This document shows, one piece after another, positions 1 to 64,000 of a DNA stretch of 64,000 bases. The stretch is from Cytophagales bacterium (GTDB lineage Bacteria; Bacteroidota; Bacteroidia; Cytophagales; Microscillaceae), in the NCBI GenBank assembly GCA_013298075.1, contig JAAFJG010000009.1, positions 1 through 64,000 on the forward strand, read 5' to 3'. The position numbers were made by a program, and so were the translations under genes. The notes beneath the pieces are model-generated. The model made no database searches, was not told where the DNA came from, and saw only the letters and a list, made by a program, of their open reading frames with translations. Position 1 is the stretch's first letter. Each line of letters begins with the position of its first letter.

Positions 1-71
1 CTCAAAAAAGAAAAAAAAGTAGAAAAAAATCAAAAAAATGAATAGAGATTAGACAAACTTTAATGAAAAAT

Positions 72-100
72 AAAAAAATGGTTTTCTTGAAAGAAAACCA
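72..100 (-). terminator. Rho-independent terminator, minus strand
   Basis: A perfect 10-bp stem (TGGTTTTCTT / AAGAAAACCA) with a 2-base loop is followed, reading on the minus strand, by a run of seven T. It lies downstream of the lipoprotein gene ending at 250 and would end that transcript. Confidence 0.6.
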
Positions 101-133
101 ACGCTAAAATATTGTCCAAAGTCTAAATTAATT

Positions 134-240
134 TGAAAATATAGAAAAATATCAACTCAAGAAACATAAAAGTTTCGGCTCAAGCCAACGATTGAATTTT
201 ATATTTGCCTCCAGATAAATCTGGAGGCAATTCAAAAAAA
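134..240 (+). repeat. REP-like dispersed repeat, copy A (partial)
   Basis: This copy holds a small GGCT...AGCC hairpin (177-186) and a palindrome CCTCCAGATAAATCTGGAGG (208-227) followed by CAATTCAAAAA. It matches the copies at 19473-19690, 53122-53334 (opposite strand) and 57112-57146. The shared block begins at TTGAAAATATAGAAAAATATCAA. It is seen directly in the sequence; function and mobility are unknown. Confidence 0.75.
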
Positions 241-249
241 TATTATCCA

Positions 250-1413
250 TCAAAAAGGAATTTTATATCTTTTTCCTTTTAAAATATTTTCAATCATTAA
301 TTTTGTATCCAAAAAAATAGTAGAATTATCGTTGGTTAATAAAATAATTTTTGTTTTTTGTTCTTTCCACCACCAAATTCCTGTCTGAAATCCGAGCCAT
401 TTTCCTGTTTGAAACAATAATTTTTCGTCTTGTTTGATGTGCCAACCTTTGGCAAACGGAACAATTTTTCCATTATTTAGGACAAAGGGAGCAAAATAAT
501 CATCTTTTTTATCCTCTAAAAAAAAATCTTCTGTATAAAATTTTTCAAAATGATGCAAATCATCAAGACTCGCCCAAAGTCCTTCTGCTCCATAAATATA
601 TTGTAAAAAATGGTCATCAAAATTTTTCTTTCTATCTAAATAAAAAGCATCAACACAAAAAATTGGTTTTTTTTCTGATAAAAATGGAAGATATAATTGA
701 TTGATAGTCAAGCCTTTACATACGTCATCTTTCACAAAATCTATCCACAATTTTTGCCCTACTAACTCAACTATGCGTGCCAACAAAACATAATTGGTGG
801 GACTATATTCAAAATCTGTTTCAGGCTCAAATCTTACATTTGGCGAACTTGCTATAATCCAATCAATCACATTTCGATTCGTAGCATAAGTATTCAAATC
901 TTTCGAATTATTTAAAAAATAGGTTTGATAATCAGGCAAACCCGAAGTATGATTTAATAAGTGTTTGATTTTCAAGTTTTTATATTTTGTTTTTCTAAAA
1001 TATTTACTTAAAGAATCTTCTAAATTGATTTTATTTTTTTGGAGTAATACATCAATGGCTGCGGCTGTAAAAATTTGTGCCACTGCTCCAATATGAAATG
1101 CTTTTTGTGTGGTTAAAATATTATCCAAATCACGTTTATATCTGTCTGTTGTGCCATAACATCTATTCAATAAAATTTTTCCATTTTCTTCGACCAACAA
1201 ACAACCATTCCATCGGTATCTTCTGCCAATTTCAGACAAAATCATATCGATTGTATTTTTTTTGACTTCACTCCATTTAATTTTCACAGAATCAATTTGT
1301 TGATTCAATGTTTTTTCTTCTTTTTTTGTTTTTTTATTTTGACAATTTAGGAAAATAAATGAGAAAAAAATAAAAAATAATAGTAAAAACGCTGTTTTTT
1401 TATGGTTTATCAT
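250..1413 (-). CDS. Beta-lactamase-fold (class C/serine hydrolase) lipoprotein, probably catalytically dead
   Basis: This 387-residue protein resembles the beta-lactamase/penicillin-binding family (PF00144). The order of blocks fits: an FTAAAIDVLL helix after the first motif, LLNHTSGLPDY, FEYSPTNYVLLARIVE, and a late LTNDN strand. The catalytic residues do not fit. The SxxK position reads A-V-A-Q (residues 110-113), the YxN position reads YSP, and the HxG position reads QTG. I infer a binding or structural pseudo-enzyme. The N-terminus is a lipoprotein signal (hydrophobic stretch, then FLNC with Cys24). I chose ATG at 1413 over the upstream TTG at 1434, because a TATTTTTG promoter element overlaps that TTG. 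The gene stands alone, with a terminator at 72-100. Confidence 0.8.
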   Translation of the reverse strand: MINHKKTAFLLLFFIFFSFIFLNCQNKKTKKEEKTLNQQIDSVKIKWSEVKKNTIDMILSEIGRRYRWNGCLLVEENGKILLNRCYGTTDRYKRDLDNILTTQKAFHIGAVAQIFTAAAIDVLLQKNKINLEDSLSKYFRKTKYKNLKIKHLLNHTSGLPDYQTYFLNNSKDLNTYATNRNVIDWIIASSPNVRFEPETDFEYSPTNYVLLARIVELVGQKLWIDFVKDDVCKGLTINQLYLPFLSEKKPIFCVDAFYLDRKKNFDDHFLQYIYGAEGLWASLDDLHHFEKFYTEDFFLEDKKDDYFAPFVLNNGKIVPFAKGWHIKQDEKLLFQTGKWLGFQTGIWWWKEQKTKIILLTNDNSTIFLDTKLMIENILKGKRYKIPF

Positions 1414-1431
1414 CTTATAAATAAAAACTTT

Positions 1432-1439
1432 CAAAAATA
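1432..1439 (-). promoter_or_regulatory. Bacteroidota-type -7 element (TATTTTTG)
   Basis: On the minus strand TATTTTTG matches TAnnTTTG and lies about 19 bases before the ATG at 1413. It decides the start codon of the lipoprotein gene, because the in-frame TTG lies inside the element. Confidence 0.45.
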
Positions 1440-1451
1440 AATACTAAAAAA

Positions 1452-1483
1452 TTTGGTATTCTTAATAATCTGTCCTACTTTTG
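1452..1483 (+). promoter_or_regulatory. Promoter of the candidate small RNA
   Basis: TTTG at 1452-1455 and TACTTTTG at 1476-1483 are separated by 20 bases, the spacing expected of the Bacteroidota -33/-7 promoter. No plus-strand gene follows before the terminator hairpin at about 1509-1550. Confidence 0.5.
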
Positions 1484-1489
1484 CATTAC

Positions 1490-1552
1490 ACATAGCTGGT
1501 TGAAGGATACCGAAGTAATTTTAACTCCCCGTTAAAGGCTTCGGTTTTTTTA
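1490..1552 (+). ncRNA. Candidate small RNA of about 60 nt
   Basis: Downstream of a good plus-strand promoter, a short stretch ends in ACCGAAG...CTTCGGT followed by seven T, which is an intrinsic terminator with a loop of about 22 bases. Both flanking genes are on the minus strand, so the transcript would be free-standing. Its 3' end could also pair with the end of the tatD message. I do not recognise an Rfam family. Confidence 0.45.
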
Positions 1553-1555
1553 TTT

Positions 1556-2329
1556 TTAATTCATTTGAAATAATTTAAGTGCGTTTTCAGTCGTTCTTTC
1601 ACTAATTTCTTCCAAACTTACTCCTTTAATATCCGCTAATTTTTGAGCAATAATTGGAATATAACTCGATTCATTTCTTTGCCCACGATGTGGGACAGGC
1701 GATAAATAAGGGCTATCCGTTTCTAAAACCAAATATTCCAAAGGAACATTGGGCAATACATTATCCAAACCGCTTTTTTTATACGTTACAACGCCACCAA
1801 TTCCCATATAAAAACCCAATTCCATAATCGTTTTGGCAGAATTTTCACTTCCGCCAAAACAATGAAATACACCTCTCAAATCTTCGCCTGCGTGTGGAGA
1901 AACTAACTCAACTGTTTCTTCGAAAGATGCTCTACAATGAATTATAATCGGAATTTTATATTTTTTTGCCCATTGAATTTGTATCGTGAACGCTTCTTTT
2001 TGTTGTTCCCAAAAAGTTTTGTCCCAATGCAAATCTGTACCTATTTCTCCAATGGCTACAAATTTTCTTTCTGATAAATGTTTTTCCATAATAGCCAATT
2101 CTTTTTCAAAATCTGCTTTTACCGAACAAGGATGCAAACCCATCAAAGCAAAACAATTTTCAGGATATTGATTTTCTAATTCGTACATTCCTTCAATGGT
2201 TTTTGTGTCTATATTAGGCAAAAAAAACTTGTTTACGCCTTCAGAAATGGCATTTTCAATGATATTTTTTCTATCTTTTTTAAATTGCGCATCATATAAA
2301 TGTGCGTGTGTGTCTATGAATTCTAACAT
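1556..2329 (-). CDS. tatD: TatD family metal-dependent deoxyribonuclease
   Basis: This 257-residue TIM-barrel hydrolase has nearly all the landmarks of the TatD family. These are DTHAH at residues 6-10 (metal-binding HxH), GEIGTD with the metal-bridging Glu, IIIHCRAS and GVFHCFGGS histidines, and ETDSPYLSPVPHRGQRNE near the C-terminus with the final metal-binding Asp. Family members are 3'-5' exonucleases or AP endonucleases that act in the cytoplasm on DNA ends. The length is normal. It ends six bases beyond the terminator hairpin of the opposing small-RNA candidate. No clear promoter is visible upstream. Confidence 0.93.
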   Translation of the reverse strand: MLEFIDTHAHLYDAQFKKDRKNIIENAISEGVNKFFLPNIDTKTIEGMYELENQYPENCFALMGLHPCSVKADFEKELAIMEKHLSERKFVAIGEIGTDLHWDKTFWEQQKEAFTIQIQWAKKYKIPIIIHCRASFEETVELVSPHAGEDLRGVFHCFGGSENSAKTIMELGFYMGIGGVVTYKKSGLDNVLPNVPLEYLVLETDSPYLSPVPHRGQRNESSYIPIIAQKLADIKGVSLEEISERTTENALKLFQMN

Positions 2330-2402
2330 TGTTGTTTTATTTTGTTTGTTTTATTTTCTTTTTTTATTTTGTTTTTTTGATTATTGTTTCAAATTTTGAT
2401 AT

Positions 2403-2437
2403 AAAAAAAGTAGTAAAATTCTCGTTTTACTACTTTT
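2403..2437 (-). terminator. Rho-independent terminator
   Basis: A perfect 13-bp stem AAAAGTAGTAAAA / TTTTACTACTTTT is followed on the minus strand by a T run (2403-2409). It ends the TPR gene transcript at 2473 and separates it from tatD. Confidence 0.75.
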
Positions 2438-2472
2438 CTAATCAATATGAAAACTAATCTATTGTATGAAAT

Positions 2473-3186
2473 CTATTTTCGCATCATTGTTTCAAGACGT
2501 GCTTGATATTTTTTCGCATTATAATATTCGTTAGTATTTGGATATTCTCTTCCTACTTTTTCGTATATTTTTAATGCGTCTTCATTTTTCTTTGCTTTTT
2601 CGTAAGCCAACGCTAATTTCATCATATAAATTGGCGTAAATTGTTTATTTGATTTATAATCAACGGCTCTATTATAATTAGTAATTGCTTCTTCAAACTG
2701 ATTCAATTCCATATAAGCATCACCAATCAAACTATAAGCACGTGCTTGCACGAGCCAATCATTTCCTGAGAATTTTCGCAATCTATCAATCGCTTCTTTG
2801 AATTTTTTTTCTTTCAAATGGGCTACCCCTGAATAAAAATAAGCCATATTTGCTGCTTTACTTAACGGATAATTTTTAATTATCGCTTCAAAACCCAAAT
2901 AATTTCCATCACCTTTGATAGATTTTTTATAATCTTCTGCTTTCCACCAATATTCAGCAGCAAACATTTGTTCTTGTGCTTCACGTTCTTGCGAACCTTG
3001 CATATAATTAAATATAAAATATCCTGCAATAATAGCAACAACTAAACCAGCAACAATTCCAACGATGATTCGATTGCGGCTTATATATTGTTGTGTTTTG
3101 ACAAAACTTTCTAATGAATTTTCTTCTGTTTCATTTGATTCAATTTTTGGAACTTTTATCAAATCTACATTTTTTATTTTACTCAT
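2473..3186 (-). CDS. Membrane-anchored tetratricopeptide repeat protein
   Basis: The 237-residue protein has a short cytoplasmic acidic N-terminus, one transmembrane helix at about residues 39-61 (IIVGIVAGLVVAIIAGYFIF), and a C-terminal part made of TPR helices. Blocks such as MAYFYSGVAHLKEKKFKEAI, AYSLIGDAYMEL and AYEKAKKNEDALKIYEKV show the repeat. The topology and length resemble YfgM, the ancillary SecYEG-associated periplasmic protein, but I would not go beyond YfgM-like. It is transcribed alone, from a TACCTTTG promoter to the terminator at 2403-2437. Confidence 0.85.
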   Translation of the reverse strand: MSKIKNVDLIKVPKIESNETEENSLESFVKTQQYISRNRIIVGIVAGLVVAIIAGYFIFNYMQGSQEREAQEQMFAAEYWWKAEDYKKSIKGDGNYLGFEAIIKNYPLSKAANMAYFYSGVAHLKEKKFKEAIDRLRKFSGNDWLVQARAYSLIGDAYMELNQFEEAITNYNRAVDYKSNKQFTPIYMMKLALAYEKAKKNEDALKIYEKVGREYPNTNEYYNAKKYQARLETMMRK

Positions 3187-3217
3187 TGTTTTAAGAGGTC
3201 TTTCGATTTTTAAAGTG

Positions 3218-3225
3218 CAAAGGTA
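3218..3225 (-). promoter_or_regulatory. Bacteroidota-type -7 element (TACCTTTG)
   Basis: TACCTTTG on the minus strand lies 31 bases before the ATG of the TPR protein. It is followed by GC, as in most promoters of this window. Confidence 0.55.
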
Positions 3226-3370
3226 TTGATATATTTTCTAAAAAACTAATTTTATTTAATTTTTTTTATAAATATTTGTAATATTCTAAAAAATATTCTA
3301 ATTTTACAAGCTGAATATTAAAATAAAGCAAATAAAAACAAAAATATTGCCTTTTATTTCTTAAAAAAAT

Positions 3371-4705
3371 ATGATAAAAATTTATAGTTTAATCATTTTG
3401 TTATTTCTTTTTTGTATTGATTTATATGCACAATTTAAAATTCCGAGAATTTTAAAACATACAAATCCTATACAAATTCAAAATCTTTATGCTTTAAATT
3501 CTCCATTTAGAGAAACAAATGTTTGCGTTTCTCCCGATGGACAATATATTTTTTTTATGTCTTTGAGAGGTGGACAAACTTGGTCAAAACAGCGTTTGCA
3601 AGGAAGAAATGTAGTGTATGATGGTGATATTTGGAGAGCAAAAAAAACGAATGGACAATGGGAATATCCTGTTGTGTTAGGCGAAAATATCAATACTTAT
3701 GATGGAGAAGATGAACCAAATATTTCGCCCGATGGACAAAATGTAGTTTTTCAAAGCTGGGGAAAAAATTGGGAAACCACCAACGGACCTTATTATCAAT
3801 CTACGCTCACAGGCACACAATGGGGAAGTGCGGTAGGATTGGGAGGAGGAATTAACCAATTTTTTAATTACCTTGCTATCACAGATTCGAAAGACATGGC
3901 AATTATGTCAGGTTTGAAAGACAATAATTATGCTACTGATGGCGCAACCCTTTCGGCTGATGGCAAAATATTTATTGTTGCGGTTGGGCAATACACAGGA
4001 AAAATGGATTTATATATCTCTCGAAAAAACGAACAAAATATTTGGTCATATCCTAAAAGATTGCCTGTGAGTACTATGGGTAATGAACGTTCTCCTTTTT
4101 TGGCTTCTGATAACAAAACTTTGTATTTTGCCTCTGATGGTTATGCAGGTTGGGGCGGTTTAGATATTCATAAAACGACTTTAAATATTGATGATAGTTG
4201 TGGCGAAGTTATCAATGTAGGAAGTCCTTTTAATACTTGGCAAGATGATTATGGTTTGATTTTGACTGCTTCGGGCAACGAAGCCTATTTTGTGAGAGAA
4301 GGTGATATTTATTTTACGAATACCAAAAATGCTAATGTTGAATTAAAACCCAATGAACCAACTTTGATGCTTTCAGGAAAAATTATACTCAAAAAAAGCC
4401 AAAAACCAACGCAAGCAACTATTAAAATTATCGATAAAGATACGGATAAAATAATCGTAGAAACGAAAAATAATGCCCTTACAGGCGAATATGCGATTGT
4501 GATACCTAACACAACCAAGCAAATTGAGATAGAAATTACAAAAATAAAATATAAAAAAGAAAACGAAGAGGTAAATATTCCTAATCTTTCACAAGGTTTG
4601 AATAAAATTGATACTCATTTTTATTTATTGACAGAAGAAGAACAACTCGCAGAAATTCCAAAGGAAAATGCCGCTTCTTTTGGAGAAGAAACCAGATTAA
4701 AATAA
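3371..4705 (+). CDS. Secreted PD40 beta-propeller protein
   Basis: The 444-residue protein starts with a Sec signal peptide ending in LYAQ. It then has PD40-type WD40-like repeats, with the hallmark phrases VSPDGQYIFFMS, ISPDGQNVVFQS, LSADGKIFIVA and LASDNKTLYFASDGYAGWGGLDI. The last 110 residues look like a carboxypeptidase-regulatory beta domain (LSGKIILKKSQKPTQATIKI) without an OmpA peptidoglycan-binding module, so it is shorter than the usual PD40-OmpA proteins of this phylum. It probably acts in the periplasm or at the outer membrane. Four bases separate its stop from the next ATG, so it heads a three-gene operon. Substrate unknown. Confidence 0.8.
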   Translation: MIKIYSLIILLFLFCIDLYAQFKIPRILKHTNPIQIQNLYALNSPFRETNVCVSPDGQYIFFMSLRGGQTWSKQRLQGRNVVYDGDIWRAKKTNGQWEYPVVLGENINTYDGEDEPNISPDGQNVVFQSWGKNWETTNGPYYQSTLTGTQWGSAVGLGGGINQFFNYLAITDSKDMAIMSGLKDNNYATDGATLSADGKIFIVAVGQYTGKMDLYISRKNEQNIWSYPKRLPVSTMGNERSPFLASDNKTLYFASDGYAGWGGLDIHKTTLNIDDSCGEVINVGSPFNTWQDDYGLILTASGNEAYFVREGDIYFTNTKNANVELKPNEPTLMLSGKIILKKSQKPTQATIKIIDKDTDKIIVETKNNALTGEYAIVIPNTTKQIEIEITKIKYKKENEEVNIPNLSQGLNKIDTHFYLLTEEEQLAEIPKENAASFGEETRLK

Positions 4706-4709
4706 ACGT

Positions 4710-6035
4710 ATGAATTTAAAAGACATCGCCTTAACACCTATTTATTTTTTGATAATATATGCCGTTTTGAATAATATCAAAAATGGCATAAAAGACCCAA
4801 TATTGAAACAATATTATCTACCTGCTTTCACTATGAAAGCCTTCGGTTCTCTTGCTTTTGGTTTAATTTATCATTTTTATTATGGTGGTGGTGATACGGT
4901 CAATTTTTATAATGATACTTTGCCAATTTGGGAGGCTTTTGTGAATAATCCAATACTTGGTTTTCAAATTATCACCTCAACAGTAGGAACTTATCCGCCA
5001 GAAATTTCTTCTTATTTAGTTAGAATTTATTTTTATCACGCAGGTGATTCGGATACTTTCAATACCATTAGAATTTCGGGTTTTTTTAGTTTTTTTACTT
5101 TTAATACTTATTCTTCCATTGCTTTAGGGTTTGCTTTATTGAGTTTTACGGGTATGTGGAAAATGTATCGAGTTTTTTATGATTTATATCCAGAAGTTCA
5201 TCGACCTTTGGCTTGGGCTGTTTTTTTCATTCCTTCGGTTTATTTTTGGGGTTCAGGTTTGATGAAAGATGGCATTTGTATTGGTGCATTGGGTTGGTTA
5301 TTGTATGGATTTTATTTTACATTTATCAAAAGAGAAAAAATTTTATTGCATTTATTTTATCTTATTTTTGCGGCTTTTATCTTATATGCTTTCAAAAGAT
5401 ATATATTGTTTGCGGCATTAGTGCCTATGGTTTTGTGGGGATTTTTACAATATCGTATGCAAATTAAAAATAAATTAATACGCCTTGTATCTTTGCCTAT
5501 TTTATTGGCTATAGGTATTCCTGTAGGTCTTTGGGGCTTGTCAAAAATTACAGAAGGAGATAAAAAATATAGTTTAGAAACATTAGGCAACACAGCAAAA
5601 GTATCAGCAGATTGGCTACAAACAGTTGGAACTCAACAAAAAGGTTCGGTTTATTCTGTTGGAGAATTAGATGGAAGTTTGTTAGCTCCTTTGAGATTAG
5701 CACCTCAAGCTATTTGGACAGGTTTATTTCAACCTCATCCTTGGCAAGCACGTAATATTGTAATGATAATTTCTTCGTTTGAAACTACTTTTTTTCTATT
5801 GATTACTTTGCGTATATTATGGGCAACTGGTTTTTTTGCGATTTCTAAGTTACTTTTGGAACACCCTCTTACTTTTTTTTGTTTAATTTTTACTATTTTA
5901 TTGGCTTTTGGTACAGCCATTGGCTCGGCAAATTATGGTTCATTGGTTCGTTATCGGATTCCGATGATGCCATTTTATTTGGCTATGTTATATATTTTAC
6001 GTTATCAAACTCATCGTTCTGTTAAGTTATTTTAA
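4710..6035 (+). CDS. Polytopic membrane protein of unknown function
   Basis: The 441-residue protein has about ten hydrophobic segments. Two polar signatures stand out: YGGGDTVNFYNDT near residue 55 in an outside loop, and PSVYFWGSGLMKDGICIGALGW near residues 173-195. The PS-x-FW-S/G-x-x-KD pattern recalls membrane polymerases and GT-C-like enzymes of surface polysaccharide synthesis, such as the EpsG or Wzy type. That is inference from pattern only. The gene sits 4 bases after the PD40 gene and 4 bases before the MBL hydrolase, so it is co-transcribed with both. Confidence 0.75.
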   Translation: MNLKDIALTPIYFLIIYAVLNNIKNGIKDPILKQYYLPAFTMKAFGSLAFGLIYHFYYGGGDTVNFYNDTLPIWEAFVNNPILGFQIITSTVGTYPPEISSYLVRIYFYHAGDSDTFNTIRISGFFSFFTFNTYSSIALGFALLSFTGMWKMYRVFYDLYPEVHRPLAWAVFFIPSVYFWGSGLMKDGICIGALGWLLYGFYFTFIKREKILLHLFYLIFAAFILYAFKRYILFAALVPMVLWGFLQYRMQIKNKLIRLVSLPILLAIGIPVGLWGLSKITEGDKKYSLETLGNTAKVSADWLQTVGTQQKGSVYSVGELDGSLLAPLRLAPQAIWTGLFQPHPWQARNIVMIISSFETTFFLLITLRILWATGFFAISKLLLEHPLTFFCLIFTILLAFGTAIGSANYGSLVRYRIPMMPFYLAMLYILRYQTHRSVKLF

Positions 6036-6039
6036 AAAA

Positions 6040-6870
6040 ATGTCAATCATAACCATTAAAAAACATCAAGAAGTAGAAATGATAGAAACAGGTTTTTCTT
6101 TATTTGGAAAACCTTTATTAAACGTGTATTGTTTTTATATTGATGGTATTTTGCTTGATACAGGGCAACATCGAATGCAAAAACATATCATCAAAGCTTT
6201 AGAAAATAAAAAAATAAATCAAATTATTCTTACGCATCATCACGAAGACCATTCGGGAAATGCACAAGTTTTATCAGAATTACATCAAGCACCGATTTAT
6301 GCTAATGAATTATCAGTGCCTTATATTACCAAAGGTTTTCCTTATCGAATTAGGTTTTATCAATGGTATAATTTAGGAAAAATAACATTGGTTAAAAATC
6401 CTTTGCCCTATCCTACAAAATTTGAAACTAAAAATATTTGTTTGGAACCTATTTATACGCCCGGACATTGTGAAGACCATTATTGTTTTTTTGAACGCAA
6501 TAAAGGTTGGTTATTTAGTGGTGATTTATACATTGGAAACTTGCAAGTGATGAGAAATAATGATGAAGATATGGAAATAATGATGGAAAGCATTATCAAA
6601 ATGTTGGCGTATGATTTTGATGTATTGTTTTGTTGTCATCACCCAAAAATCAACGATGGAAAAAAATATTTACGATATAAATTAGAATATTTACAAGAAT
6701 TCCAACAAAAAGCCATTCATTTTTATCAACAAGGATATTCTATCAAAGAAATTATGAAAAAAATGAATAAAAAAGAAAATTGGTTTTATAAAATATATAC
6801 AGAAAACGATATTGGCGTAGATTTTATGGTTCAATCTGCTTTGAGAAAAACTATAGAAATGGAAAAATAA
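6040..6870 (+). CDS. MBL-fold metallo-hydrolase
   Basis: This 276-residue metallo-beta-lactamase-fold enzyme has THHHEDH at residues 65-71 (the HxHxDH metal site), YTPGHCEDHYC supplying the next His, WLFSGDLYIG with the bridging Asp, and CCHHPKI with the last His. This is the full set for a dinuclear site, as in glyoxalase II-like hydrolases. The C-terminal 80 residues form a helical tail (GYSIKEIMKKMNKKENWFYKI) that looks like a small helix-turn-helix. It is the last gene of the PD40/membrane/MBL operon. Substrate unknown. Confidence 0.85.
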   Translation: MSIITIKKHQEVEMIETGFSLFGKPLLNVYCFYIDGILLDTGQHRMQKHIIKALENKKINQIILTHHHEDHSGNAQVLSELHQAPIYANELSVPYITKGFPYRIRFYQWYNLGKITLVKNPLPYPTKFETKNICLEPIYTPGHCEDHYCFFERNKGWLFSGDLYIGNLQVMRNNDEDMEIMMESIIKMLAYDFDVLFCCHHPKINDGKKYLRYKLEYLQEFQQKAIHFYQQGYSIKEIMKKMNKKENWFYKIYTENDIGVDFMVQSALRKTIEMEK

Positions 6871-7100
6871 TATATGAAAAAAGAAAAAAATTATCATAAA
6901 TATTACCATTTTCCAAATCAAAAAATAAGTGGAAAATGTTTGGTTTCAAAATAAATGGATATTGATAGGTTTTTCTCAGCAAAAGCCTTTTTTATTAGTA
7001 AATATTTTTTTGCTTTTTATTTTTATCACCCATTCTATACTTTTGAGGTTTGATTTATCGTTATCAAAAAAAATAAAACCTTTCAAAACCAAAGAAAATT

Positions 7101-9233
7101 ATGTCAAAACAAAAGGCATTAGAAAAATTAGTAGAAAAAATAAACGCAGATAAAATTCCCGATGCGTTATTATTTTCCTCTTTTTTAGATATGATGATAG
7201 AAAAACCTGAAATATTTTTTAAAGATATTTTTAAAGTTTTTGCTGATATGATGGAATTTTATTTGTACGAAGATAAAACCAAAAAAAGAGATTTATTGAC
7301 ATTAGAAGAAGCAAATTTTGACAAAATCTTTAAAGAAAATTGTGAAGAACCTTTTTTTATTGATAGATTGTTGGCAAATAGATTGCTAAAATTGACCAAT
7401 ATATTCAAAAAAGGCGGACAATATGGACAAATTTATTTATTCGAAGGTCCTCCAGGAAGTGGAAAAAGTACGTTTTTAAATAATTTATTATCAAAATTAC
7501 AAATCTATACACACAAAAAAGAAGGCGTTTTGTACCAAACAAATTGGAAAATAGATACTATCGATTTTACTTGCCCTGAACACGACAATCCAATTATTCA
7601 AATTCCAAAACAATATAGACGCAGTTTTTTAGAGGGTATTTTGCCCGAAAGTGAATTTAAAACTAAATTATTCAACGAAAAAATTTATGAATGGATTTGG
7701 AAAGATGAACCTTGTGCTTTATGTAAATCAATCCAAAAAAATATCACAGAAAAGGAAAATAAAGAGTTAGCATTTTTAGATTATTTATACGCAAAACCTT
7801 GGATTTTTGATAGGCAATATGGCGATGGCGTGAGCGTTTTTAATCCAAATGATATGTTGATTGATAAGCCTTTGCAAAATGAAATTCTAAAAAAAGAGTT
7901 AGAAACCTATTTTAAAAAACAATTTCAGGTCATTTATTCTGTTTGGGCAAATACCAATAATGGCGTAGTGGCATTGATGGATATTAAAGAAAATAATGTA
8001 ACACGTTTGATGACTATTCACGGTTTGGTGAGTGATTCAGTGCATAAAGTTGGCTTGATAGAAGAAAATATCAAATCGTTTTTTATGGGTTCGGTCAATC
8101 CCGCAGACAAAGTTCATTATCAATATACACCATCTTTTCAAGATAGAATCGTGAGTATTCCTGTGCCGTATATTTTAGATTATAATACAGAAATGGCTGT
8201 GTATAAACATAAATTTGGTAAAAATATCAGCCAATTATTTCAACCAAGAGTGATAGAAAATATTGCCCGAATTGTCATTGCTACGCGTTTGCATAGTAGC
8301 AATACGATTGAAAATTGGTTAGAAGACGTAAATCAATATATTGCTTGGTTGGATAGTGATTTATTTATTTTGAAAATGGAAGTCTATGCAGATAAATTAC
8401 CACATTGGTTATCGGAAGAGGATAGGAAAAATTTTGATGAAAAATTGAAAAAAGATTTTAGCAAAGAAGCAGAAAATGAAGGGCAATTTGGATTTTCGGG
8501 GCGACAATCTTTGCAGGTTTTTAATGCCATTTATACCAAATATAGTAAAAATGAAAAATTGATTACGATGGAAATGGTGCAAAATTTTTTCGAGGAAAGA
8601 GAAAAAGAATATCCTGAAATTCCCAATGAATTTGTCAGTAATTTAATTGATTTTTATGATTTTGAAACGTTACAAGAATTAAAAGAATCAATTTATTCTT
8701 ATAATGAAACTCATATCCAAAAAGATATTCTCAATTATTTATTTTCTTTAAATTATGAAGGAGAGAGTTCGATTTTTAATCCTTATACGAATGAAAAAAT
8801 TGAAATTTCCATTATCAATTTCTGGAATTTTGAACATATTATTTTAGGCGAAGAATTTAATACTCGTTATGCAGAAAAATTTAGAGGTTCGATGCGAAAA
8901 GAATATGTAGCTCAAACTTTGGTTCAAGAAATGCAAATTCAAAATAAAACTTTGCAAGAAAGTACACAATATCAATTTTTGTACGAAAAATATACACAAA
9001 ATTTAAAAGAAAATTCGTTGGCACCTTATGTAGAGGACGAAAATTTTAAACGAGCCTTGCAAGATTATGACACACATGCTTTTCAGGCGTATAATGAACG
9101 TATGAAAAATGATGTTACTTTGTTGCTTAATAATTTGGAAACGAAATTTAATTATTCGAAAAATGGTGCAAAACAAATCGTTTTATATGCTTTAGAGCAA
9201 GATTTGATGACAAAATTTGTAGATAATGACTAA
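7101..9233 (+). CDS. PrkA-like serine kinase / AAA ATPase
   Basis: This 710-residue cytoplasmic protein has Walker A GPPGSGKS at residues 116-123, followed by CPEHDNP (compare the CPMHEEP motif of PrkA) and CALCK around 208, where PrkA also has a cysteine-containing insertion. The later part (DRIVSIPVPYILDYNTEMAVYKHKF, RVIENIARIVIATRLH) fits the rest of the PrkA AAA module and its C-terminal domain. In Enterobacteria and Bacilli, PrkA proteins work with YeaH and SpoVR in stress or sporulation. Neither partner is in this window. It is about 60 residues longer than usual PrkA and rather divergent. A Lon-related AAA protein is the alternative. Confidence 0.65.
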   Translation: MSKQKALEKLVEKINADKIPDALLFSSFLDMMIEKPEIFFKDIFKVFADMMEFYLYEDKTKKRDLLTLEEANFDKIFKENCEEPFFIDRLLANRLLKLTNIFKKGGQYGQIYLFEGPPGSGKSTFLNNLLSKLQIYTHKKEGVLYQTNWKIDTIDFTCPEHDNPIIQIPKQYRRSFLEGILPESEFKTKLFNEKIYEWIWKDEPCALCKSIQKNITEKENKELAFLDYLYAKPWIFDRQYGDGVSVFNPNDMLIDKPLQNEILKKELETYFKKQFQVIYSVWANTNNGVVALMDIKENNVTRLMTIHGLVSDSVHKVGLIEENIKSFFMGSVNPADKVHYQYTPSFQDRIVSIPVPYILDYNTEMAVYKHKFGKNISQLFQPRVIENIARIVIATRLHSSNTIENWLEDVNQYIAWLDSDLFILKMEVYADKLPHWLSEEDRKNFDEKLKKDFSKEAENEGQFGFSGRQSLQVFNAIYTKYSKNEKLITMEMVQNFFEEREKEYPEIPNEFVSNLIDFYDFETLQELKESIYSYNETHIQKDILNYLFSLNYEGESSIFNPYTNEKIEISIINFWNFEHIILGEEFNTRYAEKFRGSMRKEYVAQTLVQEMQIQNKTLQESTQYQFLYEKYTQNLKENSLAPYVEDENFKRALQDYDTHAFQAYNERMKNDVTLLLNNLETKFNYSKNGAKQIVLYALEQDLMTKFVDND

Positions 9234-9326
9234 AAAAATCTATCAGAAAAACTATCCAAAAAAAATTGGAATAATTTTTTCTAATAAATATATTAAAAAA
9301 AACTTTATAAAAATAGACTTTTATTG

Positions 9327-9334
9327 TACCTTTG
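9327..9334 (+). promoter_or_regulatory. Bacteroidota-type -7 element (TACCTTTG)
   Basis: TACCTTTG lies 41 bases before the ATG at 9376. It follows a gene-free AT-rich stretch, so the secreted protein gene has its own promoter. Confidence 0.55.
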
Positions 9335-9375
9335 TACGTTTTTAAAATAAGCAAATAAAAAACTTGCACAAAACT

Positions 9376-10236
9376 ATGAAAAAAAACACTTTGATGGGGG
9401 CTTTTTTGATCGCCTTCACTATGGGAATAACACCCTTAAAAGCACAAGAAGATATTTTAAAAACTGTGATTGATATAGTATCACCTGTGGAAATATCAGA
9501 CTTAATCAAAAAACAAGGAATTAAATATGATAAGACTATGCTAAGCAATCCGACGGTTCTTGCAGGTTATAAATCAGACTACAAACGTGCTTTAAATTTG
9601 GGCGTTTATAGTACAGATATGGGCTATTCAACTATCAATGAGCAAAGTAAAGACGCATTAGGATTCTTAACTGGTGTAAAAAAGACAGCCGAAGCATTAA
9701 AAGTAGGTCAATTTATTGACACACAAAGGATGATGCTTTTGGCTTCTAATAAAAAAGACATCAATAAATTATTAGAAGAAACTACAAGCACTTTTGAAAA
9801 CATTAGTGATTATTTGGATAAACAAAAAAAACCAAGTTTGGCGGCTCTGATGATTACAGGCGGTTGGCTTGAAACATTCCATATCACTTGTCAGGTAGCA
9901 GAAAAACAAACGGACAAAACGGTAAAATCTGAGTTAAATACTAAAATTATTACACAAAAAATTATTTTAGAAAAAATATTAGATGCTTTAAAACCTTATA
10001 CAGACAAGGATATTATAAAATTGCGCACAGATTTGAGTGGTTTATCTAAATTATTAGAAAAATATAAAATCGAAAGCGAAGCCATAAACGGAAGTGATGA
10101 AGCAAAGGAAGAAAATGGTTTGATTACTGCTACAGGAAATAACTCTTCAAAAGATATAGAAATTAGTAATGAAGACTTGAAAAAAATCAGCCAGTCGGTA
10201 AGTTCTATTCGTTCTTCTGTGGTGAGCGTAAAATAA
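9376..10236 (+). CDS. Secreted helical protein of unknown function
   Basis: The 286-residue protein starts at ATG 9376. The in-frame TTG at 9364 would only add MHKT before the signal peptide. The signal peptide ends at ITPLKAQ. The mature part is alpha-helical and rich in K, D, E and T, with a conserved-looking segment YKRALNLGVYSTDMGY, then DTQRMMLLASNKKDINKLLEE and ALMITGGWLETFHI. I do not recognise a named family, although the pattern looks like a conserved Bacteroidota periplasmic protein. It has its own promoter at 9327. The next gene also encodes a secreted protein. Confidence 0.75.
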   Translation: MKKNTLMGAFLIAFTMGITPLKAQEDILKTVIDIVSPVEISDLIKKQGIKYDKTMLSNPTVLAGYKSDYKRALNLGVYSTDMGYSTINEQSKDALGFLTGVKKTAEALKVGQFIDTQRMMLLASNKKDINKLLEETTSTFENISDYLDKQKKPSLAALMITGGWLETFHITCQVAEKQTDKTVKSELNTKIITQKIILEKILDALKPYTDKDIIKLRTDLSGLSKLLEKYKIESEAINGSDEAKEENGLITATGNNSSKDIEISNEDLKKISQSVSSIRSSVVSVK

Positions 10237-10338
10237 AAATAAAAATAAATTGTGATTTGTTTTTTTAGGAGAATAAATCACAATTTTATATCTATATATA
10301 ACAAAACAATCAAAACTAATTCATATTCAATTAAAAAA

Positions 10339-10755
10339 ATGAAAATTTTTGCTTTTTATTGCTTAATAATACTATTTTTTTTCTTTAATTATCAATTATT
10401 CGCACAATGCGATACAGATAAATATACAGATAAAAGTATTAAACGTATCCAACCAGAAGGATACACATTTTTAAAAACTTATCCAGTGAATGGCGAAAAA
10501 GGCAAAGAATATTCTTATATTTTTAGTCACGGCACCAAATATATGATTGCATTGAGCAATCAGGACGCACATAACAAAGGATTTTATTTGACTATTTATG
10601 ATTCAAATAAAAAGCAAGTAGTTTCGAGCCATTTAGATGGAAAATATTTTCCTGCGATACAATTTACTTGCAAAAGTACAGGAATTTATTATATGCGTTT
10701 TTCGTTTGATGGCTCTCCACATTGTGGGGTGGGCGTATTAGGAATGAAAAGATAA
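10339..10755 (+). CDS. Small secreted protein, paralogue of the one at 33165-33614
   Basis: This 138-residue protein starts at ATG 10339 (the upstream GTG at 10252 adds a non-signal extension). Its signal peptide ends at LFAQ, and the mature domain begins CDTDKYTDKSI. It shares a clear pattern with the minus-strand gene at 33165: CD..IY.D..I, EGYTFLKTY, YMI.I(A)..H.NKG, T(I)YDSN, K(Y)FP.IQ(F/Y).C..TGIYY(M/L)(R/K)F, and C(G)VGVL..(K/R)R at the end. The predicted fold is a small beta sandwich resembling pre-peptidase C-terminal or bacterial lectin-like modules, with four conserved Cys. Function unknown. Confidence 0.75.
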   Translation: MKIFAFYCLIILFFFFNYQLFAQCDTDKYTDKSIKRIQPEGYTFLKTYPVNGEKGKEYSYIFSHGTKYMIALSNQDAHNKGFYLTIYDSNKKQVVSSHLDGKYFPAIQFTCKSTGIYYMRFSFDGSPHCGVGVLGMKR

Positions 10756-10806
10756 TAAAATACAGTATAAAAAAAATTATATCTCATATTTTTTTCTATA
10801 AATAAT

Positions 10807-11133
10807 ATGGAACTGACTAAAAATGAAAAATATTTTTTGATTACTTTGTTTAAAAATTTTGTGATAAGAAAACAAAAAAATGTATTTTCTTCACAAATTA
10901 TTTTTGAAAAAAGAACTTGTATTGATGTATTAGATATAAAATTTATCAAAGAACATGAAAAAAAAATATATTTTAAAAAATTAGTAAAAAAAAATATCCT
11001 CAAAAAAAATAAAATGTTTGGCTATAGATTTTTTATTAAAAAAGAATTTATAGACCAAATATATATCTTAGCGGAGGCAGAACAATGGAACTTAATACAG
11101 CAACTAACAACTATTTGGGCTGATAACGAGTAA
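10807..11133 (+). CDS. Small basic protein of unknown function
   Basis: The 108-residue, lysine-rich protein has no signal peptide. Its helical composition and order (MELTKNEKYFLITLFKNFV ... YFKKLVKKNILKKN ... GYRFFIKKEFIDQIYILAE) could make a winged-helix domain, but no family is recognised. The start ATG is preceded by an A-rich stretch. The reading frame is open through AT-rich DNA full of potential stops, which supports a real gene. Confidence 0.5.
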   Translation: MELTKNEKYFLITLFKNFVIRKQKNVFSSQIIFEKRTCIDVLDIKFIKEHEKKIYFKKLVKKNILKKNKMFGYRFFIKKEFIDQIYILAEAEQWNLIQQLTTIWADNE

Positions 11134-11206
11134 AAAATAAATACAACATAAAATAAAAAATAATAAAATAAAATAAAAAATAAGTTTCTAAAAAACTTCT
11201 AATACT

Positions 11207-12616
11207 ATGAAAAAAATATTGTTTATAATCATAACTTTCTTTTTGGCAAATGTGGCTATAGCACAAAAAAAACCAGACCCAAAAAAAACAGACCCTAAAA
11301 AACATGTAACGCCCAAAGTTGACCCTAAAAAACACGTAACGCCAAAGGTTGACCCTAAAAAACACGTAACGCCAAAGGTTGACCCTAAAAAAGTTGATCC
11401 AAAAGCAGCTAAAAAAGATGAACCACCTATCATAGAGTTTCCAAAGATTATTCCTGACCCAATTCCAACACGCAAAGGAGACAAATGGTCTTTTACAGGA
11501 ATGAGTGCTACTTTTGACCAAGTAAAAGCATTTAAACCACTTTTAAGACCTAAAAAAATAAAAGTAAATGTATTAGGTGCCGACGGAAAACCAGTGCAAG
11601 ACTTAAAAACTAAGAAATATATTCAAAAAGATAGTACAATTATTGAAGAATATGCCCTTTTTGCAGCCGTAAAAGTAGGTGAAAAATGGGGATATATTGA
11701 TAGAACAGGAAAATTTTTAGTACAACCTAAATACTATGAAACAAGGTCTTTTACGCATAATTATGCAGTAGTTTCTACTGAGCAAAAAGTAAAAGTAAAA
11801 GTTGGAGAAACAGAGGAGGAAGAATTGAAAATTTTATATGGCGTAATTGATGACAAAGGAGTAGAAGTTGTGCCACCTAAATATGACAATATCACAGAAG
11901 TAAGCGAAGATATTATTGATATTTTTGATGCAGAAAAATCAAAAATGGGTTATTTTAGTATCAAAACTGGTAAAGCAATTACCGAATTGAAATACGAAAA
12001 TGCTAATCCTTTCAGAGACGGAAGAGCAGCAATAAGACGTGGTGCAAAATGGGGCTTTATTGATGTTACAGGAAAAGAAGTGATTCCACCTACTTTTGAT
12101 GACGTAAAAGATTTTGGCGAAGGTTTAGCAAGAGCCTATAAAAATTTAAAATGGGGATTTATTGATAAGAATGGAGCAGAAGCTATAGGTTATAAATTTC
12201 AAAATCCAGATGAAACAACCGCTTTGCCTTTTGTCAATGGTATGGCAATCGTAAAAAGTGGAACAAATGAAGGTTGGATTGATAAAAAAGGACAATTTCG
12301 TATCAATGCAGATTTTTCAGATACAAGACCTTTTCATAATAAATTAGCGGCTGTTCAAAAAGGCGAAAAATGGGGGTTTATTGATGTATCAGGCAAAGTG
12401 TTGATTGTTCCTAAATTTGATATGGTGGGCGATTTTGGTGACGTAGGTTTGGCTCCTTTTAGAGAAGGACAAAATTGGGGTTTTATTGACCCCAAAGGTG
12501 CAGTGGTAATAAAACCTATTTATAGCGAAGTAGAAGGCACTTTTGCAAGAGGAATGGTAAAAGTAAAAAAAGGAACTGCCTATCTTTATCTTGATAAAAC
12601 AGGAAAAGAATATTAA
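11207..12616 (+). CDS. Secreted WG-repeat protein with Lys/Pro repeat linker
   Basis: The 469-residue protein has a signal peptide ending at AIAQK. A low-complexity linker (residues 22-68) follows, containing three perfect or near-perfect decapeptides of the type KHVTPKVDPK. From about residue 150 to the end come WG (KWGYID / KWGFIDVTGK / VIPPKFDDV) beta-hairpin repeats, the PF14903 family, at least six copies. WG proteins are surface or periplasmic binding scaffolds. The last repeat is degenerate (YLYLDKTGKEY). The cationic linker suggests contact with peptidoglycan or another polyanion. A terminator at 12630-12673 ends the transcript. Confidence 0.85.
   Translation: MKKILFIIITFFLANVAIAQKKPDPKKTDPKKHVTPKVDPKKHVTPKVDPKKHVTPKVDPKKVDPKAAKKDEPPIIEFPKIIPDPIPTRKGDKWSFTGMSATFDQVKAFKPLLRPKKIKVNVLGADGKPVQDLKTKKYIQKDSTIIEEYALFAAVKVGEKWGYIDRTGKFLVQPKYYETRSFTHNYAVVSTEQKVKVKVGETEEEELKILYGVIDDKGVEVVPPKYDNITEVSEDIIDIFDAEKSKMGYFSIKTGKAITELKYENANPFRDGRAAIRRGAKWGFIDVTGKEVIPPTFDDVKDFGEGLARAYKNLKWGFIDKNGAEAIGYKFQNPDETTALPFVNGMAIVKSGTNEGWIDKKGQFRINADFSDTRPFHNKLAAVQKGEKWGFIDVSGKVLIVPKFDMVGDFGDVGLAPFREGQNWGFIDPKGAVVIKPIYSEVEGTFARGMVKVKKGTAYLYLDKTGKEY
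11291..11392 (+). repeat. Coding 30-bp tandem repeat
   Basis: Units at 11291-11320, 11321-11350 and 11351-11380, plus a 12-base partial unit, encode the decapeptides of the WG-protein linker. Units 2 and 3 are identical. Unit 1 differs at a few bases. Because the unit is in frame (30 bp), copy-number change would lengthen or shorten the linker without a frameshift. Confidence 0.9.
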
Positions 12617-12629
12617 AAATACAAACATA

Positions 12630-12673
12630 TAAGATATGAAATATGAGATAAAAAATTTCATATTCATATCTTA
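12630..12673 (+). terminator. Terminator hairpin
   Basis: The long inverted repeat TAAGATATGAAATATGA / TCATATTCATATCTTA has one bulge and is followed by TTTCTTTT. It lies between the WG-repeat gene and the TPR gene. Confidence 0.55.
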
Positions 12674-12691
12674 TTTCTTTTAAAAATTGTT

Positions 12692-13315
12692 ATGAAGTTT
12701 ACTTTTCTTTTTATTTTTTTGTGGATAAATCCATTAAATTTTATATTGGAAATCAATGAATTAAGTCGTTTAATACAAATTGATTACCAAAAAGGAGATT
12801 TTGCGGCTGTCGAAAAAAATCTAAAAATTTTATTAGACGATTATGAAATTAATACTTCTGAAGTTTATTTGAATTTAGGACACGCTTATTTTAATCGAAG
12901 ACAAGCAGACAAAGCAAAATTTTATTATGAAAAAAGTTTACTTTTATCCAATCCTGAAATACAAAGTATTGCTTATAATCAATTAGGTTTTTTGGCTTAT
13001 TCACAACAAAACAATGAAGAAGCAGCGAACTATTTTAAAGAATCTTTGAGAAGAAATCCACAAAATTTTGAGGCAAGGTATAATTTTGAATTGGTACAAA
13101 AACTACTTATCAAACAAGGAATTGACCCAAGTCAAGAAAAACAAAATAAAAATCAAAACTCATCAACACAAAAAAAATCAAATGAAGCACAACTCAATCA
13201 AGAAAAAGCAGAGGCTTTATTGAACACTATCAAAAAACAAGAAACGCAATATTTGCAACAAAGACACAAAGGAATTACTTTGCCACCACCTCCGCCCGGA
13301 AAACCTGATTGGTAA
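12692..13315 (+). CDS. TPR protein, BatC-like
   Basis: The 207-residue protein has a short signal/anchor sequence, then three TPR units (SEVYLNLGHAYFNRRQADKAKFYYEKSL, AYNQLGFLAYSQQNNEEAANYFKESLR, NFEARYNFELVQKLL), a Q/N/K-rich linker, and a C-terminal EALLNTIKKQETQYLQQR helix before a PPPPPG tail. TPRs followed by ARYN-E and a terminal 'LL..IKKQE' helix are the pattern of BatC/BatE proteins of the Bacteroidota aerotolerance (Bat) cluster. The other bat genes are not nearby, so the assignment is tentative. Confidence 0.7.
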   Translation: MKFTFLFIFLWINPLNFILEINELSRLIQIDYQKGDFAAVEKNLKILLDDYEINTSEVYLNLGHAYFNRRQADKAKFYYEKSLLLSNPEIQSIAYNQLGFLAYSQQNNEEAANYFKESLRRNPQNFEARYNFELVQKLLIKQGIDPSQEKQNKNQNSSTQKKSNEAQLNQEKAEALLNTIKKQETQYLQQRHKGITLPPPPPGKPDW

Positions 13316-13501
13316 AATAGATAAAGACTATTATTTTTTTTAATATAATAGTTATACATTTAAAAACAATGCTTATAAAATGTTAATTTATCAAAAAAAA
13401 TGTTAAATTTTTTTGATAAATATTTTTTTATTTATAACTTTACAAAAATTTTCTTAAAAAGTCTTAAATTTTTAATTTTATAATCCTTATTTTTTAATTT
13501 T

Positions 13502-16500
13502 ATGATAAAATTTAACAAACTCTTTCGTAATTTATACACGAAAGCCCTCAACATCGGGGTTGTGATGATGTTTGGTTTGGGAATTGTGAATGGGCAAACT
13601 GACCTCTCTCTTGCTGGTTCTGTTTTTTCTCAAAACTTTGATAATGCCACAGGTACGGCTTTTTCAACACTTACACCGCCTTTTACTTCGCAAGATAATA
13701 ATGCTGGTAATACTTGGAGAGTATTTACTACTGTTGGGACAACAACTCCTGTAAATATAGCGAGAGGAGGATCAGGAGCTTGTGCAGGTTATCCTTTCAG
13801 TGCTACCTTACCTGCTGACGATTGGATGTTTTCTTCCGCTTTGACTATGAAAGCAGGACAAAATTATAGGTTTTCCCATTTTTATGCTACACTAACCAAC
13901 GCAAATGGACCCTACCCTGAGAAATTAAGAATGTATGTAGGAAGAGCAGCAGGTGCAGCACCTACTTCTGCTGACATGTTAGCTGCTACAACGGGACAAC
14001 TAATAAAAGATTATGGTGCTTTTAGTAACACTGATTATTTAGCAGATAATATCAATTTTACAGTACCTACTGATGGTACTTATTATATTGCTTGGTATGC
14101 ATATAGTGACCGTGATCAATTTATATTAAGAATTGATGATGTAAGTGTAACAAATGTTACTCCTGTGCCTAATGATATCAGTATTACATCAATTACAACG
14201 ACAGCTACACCCTCAAATTGTGGTTCTTTTACTGCTACCACACCTTTTTCTATTAAAGTAAAAAATACGGGTATAAATGCTCAAAGTAATTTTCCTGTTA
14301 ATTTTTCTGCTACAAGAAATGGAACTGCCTTAGCAGCTATTGCTTCTCAAAATGTTACTTCTTTAGCTCCAGATGCAGAAATAACATTAACAGTGAATTT
14401 AGATTTAACATTAGGTGGTACTTATATTTTGACTGCTACCTCTGCACTTACAGGAGATGGTAATACGAATAATAACACTCGAACAGGTACTTCTTTTAAT
14501 CCTTTTGCTGATTTAACCGCACAAGGAACATTTTCTTCTAATAATTTCCTTTCATTTACTTCGGTAGGTTGGTCTACTAATCCAGTACCAACAGGTGATT
14601 CAGGATGGTTTTTCGTAAATATAGGTAGTGTAGCGGTACCTGATGGAGCAGTATTAGGTGCAAGACCTGCTGCAGCAGCTTCTAATGATTGGGTAATTTC
14701 TAATTGTATGAGATTACAACAAAATCAGAAGTATCGTATTTCTTATCAAAGAAGAGCCTTTAATAACTCAAATCCTATTATAGCCTCTACTACCCCTGAA
14801 AAGTTAAAAATGTTTGTGGGTAATACAAATATGCCAGCAAGTATGACTACCCAAATATTACCATTGGGACAGACAGTGGCAGGTGATGAAACTTTTACAA
14901 ATGCAGCATTCCAAACTATTACTTATGAATATACGCATGCAGCAGTAACAGGAACTTATTACATAGGTTGGCAACAAACAAGTGATGCTGCTCCAACTGG
15001 TTTTCCTACTACTACCGCTGATGTAGGTATTTTATTGGATAATTTTTCTATTGTAGCTATGCCAAATATAGATATGACAATGGATAGAAGAGTACCTTTT
15101 CCTACTAATTTTAATACTTGTGGCGGATTTACGAATGCTACACCTATTGAAATAAAAGCATGGAACTCAGGAACACAACCTGTTACTTCTATTTCAGCCA
15201 AATATAGAGTACGTGACATTGCCAATGCTAGAAGAGGTGCTAATATGCCATCAACAACTTATATTACTCCTGCTACTGCTATTTCTTTTAGTACATTTCC
15301 TATAGCACCAAACGAATTTATATCATTAAACTTTAATCTAAATGCTATCCAATTACCTAATGGTGGAACAGGTTTCTATTTGGTTGATGTATATTTTGAA
15401 GGAGATGGATTAGCTGTTAATGATACATTAAGATTTAGTATTTTTAATCCTTATAGTGATTTAACAGCTCCTGGCTCTATTTATACTGAAGGATTTGAGG
15501 ATTCCTTTGATTTATTATCTAATAAAGGGTGGACTAGTATAGATTCAAACAGTGATACTGATTTATGGACTTCTCGTTTCGCAGGTGTTGCTCGCACAGG
15601 GACAGGTTTTGCTATATGTCCTCGTAGTGATGTAAATAATTCTAATGATTGGCTCATCTCAAATTGTATGAAATTAAATGCAGGAAGTTTGTACCGTATT
15701 TCTTATTATAGAAGATCTGTTAATGGAAGCACCACTGCTGGATTAAGCGAAAAAATGAAAACGTATTGGGGAACATCTAATACTGTGGCTGCTATGACAA
15801 ATCAAATAGGAACCGAGGAAACCTTTTCTAATGCGACTTATACATTGGTTACTTTTGATTTTACCCCTACTACCACAGGTACTCATTACTTTGGTTTTCA
15901 ACAAACAAGTGATTTCGTGGCTGCTGCGGCTACTGCTATTATAGGAATTGCTATTGATGATTTTACTGTATTAGCAGTACCTCCTTTTGATGTTGAAACG
16001 GTATCTATTACTACTACTGCTAATCCAACAGTTTGTGGCTCTTTTACAGCCACTACTTCATTTACGGTTACTGCAAATAATGTAGGAACAACTACTACGA
16101 TTACCAATAATACGTTTACGTTTACAATTACAAGAAATGGTACTCCAATAACCGTTACAGGTACATCTTCTATAAATTCATTAGCAATAGGTACACCCGG
16201 AACATTTATTATGACTGCGGATTTAACGTTACCAGGAATTTATGTAGTAACTGCAACATCAACAAGATCAGGAGATCCAAATACTACAAATGATACACAA
16301 ACATTTACTATTACTAGACCCATACAAGATTTGACGGTTAATTTGTCTTCTTATAGTACAAGTTTCGAGGGAACATCGTTAGCAACTTCTGGCTGGACAA
16401 CACAAGCAACAGGTGGCTGGGGTTTGGGTAGTAATCCTACTTTTGCATCTCAAGGTACTAATTATCCTTTTGTTAGAAGTAGCACTACTGCAGTTTCAAA

Positions 16501-17659
16501 TAGTTGGTTATATAGTCCTTGTTTTACTATGGTTGCTGGAAAAATCTATACATTAGATTTTAAATATCGTACTAATACAAATACTGAAAAATTAGTAGCA
16601 ATGTTAGTTACATCAAATACTGCTACTACTGGCACTACTATCAAAGATTACCCTGCTTTATTAAGTAATGGAGCATATAGCTCGGAAACAGGGATTACAT
16701 TTTTAGCCCCAGCCAATGGTACTTATTATATAGCATATCAATTATATTCTGCTATTGCTACTACTGCAGGCATTGTTCTTATCGATGAATTAAAAGTTAC
16801 AAATACTGGTCTTGCACCTGCAGCACCTGCTCAGCCTACTGCTGGCATAGCTACACCTTCTCCTTTGCAAGTAGATTTGAGTTGGACAGCATCTGTTACA
16901 TCAGGAATAGAAGCGGCTACAAGTTATAGAATTGAATTTGCTACCACATCAACAGGAACTTATACTTTATTGGCAAATGTCAATGCTCCTGCGGTCGTTT
17001 ATTCCCATATAAATGCAATAGGAGGTCAAGCATATTTTTATCGTATTTTTGCGGTAAATGTTTATGGAACTTCTGCATTTGCAACAGCAACAGCAACAGC
17101 TGGTATATTAGCAGCACCAACTTCATTGACAATAGGCGCTCAAACTACAGGAAACGCATTAAATTTGACTTGGACTGCTTCGCCAACTGCGACAGGATAT
17201 AGTGTAGAAAGGGGTATTATTCCAGCTGGTGGCGGAGCTAGTACTTATTCAGTTATAGGTACATCTACTACTACAAATTATACTGATACAGGTTTGACGG
17301 AAGGAGCATTTTATAGATATAAAGTGCGTGCATCAAAAGGTACACCTATTCAATATTCTGATTATTCTAATGTAGCAACTTCGGCTGCGGTACTTGCCTT
17401 AGAACAAAATTCTTTCTCAAAACAAATTGTAGTAAGTCCAAATCCAAATGAAGGTAACTTCAAAGTAAATATGACGAATGTAAAACCTAATCGTGTAACT
17501 TTCATAATGACTGATATGACAGGAAAAGAAGTTCACCGTAGCACAGGAGATAATGAAGATACTTTTAACTTCAATATGTCAGGTGTATCGAAAGGTATTT
17601 ATTTGTTGTATATCAATACGGACAAAGGACAAGGCGTTAAAAGAGTTGTGATAAAATAA
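13502..17659 (+). CDS. Large T9SS-exported multidomain adhesin-like protein
   Basis: The 1385-residue protein has a signal peptide ending at VNGQ. It has four choice-of-anchor-J-like modules (about residues 40-220, 340-520, 655-825, 950-1095), each with a phrase like NDWLISNCMKLNAGSLYRISYYRR and ending in an IDDFTV/LDNFSI strand. Immunoglobulin/CARDB-like spacers containing NCGSFTATT lie between them. Two fibronectin type III domains follow at about 1103-1295. The end is a T9SS type A sorting domain (ISPNP-like VVSPNPNEGNFKV, GKEVHR, GIYLLYI, GVKRVVIK). It would be exported across the outer membrane by the type IX system and anchored or released. Its codon use is richer in GCT/ACT than that of its neighbours, as expected for a Thr/Ala-rich surface protein. 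Confidence 0.92.
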   Translation: MIKFNKLFRNLYTKALNIGVVMMFGLGIVNGQTDLSLAGSVFSQNFDNATGTAFSTLTPPFTSQDNNAGNTWRVFTTVGTTTPVNIARGGSGACAGYPFSATLPADDWMFSSALTMKAGQNYRFSHFYATLTNANGPYPEKLRMYVGRAAGAAPTSADMLAATTGQLIKDYGAFSNTDYLADNINFTVPTDGTYYIAWYAYSDRDQFILRIDDVSVTNVTPVPNDISITSITTTATPSNCGSFTATTPFSIKVKNTGINAQSNFPVNFSATRNGTALAAIASQNVTSLAPDAEITLTVNLDLTLGGTYILTATSALTGDGNTNNNTRTGTSFNPFADLTAQGTFSSNNFLSFTSVGWSTNPVPTGDSGWFFVNIGSVAVPDGAVLGARPAAAASNDWVISNCMRLQQNQKYRISYQRRAFNNSNPIIASTTPEKLKMFVGNTNMPASMTTQILPLGQTVAGDETFTNAAFQTITYEYTHAAVTGTYYIGWQQTSDAAPTGFPTTTADVGILLDNFSIVAMPNIDMTMDRRVPFPTNFNTCGGFTNATPIEIKAWNSGTQPVTSISAKYRVRDIANARRGANMPSTTYITPATAISFSTFPIAPNEFISLNFNLNAIQLPNGGTGFYLVDVYFEGDGLAVNDTLRFSIFNPYSDLTAPGSIYTEGFEDSFDLLSNKGWTSIDSNSDTDLWTSRFAGVARTGTGFAICPRSDVNNSNDWLISNCMKLNAGSLYRISYYRRSVNGSTTAGLSEKMKTYWGTSNTVAAMTNQIGTEETFSNATYTLVTFDFTPTTTGTHYFGFQQTSDFVAAAATAIIGIAIDDFTVLAVPPFDVETVSITTTANPTVCGSFTATTSFTVTANNVGTTTTITNNTFTFTITRNGTPITVTGTSSINSLAIGTPGTFIMTADLTLPGIYVVTATSTRSGDPNTTNDTQTFTITRPIQDLTVNLSSYSTSFEGTSLATSGWTTQATGGWGLGSNPTFASQGTNYPFVRSSTTAVSNSWLYSPCFTMVAGKIYTLDFKYRTNTNTEKLVAMLVTSNTATTGTTIKDYPALLSNGAYSSETGITFLAPANGTYYIAYQLYSAIATTAGIVLIDELKVTNTGLAPAAPAQPTAGIATPSPLQVDLSWTASVTSGIEAATSYRIEFATTSTGTYTLLANVNAPAVVYSHINAIGGQAYFYRIFAVNVYGTSAFATATATAGILAAPTSLTIGAQTTGNALNLTWTASPTATGYSVERGIIPAGGGASTYSVIGTSTTTNYTDTGLTEGAFYRYKVRASKGTPIQYSDYSNVATSAAVLALEQNSFSKQIVVSPNPNEGNFKVNMTNVKPNRVTFIMTDMTGKEVHRSTGDNEDTFNFNMSGVSKGIYLLYINTDKGQGVKRVVIK

Positions 17660-17692
17660 TCAATAAAAATTATTTTATTGTCATAAAAATAA

Positions 17693-17727
17693 AAAACCTT
17701 AACAAAGTAAAATTTGTTAAGGTTTTT
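17693..17727 (+). terminator. Strong rho-independent terminator
   Basis: AACCTTAACAAA and TTTGTTAAGGTT form a 12-bp perfect stem followed by TTTTT. It ends the T9SS-protein transcript. Confidence 0.9.
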
Positions 17728-17804
17728 TTATAAATAAAAAATATCCAAAAAAATATAAAAATAATCTTATAAAAATAGAAGAAAAATATAAAAAAAAATA
17801 TTTT

Positions 17805-17838
17805 TTTGTTATATATTCATAAAAATAACTTAATTTTG
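17805..17838 (+). promoter_or_regulatory. Promoter of the LysM transglycosylase gene
   Basis: TTTG at 17805-17808 and TAATTTTG at 17831-17838 lie 22 bases apart, 69 bases before ATG 17907. This rules out the in-frame TTG at 17847 as the likely start, because it falls in the start-site region. Confidence 0.6.
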
Positions 17839-17906
17839 CAAGGTAATTGCAAATAGTGTTTTTGACATCAAAAAAATATTTACGTTCTATTCCAAAAAAA
17901 TGTATT

Positions 17907-19394
17907 ATGAAAAAAATATTTCTATCATTTTGTTTATTCGTTTGTTTTTCGGGCTGTATTTTTTCTAATTTACACGCATTTGATTTAAGAAAAACCTATA
18001 TCATCTCAAAAGATTCTTTAAAAAAAGATTCAATCTCCTATCTATTAAAAGATTTTATTCCTACACTCGATGTAGAGATGATAAAAGATAGATTGAGTTG
18101 TAGCCAAAGACAAATCAAACTTACTTACGCACCAGACGTACAAAAATGGATACATTTTTATACCGTCAAACAAAGAAATTATACTAAAACTATTTTAGAA
18201 AAAAGTACTTTCTATTTTCCGATTTTTGAGGAAGTTTTAAAAAGAAACAATATGCCCGACGAATTAAAATATTTATCTATCGTAGAATCTGCCCTCACTC
18301 CTTCTGCTGCCTCTTGGGCTGCTGCAGTAGGTTTATGGCAATTTATTCCTTCTACAGGCAAGCGTTTTGGATTGCATCAAGATGGATTTATAGATGAAAG
18401 AATGGATTTATACAAATCTACGCAAGCGGCTTGTGATTATTTAAAATATTTATATAATTATTTTGGAGATTGGCAATTAGCGTTGGCGGCTTATAATTGT
18501 GGCGAAGGTCGTGTGGGTTGGGCAGTGAAACAAGCAGGTGGAAAAGGAGCAGATTTTTGGAAAATTTATAACTTTTTGCCGTTGGAAACGCGCGGTTATG
18601 TACCTGCATTTATAGGTGTAACGTATGCAATGACGTATCACAAAGAACATTTTATTTTTGCTGAAAACGAAATGACTTTTATTCCTTCGGATACCATTCA
18701 CGTCAATCAATTTGTAAGCCTTGATGAATTTGCCAAACAAATCGAAGTGAGTAAAGAAGAATTAGAAAAATTAAATCCACATTTGAAACGCAAAGCAGTA
18801 CCAGCATATTCAAAAAATTATCCAATTCGTTATCCATCTCGTAAAAAAGAACATTTAGCAAGCAATCGCCACGCTATTTTACAAGCCTCTTCGCGTGCAA
18901 GTCGTAAAGATTTACCTTATACATTTTATCAAAAATCTACTCCGCCTGTTGTGCCTGTTTCTAATCCTGTGAACAATGCACAAACTTTAGCCACTACGAT
19001 AAAAGATAAAATAAAAATTACACATAAAGTTGTTTATGGTGAATCTTTGGGACTAATTGCGATGAAATACAATGTAAATACGGTTAATTTAGCGGTTTGG
19101 AATAATTTGAATGCTGGAATGATACATCCTAATCAACATATTGACGTGTGGGTTGCTCCTAATTCTAATGAAGCAAAATTAGTACAAAATACTACTAAAA
19201 CTGCTCCTACGGTTGCTTCTGTAGCATCTGCACCTAATGCAAAAAGATTACATACAATTCAATATGGTGATAATTTATGGGATATTTCTCGCAAATATGA
19301 TATTACGGTTGATGCCTTAAAAAGACATAACAATATGACAGAAAGAACAATGTTAGTACCGGGGCAAAAAATTTCTATTCCTGCCTCTAAATAA
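17907..19394 (+). CDS. Membrane-bound lytic murein transglycosylase D-like, with two LysM domains
   Basis: The 495-residue protein has an N-terminal signal with possible lipobox FSGC (or Sec cleavage after LHA). An SLT lysozyme-like domain follows, with catalytic Glu127 in IVESAL, the GLWQFIPSTGKRFGL block, and ALAAYNCGEGRV, then YVPAFIG. Two LysM modules bind peptidoglycan at about 372-416 (YGESLGLIAMKYNV) and 448-494 (YGDNLWDISRKYDI ... LVPGQKISIP). It cleaves the glycan strand with formation of 1,6-anhydro-MurNAc. The organisation is that of MltD. It has its own promoter and terminator. Confidence 0.92.
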   Translation: MKKIFLSFCLFVCFSGCIFSNLHAFDLRKTYIISKDSLKKDSISYLLKDFIPTLDVEMIKDRLSCSQRQIKLTYAPDVQKWIHFYTVKQRNYTKTILEKSTFYFPIFEEVLKRNNMPDELKYLSIVESALTPSAASWAAAVGLWQFIPSTGKRFGLHQDGFIDERMDLYKSTQAACDYLKYLYNYFGDWQLALAAYNCGEGRVGWAVKQAGGKGADFWKIYNFLPLETRGYVPAFIGVTYAMTYHKEHFIFAENEMTFIPSDTIHVNQFVSLDEFAKQIEVSKEELEKLNPHLKRKAVPAYSKNYPIRYPSRKKEHLASNRHAILQASSRASRKDLPYTFYQKSTPPVVPVSNPVNNAQTLATTIKDKIKITHKVVYGESLGLIAMKYNVNTVNLAVWNNLNAGMIHPNQHIDVWVAPNSNEAKLVQNTTKTAPTVASVASAPNAKRLHTIQYGDNLWDISRKYDITVDALKRHNNMTERTMLVPGQKISIPASK

Positions 19395-19414
19395 TTTTTC
19401 TTTTCTATCAATAG

Positions 19415-19457
19415 AAAAACACTTATTTTCGTATAATGAAAGTAAGTGTTTTTTTAT
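19415..19457 (+). terminator. Rho-independent terminator
   Basis: A stem of about 14 bp (AAACACTTATTTTCG / TGAAAGTAAGTGTTT, including a G-T pair) is followed by a run of seven T. It ends the transglycosylase gene. Confidence 0.8.
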
Positions 19458-19472
19458 TTTGAGTTATTTTTT

Positions 19473-19690
19473 ATGGTTCATGGGAAATTATTGTGGAACT
19501 AATTTTATTCTATTATAAATAGCCATTTATTTTGAAAATATAGAAAAATATCAATTTGAAAAACGGAGAGATTTTTGGCTAAAGCCAATAATTGAATTTT
19601 ATATTATCCTCCAGATAAATCTGGAGGCAATTCAAAAAACACATTTCAAAAAAAATTCATTTTCCGTACAAATTTCCTAAGAACCCCAAA
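19473..19690 (+). repeat. REP-like dispersed repeat, copy B (full length)
   Basis: This is the longest plus-strand copy. It has a start block ATGGTTCATGGGAAATTATTG, the hairpin TTGGCTAAAGCCAA (19574-19587), the palindrome CCTCCAGATAAATCTGGAGG (19607-19626) and an end block TTTCCTAAGAACC. The copy at 53122-53334 on the other strand matches it from end to end. It sits between the transglycosylase terminator and the duplicated restriction-modification genes. Confidence 0.8.
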
Positions 19691-19751
19691 TAAAAGATGA
19701 ATTTATTAATACTTTGGATAACTTATTTTTTAGATGCTCTCTTAAAAAAAA

Positions 19752-19878
19752 TTTGAATACAAAATGAAACTTCACACAAAAAAAATATTTTAATTATTAC
19801 ATAATTTGTTTTATTATGATTACTTTTGTAGTGCAATATTTTTAAACATACATAAAATGGATTTATTTCAAAATTATA
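19752..19878 (+). repeat. Truncated third copy of the type IIG promoter and first codons
   Basis: These 127 bases are repeated exactly at 19879-20005 and again at 23211-23337. They hold the promoter element TACTTTTG (19821-19828) and ATG 19857 followed by seven codons. The next copy then starts immediately, giving the peptide MDLFQNYI and a TGA stop. Confidence 0.9.
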
Positions 19879-19947
19879 TTTGAATACAAAATGAAACTTC
19901 ACACAAAAAAAATATTTTAATTATTACATAATTTGTTTTATTATGAT

Positions 19948-19955
19948 TACTTTTG
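19948..19955 (+). promoter_or_regulatory. -7 element TACTTTTG of the type IIG gene, copy 1
   Basis: It lies 36 bases before ATG 19984. Identical elements are at 19821-19828 (truncated leader) and 23280-23287 (copy 2). Because it lies downstream of the in-frame TTG at 19933, that TTG cannot be the start on a transcript made from this promoter. Confidence 0.55.
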
Positions 19956-19983
19956 TAGTGCAATATTTTTAAACATACATAAA

Positions 19984-22900
19984 ATGGATTTATTTCAAAA
20001 TTATATAAAAGAATTACAAGACACGCCCATCGACAAAATAACTGAACACTCAAAACGTTCAGCCTTAGAAAATTTATTAAAACAAATTGCAGAAGAAATG
20101 GTACATAAAATTGCTATTTTGCACGAACCTAAAAGAGAAAAAAACTTTGGCTCGCCTGACTTCAAAATATCACAATCCGAAAATATTATTGGTTATATTG
20201 AAACCAAAAAATTTGAAGAAAATTTAGATAAAACTTTAAAATCTGACCAAATTACAAAATATAAACAACTTTCTGATAACATTATTTTAACTAATTATTT
20301 AGAATTTATTTGGATAAAAAAAGGAGAAATAAACCAAAGAATAAACCTTTGTTTTTTAACTGATATCGAAAATAAAAAATTTCAATTAGATATATCAAAA
20401 GCAAACGAAGTCAAAAAACTTATCAAAGATTTTTTTTCGCAAGCCGCCATTGGCATTGATAGCACCCAAAAATTAGCAGAAGTTTTGGCATTGAGAGCAA
20501 GATATTTAAAAGATTTTATTTTTGATGAACTCCAATCACAAAATAAAAAACAACAAACAGGAAAATTATATGATTTATATGCAGCCTTTAAAAATTTCGT
20601 TTTTGATAATCTTACTATCAGCGAATTTTCAGATGCTTTTGCTCAAACTTTAGTATATGGATTATTTTTAGCCAAATTAAATGCCAAAACACAAGACATT
20701 AATTTATACAATGCCAAAAAATTTATTCCTATTTCTTTCAAATTATTAAAAGAACTCGTCAATTTTTTAGATGAACTAGATAATGAAGAATATAAACCAA
20801 TTCGATGGATAGTCGAAGAAGTTTTGACTGTGATGAATCATATTCAATTAGATAAAATCAATGAAAGTTTATCTTTCAAAAACGAAAAAAAAGACAAAGA
20901 TAATTTCACTATCAAAGACCCTTATGTTTATTTTTATGAAGATTTTTTAGCGGCGTATGATTATAATTTACGAAAAGCAAAAGGTGTTTATTATACGCCT
21001 CCTGCAGTCGTAAACTTTATTATTCGGGCTATAAACCATATTCTTGTCAATGATTTTAATATTAAAGATGGTTTTGCAGATAGAAAAAAAATAACTGTAT
21101 TAGATTTTGCGACAGGAACAGGAACATTTTTATTAGAAATTTTACAACAAATATTTAATACTTTGCCTGCTAATTCGGGTAAAAGGAAAGATATTATTTC
21201 GGAACATATTTTAAAAAATTTATTTGGATTCGAGTATATGATTGCGCCTTATACGGTCGCACATTTAAAATTATCTCAATTTTTGAAAGACCAAAATTAT
21301 GAAATGACAAGTGATGATGCTTTTCAAATTTTCCTTACAAATACGCTCGTTCCGATGGAAAAACAAAATAAAATTTCGTTATTACCTGCGTTATCAGAAG
21401 AAGTAACCAAAGCACAAAACGTAAAAGAAAAACCTATTTTAATCATTACAGGCAATCCGCCTTATAATAAAAAATCAAAAAATAATGGTACTTGGATAAC
21501 CGAATTGATAAAAGGACATGATATAAATGCCCAAGAAGAAAATAAAAATCAACCCAATTATTTTATGGTTGATGGCACGCGTATGAAAGAAAAACAAAAT
21601 TGGTTGCGTGATGATTATGTTAAATTTATTCGTTTTGCGCAATGGAAAATGCAAAATATTGAAAATGGCGTGATTGGAATTATTACTAATCATACTTTTT
21701 TAGATAATATTACTTTTCGAGGTATGCGACAAAGTTTGCTTAATTCTTTTGACCAATTATATTTTTTAGACTTGCACGGAAGTGCCAAACAAGAAGGAAA
21801 TATTCCTGATGGCAAAAAAGATGAAAATGTTTTTGATATTGAACAAGGCGTTTCTATTTCTTTTTTGGTTAAAAATAAAGGTAGCGAAAAAAAAGTATTT
21901 CATTCAGAAATGTGGGGAAGTAGATTTGATAAATATCGTCAATGTTTGAATAATTCTTTTGATACGATAGATTGGAAAGAAATTAAACCTATTTCGCCCA
22001 ACTATTTTTTCGTGCCTCGTTCTGATGAATTTAAAGAACAATATGATTCTTTTTGGTCTGTTACCAAAATTTTTAAAGTGTTTAGTTTGCCATTGATGAC
22101 AGGAAATGATAAAATTACAGTTCATTTTGATAAAAAATCACTTTTGGAAACGTTGCAAATATTCAAAGAAGAAAGTGTAGAAAATATTAAAAAATATTTT
22201 CAAATTAATGAAGAAAGTACAAATTGGACAATCAGCAAAGCAAAAAATGATGTAATTACTTCGAATAATTTTGAAAATAATATTACCACTATTAGTTATC
22301 GACTTTTTGACCAAAGAATTACTTATTTTACAGGAAAATCTTCGGGATTTCATAGCCGCCCAAGTACAATATCAAAACATTTATTAAACGAAAATATAGG
22401 TTTACTTTTACCAAGACAAATATCAAGACGTAGTTTTCAACACGTTTTTTGTGTGAATGAAATTCCTGATATGTGTTGTTTTTCAGCAGAAACTAAAGGA
22501 GCAAATCAATTATTTCCTCTGTATTTATATAATGAAGAAATGAAAAATGGTAAAAAAATCGTAGTAAAAGAAACAAATTTTTCGAAAGAATTTATAGAAT
22601 TTTTAACAAAAAATTATCAAAATATAACCTTTACACCTGAACAAATGATAGGTTATATATACGCTATTTTGCATAGTGATACGTATCGAAAAAAATATTA
22701 TCAAGACCTAAAAATTGATTTTGCGCGTATTCCTTTTACAAAATCGACAGAAATTTTTCTATTGATTTCGAAACTTGGTATTGAATTAATCGATACGCAT
22801 TTATCCAAAAAAATTCCTGATATAAACATAGGTGCGTTTATTGGTCAAGGCAATAATTTAGTCGAAAAAATAGATTTTGACGAGAAATTACAACGAATTT

Positions 22901-23115
22901 ATATCAATAAAAATCAATATTTTGAAAAAGTAAATAGCCAAATTTATGAATTTAAAATTGGTGGTTATGAACCGCTTGATAAATATTTAAAAAATAGAAA
23001 GGAAAAAATATTAACTATTGATGAAATTGAAAATGTAGAAAATATCATTAAAATTTTAGATTTTACCATTGCTCAAATGAAAAAAATAGAAGAAGAAACA
23101 AAAAAATGGATATAA
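19984..23115 (+). CDS. Type IIG single-chain restriction-modification enzyme, copy 1
   Basis: The 1043-residue protein combines nuclease, adenine methyltransferase and specificity parts. The N-terminal PD-(D/E)XK nuclease shows Pro58-Asp59 ... Glu73-Thr-Lys75 (SPDF...YIETKK). A helical connector precedes the N6-adenine methyltransferase core, which has motif I LDFATGTGTF near residue 375 and motif IV NPPY at 491-494. ITNHTFLDN and a C-terminal half (about 640-1043) would hold the target recognition domain. No helicase domain is present, which separates it from the larger type ISP (LlaBIII-like) proteins. The enzyme should both methylate and cut at one recognition site. It is transcribed alone and duplicated downstream; the next gene is the second copy. 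Confidence 0.88.
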   Translation: MDLFQNYIKELQDTPIDKITEHSKRSALENLLKQIAEEMVHKIAILHEPKREKNFGSPDFKISQSENIIGYIETKKFEENLDKTLKSDQITKYKQLSDNIILTNYLEFIWIKKGEINQRINLCFLTDIENKKFQLDISKANEVKKLIKDFFSQAAIGIDSTQKLAEVLALRARYLKDFIFDELQSQNKKQQTGKLYDLYAAFKNFVFDNLTISEFSDAFAQTLVYGLFLAKLNAKTQDINLYNAKKFIPISFKLLKELVNFLDELDNEEYKPIRWIVEEVLTVMNHIQLDKINESLSFKNEKKDKDNFTIKDPYVYFYEDFLAAYDYNLRKAKGVYYTPPAVVNFIIRAINHILVNDFNIKDGFADRKKITVLDFATGTGTFLLEILQQIFNTLPANSGKRKDIISEHILKNLFGFEYMIAPYTVAHLKLSQFLKDQNYEMTSDDAFQIFLTNTLVPMEKQNKISLLPALSEEVTKAQNVKEKPILIITGNPPYNKKSKNNGTWITELIKGHDINAQEENKNQPNYFMVDGTRMKEKQNWLRDDYVKFIRFAQWKMQNIENGVIGIITNHTFLDNITFRGMRQSLLNSFDQLYFLDLHGSAKQEGNIPDGKKDENVFDIEQGVSISFLVKNKGSEKKVFHSEMWGSRFDKYRQCLNNSFDTIDWKEIKPISPNYFFVPRSDEFKEQYDSFWSVTKIFKVFSLPLMTGNDKITVHFDKKSLLETLQIFKEESVENIKKYFQINEESTNWTISKAKNDVITSNNFENNITTISYRLFDQRITYFTGKSSGFHSRPSTISKHLLNENIGLLLPRQISRRSFQHVFCVNEIPDMCCFSAETKGANQLFPLYLYNEEMKNGKKIVVKETNFSKEFIEFLTKNYQNITFTPEQMIGYIYAILHSDTYRKKYYQDLKIDFARIPFTKSTEIFLLISKLGIELIDTHLSKKIPDINIGAFIGQGNNLVEKIDFDEKLQRIYINKNQYFEKVNSQIYEFKIGGYEPLDKYLKNRKEKILTIDEIENVENIIKILDFTIAQMKKIEEETKKWI

Positions 23116-23315
23116 AAAAACTAATATTTACGAAACGCATTAAAAAATCTATCTAAAAATTTTTTTTTGCATAAACTTTCTAAGAATAGTAGTGATTAAA
23201 AAAGTTCATTTTTGAATACAAAATGAAACTTCACACAAAAAAAATATTTTAATTATTACATAATTTGTTTTATTATGATTACTTTTGTAGTGCAATATTT
23301 TTAAACATACATAAA

Positions 23316-26300
23316 ATGGATTTATTTCAAAATTATATAAAAGAATTACAAGACACGCCCATCGACAAAATAACTGAACACTCAAAACGTTCAGCCTTAG
23401 AAAATTTATTAAAACAAATTGCAGAAGAAATGGTACATAAAATTGCTATTTTGCACGAACCTAAAAGAGAAAAAAACTTTGGCTCGCCTGACTTCAAAAT
23501 ATCACAATCCGAAAATATTATTGGTTATATTGAAACCAAAAAATTTGAAGAAAATTTAGATAAAACTTTAAAATCTGACCAAATTACAAAATATAAACAA
23601 CTTTCTGATAACATTATTTTAACTAATTATTTAGAATTTATTTGGATAAAAAAAGGAGAAATAAACCAAAGAATAAACCTTTGTTTTTTAACTGATATCG
23701 AAAATAAAAAATTTCAATTAGATATATCAAAAGCAAACGAAGTCAAAAAACTTATCAAAGATTTTTTTTCGCAAGCCGCCATTGGCATTGATAGCACCCA
23801 AAAATTAGCAGAAGTTTTGGCATTGAGAGCAAGATATTTAAAAGATTTTATTTTTGATGAACTCCAATCACAAAATAAAAAACAACAAACAGGAAAATTA
23901 TATGATTTATATGCAGCCTTTAAAAATTTCGTTTTTGATAATCTTACTATCAGCGAATTTTCAGATGCTTTTGCTCAAACTTTAGTATATGGATTATTTT
24001 TAGCCAAATTAAATGCCAAAACACAAGACATTAATTTATACAATGCCAAAAAATTTATTCCTATTTCTTTCAAATTATTAAAAGAACTCGTCAATTTTTT
24101 AGATGAACTAGATAATGAAGAATATAAACCAATTCGATGGATAGTCGAAGAAGTTTTGACTGTGATGAATCATATTCAATTAGATAAAATCAATGAAAGT
24201 TTATCTTTCAAAAACGAAAAAAAAGACAAAGATAATTTCACTATCAAAGACCCTTATGTTTATTTTTATGAAGATTTTTTAGCGGCGTATGATTATAATT
24301 TACGAAAAGCAAAAGGTGTTTATTATACGCCTCCTGCAGTCGTAAACTTTATTATTCGGGCTATAAACCATATTCTTGTCAATGATTTTAATATTAAAGA
24401 TGGTTTTGCAGATAGAAAAAAAATAACTGTATTAGATTTTGCGACAGGAACAGGAACATTTTTATTAGAAATTTTACAACAAATATTTAATACTTTGCCT
24501 GCTAATTCGGGTAAAAGGAAAGATATTATTTCGGAACATATTTTAAAAAATTTATTTGGATTCGAGTATATGATTGCGCCTTATACGGTCGCACATTTAA
24601 AATTATCTCAATTTTTGAAAGACCAAAATTATGAAATGACAAGTGATGATGCTTTTCAAATTTTCCTTACAAATACGCTCGTTCCGATGGAAAAACAAAA
24701 TAAAATTTCGTTATTACCTGCGTTATCAGAAGAAGTAACCAAAGCACAAAACGTAAAAGAAAAACCTATTTTAATCATTACAGGCAATCCGCCTTATAAT
24801 AAAAAATCAAAAAATAATGGTACTTGGATAACCGAATTGATAAAAGGACATGATATAAATGCCCAAGAAGAAAATAAAAATCAACCCAATTATTTTATGG
24901 TTGATGGCACGCGTATGAAAGAAAAACAAAATTGGTTGCGTGATGATTATGTTAAATTTATTCGTTTTGCGCAATGGAAAATGCAAAATATTGAAAATGG
25001 CGTGATTGGAATTATTACTAATCATACTTTTTTAGATAATATTACTTTTCGAGGTATGCGACAAAGTTTGCTTAATTCTTTTGACCAATTATATTTTTTA
25101 GACTTGCACGGAAGTGCCAAACAAGAAGGAAATATTCCTGATGGCAAAAAAGATGAAAATGTTTTTGATATTGAACAAGGCGTTTCTATTTCTTTTTTGG
25201 TTAAAAATAAAGGTAGCGAAAAAAAAGTATTTCATTCAGAAATGTGGGGAAGTAGATTTGATAAATATCGTCAATGTTTGAATAATTCTTTTGATACGAT
25301 AGATTGGAAAGAAATTAAACCTATTTCGCCCAACTATTTTTTCGTGCCTCGTTCTGATGAATTTAAAGAACAATATGATTCTTTTTGGTCTGTTACCAAA
25401 ATTTTTAAAGTGTTTAGTTTGCCATTGATGACAGGAAATGATAAAATTACAGTTCATTTTGATAAAAAATCACTTTTGGAAACGTTGCAAATATTCAAAG
25501 AAGAAAGTGTAGAAAATATTAAAAAATATTTTCAAATTAATGAAGAAAGTACAAATTGGACAATCAGCAAAGCAAAAAATGATGTAATTACTTCGAATAA
25601 TTTTGAAAATAATATTACCACTATTAGTTATCGACTTTTTGACCAAAGAATTACTTATTTTACAGGAAAATCTTCGGGATTTCATAGCCGCCCAAGTACA
25701 ATATCAAAACATTTATTAAACGAAAATATAGGTTTACTTTTACCAAGACAAATATCAAGACGTAGTTTTCAACACGTTTTTTGTGTGAATGAAATTCCTG
25801 ATATGTGTTGTTTTTCAGCAGAAACTAAAGGAGCAAATCAATTATTTCCTCTGTATTTATATAATGAAGAAATGAAAAATGGTAAAAAAATCGTAGTAAA
25901 AGAAACAAATTTTTCGAAAGAATTTATAGAATTTTTAACAAAAAATTATCAAAATATAACCTTTACACCTGAACAAATGATAGGTTATATATACGCTATT
26001 TTGCATAGTGATACGTATCGAAAAAAATATTATCAAGACCTAAAAATTGATTTTGCGCGTATTCCTTTTACAAAATCGACAGAAATTTTTCTATTGATTT
26101 CGAAACTTGGTATTGAATTAATCGATACGCATTTATCCAAAAAAATTCCTGATATAAACATAGGTGCGTTTATTGGTCAAGGCAATAATTTAGTCGAAAA
26201 AATAGATTTTGACGAGAAATTACAACGAATTTATATCAATAAAAATCAATATTTTGAAAAAGTAAATAGCCAAATTTATGAATTTAAAATTGGTGGTTAT

Positions 26301-26447
26301 GAACCGCTTGATAAATATTTAAAAAATAGAAAGGAAAAAATATTAACTATTGATGAAATTGAAAATGTAGAAAATATCATTAAAATTTTAGATTTTACCA
26401 TTGCTCAAATGAAAAAAATTGAAGAAGAAACAACAAAATGGATATAA
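23316..26447 (+). CDS. Type IIG single-chain restriction-modification enzyme, copy 2
   Basis: Reading the two 1043-residue proteins side by side, I see one difference: a Lys in copy 1 is Thr in copy 2, four residues from the C-terminus. The nuclease (Asp59, Glu73, Lys75), motif I and NPPY are intact, so both copies look functional. It carries its own copy of the promoter at 23280-23287. Downstream, after 54 bases, comes a DUF2721 gene unrelated to restriction. Such identity points to a very recent duplication, active gene conversion, or a near-identical assembly duplication. The two 3' substitutions and the different downstream flanks argue against a simple assembly copy. Confidence 0.88.
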   Translation: MDLFQNYIKELQDTPIDKITEHSKRSALENLLKQIAEEMVHKIAILHEPKREKNFGSPDFKISQSENIIGYIETKKFEENLDKTLKSDQITKYKQLSDNIILTNYLEFIWIKKGEINQRINLCFLTDIENKKFQLDISKANEVKKLIKDFFSQAAIGIDSTQKLAEVLALRARYLKDFIFDELQSQNKKQQTGKLYDLYAAFKNFVFDNLTISEFSDAFAQTLVYGLFLAKLNAKTQDINLYNAKKFIPISFKLLKELVNFLDELDNEEYKPIRWIVEEVLTVMNHIQLDKINESLSFKNEKKDKDNFTIKDPYVYFYEDFLAAYDYNLRKAKGVYYTPPAVVNFIIRAINHILVNDFNIKDGFADRKKITVLDFATGTGTFLLEILQQIFNTLPANSGKRKDIISEHILKNLFGFEYMIAPYTVAHLKLSQFLKDQNYEMTSDDAFQIFLTNTLVPMEKQNKISLLPALSEEVTKAQNVKEKPILIITGNPPYNKKSKNNGTWITELIKGHDINAQEENKNQPNYFMVDGTRMKEKQNWLRDDYVKFIRFAQWKMQNIENGVIGIITNHTFLDNITFRGMRQSLLNSFDQLYFLDLHGSAKQEGNIPDGKKDENVFDIEQGVSISFLVKNKGSEKKVFHSEMWGSRFDKYRQCLNNSFDTIDWKEIKPISPNYFFVPRSDEFKEQYDSFWSVTKIFKVFSLPLMTGNDKITVHFDKKSLLETLQIFKEESVENIKKYFQINEESTNWTISKAKNDVITSNNFENNITTISYRLFDQRITYFTGKSSGFHSRPSTISKHLLNENIGLLLPRQISRRSFQHVFCVNEIPDMCCFSAETKGANQLFPLYLYNEEMKNGKKIVVKETNFSKEFIEFLTKNYQNITFTPEQMIGYIYAILHSDTYRKKYYQDLKIDFARIPFTKSTEIFLLISKLGIELIDTHLSKKIPDINIGAFIGQGNNLVEKIDFDEKLQRIYINKNQYFEKVNSQIYEFKIGGYEPLDKYLKNRKEKILTIDEIENVENIIKILDFTIAQMKKIEEETTKWI

Positions 26448-26501
26448 AAAAACAATATTTTATCAACAAAAAAAACAAAAATTATCCTCAAATTAAAAAA
26501 T

Positions 26502-26906
26502 ATGGACATCAATATAAATACGCCATCTTTGCTTTTTCCTGCTATTTCTTTGCTTTTATTGGCATATACAAATCGTTTTTTGGCGATTGCAAGTTTGGTG
26601 AGAAGTTTGCATCGAAGTTATCAAGAAAATCCTGATATTCATTTGGTCATCCAGATTCGTTCTTTGAGAAGGCGACTTTTGATGATTAGAAATATGCAAT
26701 TTTTGGGTACATTGAGTCTTTTGTTGTGTATCATTTCTATGGCTGCTATTTTTTGGAAAAATACATATTTAGGTGGCTATTTATTTGCCATTAGTTTAGT
26801 TTTGATGATGTTTTCTTTGTTTTTTTCTTTGTGGGAATTGTTGGTTTCTATCAAAGCCTTAGATATTGAATTACAAGATTTGGCGAAAAAAAAGAGAGAT
26901 AATTAA
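26502..26906 (+). CDS. DUF2721 family membrane protein
   Basis: The 134-residue protein opens with PSLLFPAISLLLLAYTNRFLAIASLVRSLH, the signature of the DUF2721 family. A polar stretch with RSLRRRLLMIRNMQF and two further transmembrane helices (LGTLSLLLCIISMAAIF, YLFAISLVLMMFSLFF) follow. The length is normal. Function unknown. I prefer ATG 26502 to the overlapping frame starting at 26438, which lacks the family's start and is only an open reading frame shadow. Confidence 0.85.
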   Translation: MDININTPSLLFPAISLLLLAYTNRFLAIASLVRSLHRSYQENPDIHLVIQIRSLRRRLLMIRNMQFLGTLSLLLCIISMAAIFWKNTYLGGYLFAISLVLMMFSLFFSLWELLVSIKALDIELQDLAKKKRDN

Positions 26907-27045
26907 AATAATATTTTTAGATATATTGTTATTTTATTGCTAAAAAACTATACTTTTTATAAAAATAAAGTAATAAATTTTGTTTATTTATACTAATTAG
27001 AAATATTATTCTGATTTTTAGTATTCAATTAATGGCTCATTAAAT

Positions 27046-28293
27046 ATGCGTTTTTTACTTTTTTTTATCTTTTTTTTGTTGATAAATATACTATTTGCTC
27101 AAAACAATTTGCAAACTATTGGTTTTCATTTCAAATCTCCCAAACAAAAAAAATTAGTTTTAAAGTACAAAAGAGCCAATAATTTGATAGTTATTCCTTG
27201 TATTATCAACAATAAAATCAACGATACTTTAAATTTTGTGTTAGATACAGGCGTAAGTCATACTTTAATTACAGATACTTTTTTGAAATATGTATATGAT
27301 TTGAACTGCATTCGAAAAATAAGTATTAATGCGCCCGGTGGCAAAGAAAATATCGGTGCTTGTGTAGCAAATATCGAAAATATCAATATTGGTGGCGAAA
27401 TAATTGCTAATTCACACAATGTACTCGTATTAGATGATGACGTTTTGCATATTTCTGAATATGCAGGAATGAAAATTCATGGATTGATTGGAGCAGATTT
27501 ATTTTATCGTTTTGTGGTTCATTTGCGTTATACTGACGATTTTGTGATGTTTGAAAAACCTGAGATATTTACAAAACCTTCTAAAAGATACCAAGAAATT
27601 CCGATTATTCTCGAAGCGCAAAAACCTTATATTGTTGGTAATTTAGTCATGGATAATGATTCTGTTCCTGATGCCAAATTTTTATTAGATACAGGAGCGG
27701 GACATTCTTTATTATTAGACCAAGAAAGCCACAAAAATATTCAAATCCCCAAAAAAAATTTAGAAGGATATTTAGGAGTTTCTTTGGCGGGAGTTATCAA
27801 AGGACATATTGGACGAATAAAAAAATTAGAAATCGGCACACACAAATTACGTGAAGTAATTGCTAATTTTCCTGATACACTTTCTTTAAAAATCTCCCGA
27901 AGTTATATCAAACGAAATGGTAATATTGGCAGTGGAATTATGAAAAAATTTCATTGGATTTTTGATTATTCCAGAAAAAAAGTTTGGATAAGAAAGAATA
28001 TTTTTTTTAAAGATAGATTTGAATTTAGCACAAGTGGATTAGAAATAATTGCTTTGCCTCCTACTTACCAAACTTTTGCTATCGGAAGTATTAGAGAAGA
28101 TTCACCCGCAGAAAAAGCAGGTTTGGAAAAAGGTGATGAGTTTATGTTTATCGAAAATTATAATACCAATCAACTCAATATCAATCAAGCCTATAATCTT
28201 ATCAATAAAAAAAGTGGAAAAAAGGTATTGGTAATTGTCAGAAGAAAAGGAAAATTAGCAGCCTTTACTTTCATTGCAGAAGAACCTATTTAA
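27046..28293 (+). CDS. Secreted double retropepsin-like aspartyl protease with PDZ domain
   Basis: The 415-residue protein has a Sec signal ending at LFAQ. It carries two aspartyl protease half-domains in one chain, each with an active-site triad: LDTG with Asp67 and LLDTGAGHS with Asp215. Each is followed by the IxGL(I)GxDL or GSGIMK-type strand of the gag-polyprotein protease fold. A PDZ domain at about 330-412 (SPAEKAGLEKGDEF, LNINQAYNLINKKSGKKV) ends the protein. This architecture is common in Bacteroidota periplasmic proteins (PF13650 plus PDZ). Substrates are unknown. It is apparently monocistronic. Confidence 0.87.
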   Translation: MRFLLFFIFFLLINILFAQNNLQTIGFHFKSPKQKKLVLKYKRANNLIVIPCIINNKINDTLNFVLDTGVSHTLITDTFLKYVYDLNCIRKISINAPGGKENIGACVANIENINIGGEIIANSHNVLVLDDDVLHISEYAGMKIHGLIGADLFYRFVVHLRYTDDFVMFEKPEIFTKPSKRYQEIPIILEAQKPYIVGNLVMDNDSVPDAKFLLDTGAGHSLLLDQESHKNIQIPKKNLEGYLGVSLAGVIKGHIGRIKKLEIGTHKLREVIANFPDTLSLKISRSYIKRNGNIGSGIMKKFHWIFDYSRKKVWIRKNIFFKDRFEFSTSGLEIIALPPTYQTFAIGSIREDSPAEKAGLEKGDEFMFIENYNTNQLNINQAYNLINKKSGKKVLVIVRRKGKLAAFTFIAEEPI

Positions 28294-28390
28294 AAAAACA
28301 AATTCTTAGATTCAAGATCACATAAACGCTAAAAAATATACTTTTTTTTATTTTTATACGTTATACTAAGATATTTCAAATTTATTTTTA

Positions 28391-29098
28391 ATGATGATAG
28401 CAGAGAAAAAAAAAATTGTGGTTTTGACAGGCGCAGGAATCAGTGCAGAAAGCGGTATCAAAACTTTTAGAGATTCTGATGGTTTGTGGGAAAATCACCG
28501 ATTAGAAGAAGTAGCCACGCCTGAAGCATGGAAAAAAGACCCAGAATTAGTAACTCGATTTTATAACGCCAGACGTTCACAATTAGCGGAAGTAAAGCCC
28601 AACGCAGGACATTTTGCTTTGGTTGAATTAGAAAAATATTTTGATGTTACGATTATTACGCAAAATGTTGATGATTTGCACGAGCGAGCAGGCTCTAAAA
28701 ATATTTTACATTTGCATGGAGAATTAACCAAAGTAAGAAGCACCTTGCACCCAAGTTTAGTCTATCATTGGGGATATAAAGAAATAAAAATAGGTGATAT
28801 TTGTCAAAATGGTTCACAATTACGCCCACATATTGTTTGGTTTGGCGAGGCAGTTCCAAAAATGAAAGAGGCAACGGAAATTACCGAAAAATGTGATATT
28901 TTTATCGTTGTAGGTACTTCTATGGTGGTTTATCCTGCGGCAGGATTAATTAATGAAGTTAAAATGAGCAATCCAAAATATATTATTGACCCTAAAAAAC
29001 CAGCTATCAATTTGGATAAATCTACTATTTTTATGGAAGAGCCAGCCACTACCGGCGTACCAAAATTATTACAAGAATTAGTTAAAAAATATGTGTAA
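28391..29098 (+). CDS. NAD-dependent deacylase, SIR2 family, zinc-less class III
   Basis: The 235-residue sirtuin has GAGISAESGIKTFR (NAD binding), TQNVDDLHERAGS and HLHGEL with the catalytic His, LRPHIVWFGE, and VVGTSMVVYPAAGL. Tyr58 and Arg61 in FYNARR occupy the Y-x-x-R position that marks class III enzymes (SIRT5/CobB type), which remove succinyl, malonyl or acetyl groups from lysine. The structural zinc site that normally has four Cys is missing: the segment between HGEL and LRPH contains a single Cys (DICQNG). ATG 28391 and ATG 28394 are both possible starts. Confidence 0.9.
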   Translation: MMIAEKKKIVVLTGAGISAESGIKTFRDSDGLWENHRLEEVATPEAWKKDPELVTRFYNARRSQLAEVKPNAGHFALVELEKYFDVTIITQNVDDLHERAGSKNILHLHGELTKVRSTLHPSLVYHWGYKEIKIGDICQNGSQLRPHIVWFGEAVPKMKEATEITEKCDIFIVVGTSMVVYPAAGLINEVKMSNPKYIIDPKKPAINLDKSTIFMEEPATTGVPKLLQELVKKYV

Positions 29099-29175
29099 GG
29101 TAAAATAGAAGTTAATTCAAAGTAATTAAAAAAATACTCATTCGATTTATACTAATTTTTATAAGAAATAGTATA

Positions 29176-29473
29176 AGGGACTAAGTAGAAAATATTATAC
29201 CCAAAAAACTCCCTCATCTTCGGGGAGGGCTGGGTCAGTATTGTTAAATTCTTTTTTTTAACAAATAAAATAGAAATTAACTTGTATAATATTCTGTAAA
29301 AAATCTATAATTTTTTGAAAATCTTATAGATTTGGCAAATTATATTTTGATTTGTAAAATAATTTACCCGACAAATATTAGAACTTAACAACACTGACCC
29401 TAACCCTCGCCAGTGGTGAGAGAACTAAAAATAGGTTTTTTTGAGTGGGTAGTTTATTTTTTATAGGCTCCCT
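29176..29473. mobile_element. Nested MITE-like element, copy 1
   Basis: The outer ends read AGGGACTAAGTAG ... GGCTCCCT and are internally palindromic (CTCCCTCA..TTCGGGGAGGG, and CCCTCGCCAGTGGTGAG). Between them lies an AT-rich core (29236-29396). The same outer sequences flank a reversed core at 33886-34227. No open reading frame is present. No convincing target duplication is seen. Confidence 0.7.
29236..29396 (-). mobile_element. 161-bp core with terminal inverted repeats (orientation 1)
   Basis: The termini CAGTATTGTTAAATTCT and AGAACTTAACAACACTG are inverted repeats with two mismatches, extendable with GGGT/ACCC on both sides. The core is AT-rich and non-coding. The copy at 33989-34150 is its reverse complement, with a few changes. 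Confidence 0.75.
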
Positions 29474-29491
29474 AAATCGAATTGAATAAAA

Positions 29492-29728
29492 TTAAGCACT
29501 AATTACTTTAGCAATAATAATACAAATTCCTAAAATCAAAGAACCTACCACAATAGCCATTGCAACGTTATTTTCTTTGCCAATTTGTTCAGATATTTTA
29601 CCTGGAATTATAATATCAATTAATTTGTAAGCAATTAAAGCCATTGCCAAGCCTAGACTTGAATAAATAAGAGAATTAAGTATGCCCTCTGCTAAATTAG
29701 GTGCATTTAAAAGTAAGATTGACAACAT
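29492..29728 (-). CDS. DUF350 family small membrane protein
   Basis: The 78-residue protein has two transmembrane helices joined by KLIDIIIPGKISEQIGKENNVAMAI. The ID..P....E...ENNVA pattern is that of the DUF350 family. Most DUF350 proteins are about 130 residues with this unit twice; this one has a single unit, so it may work as a dimer. Function unknown. It stands 40 bases from a thioredoxin-like gene on the same strand and could be co-transcribed with it. Confidence 0.75.
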   Translation of the reverse strand: MLSILLLNAPNLAEGILNSLIYSSLGLAMALIAYKLIDIIIPGKISEQIGKENNVAMAIVVGSLILGICIIIAKVISA

Positions 29729-29768
29729 AATACAATAGTTTTGTGTTTAATATCTATGAAAAATAATT

Positions 29769-30230
29769 TTATTTTTTAATCGCATCTTTGAGATGTTGAA
29801 TATAAGATTCTTCGCCACCATCTTGATAACCTGTGCGTAAAACAATATTTTCTTTGGCATCAACCAATAAAATAGTCGGAAAACCTTCTACTTTATGTTG
29901 TGTCATTAATTTATTATTTTGAATTTTTTCTTCAGGTGATACTTTTTTGCGTCTTGGAAAATCTAATTTTACGCAAATCAGATTATCTTTGGCATATTTT
30001 ACAAAAGCAGCTTTATCAAAAACTTCTTTGTCTAAACGAATACACCAGCCACACCAATCTGAGCCTGTGAAATTTAAAAGTAAGGTTTTTTTACTTTTTT
30101 TGGCATCTTTTAATGCTTTCGCATAATTTGTAACCCAAATTAACTTATTATTTTCTTCAAAAACTAATTTTGATGAAAAACCAAATAAAAATGGCAAACT
30201 TGTTAAGATAAGAATACTAATTGTTTTCAT
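29769..30230 (-). CDS. Periplasmic thioredoxin-like protein
   Basis: The 153-residue protein has a signal peptide (LTSLPFLFGFSS) followed by a thioredoxin fold of the thioredoxin_7/DUF953 group. It shows KSKKTLLLNFTGSDWCGWC with the redox-active CGWC, then KLDFPRR, and VEGFPTILLVDAKENIV containing the cis-Pro. It would act as a disulfide oxidoreductase in the periplasm. The next gene upstream on the same strand is the SBP/SpoIIE receptor, but the gap of over 100 AT-rich bases suggests separate transcription. Confidence 0.88.
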   Translation of the reverse strand: MKTISILILTSLPFLFGFSSKLVFEENNKLIWVTNYAKALKDAKKSKKTLLLNFTGSDWCGWCIRLDKEVFDKAAFVKYAKDNLICVKLDFPRRKKVSPEEKIQNNKLMTQHKVEGFPTILLVDAKENIVLRTGYQDGGEESYIQHLKDAIKK

Positions 30231-30343
30231 TTTTTTAAATGTATATAATTTTGTAAATATTTTTTTAGATCATATTTATAAACGCAAATAAATATTAATT
30301 ATATGATTTTTAATTATTATTTAACATATTTTTTATAAATATC

Positions 30344-32269
30344 TTACATTGTTAGTCTTATTCCCCAAAAAGTAATATCATCTCTTTGTTCTGTTCCTTG
30401 TTGATGGTTGGCTAACAATTCTTTCAATAATTCTTTTTGTTCTGCACAAGGTAAATGAGTGCTTTGCGTTAAAAGTACTACTAATTTTTTCTTTCCTAAA
30501 CTTTTTCTTTGTAAATTAGCCACGTCAGTAAATCCATCAGAATAAACATAAAGCATATCAGACTCTTTAAGCAAAATAGTATGTTCTGTAAATGCTCTAC
30601 TTTCTATTGCTGTAAATGCTCCACCGATACTTTTTCTATCTCCGTGTATTTCTTTCATTTCATTATCAGTATAATACAATAAATTTCGTTTTGCACCCGA
30701 AAAACACACTTGATAAGTTCTATTTGGCATTTTTTCGATACTAATTAAAGCCAAATCCATTCCCTCTTGATTTTGTTCATTATCTTGTGAAAGTGCTTTT
30801 CTGATAATTTTATGTAAACCTTCTAAAATTTTTGCAGGTTGATGAATATCTTGAGAATTGATAATATCATTCAGAAAAGAATGTCCTAGCATACTCATGA
30901 AGGCACCTGGTACGCCATGACCTGTGCAATCCGCTAGAGCAACAAATATTTTTTCGTTTTCTATGATTATTCCTTCACTATTTTTAACGGCAGGTGTATC
31001 ACCCAGCCAATAAAAATCACCTGAAACAATATCTTTTGGTTTATAAATTACAAAATTTTCTTCTCCCAATGTATATTTAATACGTGGTTTGAATGGAAGC
31101 ATAGCCGATTGTATGGCTTTAGCCGCTTTAATACTATCTGTAATTTGTTTATTTTGTTTATTTAAAATTGAATAACTTGTTTCAAGTTCTTCTTTTTGAG
31201 ATTCAATTTCAATATTTTTTAATTTTAAAATTTTATTATTTCGTATTTGCACAAAAACAAGCCCAATAACTAATACAATCACCAAAACCACAATTGTTAA
31301 TATCAAAACGAGCATCGATTGTCTTGCTGATTGCAATTTCATCATCGTTTCATTGCGTTCTATTTGCGCTCCTTGTTGTTCTTTTTCGTGGTGTAAAAGC
31401 GCCATTTCTTTGTTTTTTTCGCCTTTGTATCCACTAATAAATTCATTTATTTCTTTGCTAAAATGTTTTTCAAGAATAATTTGCCATTCTTTTTTGAAAT
31501 TTATGTCTTCTAAAAAAGCATTTAAAACACTGTCCCAATCGCTTGTTTGTGGCATTAAAATTCCGTAACCTTGTCTTTGAAGGCTAAAAAGTGTTTGTCT
31601 TCTGAGTTTTAAACCTTGTTTGTGCCAATATAAATAATCTGGAAGTGGATATAAAGCAAAAAGGTTATCACTTTCTAATAACTTTTCTCTTACTTTTCCT
31701 CTATTCAATACATAAATAAAAGGTAAATCTGTCTTAATTTTCTTAAATTCTAATAAGTTTTTTTCAAAAGTAGAATTAGGTATCGTAACTGCTTTTGCAT
31801 TTTTAAATATTTTTATCCATTCTGCTGTGTCTTTGGCAATACCTAAATTAGGACTATTGACCATCACATCAATATCAGGCAAATAAGGTTTGCTCATTTT
31901 GATTTCCGCCAATCTTTTTTCGGTAATAGAAGTTGTACCAATACCAAATTCTCCTGACTTACCATTTTTTACTTTTTGATAATATGTAGGAAATTCTTCG
32001 TATGCTTCATATTTGACTTCTAAATCGACCCAATATTGTCTTTTTACGTATTGTACAAAACTTTCTATGAGTTCTGATTCAGGTCCTTTTCTTATATTAT
32101 TTTCAGTATAAAAAAATGGTTTTACGTCATAATAATAAACAATAATTTTTCCTTTTTTGGCTTGTTTTGCAGTTGCCCAACTTGTAGGTACGCTATTATC
32201 TTGTGCTTTGAGTGTGATATTCAAGGCATAAAAAACAATAAACATACATACAAAGAAGTTTTTTTTCAT
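30344..32269 (-). CDS. Receptor phosphatase: solute-binding domain, membrane helix, coiled coil and SpoIIE PP2C
   Basis: From ATG 32269 (641 residues) the order is: a signal peptide ending at LKAQ, then a bacterial extracellular solute-binding family 3 domain (KIIVYYYDVKPFFY ... GIGTTSITEKRLAEIKMSKPYL), a transmembrane helix at about 316-342, and a coiled coil with the SI-AA-AIQSAMLP motif. The SpoIIE/PP2C phosphatase (KDIVSGDFYW, VALADCTGHGVPGAFMSMLGHSFL, GMDLALISIE, LYVYSDGFTD) runs to the C-terminus with its metal-binding Asp residues intact. It would sense a small ligand outside and dephosphorylate a Ser/Thr-phosphorylated partner (anti-anti-sigma type) inside. No such partner is adjacent. 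The upstream start at 32314 only adds a non-signal extension. Confidence 0.88.
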   Translation of the reverse strand: MKKNFFVCMFIVFYALNITLKAQDNSVPTSWATAKQAKKGKIIVYYYDVKPFFYTENNIRKGPESELIESFVQYVKRQYWVDLEVKYEAYEEFPTYYQKVKNGKSGEFGIGTTSITEKRLAEIKMSKPYLPDIDVMVNSPNLGIAKDTAEWIKIFKNAKAVTIPNSTFEKNLLEFKKIKTDLPFIYVLNRGKVREKLLESDNLFALYPLPDYLYWHKQGLKLRRQTLFSLQRQGYGILMPQTSDWDSVLNAFLEDINFKKEWQIILEKHFSKEINEFISGYKGEKNKEMALLHHEKEQQGAQIERNETMMKLQSARQSMLVLILTIVVLVIVLVIGLVFVQIRNNKILKLKNIEIESQKEELETSYSILNKQNKQITDSIKAAKAIQSAMLPFKPRIKYTLGEENFVIYKPKDIVSGDFYWLGDTPAVKNSEGIIIENEKIFVALADCTGHGVPGAFMSMLGHSFLNDIINSQDIHQPAKILEGLHKIIRKALSQDNEQNQEGMDLALISIEKMPNRTYQVCFSGAKRNLLYYTDNEMKEIHGDRKSIGGAFTAIESRAFTEHTILLKESDMLYVYSDGFTDVANLQRKSLGKKKLVVLLTQSTHLPCAEQKELLKELLANHQQGTEQRDDITFWGIRLTM

Positions 32270-32353
32270 TTTTTTTATGTGAATAAAAAAATTATTGTGT
32301 TTAAAAAAATACAAACTAAAACAATAAATTTATTGTTTCATTAAGTAATTCAC

Positions 32354-32372
32354 TATTTTTGTACCAAAAGTA
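32354..32372. promoter_or_regulatory. Overlapping divergent promoter elements
   Basis: TATTTTTG on the plus strand (32354-32361) points to the LRR gene at 32471. TACTTTTG on the minus strand (32372-32365) points to the receptor phosphatase at 32269. The two elements are only three bases apart, so the two polymerases would exclude each other. Confidence 0.5.
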
Positions 32373-32470
32373 AACTAAAAAAAAATAATTTCAAAATTTA
32401 TGTAATAATTTATTTATTTTTTTCATTTTTTTTCGTTATTTATCTATATTTATTTATCAAAATTACATCT

Positions 32471-33070
32471 ATGAAGTCGTTTTTGTTATTCTTAATTTTA
32501 TTTTTCCAACTATTTTTTTTATTTTCCCAAGAGATTTTATCTGAAACAGAATTATCCAAAAAAGCTATGTATTCTAATTTTGCCAGAGCCTACCAAAAAT
32601 CATTAGAAGTGTATAAAATTACGCTCAAAAGTGGTAGTAGTATTTATGGAAAAATTGATGGTTTACCGATAGATATTGATACGTTAAAAAATTTGCAATT
32701 TATTCAAGTCATCAATGAAAGTTTAAAAAATCTCCCGCCCAGATTTGCTAAACTACAATTTATGCAACAAATTTATATGAGTGGCAATCAGTTTCCTGTC
32801 ATTCCGCCCGCTATTTATGCGTTAAAAAATTTAAAAAGATTAGATTTACAAAAAAATGATATTTCAATTATTGTCAATGATATTGATAAATTACAAAACT
32901 TAGAATATTTATATTTGAATGATAATCCTTTGGTTTTTTTGTCTGTGGAGCATTTTAGAAAACTTAAAAAACTCAAATTTTTGAATATTAAAAATACAAA
33001 ATTACCTGATGCTATTATCAAAGATTTAAAGAAATATTTAATTTGGGTTAAAATTGATGTAAATTATTAG
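32471..33070 (+). CDS. Secreted leucine-rich repeat protein
   Basis: The 199-residue protein has a signal peptide ending at LFSQ and a short helical region. Leucine-rich repeats follow from about residue 70 to the end, for example LKNLQFIQVINESLKNLPP, LKNLKRLDLQKNDIS and LQNLEYLYLNDNPLVFL, with the LxxLxLxxN frame. It is short for the family, with about five repeats, and has no anchor, so it is probably periplasmic or exported. A bidirectional terminator separates it from the converging gene. Confidence 0.85.
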   Translation: MKSFLLFLILFFQLFFLFSQEILSETELSKKAMYSNFARAYQKSLEVYKITLKSGSSIYGKIDGLPIDIDTLKNLQFIQVINESLKNLPPRFAKLQFMQQIYMSGNQFPVIPPAIYALKNLKRLDLQKNDISIIVNDIDKLQNLEYLYLNDNPLVFLSVEHFRKLKKLKFLNIKNTKLPDAIIKDLKKYLIWVKIDVNY

Positions 33071-33093
33071 TTTTTTGGTGATGAAGCAAAATA

Positions 33094-33142
33094 AAAATCC
33101 TATAAATTAATATTAAATAAACATCAATTTATAGGATTTTTT
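33094..33142. terminator. Bidirectional terminator
   Basis: AAAAATCCTATAAATT and AATTTATAGGATTTTT are perfect inverted arms, with A/T runs on both outsides. It serves the converging LRR gene (plus) and the small secreted protein gene (minus). Confidence 0.85.
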
Positions 33143-33164
33143 ATATTCGTTTTTTGAAAATATC

Positions 33165-33614
33165 TTATCTACGTAAACTTAATACTGCTCCTGCACAAAA
33201 AGCAGTTGCTTCGTTATTATATTTGAATTTTAGATAATAAATTCCTGTAGCCGTACAAAGATACTGAATACCCGGATAATATTTGCCTTTTTGGAAACTT
33301 GTCGCTCCTGTAATTTCTTTGCGATTTGAGTCCATAATTGTTACAAATACGCCTTTATTTTGTGGATGTCCACTGGCGATTTGAATCATATACTTGCCAC
33401 CTTTACTCATAATGTAAGAAAATTCAATTTCTTTTTTGCTTCCACTTTGTCCATCGAGCGTATAGCTTTTTAGGAATGTAAAGCCTTCAGGCATGTCTTT
33501 AATACATTTATCCTTGTAAATTTTGGCATCGCAACCCATTGTTTTGGTTGGGTTAGGGTTTGTTGGATTGATAAAAGCAACAAAAAACGACAATATAAAA
33601 TGAAGAACTATCAT
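33165..33614 (-). CDS. Small secreted protein, paralogue of the one at 10339-10755
   Basis: The 149-residue protein has an N-terminal hydrophobic signal and a mature domain GCDAKIYKDKCIKDMPEGFTFLKSY. It matches the 10.3 kb paralogue across its whole length, including SKGGKYMI, HPQNKGVFVTIMDSN, KYYPGIQYLC and TGIYYLKFKY, and a C-terminal block AGAVLSLRR. Four Cys positions are conserved. No named family is recognised. The two genes are 23 kb apart on opposite strands, so this is a dispersed and not a tandem pair. Upstream lies a long gene-free stretch. Confidence 0.78.
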   Translation of the reverse strand: MIVLHFILSFFVAFINPTNPNPTKTMGCDAKIYKDKCIKDMPEGFTFLKSYTLDGQSGSKKEIEFSYIMSKGGKYMIQIASGHPQNKGVFVTIMDSNRKEITGATSFQKGKYYPGIQYLCTATGIYYLKFKYNNEATAFCAGAVLSLRR

Positions 33615-33885
33615 AAGATTTTTTATTAAGTTTTTTATATTAAAACGATAGATTTGAATTTTTAATATATTTGTATAACGTAATCTTTATACAAATTAGC
33701 ATAAAAAGGTAAGAATATTTTTATTTTATTTTTCTTTCGAGTGCAAATATCATTTTTTTAAATTAAAGTTCCAAATATTTATAAAAAAAAAATGATTTTT
33801 AGGAGATGATCGTAGAGTTATTTTTAGCATATTATACATATTCCAAATTTTGATATTTCATTTTGTATTTATTTTGATAGTTTTT
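33615..33885. other. Gene-free AT-rich stretch
   Basis: This is the upstream region of the minus-strand small secreted protein gene. It contains a minus-strand GATATTTGC near 33750 that is one base off the promoter consensus. I see nothing else recognisable before the repeat element that starts at 33886. Confidence 0.4.
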
Positions 33886-34227
33886 AGGGACTAAGTTAAG
33901 TAGAAAATATTATACCCAAAAAAACTCCCTCACCTTTGGGGAGGGCTGGGGTGGGGCATAATTTGACTAAAAAGCCCCACCCTAACCCCAGTGTTGTTAA
34001 GTTCTAATGTTTGTCAGGTAAATTATTTTACAAATCAAAATATAATTTGCCAAATCTATAAGATTTTCAAAAAATTATAGATTTTTTACAGAATATTATA
34101 CAAGTTAATTTCTATTTTATTTGTTAAAAAAAAAGAATTTAACAACACTGACCCTAACCCTCCCCAGCGGTGAGGGAACTAAAAATAAGTTTTTTTGAGT
34201 GGGTAGTTTATTTTTTATATGCTCCCT
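33886..34227. mobile_element. Nested MITE-like element, copy 2
   Basis: It has the same outer ends as 29176-29473 (AGGGACTAAG... and ...GTGGGTAGTTTATTTTTTATATGCTCCCT) in the same orientation. It carries about 40 extra bases (a GTGGGGC...GCCCCAC hairpin) on the left, and the core is reversed. It is non-coding. Confidence 0.7.
33989..34150 (+). mobile_element. 162-bp core with terminal inverted repeats (orientation 2)
   Basis: The core begins CAGTGTTGTTAAGTTCT and ends GAATTTAACAACACTG. Read backwards it matches 29236-29396 throughout, for example GATTTGGCAAATTATATTTTG there against the complementary CAAAATATAATTTGCCAAATC here. Confidence 0.75.
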
Positions 34228-34394
34228 TATACATTCATTTTATATCTTAAATAAAAACAAATTTGAAAAAAATATTTGTCAAAAACAAAAAAATTTTGGA
34301 ATATTCAAAAAAAATTATGCACTTGGAATATCTAAAAAAAATCATAAAAAAAGAAAAAATGCTTAAATTGGTTGCAGTTTGTATTTACTTTTTG

Positions 34395-34402
34395 TATCTT
34401 TG
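34395..34402 (+). promoter_or_regulatory. -7 element TATCTTTG of the Rpn remnant
   Basis: TTG at 34372-34374 lies 20 bases upstream and ATG 34430 lies 27 bases downstream. The same TATCTTTGCA element precedes the intact Rpn array at 41166. It looks intact although the gene behind it is broken. Confidence 0.55.
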
Positions 34403-34429
34403 CAAAGAAAACTTAATTAAGAAAATTTT

Positions 34430-34555
34430 ATGCAATTTGCTGATATGAAAAACGACACCGCCTTTCGTAAAATATTTGGAAACTGAAATTTTGACCTTTT
34501 TTTAAGTGCGGTACTAAAATTAGACTTCGGACAAAAATATGTTAAAAAAAATAAA
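34430..34555 (+). pseudogene. Remnant of an Rpn / PD-(D/E)XK transposase-like gene
   Basis: ATG 34430 opens MQFADMKNDTAFRKIFGN, the typical start of Rpn-family (PF12784) proteins. It then hits TGA at 34484. Beyond the stop the same frame continues NFDLFLSAVLKLDFG, which fits the expected ENKDILISFLNAVLKLE segment. Nothing else of the usual length of about 280 residues remains. It is a different subfamily from the array at 41-43 kb, which starts MSKKLIRFDWAMKKLLR. Confidence 0.65.
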
Positions 34556-34576
34556 AAATGACAAATTTTTTGATAT

Positions 34577-34666
34577 TGTCCCAATCTCGTTGCAAATTTA
34601 TTTTTATGTTCAAAAAAGTATATATAACGATTTTATTTTAAATTTCTTGCAACGGATTGGTGGACA
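34577..34666. repeat. 90-bp imperfect palindrome
   Basis: The left arm TGTCCCAATCTCGTTGCAAATTTA and the right arm TAAATTT..TTGCAACGGATTGGTGGACA pair over about 24 bases with small bulges. A short REP-like fragment, GATAAATCTGGAGG (34672-34685), follows. It is probably a MITE relic. No gene is present here. Confidence 0.6.
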
Positions 34667-34759
34667 TTATTGATAAATCTGGAGGCAGTTTAAACACCTA
34701 TTTTTGAATAGGAATAGCATTTATGTGATTCTAAAAAAATATTTTTCGACCAACAAATC

Positions 34760-35794
34760 TTATTTCTTAATTCCTTTTTTATCCAATGTTCTTTGATAAA
34801 GGCGAGCATTTCTCAAATGTTCACCATAAGTAACGGCAAAATTATGATAACCTGAAAAATCTTCTTTCGCACAAAAGAAAATATAATCGTGTTTTTCAGG
34901 ATTTAAAGTTGCTTTCAACGTATTTTCTGTGGGCATATTGATAGTGCCGGGCGGTAATCCTGCGTATTTATACGTATTATAAGGCGAATCAATTTTTTTA
35001 TGGACATCTAATACACGTTTGATGCTAAAATCTTTGGCAGCAAAAATCAATGTTGGGTCAGCATCTAATTTTATTTTTTTTCGCAATCTATTCAAATAAA
35101 CGCCCGCTACTTTTGGTTTTTCGTCTTGTTTTTGCGTTTCTGCTTGTACGATAGATGCCAAAATCGAGACTTCAATTGGCGTTAATTCTAATTTTTTTGC
35201 TTGTTCTAAACGCTCTTGATTCCAAAATTTTTTATATTCTTTGTGCATTCTCTCTACAAATGTTTCAGGTTTGATATTCCAAAAAACTTGATAAGTATTT
35301 GGTAAAAACATTGCCATAATATTGGTCGTATCAAAACCATATTTTTTAACAAAATTCGGGTCTTTTAATAATTTTTCTAAGTCCTCTTTTTTAAAAGCCA
35401 CTTCTTCTGCTACTCTTTCCGTAAAATCACTCAACAAACGAACATTATTAAAAGTCAATTCGATAGGAGATTGCAAGCCTGCCCGCAACATACGCACAGC
35501 CGCTAAATTACTCATATTTTTTTTAATCACATAACGTCCTGCTTTTACATGTTCTTGATAATTCATTATTTTGGCAACAAAAGCAAAAGATACAATTTCG
35601 TGAATAATTTGTTCTTTTTTTAATATTTCAATCAACTCAGGAAATTTTGTTTTTTCGGGGATAAAAATAGCTGTATCATTTTTACCAAGTTGTAAATTGG
35701 CGGTATAAAATAATTGATACACATAAAAAATAAAAGAAATTCCTGCTAATAATAAACCTGCTACAATAGCAATTTTCCACTGACCTTTGTTCAT
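34760..35794 (-). CDS. mltG: Endolytic murein transglycosylase MltG
   Basis: The 344-residue protein has one N-terminal transmembrane helix (IAIVAGLLLAGISFIFYVY), a LysM-like subdomain, then the YceG/MltG catalytic core. The core shows LPNTYQVFW, ILASIVQAETQKQDEKPKVAGVYLNRL with the catalytic Glu in QAET, LDADPTLIFA, SPYNTYKYAGLPPGTINMP and LNPEKHDYIFF. It cuts nascent glycan strands near the inner membrane and thereby sets strand length. Length and order are those of the family. It appears monocistronic. Confidence 0.95.
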   Translation of the reverse strand: MNKGQWKIAIVAGLLLAGISFIFYVYQLFYTANLQLGKNDTAIFIPEKTKFPELIEILKKEQIIHEIVSFAFVAKIMNYQEHVKAGRYVIKKNMSNLAAVRMLRAGLQSPIELTFNNVRLLSDFTERVAEEVAFKKEDLEKLLKDPNFVKKYGFDTTNIMAMFLPNTYQVFWNIKPETFVERMHKEYKKFWNQERLEQAKKLELTPIEVSILASIVQAETQKQDEKPKVAGVYLNRLRKKIKLDADPTLIFAAKDFSIKRVLDVHKKIDSPYNTYKYAGLPPGTINMPTENTLKATLNPEKHDYIFFCAKEDFSGYHNFAVTYGEHLRNARLYQRTLDKKGIKK

Positions 35795-35977
35795 TTTTCT
35801 AATTGAATATATAAATTTTCCCCAAAATTAGTCTTAAAATATTATTTTTCATAATTTTTTTTAAAAAATATTTTTGAGAAAATATAAATTTATATATTTT
35901 ATGGATAAAAATACAAAAAATTATATCAATAAATTTACATATTCGAAGTTATGATTTTATTTTCAACAAAAAAATAC

Positions 35978-35985
35978 TACCTTTG
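35978..35985 (+). promoter_or_regulatory. -7 element TACCTTTG
   Basis: TACCTTTGCAAC lies 53 bases before the ATG of the lipoprotein gene at 36038. It is the most typical promoter sequence in this part of the window. Confidence 0.6.
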
Positions 35986-36037
35986 CAACTTAATTTATCA
36001 AATTTTTAAGAAATTAAAATAAAAAAAACGAAAAAAT

Positions 36038-37267
36038 ATGTTAAAATATAGCTTTATTTCAGCAACAGCATTGGCTTTGTTATTAAGTCTTAGTTTTTGT
36101 GGCAACCAATCACAAAATAATTCACAAGAAAAAGAAGTAAAAAAAGACGCTAAAAGTGAACAAAAAAACACTTCAAAAAAACCTTCTGACATCAAAACAG
36201 ACCGCAAATTTAATGATTTAGCAAGGTTTATCGCAGGAATGAAACCCGAAGAAGGATGCGTGTATGAAGAATTAACGAAACGAAAAGAATGGATAAATTA
36301 TGCCAAAAATGCTGACGCACAATGGAATAATGTCATTAATATCAAAAGACCAAAATTAATAAAATGGAGAGAAGCCGAACTCGAAAAAGTAACAAAACAA
36401 GGCGGAACTTTATTTTATCCTTTTAGCGGACCTGATTTTTTGCACGCAGGAACTTTCTTTCCCGAAGTAGAAAATATTGTAATGATTGGTTTAGAGCCGA
36501 TAGGAACTTTGCCTGATATTAACAAAATTGCCAAAAGTAATTTGGGTGGATATTTTAATGGTTTGCAAAGAAGTTTAGTGACGATTTTGCAATATAGTTT
36601 TTTCAAAACGATTGATATGAACGTAGATTTGACAGGGCGTGTGGTAAGTTCGATTGATGGAACTTTGCCTGTGATTATGCTTTTTATGGCTCGCACCAAT
36701 CATAAAATATTAAATTATGAAAAAATGGCGTTGAATAAAGAAGGAAGTTTAGTGCCGATAGCAGATTTTAAAGGTGATAAATCAACTTATTATGCGACAA
36801 AAATCGAATATCAAAGAGGAGATAAACCCGAAGAACGCAAAACTTTGTATTATTTGAGTGTCAATCTTTCGAATGATATGTATGAAGGAAAAGGTGGATT
36901 AAATCAAAGAAAAGATTTGAAAACATTCATCGAAACTTTAGATTTTAAAACCGTTTATCTCAAATCTGCGTCTTATTTGATGTATAAACCTTATTTTAGT
37001 GTGATTAAAAATATTATTTTAGATAAAACAAAATATTTGGTGCAAGATGATTCAGGTATGGCTTTCAATAATTTTACGAATGGAAAATGGGACATAACTT
37101 TGTTTGGTGCATACACGGGACCAATTAGTTTGTTTGGAAATTATTGGCAAAATGATATGAATACTGCTTATAAACAAAAAAAATATACGATTAGACCTTT
37201 GCCATTTGGCATTGGTTATCAGTTCAAAGAAGGAACTTCTAATTTGATTTTGGTAGAGAAAAAATAA
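36038..37267 (+). CDS. Lipoprotein of unknown function
   Basis: The 409-residue protein has a lipoprotein signal (ALALLLSLSFC, lipid Cys21), followed by a Q/K/E-rich tether. The globular part is rich in aromatic residues with memorable phrases FYPFSGPDFLHAGTFFPEVENIVMIGLEP, LGGYFNGLQRSLVTILQYSFFKT, and SASYLMYKPYFSVIKNIIL. This looks like a conserved Bacteroidota and Cytophagales envelope family, but I know no function. It has its own promoter. A gene-free stretch of about 620 bases follows. Confidence 0.8.
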   Translation: MLKYSFISATALALLLSLSFCGNQSQNNSQEKEVKKDAKSEQKNTSKKPSDIKTDRKFNDLARFIAGMKPEEGCVYEELTKRKEWINYAKNADAQWNNVINIKRPKLIKWREAELEKVTKQGGTLFYPFSGPDFLHAGTFFPEVENIVMIGLEPIGTLPDINKIAKSNLGGYFNGLQRSLVTILQYSFFKTIDMNVDLTGRVVSSIDGTLPVIMLFMARTNHKILNYEKMALNKEGSLVPIADFKGDKSTYYATKIEYQRGDKPEERKTLYYLSVNLSNDMYEGKGGLNQRKDLKTFIETLDFKTVYLKSASYLMYKPYFSVIKNIILDKTKYLVQDDSGMAFNNFTNGKWDITLFGAYTGPISLFGNYWQNDMNTAYKQKKYTIRPLPFGIGYQFKEGTSNLILVEKK

Positions 37268-37854
37268 AAAGAGGCTAATTACTGAGAAATCCGGAAATCT
37301 TTTTGTAAATAATTATATTTGCTATATTTATAAATTAACAATGTAAAATTTTGTTTAATTATTAAATTTAAAATAAAATTTTGTTTTTATCCTCTATAAT
37401 TATTTATAATAAAAATATAAATTAGATTTTTATATTTAAATTCAAAATAATTATGATAAAATAGATGAAAAAAACATCAAAATCTGTTTTTATAATAGAG
37501 TTTTTTAAATGGTAACCAAAAATTGACAAAAATCATTAAAAATTCGAGAAAAAAGAAAAAAATCCGTATTAATCCGCTAAATCCGTGTTATCTGTGTGCT
37601 AAAATCTCTTTCATTTAAAAAATACTAATGATTGTAACTCCTTCTAAATGTTATAATTTATTGTAAATATTGTGTTTTAAGTATATTTAAGCCATAAATT
37701 AAAGATTTTCGAAGTTTTTAGAATATACAAAAAAAATCAATTTAATAACTTAGTTGTGCAGTTTCCAAAATACAATTCAAAAAAATATTACAAAAGATAT
37801 TTTTATTTTCTACACAAATTTTCTAAGAACTTTTTATTTTTAATAGAATTATCC
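37268..37854. other. Gene-free stretch with degenerate repeats
   Basis: The region holds two things. Around 37561 there is a short run of degenerate AATCCG direct repeats (AATCCGTATTAATCCGCTAAATCCGTG). At 37771-37831 there is a CAATTCAAAAAA ... ACAAATTTTCTAAGAAC tail that resembles the end of the REP-like element but lacks its palindromes. No open reading frame or RNA gene is recognised. Confidence 0.5.
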
Positions 37855-37862
37855 TATATTTG
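37855..37862 (+). promoter_or_regulatory. -7 element TATATTTG
   Basis: TATATTTG overlaps the in-frame TTG at 37860, so translation must begin at ATG 37890, 28 bases downstream. Confidence 0.55.
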
Positions 37863-37889
37863 CCAAAAAATATCAATCAAAATAAAAAA

Positions 37890-40800
37890 ATGCGTCAAAT
37901 ATTATTATTAATTATCTTTTTAGGGATAAACATTACCCTTATCGCACAAACTAAAAAACCACTCTCCCATGAGGTATATGATAGTTGGAATAGTGTTACC
38001 AACCGAAATATTAGCCACGATGGAAAATGGGTTGTCTATAATATCACGCCACAAGAAGGTGATGCTACTATTTATTTGCATAATATTCAAAATGTAAAAA
38101 GTGTCCCTAAAATGTTTGCCAGAGGCGAACAAGCACGATTTACAGAAGATAATCGCTTTTTGATTTTTAGAATTAAACCAAATTTGGATACGCTCAAAAA
38201 TCAAAAAAGAAGAAAAATCAAAGAATCAAAATTACCCAAAGATTCTTTAGGAATTTATGATTTACAAAAAGATACTTTGATAAAAATTGAAAATATTAAA
38301 TCTTTCCAAACTCCTCGAAAAGCAGGAAATTTTGTTGCCTTTTTATTAGAAGAAACAGAAGAAAAGAAAAAAGAAGAAAAAAAAGATTCTTCTAAAACTA
38401 TCAATCCAAAAAAAGATGATAAAAAAATCACTCCAAAAAAAGATGATAAAACCAAAGATAAACCTAAAAAAGATAAGGATAAAAATAAAGGCAAAGATAA
38501 GGATAAAATCAAAGATAAAATTATCAAACCAATTAAAAATGATTCTTTGAGCAAAGATTCTGTGGCTCTTGATATTCCAGAAGATACTTTGGTTATTTTG
38601 TCTGAAACAGATAAATTAAAAAAAGAAATCGAAACATTGAAGGCTTTCAAATCAAAAATTGAAAAAGAAAAAATTGACGCAGACAATAAAAAGAAAGATA
38701 AATCTGCCAAAAAATCACCCAAAAAAGAAAGCAAAGAAAATGGCACAAAACTCGTTTTACGCAATTTAACGACCGCCAAACAAGATACTTTTTTGTTTGT
38801 AACGGCTTATAATTTTGATAAAAAAGGTACAAAATTGGCTTTTGTCAGCACAGGAAATGATTCTACGTTTAAAGCGGGAATTTATATCTATGATTTAACA
38901 AAAAATAATTTACAACATATTTTAAATAAAGCAGGAAAATTCAAAAATCTTTCTTTTGATGAAGAAGGAACGCAATTTTCTTTTATTGGTGATATAGATA
39001 CAACCAAAAAAAGCGAAAAACTACAATTCAAATTTTATTCTTTGTATTATTGGGCTGAAAAACAAAAAGAAGCAACTATTTTAGCAGAAAAATTAACCAA
39101 AGAAATTCCTTTGGGATATATGATTGCTGATGATAATAATATAGATTTTTCTAAAAATGGAGAGAAAATATTTTTTAATATCGAGCCAATTCCATTAGAA
39201 AGAGATACGACTTTATTGCCCGATGAAATTGTAAATGTGGATATTTGGCATTGGCAAAACCAAAAATTACCTACCCAACAAACCGTAGAATTAAAAGATG
39301 ATAATAATAACAATTCTTTGGCGATTGTTTATCCAAAAACAAAAAAAATTATTGCTTTTGCGGATATGGATAATGTACGCAACGCACCCGAAGGCAACAA
39401 CGAATATGCGTTAGGAATAGTTACAAGCCCATATCAAAAAAATTCTTCTTGGGAAGGTTATCCTGAAAAATGTGATATTTATGCCTTGAATACCAAAGAT
39501 GGTAAACGAAAAAAAATAAAAGAAGGCATCAAAGCCAATCCTTCGATTTCTACTTTTGGGGAATATATTCTTTGGTATCACAATCAAGATTCGACTTGGT
39601 ATGCTTATTCTTTTAAAAGTGATAAAATAAATATTTTGAATAAAACCTACAAAAAGTTTTATGAAGAATTGAATGATGTGCCTGATAGTCCAAGCAATTA
39701 TGGCATCACAGGTTGGGTAGAAAATGACGAAGGTTTGGTCGTAAATGATAGATATGATTTGTGGCTTTTGGACGTAGAAGGCAAAAATAATCCAACTCGA
39801 TTGACTACCAATGGCAGAGAACAAAAAATTACGTATAGAAATGTACGCCTTGACGAAGACCAACGTTTTTTGAAAAAAGGACAAAATTGGCTTTTATATG
39901 CGGTAGATAACGAATCGAAACAAGAAGGATATTTTAGTTATATAGGTTTAAACAAAGAAAATCCACGAAAATTATTGTTAGATGATTATAGATTTTCCGT
40001 TCCTCGAAAAGCAAAAAATGCAGAAAGATATATTTTCACCAGAGAAAAATTTACAGATTGTCCTGATTTGTATTTTTCTGATAATCAATTTACAAAAATA
40101 AATAAATTGAGCAATGCCAATCCTCAACAAAGTAAATATTTTTGGGGAAGTGTTGAATTAGTAAAATGGACTTCGACCACAGGCGAGGAATTGCAAGGAC
40201 TTTTATATAAACCTGAAGGTTTTGATGCAGGCAAAAAATATCCGATGATTGTGTATTATTACGAAAGACATAGCGATGATTTACACGATTATGTTACGCC
40301 TACGCCAAGTCCTTCTACTATTCGTGCCTCGATGTTTACCTCGAATGGATATTTAGTTTTTATGCCTGATATTCCTTATAAAGCAGCCGAGCCGGGCGAA
40401 AGTGCTTATAATGCCATTATGTCAGGAGTTGCGTCTCTGTTGCATCAAGGATTTGTGGATAAAGATAAAATGGGTTTGCAAGGACAAAGTTGGGGCGGTT
40501 ATCAAACGGCTTATATGATTACAAGAACGGATTTGTTTGCGTGTGCGATGGCGGGCGCACCTGTGGCAAATATGACCAGTGCGTATGGTGGGATTCGTTA
40601 TGGCACAGGCATTAGTCGTATTTTTCAATACGAAAAAGGGCAAAGCAGAATTGGGGCAAATTTATGGGAAAAACCAAATGCGTATTTACAAAATTCTCCT
40701 TTATTTCATTTAGATAAAGTAAAAACTCCTTTATTGATTATGCACAACGACAAAGATGGAGCGGTGCCATTTACGCAAGGAATTGAACTTTTTATGGGTT

Positions 40801-41006
40801 TAAAACGTTTACAACAACCTGTTTGGTTATTGAATTATAATGAAGAAGACCATAATTTGATACAAAGAAAAAATCGTAAAGATTTATCTGTTCGTATGCA
40901 CCAATTTTTTGATTATTATCTTAAATTCGAAAAACCTGCCAAATGGCTCAAAGAAGGTTTGCCTATCATCGAAAAAGGTATCAAAAAAAGATATGAAACT
41001 GATTAG
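37890..41006 (+). CDS. S9 family prolyl oligopeptidase-like serine peptidase
   Basis: The 1038-residue secreted peptidase has a signal ending at LIAQ. A large beta-propeller N-terminal part and a C-terminal alpha/beta hydrolase domain follow. The triad is Ser867 in GQSWGGY, an Asp in HNDKDGAV (954 or 956), and His988 in EDHNL. Family members cleave peptides at the gate of the propeller. It is longer than usual because of a lysine/aspartate/serine-rich insertion (about residues 150-290, KKDDKTKDKPKKDKDK-type) within the propeller. An imperfect terminator hairpin at 41031-41074 follows. Confidence 0.9.
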   Translation: MRQILLLIIFLGINITLIAQTKKPLSHEVYDSWNSVTNRNISHDGKWVVYNITPQEGDATIYLHNIQNVKSVPKMFARGEQARFTEDNRFLIFRIKPNLDTLKNQKRRKIKESKLPKDSLGIYDLQKDTLIKIENIKSFQTPRKAGNFVAFLLEETEEKKKEEKKDSSKTINPKKDDKKITPKKDDKTKDKPKKDKDKNKGKDKDKIKDKIIKPIKNDSLSKDSVALDIPEDTLVILSETDKLKKEIETLKAFKSKIEKEKIDADNKKKDKSAKKSPKKESKENGTKLVLRNLTTAKQDTFLFVTAYNFDKKGTKLAFVSTGNDSTFKAGIYIYDLTKNNLQHILNKAGKFKNLSFDEEGTQFSFIGDIDTTKKSEKLQFKFYSLYYWAEKQKEATILAEKLTKEIPLGYMIADDNNIDFSKNGEKIFFNIEPIPLERDTTLLPDEIVNVDIWHWQNQKLPTQQTVELKDDNNNNSLAIVYPKTKKIIAFADMDNVRNAPEGNNEYALGIVTSPYQKNSSWEGYPEKCDIYALNTKDGKRKKIKEGIKANPSISTFGEYILWYHNQDSTWYAYSFKSDKINILNKTYKKFYEELNDVPDSPSNYGITGWVENDEGLVVNDRYDLWLLDVEGKNNPTRLTTNGREQKITYRNVRLDEDQRFLKKGQNWLLYAVDNESKQEGYFSYIGLNKENPRKLLLDDYRFSVPRKAKNAERYIFTREKFTDCPDLYFSDNQFTKINKLSNANPQQSKYFWGSVELVKWTSTTGEELQGLLYKPEGFDAGKKYPMIVYYYERHSDDLHDYVTPTPSPSTIRASMFTSNGYLVFMPDIPYKAAEPGESAYNAIMSGVASLLHQGFVDKDKMGLQGQSWGGYQTAYMITRTDLFACAMAGAPVANMTSAYGGIRYGTGISRIFQYEKGQSRIGANLWEKPNAYLQNSPLFHLDKVKTPLLIMHNDKDGAVPFTQGIELFMGLKRLQQPVWLLNYNEEDHNLIQRKNRKDLSVRMHQFFDYYLKFEKPAKWLKEGLPIIEKGIKKRYETD

Positions 41007-41030
41007 ATTTTAAGTTTTTTTTAAATTTTA

Positions 41031-41074
41031 TTTTTCAGAAATTTAGTTTTTAATTGGCTAAATTTCTGAAAAAT
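41031..41074 (+). terminator. Terminator hairpin
   Basis: TTTTTCAGAAATTTAG and CTAAATTTCTGAAAAA form a perfect 16-bp stem with an 11-base loop, followed by TATTTTGGTTTTT. It ends the S9 peptidase transcript. Confidence 0.7.
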
Positions 41075-41165
41075 ATTTTGGTTTTTAGGATATTTATTTC
41101 ACTCAGTGTTTTTACTCTTGGTAAACATTTATTGAATTTTTAAAGGATAATTCCTTACCTTTTTG

Positions 41166-41173
41166 TATCTTTG
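41166..41173 (+). promoter_or_regulatory. -7 element TATCTTTG of the Rpn array
   Basis: TATCTTTGCAC lies 24 bases before ATG 41198. No matching element is seen between the three genes of the array, whose spacers are six bases, so all three are probably read from here. Confidence 0.6.
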
Positions 41174-41197
41174 CACAAAATATATAAATAAAAATAT

Positions 41198-42055
41198 ATG
41201 AGCAAAAAACTAATTCGTTTTGACTGGGCAATGAAAAAATTGCTACGCCACAAAGCTAACTTCGATATTTTGGAAGGGTTTTTATCAGAGTTACTTCGTT
41301 TTGATGTAACGATTGAAAGTATTTTGGAAAGTGAAGGCAATAAACAAGATGAGTACGATAAATACAATCGAGTAGATATTTTGGTAAAAAGCCAAAACGG
41401 TGAATTGATGTTAGTCGAAGTTCAGAATGACTCCGAAGTAGATTACTTTCAACGTATGTTATATGGCGTTTCCAAATTAGTAACTGAATACATCAAAGAG
41501 GGCGAACTTTATGGAACAATCAAAAAAATTTATTCTATCAATATTGTTTATTTTGGCTTAGGACAAGGCAAAGACTATGTTTATGAATATAGAGGAGAGT
41601 TTATAGGCTTGCATACAAACGATATTTTGCTACCCACTATTTTGCAAAATCAAAGTTATAAAGCAGAAAAAATATCAGATATTTTTCCGAAATATTATTT
41701 ATTGAAAGTGAATAACTTTGATAAAGTAGCGGAAGATACGCTCGATGAATGGGTTTATTTTCTAAAAAATAGCGAAGTAAAAGATAATTTCAAAGCAAAA
41801 GGTTTAGATAAAGCAATAGAAAAGTTGCGTTATGAAAATTTGACAGACGAAGAAAAAAAAATGTATGACCGTTCTCAAGAAAATAGACGCATTGAAATGA
41901 GTGTCGAATATACAGCTATAATTGAAGCCAAACATGAACTTTCAATTAAAATGGCTAAAAAAGCAATCAAAAAAGGTTTTGACAACGAAACCATCGCAGA
42001 TTTAACTGATTTAAGCATTGAACATATACAGCAGTTACGTAACGAAAAAATATAA
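41198..42055 (+). CDS. Rpn-family PD-(D/E)XK nuclease/putative transposase, array copy 1
   Basis: The 285-residue protein belongs to the Rpn recombination-promoting nuclease group (PF12784). The core shows VDILVKSQNGELMLVEVQND, where the Asp and the E-x-Q form the metal-dependent nuclease site, then YFQRMLYGVSKLVTEYI and KIYSINIVYFGL. The last 50 residues (EAKHELSIKMAKKAIKKGFDNETIADLTDLSIEHIQQLR) form the helix-turn-helix-like tail. E. coli RpnA relatives cut DNA and stimulate recA-independent recombination. Only six bases separate it from copy 2, and the 864-bp unit repeats exactly three times. Confidence 0.85.
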   Translation: MSKKLIRFDWAMKKLLRHKANFDILEGFLSELLRFDVTIESILESEGNKQDEYDKYNRVDILVKSQNGELMLVEVQNDSEVDYFQRMLYGVSKLVTEYIKEGELYGTIKKIYSINIVYFGLGQGKDYVYEYRGEFIGLHTNDILLPTILQNQSYKAEKISDIFPKYYLLKVNNFDKVAEDTLDEWVYFLKNSEVKDNFKAKGLDKAIEKLRYENLTDEEKKMYDRSQENRRIEMSVEYTAIIEAKHELSIKMAKKAIKKGFDNETIADLTDLSIEHIQQLRNEKI

Positions 42056-42061
42056 TTTAAT

Positions 42062-42919
42062 ATGAGCAAAAAACTAATTCGTTTTGACTGGGCAATGAAA
42101 AAATTGCTACGCCACAAAGCCAACTTTGATATTTTGGAAGGCTTTTTATCAGAATTACTTCGTTTTGATGTAACGATTGAAAGCATTTTAGAAAGCGAAG
42201 GCAACAAACAAGATGAGTATGATAAATACAATCGAGTAGATATTTTAGTAAAAAGCCAAAACGGTGAATTGATGTTAGTCGAAGTTCAGAATGACTCCGA
42301 AGTAGATTACTTTCAACGTATGTTATATGGTGTCTCGAAATTAGTAACTGAATACATCAAAGAAGGTGAACTTTACGGAACAATCAAAAAAATTTATTCT
42401 GTCAATATTGTTTATTTTGGCTTAGGACAAGGCAAAGACTATGTTTATGAATACAGAGGAGAGTTTGTAGGCTTACATACAAACGATATTTTGCTACCTA
42501 CTATTCTGCAAAATCAAAGTTATAAAGCAGAAAAAATATCTGATATTTTTCCGAAATATTATTTATTGAAAGTGAATAACTTCGATAAAGTAGCCGAAGA
42601 CACGCTTGATGAGTGGGTTTATTTCCTGAAAAATAGCGAAGTAAAAGATAATTTCAAAGCAAAAGGTTTAGATAAAGCAATAGAAAAATTGCGTTATGAA
42701 AATTTGACAGATGAAGAAAAAAAGATGTACGACCGTTCTCAAGAAAATAGACGCATTGAAATGAGTGTGGAATATACAGCCAAAATTGAAGCCGAACATG
42801 CACATAATATTAAAATTGCAAAAAAAATGATTTTAGCAGGTTCGGAAAATAATTTTATTGTCCAAATTACAGGCTTAACCAATAAACATATAGAGCAACT
42901 TCGTAACGAAAAAATATAA
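42062..42919 (+). CDS. Rpn-family PD-(D/E)XK nuclease/putative transposase, array copy 2
   Basis: The body is the same 285-residue protein as copy 1, with two conservative changes (S/V at KIYSVN and I/V at EFVGLH). The nuclease residues in RVDILVKS...VEVQ are intact. The C-terminal tail is quite different: EAEHAHNIKIAKKMILAGSENNFIVQITGLTNKHIEQLR. DNA changes in the body are mostly silent third-position substitutions, while the tail diverges at many non-silent positions. This suggests exchange or selection acting on the tail. Six bases separate it from copy 3. Confidence 0.85.
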   Translation: MSKKLIRFDWAMKKLLRHKANFDILEGFLSELLRFDVTIESILESEGNKQDEYDKYNRVDILVKSQNGELMLVEVQNDSEVDYFQRMLYGVSKLVTEYIKEGELYGTIKKIYSVNIVYFGLGQGKDYVYEYRGEFVGLHTNDILLPTILQNQSYKAEKISDIFPKYYLLKVNNFDKVAEDTLDEWVYFLKNSEVKDNFKAKGLDKAIEKLRYENLTDEEKKMYDRSQENRRIEMSVEYTAKIEAEHAHNIKIAKKMILAGSENNFIVQITGLTNKHIEQLRNEKI

Positions 42920-42925
42920 TTTAAT

Positions 42926-43783
42926 ATGAGCAAAAAACTAATTCGTTTTGACTGGGCAATGAAAAAATTGCTACGTCACAAAGCTAATTTTGATATTTTG
43001 GAAGGTTTTTTATCGGAGTTACTTCGTTTTGATGTAACGATTGAAAGCATTTTAGAAAGCGAAGGCAACAAACAAGATGAGTATGATAAATACAATCGAG
43101 TAGATATTTTGGTAAAAAGTCAAAACGGTGAATTGATGTTAGTCGAAGTTCAGAATGACTCCGAAGTAGATTACTTTCAACGTATGTTATATGGCGTTTC
43201 CAAATTAGTAACTGAATATATCAAAGAAGGCGAACTTTACGGAACAATCAAAAAAATTTACTCTATCAATATCGTTTATTTCGGCTTAGGACAAGGCAAA
43301 GACTATGTTTATGAGTACAGAGGAGAGTTTGTGGGCTTACATACAAACGATATTTTGCTACCAACTATTTTGCAAAATCAAAGTTATAAAGCAGAAAAAA
43401 TATCAGATATTTTTCCGAAATATTATTTATTGAAAGTGAATAACTTCGATAAAGTAGCCGAAGACACGCTAGATGAGTGGGTTTATTTCCTGAAAAATAG
43501 CGAAGTAAAAGATAATTTCAAAGCAAAAGGTTTAGATAAAGCAATAGAAAAATTACGTTATGAAAATTTGACAAATGAAGAAAAAAAAATGTATGACCGT
43601 TCTCAAGAAAATAGACGCATTGAAATGAGTGTGGAATATACAGCCAAAATTGAGGCTGAGCATGGACGTGATATTAAAATTGCTAAAAAAGCAATTAAAA
43701 AAGGTTTTGACAACGAAACCATCGCAGATTTAACTGATTTAACCATTGAACATATAGAACAACTTCGTAGTGAAATGAAATAA
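42926..43783 (+). CDS. Rpn-family PD-(D/E)XK nuclease/putative transposase, array copy 3
   Basis: This third 285-residue copy has an intact body and nuclease residues. Its tail is a mosaic. EAEHGRDIKIAKK begins like copy 2, while KAIKKGFDNETIADLTDLTIEHIEQLR matches copy 1. The last residues are SEMK in place of NEKI. The mosaic implies recombination between array members. After its stop the intergenic DNA becomes AT-rich, and no fourth copy or remnant follows. Confidence 0.85.
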   Translation: MSKKLIRFDWAMKKLLRHKANFDILEGFLSELLRFDVTIESILESEGNKQDEYDKYNRVDILVKSQNGELMLVEVQNDSEVDYFQRMLYGVSKLVTEYIKEGELYGTIKKIYSINIVYFGLGQGKDYVYEYRGEFVGLHTNDILLPTILQNQSYKAEKISDIFPKYYLLKVNNFDKVAEDTLDEWVYFLKNSEVKDNFKAKGLDKAIEKLRYENLTNEEKKMYDRSQENRRIEMSVEYTAKIEAEHGRDIKIAKKAIKKGFDNETIADLTDLTIEHIEQLRSEMK

Positions 43784-43894
43784 AAACTTTGCCTAATATT
43801 TTTTTGTACAAAAATCCGAATAATATTACACAACCAATTCCCTAAAAACTTTTTATACATTCCCATAATTCCATTAAAAACACATTTTATTTCA

Positions 43895-46324
43895 ATGAAA
43901 TTTTCTTCTATTTTTATTATTTTCTTTTTATTATTTTCTTTTCAAAGTATCAACGCTCAAAATGTTTTGAGTGGAAAATTAAAAGATAAAAAAAATGAGC
44001 CTTTACCATTTGCGGGTGTATTCGTACAAGGAACAAGCAAAGGAACTTCTACTAATGTGGAGGGCGATTATACGCTTAATTTACCTGCGGGCAATTACCA
44101 AGTTACTTTTCAGTCGATTGGTTATAAATCTAAAACAGTTTCTGTTAATTTAAGTTCAGAAAATATTTCGCTTGATGTAACTTTGGAAGATGAATCAGTA
44201 GAATTAGAAACCGTTGTTATTTCTGGGAAAGAAGACCCTGCTTATAATATTATTCGAAAAGCACAAAGCAAACGTTCTTATTATCTGGAAGAAGAAATAA
44301 AAGGGTATCGTTGCAAAATTTATTCAAAAATATTTGAAGAAGGAACAAGCAATGGCGGTACAATCAGCCTTTTTGGAGCAACTAAAGAAATTCAAAAAGG
44401 TATTTTTTACCTTTCAGAAACAATGAGCGAATTGAATTTTGAACAACCTAATAGTTTTCAAGAAAAAGTTTTAGCGTCCAAAGTAAGTGGTGATAGTGCA
44501 GGTTTTAGTTATAATCGAGCAAATTGGATAAATTTTTATAGAAATAAACCCCTACAAACGAATAGTGCTTCGTTTATCTCTCCTATTGCTCAAAATGCAA
44601 TGGATTATTATGAATATGAATTACAAGGAAAATCAAAAGACAGAGATATTACGATTTATAAAATAAAAATCAGCCCAAAATTTCAAAATGCTGCTGCTTT
44701 TAGAGGTTTTATTTATATTGTAGATGAAACTTCACGTATCCATAGCGTAGATGCTTGGGTAGATAAAGGCACTGCAGTAGGTTTTGATTCTGTAAGTATT
44801 CGCCAGATTTATACGCCTGTTACGCAAGACCAAAAAGGAGTTTGGCTTTCTTTATCACTTACATTTTATTTTGAATTAGGAATTTCTAGCAAAGCAAAAG
44901 GTTTTTATCATACTGTTTCTTCAGATTATGAAATAAATCCAACTTTTGCACCTAATTTTTTTGGTGGAAAAGTATATGAATTTGCAGACAAAGCAAATAA
45001 AAAAGAGGATAAAATTTGGCAAGAAATGCGACCAATTCCACTTACAAACGCAGAAAAAAATGATTATAACATCAAAAATATTTTAGAGAATAATACCGCT
45101 AAACCAGCAATAAAAGATTCAGTAGTCAGGGCTCAAAATTCTAATAATGTGTTGAATATTTTGTTTACGACAGGTTTTAGATACAAAAATGCCTTCAAAA
45201 AAACAAATTTTCAAATATCACCTTTGATGCAAGTTATCAATTTTAATACAGTGGAAGGTTTGGTAATTGACCCTTCGATTAGTTTTTCTAAAATATTTGC
45301 GGGCAATCGTACATTTGACATAAAACCTACTTTGCGTTATGGATTTTCAAACCAAAGATTTCAAACAAAATTAGAAATGAATTACACATTTAATCCTAAA
45401 AAATTTGGAAAAATAAGCGTAGAAGGTGGAAGATATGTTTCACAATATTCAGATTTTGCACAAATTCAACCTGTTTTTAATACTTTGTATTCTTTATTTC
45501 GGAAAGAAAATTGGTTAAAATTATACGAAAAAACTTTTGCAAAAGCAGATTTACAATACGAATTATTCAATGGTTTTGCGTTGAACATAGGTGGAGAATA
45601 TGCGAAACGTGATACGATGACAAATACAAATTTTACTTCTACTATTTCAGATAACAGGCGATTATTTACTTCAAATATTCCTGCCAATATAGCGATTTTG
45701 GAACGAAATTATATGTTTGATTCGAATGAAACTTTGCTTTTTAATGGTCAAATTACCTTTACGCCCAAACAAAAATATTTACTTCGTCCTGATGAAAAAA
45801 TATCTCTCGGCTCTAATTTACCTGTTTTTTCAGTGAAATATACCAAAGGAATGATGGATTCTGATTTTGATTTATTGCGTGTAGGCGTGCGTGATACGTG
45901 GAATTGGGGAATTTATGGCAATGGTAGTTTGAGTTTGGTGGCAGGACAATTTTTGAATGATAATAAAGTTTATTTTGCAGATTTTCAGCATTTTAGAGGC
46001 AATCGAATCTTGGCATTTCAAAATGGCAATACAAGTTTTCAACTCTTAAATTATTATCAATTTAGCCAAACAAAATCTTATTTTCAAGCACATTGGTCGC
46101 ATAATTTTGCAGGTTTTTTGACTGATAAAATTGGCATTTTCAAAACAGCTCGTGCTTCTTTGGTGATGGGTGCAAATTATTTGTATAGTGATATGACAGG
46201 CAATTATGTAGAGGCGGGCATTGGTATCAATCGTTTTCTTCGTTTTTTGAGAGTAGATTGGTGGCATAGTTTCAATGAACAAGGTTATTTAGAACAAAGT
46301 GCAAAAGTTAGTTTTTCTTTTTAG
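43895..46324 (+). CDS. DUF5686 outer-membrane protein with carboxypeptidase-regulatory domain
   Basis: The 809-residue protein has a signal ending at INAQ. A carboxypeptidase D regulatory-like beta domain (about 23-110, LSGKLKDKKNEPLPFAGVFVQGTSKGT...GDYTLNLPAGNYQVTFQSIGYKS) follows, then EDPAYNIIRKAQSKRSYY, the entry signature of the DUF5686 family. The last 400 residues are amphipathic strands ending in SAKVSFSF, fitting a C-terminal beta-barrel with an aromatic end. It is probably an outer-membrane protein of nutrient uptake or envelope function. It has no SusD-like or TonB box partner nearby. Confidence 0.88.
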   Translation: MKFSSIFIIFFLLFSFQSINAQNVLSGKLKDKKNEPLPFAGVFVQGTSKGTSTNVEGDYTLNLPAGNYQVTFQSIGYKSKTVSVNLSSENISLDVTLEDESVELETVVISGKEDPAYNIIRKAQSKRSYYLEEEIKGYRCKIYSKIFEEGTSNGGTISLFGATKEIQKGIFYLSETMSELNFEQPNSFQEKVLASKVSGDSAGFSYNRANWINFYRNKPLQTNSASFISPIAQNAMDYYEYELQGKSKDRDITIYKIKISPKFQNAAAFRGFIYIVDETSRIHSVDAWVDKGTAVGFDSVSIRQIYTPVTQDQKGVWLSLSLTFYFELGISSKAKGFYHTVSSDYEINPTFAPNFFGGKVYEFADKANKKEDKIWQEMRPIPLTNAEKNDYNIKNILENNTAKPAIKDSVVRAQNSNNVLNILFTTGFRYKNAFKKTNFQISPLMQVINFNTVEGLVIDPSISFSKIFAGNRTFDIKPTLRYGFSNQRFQTKLEMNYTFNPKKFGKISVEGGRYVSQYSDFAQIQPVFNTLYSLFRKENWLKLYEKTFAKADLQYELFNGFALNIGGEYAKRDTMTNTNFTSTISDNRRLFTSNIPANIAILERNYMFDSNETLLFNGQITFTPKQKYLLRPDEKISLGSNLPVFSVKYTKGMMDSDFDLLRVGVRDTWNWGIYGNGSLSLVAGQFLNDNKVYFADFQHFRGNRILAFQNGNTSFQLLNYYQFSQTKSYFQAHWSHNFAGFLTDKIGIFKTARASLVMGANYLYSDMTGNYVEAGIGINRFLRFLRVDWWHSFNEQGYLEQSAKVSFSF

Positions 46325-46391
46325 GATAAATATTTGAAAAATTTTGATTTTTTAAATAAAATCTATAATTTTGCTTTATAATCAAAAAAAT

Positions 46392-46436
46392 AAAAAATCA
46401 ATCTCTATTTTTAATATTTTATGAGATTGATTTTTT
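46392..46436 (+). terminator. Rho-independent terminator
   Basis: AAAAAATCAATCTC and GAGATTGATTTTTT form a perfect 14-bp stem with a loop of about 17 bases, ending in a T run. It terminates the DUF5686 gene. Confidence 0.8.
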
Positions 46437-46482
46437 GTATCATTAAAAAAAAATACTGCCTAAAAATTAAAAAAATATCATT

Positions 46483-47439
46483 ATGAAAAAACAAAATAAA
46501 CTTAATAAAGTAACAATTCATGAATCTACGAATACAACTAATTTAGCTGATTTAGCTAAAACTGATTTTATCACATTAAAAACTACAAAGTCAAGATTTG
46601 TATTTATAATGATAGCTATTTTAAATCTTTTAGCCGTTGGATTCAATATTTTTTGGTTAGAAGTATTAACAAAACCTTTTATTACTTTACTTCTAATATT
46701 GATTATTTTATCTACTTTTGCTAATATAATTTTAATAGTCAAAATGGCACAAACGGCAATGAGTGGAACAGATGAAAATGGTCAAGTATTCATAAATCCT
46801 GTTATAACAGATCTTAGAATAATGGCAGTAAAACCAATTTGGTACATTTCTATTTCTTTATTATTTTGTTTTTTAGGAGATGTATTTTTATTATTCAATG
46901 CTACTTTTTTGGTTGGATTGGTTTGTTTTTTGATAGGACATTATAATTTTTGGCGTTTTTTATGGATAAATTCTGATAAAAGAGAAGGTTTGGTGATGAA
47001 ACAAGTTTGGTTATCGATTCCATTTTTAATTTATTTAGGTTTGTTGTTATATTATATTTTGCCTCATCTCAAAAACGATATTATTTTACAAATTGCCGTT
47101 ATTATTTATGGAAGTTTTTTGAGTATTTCAGCCATTTTAGCGTTAAATCGTTTTGGTTCTACCAATACTGCCAGTTTTGTATATGTTTTGATTGGTTTTG
47201 TATTTTTTATTATTTCGGATACTTGGATTGCGTGGCAAAAATTTGTCCTCAAAACAGATACTATATTTGATGGTTTGGGCGTAATGAGTACGTATATTTT
47301 GGCTTTATATTTTATTGTAGAAGGTGTAATTAAAGGTATAAAATCTAAAAGTTTGGAATATTTTCGCAAAGAAATAGAAGAAATAAAAGAAAATGAAGGA
47401 TATAAAGCTAAAAAAATCAAAAAAAATAAATATTCTTAA
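46483..47439 (+). CDS. YhhN family membrane protein (lysoplasmalogenase-like)
   Basis: The 318-residue protein has eight predicted transmembrane helices after a cytoplasmic N-terminus of about 45 residues. LFCFLGDVFLLF and FIISDTWIAWQKF carry the conserved Asp-containing helices of the YhhN/TMEM86 family, and STYILALYFIVEGV is its typical last helix. TMEM86 members hydrolyse the vinyl-ether bond of lysoplasmalogen; the bacterial substrate here is unknown. It is followed after six bases by a paralogue and then by a peptide exporter, all on one strand. Confidence 0.75.
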   Translation: MKKQNKLNKVTIHESTNTTNLADLAKTDFITLKTTKSRFVFIMIAILNLLAVGFNIFWLEVLTKPFITLLLILIILSTFANIILIVKMAQTAMSGTDENGQVFINPVITDLRIMAVKPIWYISISLLFCFLGDVFLLFNATFLVGLVCFLIGHYNFWRFLWINSDKREGLVMKQVWLSIPFLIYLGLLLYYILPHLKNDIILQIAVIIYGSFLSISAILALNRFGSTNTASFVYVLIGFVFFIISDTWIAWQKFVLKTDTIFDGLGVMSTYILALYFIVEGVIKGIKSKSLEYFRKEIEEIKENEGYKAKKIKKNKYS

Positions 47440-47445
47440 TAAATT

Positions 47446-48378
47446 ATGAAAAAGAAAAACCTGATTAAAATACCCAAAAAAGACGAATTTATAATTTATT
47501 TTGATAAAGAAGACTTTCTTGCATCAAATAATTCTATTGATACAGAAGCTTCTCTTGTGTCAGATACTCCTAAATTAAGAAGAATTTTTTTATTCCTTAT
47601 TACATTAAGCATTTTATCTATCATTTTAAATATTTTTTGGTTAGAAATGCTTACAAAAATTATTATTCCATTGAATTTGATTTTAATAGTTGTAGTTTCT
47701 TTTGAAAAAATGACTAATTTGCTAGTGGAAATGGAATATTTTATGAAAACCAAAGACTTTATATATATTAAAAATAAAGATTCTTTTCGTGTTTTTGCGA
47801 TAAATTTAAACGGAATGCAAACTAAAATTACTTTCATAATTGTTGGATTATTACTTTATTGTATAGCAAATATATTTTTATCGTTTGATGCTACTTTTGG
47901 ACTTTCACTTTTTTTCTTTTTAGTAACACAATATTTTTTAAATCGTTTTTTACTGATGGTTTTTAAAGAAGATGAAAGTTTAGAAAGATATAATCTTTTA
48001 TTATCAGTACCACTTTTAATTTATGTAGGTTTTGTCTTGTACTATGTTTTACCTATGTTTCAAAACAATATTTTATTACAAATAATAATAACTATATATC
48101 AATTTTCTTTGGCTTTTTCAGTATTTGTAGCATTATGTAGATATTCTTGTAGTCCTCTAAAAAGTTATATATATACGCTGATAGGTGTTATATTTTTAGT
48201 AGTTTTTAACCTTTGGGATTTTTATCAAATATCTACACTCAAAATAAATATGTGGCATAAATTAGGAATAAATATTTCTTATATTTTAGGCTTATATTTT
48301 ATGGTTGAAGGGCTTATAGATGAAATAACAAAACGAATAATTGTTTGCCAAGAAGACAAAAAACGAGCAGAAGAATAA
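47446..48378 (+). CDS. Divergent YhhN-like membrane protein, paralogue of the previous gene
   Basis: The 310-residue protein shares the helix layout and many phrases with its upstream neighbour (NIFWLEMLTK, PLLIYVGFVLYYVLP, NILLQI, ISYILGLYFMVEGL). The two acidic sites are lost: GDVFLLF has become ANIFLSF, and SDTWIAW has become FNLWDFY. It therefore probably lacks the enzymatic function of the family, and may be a partner subunit or a degenerating duplicate. Six bases separate it from the upstream gene, so the pair is co-transcribed. Confidence 0.7.
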   Translation: MKKKNLIKIPKKDEFIIYFDKEDFLASNNSIDTEASLVSDTPKLRRIFLFLITLSILSIILNIFWLEMLTKIIIPLNLILIVVVSFEKMTNLLVEMEYFMKTKDFIYIKNKDSFRVFAINLNGMQTKITFIIVGLLLYCIANIFLSFDATFGLSLFFFLVTQYFLNRFLLMVFKEDESLERYNLLLSVPLLIYVGFVLYYVLPMFQNNILLQIIITIYQFSLAFSVFVALCRYSCSPLKSYIYTLIGVIFLVVFNLWDFYQISTLKINMWHKLGINISYILGLYFMVEGLIDEITKRIIVCQEDKKRAEE

Positions 48379-48410
48379 TAAAAATATAACCTAAGAAAAA
48401 AATAAACAAG

Positions 48411-50588
48411 ATGAATAAAAAACCTACTTCTTTCAAAACTCCCACTCGATTGCAAATGGAAGCAGTCGAATGTGGTGCGGCTTGTTTAGGCATTATTTTA
48501 TCTTATTATGGACGTTTCGAATCTCTCGAAAAATTACGTACCGAATGTGATGTGTCACGTGATGGCAGCAAAGCAAACAACATTTTAAAAGCCTCTCGAA
48601 ACTACGGATTAAAAGCCAAAGGACTAAAAAAAGAGACCGAACAACTCATCGATTTGAATATGCCTTGTATTTTATTTTGGAATTTTAATCATTTTTTAGT
48701 CTTAGAAAAAATTGATAAAAAGAAAAATAAAGTATATCTCAATGACCCTGCAGAAGGACACAGAATTATTACCTATCAAGAATTAGAAGAATGTTTTACA
48801 GGAGTTGTTCTGACTTTTGAGCCTGATGAAAAATTTGAAAAAGGTGGAAAAATGCCACATATTTTTGTTACGCTTCGAAAAAGATTGAAAGGGTATGAAA
48901 CTGATGTTTTATATGTAACACTTTTGACTTTGTTAGTGATATTTCCTGCGATGATTAGTCCTGTTTTTGTGCAGTTTTTTATTGATGAAATATTAATAGA
49001 CAAAGAAAAATCTTGGCTTTGGATTTTATTATTAGGAATGGGAATTACCTCACTTTTGCGTGGCATTTTAGAATATTTAAAAAATTATTATTTATCAGCC
49101 TTAGAAACCAAAATGTCGGTCTCAACCGCCTCACATTTTTTTTGGCACGTATTAAGATTACCGATTACATTTTTTCAACAGCGATATATTGGAGATGTAG
49201 CACAAAGATTAGAATCAAATGAAAGAGTATCAAAAATGCTTTCACACGAAGTCGCAAAAAATGTTTTAGAAGGTTTTTTAGGCGTTTTTTATTGGATTTT
49301 AATGCTTTTTTATAGTCCTTTATTGGCTTTTATTGCGTTGTTTTTGGCTTTTATCAATATATTTGCCCTACAAAAAATATCACATCAAAGAGAAGAAAAT
49401 TATTCTCGTTTGCAACAATCAGAAGGAAAATTACAGGGTATTACTATCAATGGTTTGCAACTTATCGAAACTTTGAAAGCTAACGGAGACGAAGACAATT
49501 TTTTTCAAAAATGGGCAGGTTATCAAGCCAAAACCATCAAAGCAGAAAAAGATTTAGGTGTTTTATCTTTGCAATTAGATTTAATTCCACCTTTTTTGAA
49601 CGCACTGAATATTCTGATTATTTTGACTGCGGGCAGTTGGTTGGTGATGGACGGTTATATGACGATTGGAATGTTGGTTGCCTTTCAAAGTTTTGCGCAT
49701 AGTTTTTCGGAGCCAGTCGAACATTGGGTAAATTTAGGGGGGAAATTACAAGAAACGAAAGGCGATATGCAGCGTTTGGAAGATGTGTTGCACGCACCGA
49801 TAGACCCACAAACCCATTCAGATTTTTTATTCAAAGATGCAAAACCTAATTTTGAAATTATCACCAAAAAATTAGAAGGATATATTGAGTTCAAAAACGT
49901 AACTTTTGGATATAGTCGTTTGAATCCACCTTTGATAGAAAATTTTAATTTGAAAATAGAACCTGGCGAAAGAGTGGCTTTGATTGGTGGTTCGGGAAGC
50001 GGAAAATCAACTATAGCCAAATTATTAGCAGGTTTATATGAACCTTGGGAGGGCGAAATATTATTAGATGGACAACCTCGAAAAAAATTACCACGAGAAA
50101 TTATTAACAATTCTTTGGCAATGGTCGACCAAGATATTTTTTTATTCGAAGGAAAAGCAAAAGAAATTTTAACGATTTGGGACAGTACAACTCCTGATAA
50201 TTTGATATTGCAAGCCGCCAAAGATGCACAAATTCACGATATTTTAACCTCTCGAAAAGGTGGTTATGAAACAATTATCAATGAAGGTGGAAAAAATTTA
50301 AGCGGTGGACAAAGACAAAGATTTGAAATTGCACGTGCTTTGGTCAATAATCCTTCTATTTTAATCCTTGATGAAGCTACTTCTGCACTTGATTCATTGA
50401 CAGAAAAACAAATTGAAAATGCTTTGAAAAAAAGAGCGTGTTCTATTTTGGTGGTTGCTCATCGATTGAGTACGATTAGAGATAGCGATGAAATTATTGT
50501 GATGAGATACGGACAAATCATAGAAAGAGGCACACACGAAATATTAAAAATGCAAAATGGTTCGTATAGTGCGTTGATAAAAGCGTAA
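48411..50588 (+). CDS. Peptidase C39-containing ABC exporter (NHLM bacteriocin-exporter type)
   Basis: The 725-residue protein has an N-terminal C39 protease with Cys21 in MEAVECGAACLG, His94 in NFNHF and Asp112 in LNDPAEG, a complete papain-like triad. A six-helix transmembrane domain (about 160-450) and an ABC ATPase follow. The ATPase has Walker A GGSGSGKST at 526-534, signature LSGGQRQR, Walker B ILILDEATSALD and the H-loop VVAHRLS. Such exporters clip double-glycine leaders and push the peptide out. The start FKTPTRLQMEAVECGA matches the NHLM microcin exporter family. No precursor gene is visible nearby. It starts 32 bases after the YhhN-like pair. Confidence 0.92.
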   Translation: MNKKPTSFKTPTRLQMEAVECGAACLGIILSYYGRFESLEKLRTECDVSRDGSKANNILKASRNYGLKAKGLKKETEQLIDLNMPCILFWNFNHFLVLEKIDKKKNKVYLNDPAEGHRIITYQELEECFTGVVLTFEPDEKFEKGGKMPHIFVTLRKRLKGYETDVLYVTLLTLLVIFPAMISPVFVQFFIDEILIDKEKSWLWILLLGMGITSLLRGILEYLKNYYLSALETKMSVSTASHFFWHVLRLPITFFQQRYIGDVAQRLESNERVSKMLSHEVAKNVLEGFLGVFYWILMLFYSPLLAFIALFLAFINIFALQKISHQREENYSRLQQSEGKLQGITINGLQLIETLKANGDEDNFFQKWAGYQAKTIKAEKDLGVLSLQLDLIPPFLNALNILIILTAGSWLVMDGYMTIGMLVAFQSFAHSFSEPVEHWVNLGGKLQETKGDMQRLEDVLHAPIDPQTHSDFLFKDAKPNFEIITKKLEGYIEFKNVTFGYSRLNPPLIENFNLKIEPGERVALIGGSGSGKSTIAKLLAGLYEPWEGEILLDGQPRKKLPREIINNSLAMVDQDIFLFEGKAKEILTIWDSTTPDNLILQAAKDAQIHDILTSRKGGYETIINEGGKNLSGGQRQRFEIARALVNNPSILILDEATSALDSLTEKQIENALKKRACSILVVAHRLSTIRDSDEIIVMRYGQIIERGTHEILKMQNGSYSALIKA

Positions 50589-50700
50589 ATATTTTTATTT
50601 TCTTCTAAAATTATCATAGGCAAGATTATAAACGATTACTAATCAAGTTATTAAGATTTTATATAATTTAAAGCATTAAACCCAATAAATAGCACAAAAC

Positions 50701-50842
50701 TTGTTACTGTAATTAAAAGTGTGGAAAATTATTTTGTACTAAAATAATGACAATTTTTTAACAAATAAAGTCAATTTATTTGCATAAAATTACAAGTAAA
50801 CCTCCTATTATTTATTTATCACAGGAAAAATTACAGTAACAA
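50701..50842. mobile_element. 142-bp MITE-like element with TTGTTACTGTAATT termini
   Basis: The left terminus TTGTTACTGTAATT (50701-50714) and the right terminus AATTACAGTAACAA (50829-50842) are perfect inverted repeats. The left end continues AAAAGTGTG, a sequence repeated at 56983-57006. There is no coding capacity. The rest of the gene-free stretch 50589-50974 shows nothing else. Confidence 0.65.
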
Positions 50843-50974
50843 TTTTTTCGAAAAATCATAAAATATAAAATTAAGTATTTTATTTTGATTTCTATATTTT
50901 CAAGCCATAAAAATAAATCAACCAAAATAAAAAAAAATATTTTAGTTGATAGATTTATAATTTTTTTCTTTGAG

Positions 50975-51547
50975 TTATATATTGATATGCGTTCTCACCA
51001 TTTTGATAGCAATCGCTAATAAAATTACGCCAAAAACTTTACGTAAAATATCTGCTCCTGTTACCCCCAATTTTTTTTCTATCCAGTTTGATGCTCTCAA
51101 AACCAAATAAATCAGTAATAAATTCAAACAAATAGCAATCAAAACAGATATTTGATTAAATTCTGCCCGCAAAGTAAGGATTGTAGTCATCGTTCCTGCC
51201 CCTGCAATTATCGGAAAAGCAATCGGAACGATAGAAGCTGAGCCTGTGTTTCCATTCATTTCACCTTTGAATAAATGTATGCCTAAGACCATTTCAAGCC
51301 CTAAAAAAAATATCACCAACGCACCCGCAATCGCAAAAGAAGGCGTATCTAAACCAAATAAATGTAAAATACTTTCGCCTAAAAATAAGAAAGCAATCAT
51401 AATCAGACCCGCTACCAAAGTAACTTTACCTGATTGTAATGCACCTGTCTTTTTTTTGAGGTCAATAATCACTGGAATTGAACCCAAAATATCAATCACC
51501 GAAAATAAAATCAATGAAACCGATAAAATTTCTTTAAAATTCAACAT
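50975..51547 (-). CDS. MarC family integral membrane protein
   Basis: The 190-residue protein has six transmembrane helices and the typical MarC order: FSVIDILGSIPVIIDL in the first helix, ALVIFFLGLEMVLG in the third, PIAFPIIAGAGTMTTIL in the fourth, then GVTGADILRKVFGVILLAIAIKMV at the end. MarC proteins resemble MFS/LysE-like small transporters, but the substrate is unknown. A TACCTTTG promoter lies 29 bases upstream. It is transcribed alone. Confidence 0.93.
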   Translation of the reverse strand: MLNFKEILSVSLILFSVIDILGSIPVIIDLKKKTGALQSGKVTLVAGLIMIAFLFLGESILHLFGLDTPSFAIAGALVIFFLGLEMVLGIHLFKGEMNGNTGSASIVPIAFPIIAGAGTMTTILTLRAEFNQISVLIAICLNLLLIYLVLRASNWIEKKLGVTGADILRKVFGVILLAIAIKMVRTHINI

Positions 51548-51575
51548 AATTGTACTAATTGTTTTTAATAATGTG

Positions 51576-51583
51576 CAAAGGTA
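51576..51583 (-). promoter_or_regulatory. -7 element TACCTTTG
   Basis: On the minus strand TACCTTTGCAC lies 29 bases before the ATG of the MarC gene. Confidence 0.6.
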
Positions 51584-51792
51584 CGTAATAAAAAAATACC
51601 AAACAATATTTGGTAAAAGATTTTATAATAGATTAATATTAGAAACCAGATATTGATGAATAAATATAAATATTTTACAATTTTTTGATGCGTATAAAAA
51701 TAGGTTTATTCAATTTAAAGTTAGTTTTATATCCTAAAAATATGCTTTTTTTCTAAAAAAAGATATTTTTATAAAAAAATAAAATATTTTTT

Positions 51793-52806
51793 TTATGATA
51801 AGTTTAATTCTAAAAAATCTTGTAAAAGTGCAATTTCATTATCATCAATTTGAGGAAAATTAGCAATTCTAAAAGTCGTATCTTTCCAAACTCCATAGCC
51901 ATTTCCCAAAATAATATTTTGTTTTAATGCTTTTTGATGTAGTTCTATCAAAGTTTGTTTGTCGGTCTGAATTGCCCAGACTGTATCAGAACGTTTTTCT
52001 TTATTTTTAATTAATGGTTGTGCTTTTTTAAGATTTTCTATCCATTGATAGGCTTTTTTTGTTCTTTGTGTTAGTTTTTCGGCAACTTGTTGAATAGGTA
52101 AAGTTTGTTTTGCCCATTCATTCAATAAAAAAATAGTTAAAATATTGGGCGTGAAAGGTGTTTGAAATTTTTGAAAATTAGATTCTAAATGTATTAAATC
52201 GTTGTAATGATTGGTTTGATTGATTTTTTTTGCCTTTTCGATGGCTTTGGGAGAAACGAACATCAGCGCCAAACCTGCGGGCAAACCAAAACATTTTTGC
52301 AGGGACGCAAACCAAATATCGCCTTGATGCAAGGGATAATTTACGCCTGCTAAGCCTGACGTTACATCACACGCAATCAACATCTGAGGATAATCATTTT
52401 TCCAAGTATTCAATATATGTAATTCAAAAATACTTCCATTTGAGGTTTCGTTGGGCGTAAGGCATACAAGAAAATCTTTTTTAAAACTATCAATAAAAGT
52501 ATTTTTTGGACTTTGTTTTGCCCATTTTTCTCCAAAACTTCCTGTATAAAAATGAAAAAAAGGCATATTTACAAAAGATTGAGCAATAATTTCCCAACAT
52601 TCAGTGGCAGAATTAACAAAATAAATACTATATTCAGTAGGAATATTGAGTTTTATTTGTAAATTTTTAATCGTTTCTTGATATAAATCCATAAAAATTT
52701 GACTTCGATGATTACGACTAACAATTCCGCTTGCCAATGCTTTTTCTATCCAAATAGATACAGATGAATGTAATTTAGATGGACCTGGATAAAAATTATA
52801 ATACAT
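51793..52806 (-). CDS. serC: Class V aminotransferase, phosphoserine transaminase-like
   Basis: The 337-residue PLP enzyme has the start NFYPGPSKL (as NFSAGPA in SerC), NSATECWEIIAQS, FYTGSFGEKW, CDVTSGLAG with the PLP-ring Asp, and SLQKCFGLPAG with the Schiff-base Lys. It would convert phosphohydroxypyruvate to phosphoserine. It is shorter than the classical SerC (about 360) and the middle is divergent, so a related aminotransferase of the class is possible. No serA or serB is nearby. Confidence 0.75.
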   Translation of the reverse strand: MYYNFYPGPSKLHSSVSIWIEKALASGIVSRNHRSQIFMDLYQETIKNLQIKLNIPTEYSIYFVNSATECWEIIAQSFVNMPFFHFYTGSFGEKWAKQSPKNTFIDSFKKDFLVCLTPNETSNGSIFELHILNTWKNDYPQMLIACDVTSGLAGVNYPLHQGDIWFASLQKCFGLPAGLALMFVSPKAIEKAKKINQTNHYNDLIHLESNFQKFQTPFTPNILTIFLLNEWAKQTLPIQQVAEKLTQRTKKAYQWIENLKKAQPLIKNKEKRSDTVWAIQTDKQTLIELHQKALKQNIILGNGYGVWKDTTFRIANFPQIDDNEIALLQDFLELNLS

Positions 52807-52842
52807 ATTTTTGCTTTTGGTTTAATTTTGTCACCAAAATTG

Positions 52843-53130
52843 CTAAAATGCTTTGAATAAATCACCTAAATAATGTTTCAAGTTGTATTTATTTGTCATG
52901 TCTAATGCTCTTTCAAGGCAAATGAACTTTTGACCGTATTTTTCAGAATTAGCAAATTTTTTCATTTGCTCAACTGTTTCGGCATCAATGATAATATCCA
53001 AACAAATGAATGTTTCTTTAATTCCGTCTGTTGCCAATAAAATTTCGTTTTTCTTAAAATGATTTTATTTTTCGGTTTTATAGTTGAGTTGATAGCCATT
53101 TTTTAGTAAAATTTCTGTGGTTCTTAGGAA
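52843..53130 (-). pseudogene. C-terminal remnant, possibly of a DNA methyltransferase
   Basis: The open part (52843-53037) reads ATDGIKETFICLDIIID...KFICLERALDMTNKYNLKHYLGDLFKAF. Upstream in another frame, FLRTTEILLKNGYQLNYKTEK continues back to 53130, so a frameshift or stop splits it. The phrases EILLKNGY, TFICLD and FICLERALD are those I associate with C-termini of adenine methyltransferases of restriction systems; this is a tentative reading. The 5' side runs directly into the REP-like repeat copy C, which probably truncated the gene. Confidence 0.5.
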
Positions 53131-53334
53131 GTTTTGCGGAAAATAAAATAAAATAAAAAAAAATTTGAAATATGTTTTTTGAATTGCCTCCAGATTTATC
53201 TGGAGGATAATAAAAAAATTCAATCCTTGGCTTTAGCCAAAATCTCCGCACTTTTCAAATTGATATTTTTTAAATAAATGCCATTTCTATTCATACAGAA
53301 GAAAATTATATCCGCAATAATTTCCCATAAACCA
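53122..53334 (-). repeat. REP-like dispersed repeat, copy C (full length, minus orientation)
   Basis: Read on the minus strand it follows copy B (19473-19690) from ATGGTTTATGGGAAATTATTG through TTGGCTAAAGCCAA and the palindrome (53187-53206) to CTTCCTAAGAACC. The rest of 53335-53483 shows nothing recognisable. Confidence 0.8.
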
Positions 53335-53483
53335 TTTGTAATAAGTAGATTTTCTTTCATTTTATTCTGCTTTATTACATTTATATTCGTTGAAAATCAA
53401 TACTTTATGATAATGAAATTACCATTTTACAAATTAAAATTTTACCTTGCGTAACATAAGTATATTAAATAGAAAGAAAAATT

Positions 53484-55136
53484 TTATTTTTTACCTTTTA
53501 ACAATTCTTGATATTTATTCATATCTTTAAAAATTTCGAGAGCCATTTTTAAGTCCGCATCATAATTAAATTCTAATAAATTTTGTCCTTTTTCAAAATG
53601 ATAAAAAGCAACAATTTCAGATTCTAACGCTTGTCTGATTTCTTCTTTGAAAGTCAATAAATCTGCTTCTTTATTTTGTTGAGATTTTGCTTGTAAAGCC
53701 TTAATTTGTGGTTCTAAGCCACCAAAAGTTCTTTCATCTTTTGATTTTTCTTCCAAATCTTTCAACAATTTTTCTGTTTGTGTGGTATAAGTTACATTTT
53801 TAGTTTTTACCCATTTCACAAAATCCATATATTCTGCTTCTGTCAATTTGAATTCGTTGGCTTGTTTGATGGTTTTATTTGCCAAAAAATATTCGCCTGC
53901 ATAATCAAATAACAAATTTTTATTTTTCAAAGCAATCAAAACTGCAGCTGACCTTTTGGCTGGTACAGCAATATCAGGGTCAACTCCTGCTCCGTCATAT
54001 ACTTTTCTACCATTTTTAGTTTTAAATTCTTTTCTCAAAGAATCAGCAAATTTATCCACCGTTCCATCTGCTTTTCTTTTTCCATAATCAATGGCTTGAA
54101 TACATCTTCCGCTTGGCGTATAATACTTAGCCGTGGTAACTTTGAGTTGAGAATTATAAGAAAGTGGTCTGGTTGCTTGTACTAAACCTTTTCCAAAAGA
54201 TTTTTGTCCAATCAAAACTCCTCTGTCATAATCTTGAACTACGCCCGCTACAATTTCAGCAGCCGAAGCACTTCTTCCATTTATCAACACAATCAAAGGC
54301 AATTCTGTATCGTATGCAGGATTTAAGGCTTTATAGGGTTTATTCCATTCAATTACTTTTCCTTTTGTACTTACCACATCAGATTCTCTTGGGATAAATA
54401 AATTAGAAATATTGATAGCCTCGCTCAAAAGCCCGCCCGGATTGCCACGTAAATCTAAAATCACTTTTTTTGCTCCTTGTTCTTTTAATTTTTCGATAGC
54501 ATTTTTTACTTCTTTGGTTGCATTTTGCGTAAAATCAGTCAAAGACAAATAACCTACATCATTACTCAGCATTGTAAAAAATCTAACATTATCGATTTTA
54601 ATAGTTTCCCTTTTAAAATCAAATTCTTTCGTATTGGTTTGCCCCAACGATTTGATTTCTAATTTGATATTTGTTCCCGCTTGTCCTTTCAAAAGTTTGC
54701 TTACTTCTGCTTGACTTTTATTTTTTAACGGAACGCCATTTATTTTTACGATTTCATCGCCAATTTTTAATCCATTTTTATGGGCAGGAAAATTTTCATA
54801 AGGCATCAAAACTACACTTTTTCCATCTCTTGTGCCAACTAAAGCCCCAATTCCGCCATATTGTCCTGTGGTCATTGTTCTATAATCCTCGATTTCATCT
54901 TCGGGAATATAATTAGTGTAAGGGTCTAAGGAATTAAGCATCGCATCAATTCCTGTTTTCATAATTGTACTCGGATTGACTTCATCAACATAATAAGTAT
55001 TGATTTCTTTGTACAAAGTGGTAAAAATATCCAAGTTTTTTTGGATTTCGAAAAGTCTATCTACGGGTTTGTAGGCTACTAAAAACACTAACATCACCGC
55101 AAAAATAGGTAACAATTGGACGAGTCTTTTTTTCAT
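53484..55136 (-). CDS. ctpA: Carboxy-terminal processing peptidase, S41 family
   Basis: The 550-residue protein has an N-terminal membrane helix or uncleaved signal (LLPIFAVMLVFLVAYKP) and a helical domain. A PDZ domain at about 85-165 (NGLKIGDEIVKINGVPLKNKSQAEVSKLLKG) and the S41 core follow, with LRGNPGGLLSEAI, a nucleophile Ser in GRSASAAE, Lys in SFGKG and Gln in LVQ. It cleaves C-termini of periplasmic proteins. The C-terminal 180 residues, a charged helical part, are typical of the Bacteroidota group. It lies downstream of the REP-like copy C. Confidence 0.93.
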   Translation of the reverse strand: MKKRLVQLLPIFAVMLVFLVAYKPVDRLFEIQKNLDIFTTLYKEINTYYVDEVNPSTIMKTGIDAMLNSLDPYTNYIPEDEIEDYRTMTTGQYGGIGALVGTRDGKSVVLMPYENFPAHKNGLKIGDEIVKINGVPLKNKSQAEVSKLLKGQAGTNIKLEIKSLGQTNTKEFDFKRETIKIDNVRFFTMLSNDVGYLSLTDFTQNATKEVKNAIEKLKEQGAKKVILDLRGNPGGLLSEAINISNLFIPRESDVVSTKGKVIEWNKPYKALNPAYDTELPLIVLINGRSASAAEIVAGVVQDYDRGVLIGQKSFGKGLVQATRPLSYNSQLKVTTAKYYTPSGRCIQAIDYGKRKADGTVDKFADSLRKEFKTKNGRKVYDGAGVDPDIAVPAKRSAAVLIALKNKNLLFDYAGEYFLANKTIKQANEFKLTEAEYMDFVKWVKTKNVTYTTQTEKLLKDLEEKSKDERTFGGLEPQIKALQAKSQQNKEADLLTFKEEIRQALESEIVAFYHFEKGQNLLEFNYDADLKMALEIFKDMNKYQELLKGKK

Positions 55137-55276
55137 ATCGATATTTATTAAGTTCCTTTTTATTTATACTCAAAAATAAGTAAAAAAGTTTAATATTTTC
55201 ATTTTTTAACTTTTTTTAAGAGAATATTTCATAAAAAAAACTTTTTTTTCGAAAAAACGTTACTTTTTTCCAAAAA

Positions 55277-55810
55277 ATGAGTATATATATAAAAGAGACT
55301 TTTATGATTAATATAGCAAATTATTGCATTACCGAAGATGGAATAATTAGTCGATTGACTAATTATTGGGACGAGCTCAGAGATTCGACTGATTTGATGG
55401 AAAAAATATCATCTGCTTTGCCACAAAAAGCATTTAATATTTTATCTATTAATATGATTGCGGTTTTATTTATTTATTGGTTTCAATTTTCGAGATATAT
55501 AAGTCTTTTTTCTTTGTCTATTGTGACGGTTTTTGCTTTTTGGGGAGTTTTATTTTTGGTATCAGAATACCTAAAATTTCATCGATTGTGTAAAAAAACA
55601 GAAGTTTTATATCAAGAATTATGGGAAGTTTATCAATATACTTATCAAGATGCTCCTTCTTATGAAGTTTCTGCAGAAGAGAAAATTATTTTACAACAAT
55701 ATTTAATCGCCAAAGAATTTTTGATGCCTAAATTTGTTTTTTCTTTGATTTTATTGATGATAGTGGCTTTAAACGGCTTTTTTTACTTTTTTTATCATTA
55801 TAATAATTAA
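55277..55810 (+). CDS. Membrane protein of unknown function
   Basis: The 177-residue protein has two central transmembrane helices (FNILSINMIAVLFIYWFQF and LFSLSIVTVFAFWGVLFLV) and one at the C-terminus (FVFSLILLMIVALNGFFYFFY), with an acidic helical loop between. It starts MSIYIKETFMINIANY; the second Met at residue 10 is also possible. No family is recognised. The divergent CtpA gene and the converging atpG gene leave it as a single-gene unit. Confidence 0.6.
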   Translation: MSIYIKETFMINIANYCITEDGIISRLTNYWDELRDSTDLMEKISSALPQKAFNILSINMIAVLFIYWFQFSRYISLFSLSIVTVFAFWGVLFLVSEYLKFHRLCKKTEVLYQELWEVYQYTYQDAPSYEVSAEEKIILQQYLIAKEFLMPKFVFSLILLMIVALNGFFYFFYHYNN

Positions 55811-55855
55811 CAGAAAAAAGTCTGACCTCAGTCTAACAAGCCTATTTATTACCAC

Positions 55856-55936
55856 AAAAAAAAACTACTCATCATAATTGCGAGTAGATTTTTAAAACTA
55901 TTGTATAAAAACTTACTTGTCATTAACTACGAGTAA
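55856..55936. terminator. Two adjacent terminator hairpins
   Basis: CTACTC...GAGTAG (55865-55887) is flanked by an A run on the left and ATTTTT on the right. TTACT...AGTAA (55913-55936) is followed by ATTTTT. Both sit between the converging membrane-protein gene and atpG, and share an imperfect direct repeat (GAGTA-A-TTTTTAA). Confidence 0.6.
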
Positions 55937-55964
55937 ATTTTTAAGGTATTACTAATAAACTTTC

Positions 55965-56855
55965 TTATTTTTTCAAAGCCTCAGCTCCTGCTACAATTTC
56001 CAAAATTTCAGTGGTAATGGCTGCTTGACGACTTCTATTATAAACCAATGTCAAATCTTTGGCTAATTGCTCTGCATTTTCGGTGGCTTTATCCATTGCG
56101 GTCATACGCGCACCGTGTTCAGACGCATTCGAATCTAAAACCACTCTATATAATTGTAATTTTAAATTTTTTGGGATTAATTCATTGATAATTTCTTCTT
56201 TTGAAGGTTCAAACAAATAATCTACATTTTGTTGAGAAGAAGGTTTACTGATGTCTATTTTTGTTTTTACAATCGGTAAAAATTGTTCAACTTTTAAAAT
56301 TTGAGTCGCAGCATTTTTAAATTCATTATAAATAAATTCTACTCTATCAAAATCACCATTTTTGTAACCTGCAATAATAAATTCTGCGGCATCTTTTACT
56401 TTGGCAAAACTAAGATTATGAAAAATAGTAGAATAATCTGGATTTACATTCATTCCACGTCTTGTCATTGTATCACGTCCACGATTTCCAATCGGTAATA
56501 TTATCACATTACCATTCGCATCTTGTGAAGCATATTTTTCTTGGATAAGTGCAATCGCAGCCTTTACTACATTGGCATTAAAAGCGCCACAAAGTCCTCT
56601 ATCAGAAGTTACAGGCACTATCAAAACCTTTTTAATTTCTCTTTCTGCTGTATATTCAGCGCCTAATTCTGCCTCAGTACCAGCGGAAAGATTAGCAATA
56701 ATTCCACCTAAGGTTTGTGCATAAGGACGCATTTGCACGATGGCATTTTGTGCTTTACGCAATTTAGCAACAGATACCATTTTCATTGCTTTAGTAATCT
56801 GTTGTGTAGATTTTACGGAAGTAATTCGGGTACGAACCTCTTTTAAATTCGGCAT
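55965..56855 (-). CDS. atpG: ATP synthase F1 gamma subunit
   Basis: The 296-residue gamma subunit starts with PNLKEVRTRITSVKSTQQITKAMKMVSVAKLRKAQ, the classical N-terminal coiled coil. LCGAFNANVVK in the middle and EHGARMTAMDKATENAEQLAKDLTLVYNRSRQAAITTEILEIVAGAEAL, the long C-terminal helix that fits in the alpha3beta3 ring, complete the pattern. It is the rotor shaft of F1Fo-ATP synthase. The other atp genes are not adjacent, so it is a lone gene here. Promoter TACCTTTG at 56884-56891. Confidence 0.97.
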   Translation of the reverse strand: MPNLKEVRTRITSVKSTQQITKAMKMVSVAKLRKAQNAIVQMRPYAQTLGGIIANLSAGTEAELGAEYTAEREIKKVLIVPVTSDRGLCGAFNANVVKAAIALIQEKYASQDANGNVIILPIGNRGRDTMTRRGMNVNPDYSTIFHNLSFAKVKDAAEFIIAGYKNGDFDRVEFIYNEFKNAATQILKVEQFLPIVKTKIDISKPSSQQNVDYLFEPSKEEIINELIPKNLKLQLYRVVLDSNASEHGARMTAMDKATENAEQLAKDLTLVYNRSRQAAITTEILEIVAGAEALKK

Positions 56856-56883
56856 AAACTTTCTATCTTTAAAGTTTTTTTTG

Positions 56884-56891
56884 CAAAGGTA
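56884..56891 (-). promoter_or_regulatory. -7 element TACCTTTG of atpG
   Basis: On the minus strand TACCTTTGCAA lies 29 bases before the atpG start. The spacing equals that of the MarC gene promoter. Confidence 0.65.
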
Positions 56892-56982
56892 TTATAAAAA
56901 AAGAAATAATCAAAAACTTGTTTGTATTTTTTTATTTAAAATGTAAATTGATTGTTTATTTGTGTTGAAATACAGAAAAATT

Positions 56983-57062
56983 TTGTTACCGTAATTAAAA
57001 GTGTGTAAAATAATTTGGTTATTTTTTCGTTTGTTAGTTATCACAAAACAATTATAATTATG
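56983..57062. repeat. Decayed relative of the TTGTTACTGTAATT element
   Basis: TTGTTACCGTAATTAAAAGTGTGTAAAATAATTT copies the left end at 50701 with a few changes. TTATCACAAAACAATTATAATTA at 57038-57060 vaguely resembles its right end. It is shorter than the 142-bp copy, consistent with internal deletion. Confidence 0.5.
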
Positions 57063-57149
57063 GCACAAGTAGAATTTAAAATTACAAGAGATAATGGCTC
57101 GGTTATTATTTATTATCCTCCAGATAAATCTGGAGGCAATTCAAAATAG
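57060..57149 (+). other. Short open frame of 29 codons running into a REP palindrome
   Basis: ATG 57060 opens MAQVEFKITRDNGSVIIYY and then reads the REP-like repeat as PPDKSGGNSK before TAG at 57147. It may be a gene fragment truncated by the repeat or a chance frame. No promoter or family is recognised, so I do not call it a gene. Confidence 0.3.
57112..57146 (+). repeat. REP-like dispersed repeat, copy D (fragment)
   Basis: The palindrome CCTCCAGATAAATCTGGAGG (57117-57136) followed by CAATTCAAAA is identical to copies A and B. The surrounding 200 bp of the full element is missing. Confidence 0.8.
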
Positions 57150-57201
57150 ATATTTTCATTTCTATTCCTAAAAATCTAAAAATATTACCAAAAAAATAAA
57201 A

Positions 57202-57663
57202 ATGAAAAAAATATTACACGAAAAATGTATTGAATTAATCGAAAATAATATCAATATTTTACAACAAAGCATCAATACAGCCCAACAAACGGCTAATGAA
57301 GACACAAAAAGTAGTGCAGGCGATAAATATGAAACTACCAGAGCCATGATGCAAATCGAAATCGAAAGCAATATGAAAAGATTGGCAGAAGCACGAAAAA
57401 CACAAAAAATATTAAACGAAATTATTTTTCATACCGATTATACAAACCAAAATACAAATCAAAATATTGTCTTAGGAAGTATCGTGATTACAGATAAAGG
57501 CACATTTTTTATGAGTATTGGCATTGGACAAATGTTGATAGAAAACGAAAAATATTTTGTTATCTCTCCCGATTCACCAATTGGAAGTTTATTGATGAAC
57601 AAAAAAATCAACGAAAAAATTGTTTTTAATACCAAAGAATTTATAATTTTGGATATTTTATAA
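57202..57663 (+). CDS. GreA/GreB-like elongation factor family protein
   Basis: The 153-residue protein begins with a coiled-coil helical hairpin of about 70 residues (IENNINILQQSINTAQQTANEDTKSSAGDKYETTRAMMQIEIES). A C-terminal domain follows with GSIVITDKGTFFMSIGIGQ and SPDSPIGSLLMNKKINEKI, which contains the SPIG-LLGK-like phrase of GreA/GreB C-terminal domains. The usual acidic tip residues of Gre factors are replaced, in part, by the AGDKYETTR segment. Databases often mislabel this Bacteroidota family as 3-oxoacyl-ACP synthase. Its role, rescue of stalled polymerase or another secondary-channel function, is inferred. Confidence 0.7.
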   Translation: MKKILHEKCIELIENNINILQQSINTAQQTANEDTKSSAGDKYETTRAMMQIEIESNMKRLAEARKTQKILNEIIFHTDYTNQNTNQNIVLGSIVITDKGTFFMSIGIGQMLIENEKYFVISPDSPIGSLLMNKKINEKIVFNTKEFIILDIL

Positions 57664-57746
57664 CGTATAACTAACATATTTTTCCTGCCAATTTGTCATA
57701 ATAAAAAAAACGTTCATAATTTTTGCCTTATTTTAAAAAAAAGTTG

Positions 57747-57754
57747 TACCTTTG
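57747..57754 (+). promoter_or_regulatory. -7 element TACCTTTG of secA
   Basis: TACCTTTGTG lies 56 bases before ATG 57810. The in-frame TTG at 57723 lies upstream of the promoter element and cannot be the start. Confidence 0.6.
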
Positions 57755-57809
57755 TGTCTCGAAACTAAATATCCTATCAATAAAGGGGAAAAATATAACA
57801 CTGCCTTAT

Positions 57810-60800
57810 ATGTTCAATATTCTAAATAAAGCAATTACTGCAATTTTTGGCTCAAAAGCCAAAAAAGATATGAAAGAACTTTTTCCTTATGTGGAAAAAA
57901 TAAATACGCAATGGAAAGAATTAACATCTATTTCTGATGATGGATTGCGTCAAAAAACTGATGAAGTAAGACAAATTATTGATAAACATTTAGAAAATAT
58001 TGATAATCAAATCAAAACACTAAGAGAAAAAGCCGAAAACGACAACTCAATTAGTATTGATGATAAAGAAAATATTTTTAATCAAGTGGACGTTTTAGAA
58101 AAAGAACGAAACAAAGAATTAGAAAAAATATTACTCGAAGTATTGCCGATTTCTTTTGCTATCGTAAAAGAAACTGCTCGAAGATACAAAGAAAATAAAA
58201 AATTAGTCGTTACGGCTACTCAATTTGATAGAGAAATAGCGATTCGTAAAAAAAATGTGGTTATTGATGGAGATAAGGCAATTTGGCATAATCAATGGGA
58301 AGCCGCAGGAAATATAATTACGTGGGAAATGATGCATTATGACGTGCAGTTGATAGGTGGCGTGGCTTTGCATCAAGGAAAAGTAGCGGAAATGGCAACA
58401 GGAGAAGGAAAAACTTTAGTCGCCACTTTGCCTTCTTTTCTAAACGCATTGGCACGCAGAGGCGTACATATTGTAACGGTGAATGATTATTTGGCACGCC
58501 GAGATTCTGAATGGATGGCTCCACTTTTTGAATTTCATCATATTACGATTGATTGCATCGATTTACACGAACCACATACGCAGGAACGCAAAAAAGCCTA
58601 CGCAGCAGACATTACTTATGGAACAAATAACGAATTTGGTTTTGATTATTTGAGAGACAATATGGCAAATGATTTGAGCGAATTGGTACAAAGAAAACAT
58701 CATTACGCGATGGTTGATGAGGTCGATTCGGTGTTGATTGATGATGCTCGAACTCCTTTGATTATTGCAGGTCCTGTTTCAAGAGGTTCAGAAGAACAAG
58801 AATTTGAAATGTTAAAACCACGTATTCAACGCATTGTCGATGCACAAAAAAAATTAATATTAGAATATCTGAATCAAGCCAAAAGAGCATTAGCAGACAA
58901 AAAAGAAAAAGAAGCTGGTTTGCCACTTTTTAGGGCGCATAGAGGTTTGCCAAAATTAAAACCTTTGATAAAATTATTAAGCGAAGTTGGAAATAAGGTG
59001 ATTATGCAAAAAACTGAAAACACTTATTTGAGTGATAATCAACGTTTGATGCCCGAAGCCGACAAACCTTTGTATTTTACGATTGATGAAAAAAATAATC
59101 AAATTGATTTAACAGGCAATGGTATTGCATTTTTGACAGCGAATAGTGATGATGATAAATTCTTTATTTTGCCTGATATTGGGGCGGAAGTCAATGCTCT
59201 TGATAAAAAACAATTTGATTCAGAAGAACAAAGATTGCAAGCAAAAGAAACTTTGATTCAAGAATATAATATTAAATCTCAACGTATTCATACCGTTCAA
59301 CAATTATTAAAAGCATATACTTTGTTCGAAAAAGAAACAGATTATATCATTGTTGATAACGAAGTTAAGATTGTTGATGAGCAAACAGGGCGTGTGATGA
59401 CAGGCAGACGTTATTCTGATGGTTTGCACCAAGCCTTAGAGGCAAAAGAAAATGTAAGAGTTCAAGATGCTACTCAAACTTATGCGACTGTTACTTTGCA
59501 AAATTATTTCCGTATGTATCACAAATTAGCGGGAATGACAGGAACAGCAGAAACAGAGGCAGCAGAATTATGGGATATTTATAAATTAGATGTAGTCGTA
59601 ATTCCTACTAATGTGGCTGCGGTTCGTAAAGATGCTCAAGATTTGATTTATAGAACGGTAAGGGAAAAATTTAATGCGATTATAGAAGAAATAGGCAAAC
59701 TTAGACAAGCAGGAAGACCTGTTTTGGTCGGTACAACTTCTGTCGAATATTCAGAACTTTTGAGTAGAATGTTATCGTTAAGACAAATCGAACACCAAGT
59801 TTTGAACGCAAAATTACACCAAAAAGAAGCAGAAATTGTTGCTTTTGCAGGACGTAGCGGAACAGTTACGATTGCTACCAATATGGCAGGTCGTGGAACG
59901 GATATAAAATTAGCCACCGAATCAAAACAATCAGGCGGTTTGGCAATTATTGGCACAGAAAGACACGAATCACGTCGTGTAGATAGGCAGTTGCGTGGGC
60001 GTGCAGGTCGTCAAGGCGATCCAGGTTCTTCTCAATTTTTTGTTTCTTTGGAAGATAATTTGATGCGTTTATTTGGTTCAGACCGTATTGCAAGGGTTAT
60101 GGATAGGTTTGGATTTAAAGAAGGCGAAGTTATTCAACATTCGATGATTACAAAATCTATCGAGAGGGCGCAAAAAAAAGTAGAAGAAAATAACTTTGGT
60201 ATGCGTAAGCGTTTATTAGAATATGATGATGTGATGAATAAACAACGTGAAATCATCTATAAACGTCGTAGAAATGCTTTGAATGGCGATAGATTAAGCA
60301 TCGATATTAGTAATATTATGGCTGATGTTTGCGAAGATATTGTGATTAATTGTCGTTTGGCTCCTTTGGATACGTTCAAAATAGAAGTACATAAAGTTTT
60401 TGGTATTTCAGATTTTTCAATTAGGAAAGAAGAATTAGAACGAACAGAAACCAATACAATGGCAATGAAATTGTATAACTTTGTGCGTGCTAAATATGAG
60501 GTAAATAATCGTAGAATATTAGAAACAGTTATGCCTATTTTAGAGCAATTATATAGAGAGCAAAAACAAACTGTGGCTGAAATTTCTTTTCCAATCACTG
60601 ATGGAAAATCTCAACTTACTTTAAGCATTGGACTCCAAAAAATCATAGAATCAAAAGGACAAGAAATCATCAAAAATGTTGAAAAATATATGTCCCTTTC
60701 TTTGATAGACCAAGAATGGAAAGAACATTTGAGAGAAATGGACGATTTGAAACAATCCGTACAAAATGCTTCTTGGGAACAAAAAGACCCGTTGGTTATC

Positions 60801-61202
60801 TATAAATTTGAGGCGTTAGAATTGTTTAAATCATTTTTAGCACGCGTAAATAGCGATACGGTTAGTTTTTTGATGCACGCATTTGTGCCTACACAAGAAG
60901 ACGAGGATATACAAGTAGCCAAATCTACTAAAAAATCTATACCCAAACCAAGTAATAAAATCAGAGAAACGAAACAAGAATTTATTAATTCTTTTTCAGA
61001 TAATGATGATATTTTATCAACTGAATTTGGAGATATTACAGAAAGAAATTCTCAAAAACAAATGCCTGCTCGCAGTCAAAAGATAGCCAATCCAAATGAT
61101 AGAGTAAATGTGCAGTATAGTGATGGACGTGTTGTAAAAGATGTGAAATTCAAAACGATTGAAGATGATTTGAAAAAAAGCCGTTGTATTTTGGTAGATT
61201 AA
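57810..61202 (+). CDS. secA: Preprotein translocase ATPase SecA
   Basis: The 1130-residue SecA has MATGEGKTL at residue 195 (Walker A), YGTNNEFGFDYLRDN, MVDEVDSVLIDDARTPLIIAG (DEAD-box), VDEQTGRVMTGRRYSDGLHQALEAKE, ATNMAGRGTDIKL and GRAGRQGDPGSSQFF, so both motor domains are complete. A Bacteroidota-type insertion is present before the preprotein cross-linking region. The C-terminus (RVNVQYSDGRVVKDVKFK) lacks the CxCxSGxxxxxCH zinc finger. The start ATG 57810 gives MFNILNKAITAIFGSKA, as in family members. It drives Sec-dependent export, used here by the many secreted proteins. A strong terminator follows. Confidence 0.97.
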   Translation: MFNILNKAITAIFGSKAKKDMKELFPYVEKINTQWKELTSISDDGLRQKTDEVRQIIDKHLENIDNQIKTLREKAENDNSISIDDKENIFNQVDVLEKERNKELEKILLEVLPISFAIVKETARRYKENKKLVVTATQFDREIAIRKKNVVIDGDKAIWHNQWEAAGNIITWEMMHYDVQLIGGVALHQGKVAEMATGEGKTLVATLPSFLNALARRGVHIVTVNDYLARRDSEWMAPLFEFHHITIDCIDLHEPHTQERKKAYAADITYGTNNEFGFDYLRDNMANDLSELVQRKHHYAMVDEVDSVLIDDARTPLIIAGPVSRGSEEQEFEMLKPRIQRIVDAQKKLILEYLNQAKRALADKKEKEAGLPLFRAHRGLPKLKPLIKLLSEVGNKVIMQKTENTYLSDNQRLMPEADKPLYFTIDEKNNQIDLTGNGIAFLTANSDDDKFFILPDIGAEVNALDKKQFDSEEQRLQAKETLIQEYNIKSQRIHTVQQLLKAYTLFEKETDYIIVDNEVKIVDEQTGRVMTGRRYSDGLHQALEAKENVRVQDATQTYATVTLQNYFRMYHKLAGMTGTAETEAAELWDIYKLDVVVIPTNVAAVRKDAQDLIYRTVREKFNAIIEEIGKLRQAGRPVLVGTTSVEYSELLSRMLSLRQIEHQVLNAKLHQKEAEIVAFAGRSGTVTIATNMAGRGTDIKLATESKQSGGLAIIGTERHESRRVDRQLRGRAGRQGDPGSSQFFVSLEDNLMRLFGSDRIARVMDRFGFKEGEVIQHSMITKSIERAQKKVEENNFGMRKRLLEYDDVMNKQREIIYKRRRNALNGDRLSIDISNIMADVCEDIVINCRLAPLDTFKIEVHKVFGISDFSIRKEELERTETNTMAMKLYNFVRAKYEVNNRRILETVMPILEQLYREQKQTVAEISFPITDGKSQLTLSIGLQKIIESKGQEIIKNVEKYMSLSLIDQEWKEHLREMDDLKQSVQNASWEQKDPLVIYKFEALELFKSFLARVNSDTVSFLMHAFVPTQEDEDIQVAKSTKKSIPKPSNKIRETKQEFINSFSDNDDILSTEFGDITERNSQKQMPARSQKIANPNDRVNVQYSDGRVVKDVKFKTIEDDLKKSRCILVD

Positions 61203-61235
61203 AACAACATTTTTTTTGTTGATAGATATAAAAAT

Positions 61236-61269
61236 AAAAAACTCTAAACATTTTTGTTTGGAGTTTTTT
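61236..61269. terminator. Rho-independent terminator, bidirectional
   Basis: AAAAAACTCTAAACA and TGTTTGGAGTTTTTT pair (one G-T) around a short T loop. A and T runs on either side let it serve secA and the converging gene at 61277. Confidence 0.8.
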
Positions 61270-61276
61270 GTTTTGA

Positions 61277-61921
61277 TTATTTAACGAAATCTAACCATTT
61301 TCCATTCCAATCATAATATTGAAGGTGATTAAATTTCTTTTTATAATCATAAACAGATGGATTTTCGTAGGCATAACCTAAATATAAATAGTCGAAATTA
61401 TTTTGCTGACCATACATAATTTCTGCTAATAAAGTATAAATTCCCAAACTATTTGCTGCATAATCAGTATCAAACATCGCATAAATACTCGATAAACTTC
61501 CCTCCCCAACTCCTACAAAACTCACCGCGCACATTTTATTATTTTCATCAAAAACGACACATTCCATACCTTGATAAGGAATGATATGAGGTTTTTCGCT
61601 CAAAAAATCATACAAAGAATCAGGAATATTATCTGTAAATCGTTCAATATGTTTTTGAAATAAAACTTCTTTGGCTTCATCAATCAAAATAGGTTTGTAT
61701 TTGATGGTCATATTTTTGTTTTTTTTGAGGATTTTGAAATGACTTTTTTGGAAAGTAAAGGCAGATAAATCGATACGCAAAGGTATGATTTTATCTTCTT
61801 TTTTGAGAGTTGGATTATATGCTGATTTATCCCTAAAAAAATAAGTTCCAAAATTTCGCCAAGCAGCTGCCCACAAAATATCTATGTCTGTTGGTGAAAT
61901 TTTATCTATGTATATTTCCAT
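61277..61921 (-). CDS. Arginyl-tRNA-protein transferase-like (ATE/Bpt group)
   Basis: From ATG 61921 the protein has 214 residues. WRNFGTYFFRDKSAY, PLRIDLSAFTFQKSHFKILKKN, LFQKHIERF, SLYDFLSE, VSFVGVGEGSLSSIYAMFD and LYLGYAYENPSVYDYKKKFNHLQYYDWNGKW are the successive blocks of the ATE C-terminal (GNAT-like) domain. It could transfer an amino acid from tRNA to an N-terminal residue, tagging proteins for ClpS-ClpAP. The N-terminal domain with its Cys motif seen in full-length enzymes is absent. TTG at 61936 is not used. Confidence 0.78.
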   Translation of the reverse strand: MEIYIDKISPTDIDILWAAAWRNFGTYFFRDKSAYNPTLKKEDKIIPLRIDLSAFTFQKSHFKILKKNKNMTIKYKPILIDEAKEVLFQKHIERFTDNIPDSLYDFLSEKPHIIPYQGMECVVFDENNKMCAVSFVGVGEGSLSSIYAMFDTDYAANSLGIYTLLAEIMYGQQNNFDYLYLGYAYENPSVYDYKKKFNHLQYYDWNGKWLDFVK

Positions 61922-61995
61922 ATTTTGTTGAATCAAAATTATTTAGTTTATCATTTATCAATTTCTTAAAAGTAATTTTTAACATAAAAAAACAT

Positions 61996-62313
61996 CTAAA
62001 AATTCCATAAATCTTGAACTTCAAAATCGGATTTTTCAACAATTTCTTGTCCATCTATAATATCCATTCTCATACTTCCTGCTTTTCTTTTTATTGAAAT
62101 AATCACAAAACTTTTTTCTTTTAATGGATTGATATTTTCAAATAAATAAAGCGGAAATTGTCTTTTTTCAAAAGTTTTTTCATTATTATCATCAAAAATA
62201 ATACAATCACAAAAAACTAATTTTGCTTTTTTATCAATTTTATAAATACGTCCTTTGAGTTGTATATTTTCAAGCCAAGTTTCATTTGAGATTATATTAC
62301 TATCATATTCCAT
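61996..62313 (-). CDS. Conserved hypothetical protein
   Basis: The 105-residue cytoplasmic protein alternates hydrophobic and charged residues in a beta-rich way (LKGRIYKIDKKAKLVFCDCIIFDD, FPLYLFENINPLKEKSFVIISIKRKAGSMRMDIIDG). No family is recognised. It lies between the ATE-like gene and the alpha/beta hydrolase on the same strand, with gaps of 74 and 49 bases, so co-transcription is possible. Confidence 0.6.
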   Translation of the reverse strand: MEYDSNIISNETWLENIQLKGRIYKIDKKAKLVFCDCIIFDDNNEKTFEKRQFPLYLFENINPLKEKSFVIISIKRKAGSMRMDIIDGQEIVEKSDFEVQDLWNF

Positions 62314-62362
62314 AATTTTTTATAAAAATTTTAAAAAATTGATTTTATCATTCAAAAAAAAA

Positions 62363-63157
62363 CTATTCCACTTCTTCTTTCCAACATCTTTTTACAAAAT
62401 TCAAAACCATTCGCAAAGTTTCTTTGGGTCTTTCTAACATACCGACGTGTCCTGTGTCATTCAAAATATGAATATCAGCATCTTGCGGATAAAAAATTTG
62501 TTCAGAATAAGAACTCAAAGGAATAGACACATCTTCTCGACCTATAATAAATAAAACAGGAATTGATAATTTTTTTAATAATTCAGTTTGGTCTGGTCTA
62601 TCTCTCAAAGCAATAGTAACTTGTAAAATTGATTTTTCAGGCGTTTTTTTGACAGAATTTTTAATATATTCGATTTCTTTTTGTAATTCTATATGTCTTG
62701 GTGTAAAAAACATCATCGCAGAAAAATCATCTGCAAAAGGATTTACGCCGTTTTTTTGGATAAAAAATGTAGTTTGATTTCGATTTCTTTTTTTTGCTTC
62801 GTTATCAGGCAACGCACTCGAATGAAATAAACCTAAACCTTCCAAATTTTGAGCATATTTTTGAGCATACGCCAACGCTACATATCCGCCCAAAGAATGT
62901 CCAATCATTATACATTTTTTGATTTCTAATTCATCTAATAAATTTTTAACTTGCTCAGCCAAATCCTCAATGGTAACGTCTTGTGGTAATAAATTGGCAC
63001 TATTACCAAAACCACCTAAATCAGGAGCAATTACTTTGTAATATTTAGATAAAGTAGGCATCAAGTTTTGCCAAATTGTATTGTCTTCACAAAATCCGTG
63101 AATTAAAACCAATACTTTTTTTCCAAATCCTTGTTGAGTAAAATGTAAATGTTGCAT
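62363..63157 (-). CDS. Alpha/beta hydrolase
   Basis: The 264-residue hydrolase has the oxyanion HGFCEDNTIW, nucleophile Ser88 in IGHSLGGYVALAYA, an acid in FIIGREDVSIPLS and His in NDTGHVGMLERP, so the triad is complete. The cap (about 120-190) is helical. Family members hydrolyse esters or C-C bonds; the substrate is unknown. It is a cytoplasmic single-domain protein of ordinary length. Gaps of 49 bases on each side separate it from the same-strand neighbours, the hypothetical gene and the SpoIIE phosphatase. Confidence 0.9.
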   Translation of the reverse strand: MQHLHFTQQGFGKKVLVLIHGFCEDNTIWQNLMPTLSKYYKVIAPDLGGFGNSANLLPQDVTIEDLAEQVKNLLDELEIKKCIMIGHSLGGYVALAYAQKYAQNLEGLGLFHSSALPDNEAKKRNRNQTTFFIQKNGVNPFADDFSAMMFFTPRHIELQKEIEYIKNSVKKTPEKSILQVTIALRDRPDQTELLKKLSIPVLFIIGREDVSIPLSSYSEQIFYPQDADIHILNDTGHVGMLERPKETLRMVLNFVKRCWKEEVE

Positions 63158-63206
63158 CAGTAATTTGTTTTAATTATTTTTTAGTTATTTATTTATTGTT
63201 ATAATT

Positions 63207-64000
63207 CTACACTCTAATACCCATCACCAAAATATCATCAGTTTGATGATATCCGCCTTTCCAACGCAAATGTTCGTTCAAAAGTTCTTCTTTTTGTTGT
63301 TTGAGTGGCAAATGACTAATACTTAATAAAAAATTACGAAAGTTTTTTTTGTAATATTTTGAATTATCTGCTCCACCAAATTGGTCTTGGTAGCCATCAG
63401 AAAAAAGATAAAAAACGTCTCCGTCTTGATAATCAATGACTGTATTTTCAAATTTCTTTTTATTTTTATACATTTTCATGTCTCCTCCAATGGGACATTT
63501 TGAGGCAGTAACTTGGTGCAATTCGCCACCTCTGACATAATACATATCGTTGTTTGCTCCCGAAAAAGTTACTTTTTTATTTTCTTCATCAAAAACTAAC
63601 ATCGAAATATCCATTCCATCGTTTACGCCTTGTTTTTGTAATTTCATCAATAATTGTCTATCCAATAAAGATAAAATTTTGGCAGGCTGTGAAACTTTAT
63701 TGGTATTGATAAGTTCATCTAATAAAGTATTGGCTAGAACGGTCATAAAAGCACCGGGAATTCCATGTCCTGTACAATCTCCTGCAGCAATTACTTTTAG
63801 AAATAACGTTTTATTATCTTCTCCCAGTGAGTTTGTACCTGTTCGTTTTGCTTCTGTAAACCAATAAAAATCACCTGACACAATATCTCTTGGTTGCAAT
63901 AAAATAAAACATTCTTTAAAATTTGAGGCAACGCCCTCTGAACTTCCAAAAATAGCATTTTGAATTCTACTTGCATAATTGATACTTGCGGCAGTATTTT
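63207..64000 (-). CDS. SpoIIE/PP2C domain protein, N-terminus outside the window
   Basis: The visible 264 residues are the C-terminal part. They begin in the SIN-YASRIQNAIF helix, which precedes the phosphatase, then LLQPRDIVSGDFYWF, AAGDCTGHGIPGAFMTVLANTLLDEL, GMDISMLVFDE, FLFSDGYQDQFGG and DDILVMGIRV, a complete PP2C core with its metal-binding Asp residues. The reading frame stays open to the window edge (an in-frame TTG at 63899 is only internal). A sensor or coiled-coil part must lie beyond 64000. It is a relative of the receptor phosphatase at 30344. Confidence 0.9.
   Translation of the reverse strand, partial: NTAASINYASRIQNAIFGSSEGVASNFKECFILLQPRDIVSGDFYWFTEAKRTGTNSLGEDNKTLFLKVIAAGDCTGHGIPGAFMTVLANTLLDELINTNKVSQPAKILSLLDRQLLMKLQKQGVNDGMDISMLVFDEENKKVTFSGANNDMYYVRGGELHQVTASKCPIGGDMKMYKNKKKFENTVIDYQDGDVFYLFSDGYQDQFGGADNSKYYKKNFRNFLLSISHLPLKQQKEELLNEHLRWKGGYHQTDDILVMGIRV

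What the first reader, a model, noticed from the sequence alone, without database searches (positions are those of the whole stretch)
19879..26447. Two nearly identical head-to-tail type IIG restriction-modification genes
Promoter, gene and 3' spacer are duplicated with a period of exactly 3,332 bp. On reading I find only two base changes in the gene, both in the last dozen codons, and one amino-acid change (Lys to Thr). The downstream flanks differ. Both copies keep the nuclease residues (Asp59, Glu73, Lys75) and NPPY. Two full copies of the same specificity are uncommon, because they give no new recognition site. They may raise dosage, act as a reservoir for target-domain switching, or be a very recent event.
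Basis: partly seen in the sequence, partly recalled or inferred. Interest (0 to 1): 0.72.

Follow-up and report, generated by a model that had tools for sequence, protein, structure and literature searches.

The report
Tandem twin restriction-modification genes, near identical
A bacterium carries two almost identical anti-phage "cut and label DNA" genes head to tail, and the same genome holds more tandem sets of such genes whose DNA-recognition parts look reshuffled, so the twins look like an early or homogenised stage of a growing set.

Summary
The two copies are in the assembly: period 3,332 bp, two base differences in the gene, one amino-acid change (Lys1040Thr). So "exactly two copies" is not secure, but the unique 89-bp spacer joining one gene's end to the next promoter requires at least one head-to-tail junction. 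The protein is a Type IIG enzyme (nuclease, methyltransferase, specificity domain in one chain), nearest in whole-length fold to DrdV.

The same genome has tandem runs of single-chain restriction-modification genes in seven further places, from at least two unrelated families. In the best-studied one, first halves are 87-96% identical while two half-specificity domains vary independently; all four combinations of two half-domain types occur. An unrelated pair shares a 1,806-bp identical block but has a replaced specificity segment.

I read the window pair as an undiversified or re-homogenised tandem array, fed by homologous recombination. Tandem duplication also looks common in this genome generally. 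Activity, copy number and switching are untested. New variant of a known kind.

The parts
17847..19394 (+). upstream neighbour: lytic transglycosylase with LysM domains (not part of the system)
   Evidence: Pfam SLT and LysM hits
19752..19878 (+). 127-bp perfect extra copy of promoter and first codons; judged an unmerged k=127 contig overlap, not biology
   Evidence: contig ends sharing 126/127 bp and a second lag-127 duplicate on C88
19879..19983 (+). promoter region of copy 1, with a TACTTTTG box that fits the Bacteroidota -7 motif TAnnTTTG (motif recalled)
   Evidence: identical to 23211-23315; sequence
19984..23115 (+). copy 1, Type IIG restriction-modification enzyme, 1,043 aa (P0001)
23122..23210 (.). 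unique spacer that joins the end of copy 1 to the promoter of copy 2; requires at least one head-to-tail junction
   Evidence: no second copy in own genome; no match to the outer flanks at the repeat lag
23211..23315 (+). promoter region of copy 2
23316..26447 (+). copy 2, same enzyme with Lys1040Thr (P0002)
26502..26906 (+). downstream neighbour: DUF2721 membrane protein; its relatives in two same-genus drafts (G001, G002) have other neighbours
   Evidence: Pfam; stretches compared (the G002 contig is only 4,237 bp)

Best explanation
The pair is a small tandem array of a self-contained cassette (own promoter plus one gene) for a Type IIG restriction-modification enzyme: one protein that methylates host DNA at a recognition site and cuts DNA that lacks the mark. 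Homologous recombination between tandem cassettes makes and removes copies and overwrites one with the other, so copies stay near identical; when a copy picks up a different specificity segment, the array gains a new recognition site while the body stays shared. The window pair is an array whose specificity domains are still, or again, the same; its present effect would be dosage and back-up, and raw material for later specificity exchange. Shown: tandem copies in the assembly, intact motifs and fold, arrays elsewhere in the genome with shared bodies and separately varying half-specificity domains. Inferred: restriction activity, recombination as the cause, any benefit.
For: Tandem near-identity. 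PADLOC REase_MTase_IIG E=7.9e-261; Pfam Type_ISP_C and MmeI_Mtase; D59, E73, K75 and N491-P-P-Y494 invariant in the 18 sequences aligned, P0001 included; model pLDDT 83.2 aligns over its whole length with the Type IIG enzyme DrdV. Own genome: arrays on C76 (3 genes), C85 (3), C72 (2), C136 (2, one cut by the contig end); all 7 junctions read, one on contig C38 included, are 44-45 bp with the same TAACTTTG box. Among the nine genes complete there, the first 510 alignment columns are 87-96% identical and the specificity region 26-70%. Half-domain combinations A-a, A-b, B-a, B-b all occur (C76b, C136b, C72a, C72b). Unrelated Type IIG pair on C80: 1,806-bp exact block, rest of the gene 93-100% by 60-column windows, specificity segment 32-55%. 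In another Bacteroidota MAG (L083) two tandem genes of the window subfamily are 3-28% identical over the specificity windows and 55-92% elsewhere except the first window.
Against: No expression, methylation or cleavage data. Both window copies have the same specificity, so diversification is not seen at this locus. The spacer matches neither flank, which a simple fresh duplication would predict. The assembly cannot give copy number. Body sharing in the arrays is not uniform: C76c and C85c carry a different segment at columns 540-640 (66-71% to the others, 94% to each other). Two of the four C104 tandem genes lack the N-terminal part where a nuclease would lie. Tandem duplication seems common in this genome also for other genes.
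Confidence: 0.6

Rival explanations
1. A very recent, functionally neutral tandem duplication in a genome that duplicates many genes in tandem; no role in specificity change.
For: Adjacent same-strand pairs at 90% or more identity: 4 in 36 unmasked own stretches (461,792 bases), three of them PDDEXK_2 family genes, against 0 of 396 adjacent pairs in 80 loci of other genomes. The window itself has a tandem PDDEXK_2 triplet.
Against: The spacer does not continue either flank; the same genome shows recombined specificity halves in tandem Type IIG genes. The comparison is biased: my stretches are contig starts, where repeats gather, and most control loci are from metagenome bins, which tend to lose recent repeats.
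Confidence: 0.22
2. Copy number is wrong: the true state is three or more tandem copies, or one chromosomal copy plus an excised circle of gene and spacer.
For: k=127 graph behaviour; a loop with one entry and one exit can be printed as two copies whatever the number (general knowledge of assembly graphs).
Against: None decisive; read coverage is not available here.
Confidence: 0.12
3. Pure assembly artefact: a single gene.
For: What looks like a join artefact sits directly upstream.
Against: The unique spacer links a gene end to a promoter, and the two gene ends differ by two bases and lead into different sequence; a single copy gives no source for this, short of a mixture of strains.
Confidence: 0.04

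Closest known systems
DrdV (PDB 7lo5, 7lvv), Type IIG enzyme
   Same: Single chain with nuclease, helical part, methyltransferase and specificity domain (domain names recalled); model aligns over residues 1-1043, 887 aligned, Z 31.1
   Different: About 20% identity; rmsd 19 A over the whole chain, so domain placement differs or is mispredicted
Borrelia/Borreliella plasmid enzymes annotated 'type ISP' (NC_000956, which I recall as lp56 with BBQ67)
   Same: Full-length relatives, 39.5% (NC_000956) to 42.7% (B. turicatae) identity; bbe02 and bbq67 products reported to modify and restrict DNA (PMC11546952, passages)
   Different: One place per record in the 20 records listed, so not tandem there
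Type ISP enzymes LlaGI and LlaBIII (PDB 5ffj, 4xqk)
   Same: Methyltransferase and specificity part, model residues 160-1043, Z 32.5-32.7
   Different: No helicase hit here; 1,043 residues against chain numbering up to 1,569-1,577
Tandem amplification of restriction-modification units by unequal crossing-over (Kobayashi group)
   Same: Head-to-tail copies of a unit; stated in PMC3031569 (passages); [quoted passage not shown]
   Different: There for units flanked by direct repeats; here the outer flanks do not match
Specificity-domain movement and reassortment (DOMO; PMC3077401, abstract and section 8)
   Same: Half-domains TRD1 and TRD2 reassorted by recombination, also in a Type IIG system
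   Different: There among alleles of different H. pylori strains and in a separate S gene; here among whole-enzyme genes of one genome, many of them in tandem

Membership tests
Type IIG restriction-modification enzyme | PD-(D/E)XK nuclease and adenine methyltransferase in one polypeptide | tested here: met
   D59, E73, K75, D374, G378 and N491-Y494 invariant in 18 aligned sequences; alpha-beta elements at 25-112 in the model; PADLOC IIG best hit. No Pfam nuclease hit
Type IIG restriction-modification enzyme | C-terminal specificity domain in the same chain | tested here: met
   Pfam Type_ISP_C residues 695-1032, E=1.4e-71
Type IIG restriction-modification enzyme | Methylates its site and cuts at a fixed distance | not testable with these tools
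   no biochemical or methylome data
Type ISP enzyme | Helicase motor between nuclease and methyltransferase | tested here: not met
   no helicase Pfam hit at E 0.01; with the nuclease in residues 1-159, LlaBIII/LlaGI alignment begins at model 160-163 and chain 715-718, leaving no room for the motor
MmeI (Type IIL) family | MmeI_N, helical spacer and MmeI_TRD domains | tested here: inconclusive
   only MmeI_Mtase hit, E=8.5e-8; MmeI structure 5hr4 aligns at Z 18.9 over 159-1043 with 12% identity
Invertible specificity locus (hsdS type) | inverted repeats around specificity segments | tested here: inconclusive
   no inverted repeat of 30 bp or more in 15-32 kb; shorter ones not tested
Tandem multiplication of a restriction-modification unit | head-to-tail copies of the unit | tested here: met
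   in the assembly; unique spacer
Tandem multiplication of a restriction-modification unit | copy number varies by homologous recombination | not testable with these tools
   needs reads or strains

The most novel reading that the evidence does not exclude
This bacterium runs a genome-wide specificity repertoire: families of single-chain restriction-modification genes kept as tandem cassettes with shared bodies and interchangeable half-specificity domains, so that ordinary recombination keeps making, deleting and re-pairing recognition specificities without any dedicated invertase; identical twins such as the window pair are the newborn or homogenised state.
Probability: 0.35. Interest if true: 0.8.

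Novelty: new variant of a known kind. Interest (0 to 1): 0.6.

Why it matters
Restriction-modification diversity is usually described between strains at one locus or as inverting specificity genes. Tandem whole-enzyme arrays with exchanged half-domains inside one genome would be another route, directly testable by methylome sequencing: each array gene predicts its own motif, and clones should differ. It would also give natural sets of enzymes with matched bodies and different half-domains for working out the recognition code.

Tried and rejected
Long target duplication (about 100 bp, reported for moving restriction-modification systems) as the cause of the 127-bp repeat: rejected, because the period equals contig overlaps of this assembly and recurs on C88. 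Contig C38 as an excised circle (84-bp end overlap): not accepted, its ends lie in stretches shared by several array genes. Insertion at a conserved site: the flanking genes were not seen together in the stretches fetched from G001, G002 and G009, so no empty site could be shown. Prophage or plasmid carriage: two weak phage records; 324 plasmid records, all below 60% identity. Census over 291 genomes could not count arrays, since at most two candidates per genome were scored; I used a 26-genome run instead, the other 25 picked because they had matches.

Literature: ten searches. From titles and starts of abstracts, in lists partly cut at 15-20 rows, I recognised no paper on tandem Type IIG arrays within a genome; some of the ten were aimed at other points, and most subscription papers are not held. 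PMC6602927 (passages) was checked because it holds 'tandemly' and 'type IIG'; the tandem objects there are prophages. NCBIfam gave no hit for P0001.

Full report
Observation. Two copies lie head to tail with a lag of 3,332 bp. The matching run is 19879-23121 against 23211-26453, 3,243 bp with two mismatches: 23088 (A/T, silent, codon 1035) and 23102 (A/C, Lys1040Thr). The ATG at 19984 and 23316 gives 1,043 aa. The 89-bp spacer 23122-23210 has no second copy in the genome, so the 3' spacer is not duplicated.

An assembly artefact next door. Directly upstream stands a perfect 127-bp tandem copy of the promoter and first codons. It starts where the left flank and the spacer converge on the repeat. 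I tested 75 contig ends of this genome against 54 own stretches (660,425 bases, window included). Eight ends belong to masked contigs and are dropped. Of the other 67, 10 share exactly 126 bp (6) or 127 bp (4) with another stretch, 15 share other lengths from 53 to 217 bp, and the rest share under 50. In the same stretches, at lags of 30-600 and with the match at least as long as the lag, the only other perfect two-copy tandem of that size also has lag 127, on C88 inside another tandem gene pair; short-period satellites on C9 and C17 are set aside. I conclude that the 127-bp copy is an unmerged overlap of a k=127 short-read assembly. Hence copy number is uncertain, but the unique spacer and the two differing gene ends need at least one true head-to-tail junction.

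What the protein is. PADLOC gives a Type IIG model at E=7.9e-261; Pfam gives Type_ISP_C and a weaker MmeI methyltransferase hit, with no helicase or nuclease model; NCBIfam gives none. The AlphaFold2 model (pLDDT 83.2, pTM 0.62) aligns with DrdV over its whole length (rmsd 19 A, so not as one rigid body) and with LlaGI/LlaBIII from residue 160 on. I call it a Type IIG enzyme and not Type ISP, despite that label on its plasmid relatives in Borrelia.

The genome around it. A protein search of the own genome found many relatives. One subfamily, 35-38% identical to the window pair over the longer matched segments, forms head-to-tail arrays: three genes on C76, three on C85, two on C72, two on C136 (one cut by the contig end), with a single diverged gene on C65 and pieces on C38 and C134. 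The 7 junctions read are 44-45 bp long and carry the same box. Among the nine complete genes of C72, C76, C85 and C136, the first 510 alignment columns are 87-96% identical and the specificity region 26-70%; the C65 gene is 69-71% to the other complete genes in the first part. The body is not uniform: at columns 540-640, C76c and C85c are 94% alike but 66-71% to the rest. Split in two, the specificity region falls, by my reading of the identity table, into types that combine freely: C76b (A,a), C136b (A,b), C72a (B,a), C72b (B,b); same-type pairs are 62% (A), 93% (B), 87% (a) and 84% (b), cross-type pairs 34-43%. The longest exact runs shared by these four are 65-90 bp, below k, except C72a-C76b with 134 bp at bases 3031-3164, near the 3' end and outside the half-domains, so direct mis-joins at k=127 are an unlikely cause of the mosaic. 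Other array pairs do share exact runs over 127 bp (C85a-C85b, C85a-C85c, C85b-C85c among them), and I rest nothing on those.

Other families do the same. I took 40 own-genome stretches by contig number, not by content (36 unmasked, 461,792 bases). They turned up a tandem pair on C80 of an Eco57I/TaqI_C type: 95% identical proteins, a 1,806-bp exact block, 93-100% in the other windows of the gene, and a replaced specificity segment at 32-55%. That is the pattern that gene conversion within an older pair would leave. C104 has four such genes in tandem (the two middle ones without the N-terminal part), C28 two (one cut by the contig end), and C1 two copies of a two-gene unit whose large genes are 81% identical. 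So tandem runs of single-chain genes lie in seven further places (C76, C85, C72, C136, C80, C104, C28), with C1 as a two-gene case.

How unusual. Of 26 genomes searched with an array protein, the own genome alone shows two or more near-complete copies head to tail in the listed matches; G033, G048, G101 and G126 show broken or partial matches close together. The other 25 were picked because they had matches, many are drafts of hundreds of contigs, and 28 of 46 own candidates were scored. Among 108 loci of other genomes scanned, two had adjacent copies: L083 (two full) and L102 (one full, one partial); many loci are too short to show a neighbour. Adjacent duplicates at 90% or more: 4 in the 36 own stretches against 0 of 396 adjacent pairs in 80 other-genome loci. 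Three of the four are PDDEXK_2 genes, and one of these lies at the C88 join. This comparison is biased: my stretches start at contig ends, where repeats gather, and most control loci are from metagenome bins. With that caution, tandem duplication looks common in this genome in general, which makes the pair less special by itself and more one instance of a genome-wide habit.

Mechanism. Shown: tandem cassettes in the assembly, intact enzyme motifs, shared bodies with recombined half-specificity domains elsewhere in the genome. Inferred: homologous recombination as the agent, restriction activity, benefit through dosage or new specificities. A fresh simple duplication should leave the spacer continuous with one outer flank; it is not, so an older, homogenised pair is at least as likely.

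Known work. Tandem amplification of restriction-modification units and insertion with long target duplications are described (PMC3031569 and PMC3874152, passages); reassortment and movement of half-domains, also in a Type IIG system, is described for H. pylori (PMC3077401, abstract and section 8; PMC3983042, passages). I recognised no description of within-genome tandem arrays of whole Type IIG genes in ten searches of the held library, which lacks most subscription papers.

Noticed in passing
41198-43783: Three head-to-tail 285-aa PDDEXK_2 (nuclease-transposase family) genes, 92-96% identical, period 864 bp, with changes concentrated in the last 160 bases.
   Followed up: partly
L182:6577-8273, L209:1854-3633, L213:1894-3555: Further tandem PDDEXK_2 pairs in the same genome at 94-99% identity; the L209 pair holds the second lag-127 join.
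   Followed up: partly
L219:4105-13309: Four Eco57I/TaqI_C genes in tandem on C104, 2-15 bp apart; the two middle ones lack the N-terminal part.
   Followed up: partly
L220:5379-17157: Duplicated two-gene unit on C1: Eco57I-type methylase (1,336 and 1,328 aa, 81%) each with an SMC/AAA ATPase (543 and 578 aa, 25%).
   Followed up: partly
L081:9842-10011: By eye, a 19-bp copy of the gene's own 3' end stands upstream of the start in the 67%-identical relative, perhaps a fossil of a lost tandem copy (sequence).
   Followed up: no
46483-48378: Two adjacent membrane-protein genes 36% identical, 6 bp apart.
   Followed up: no
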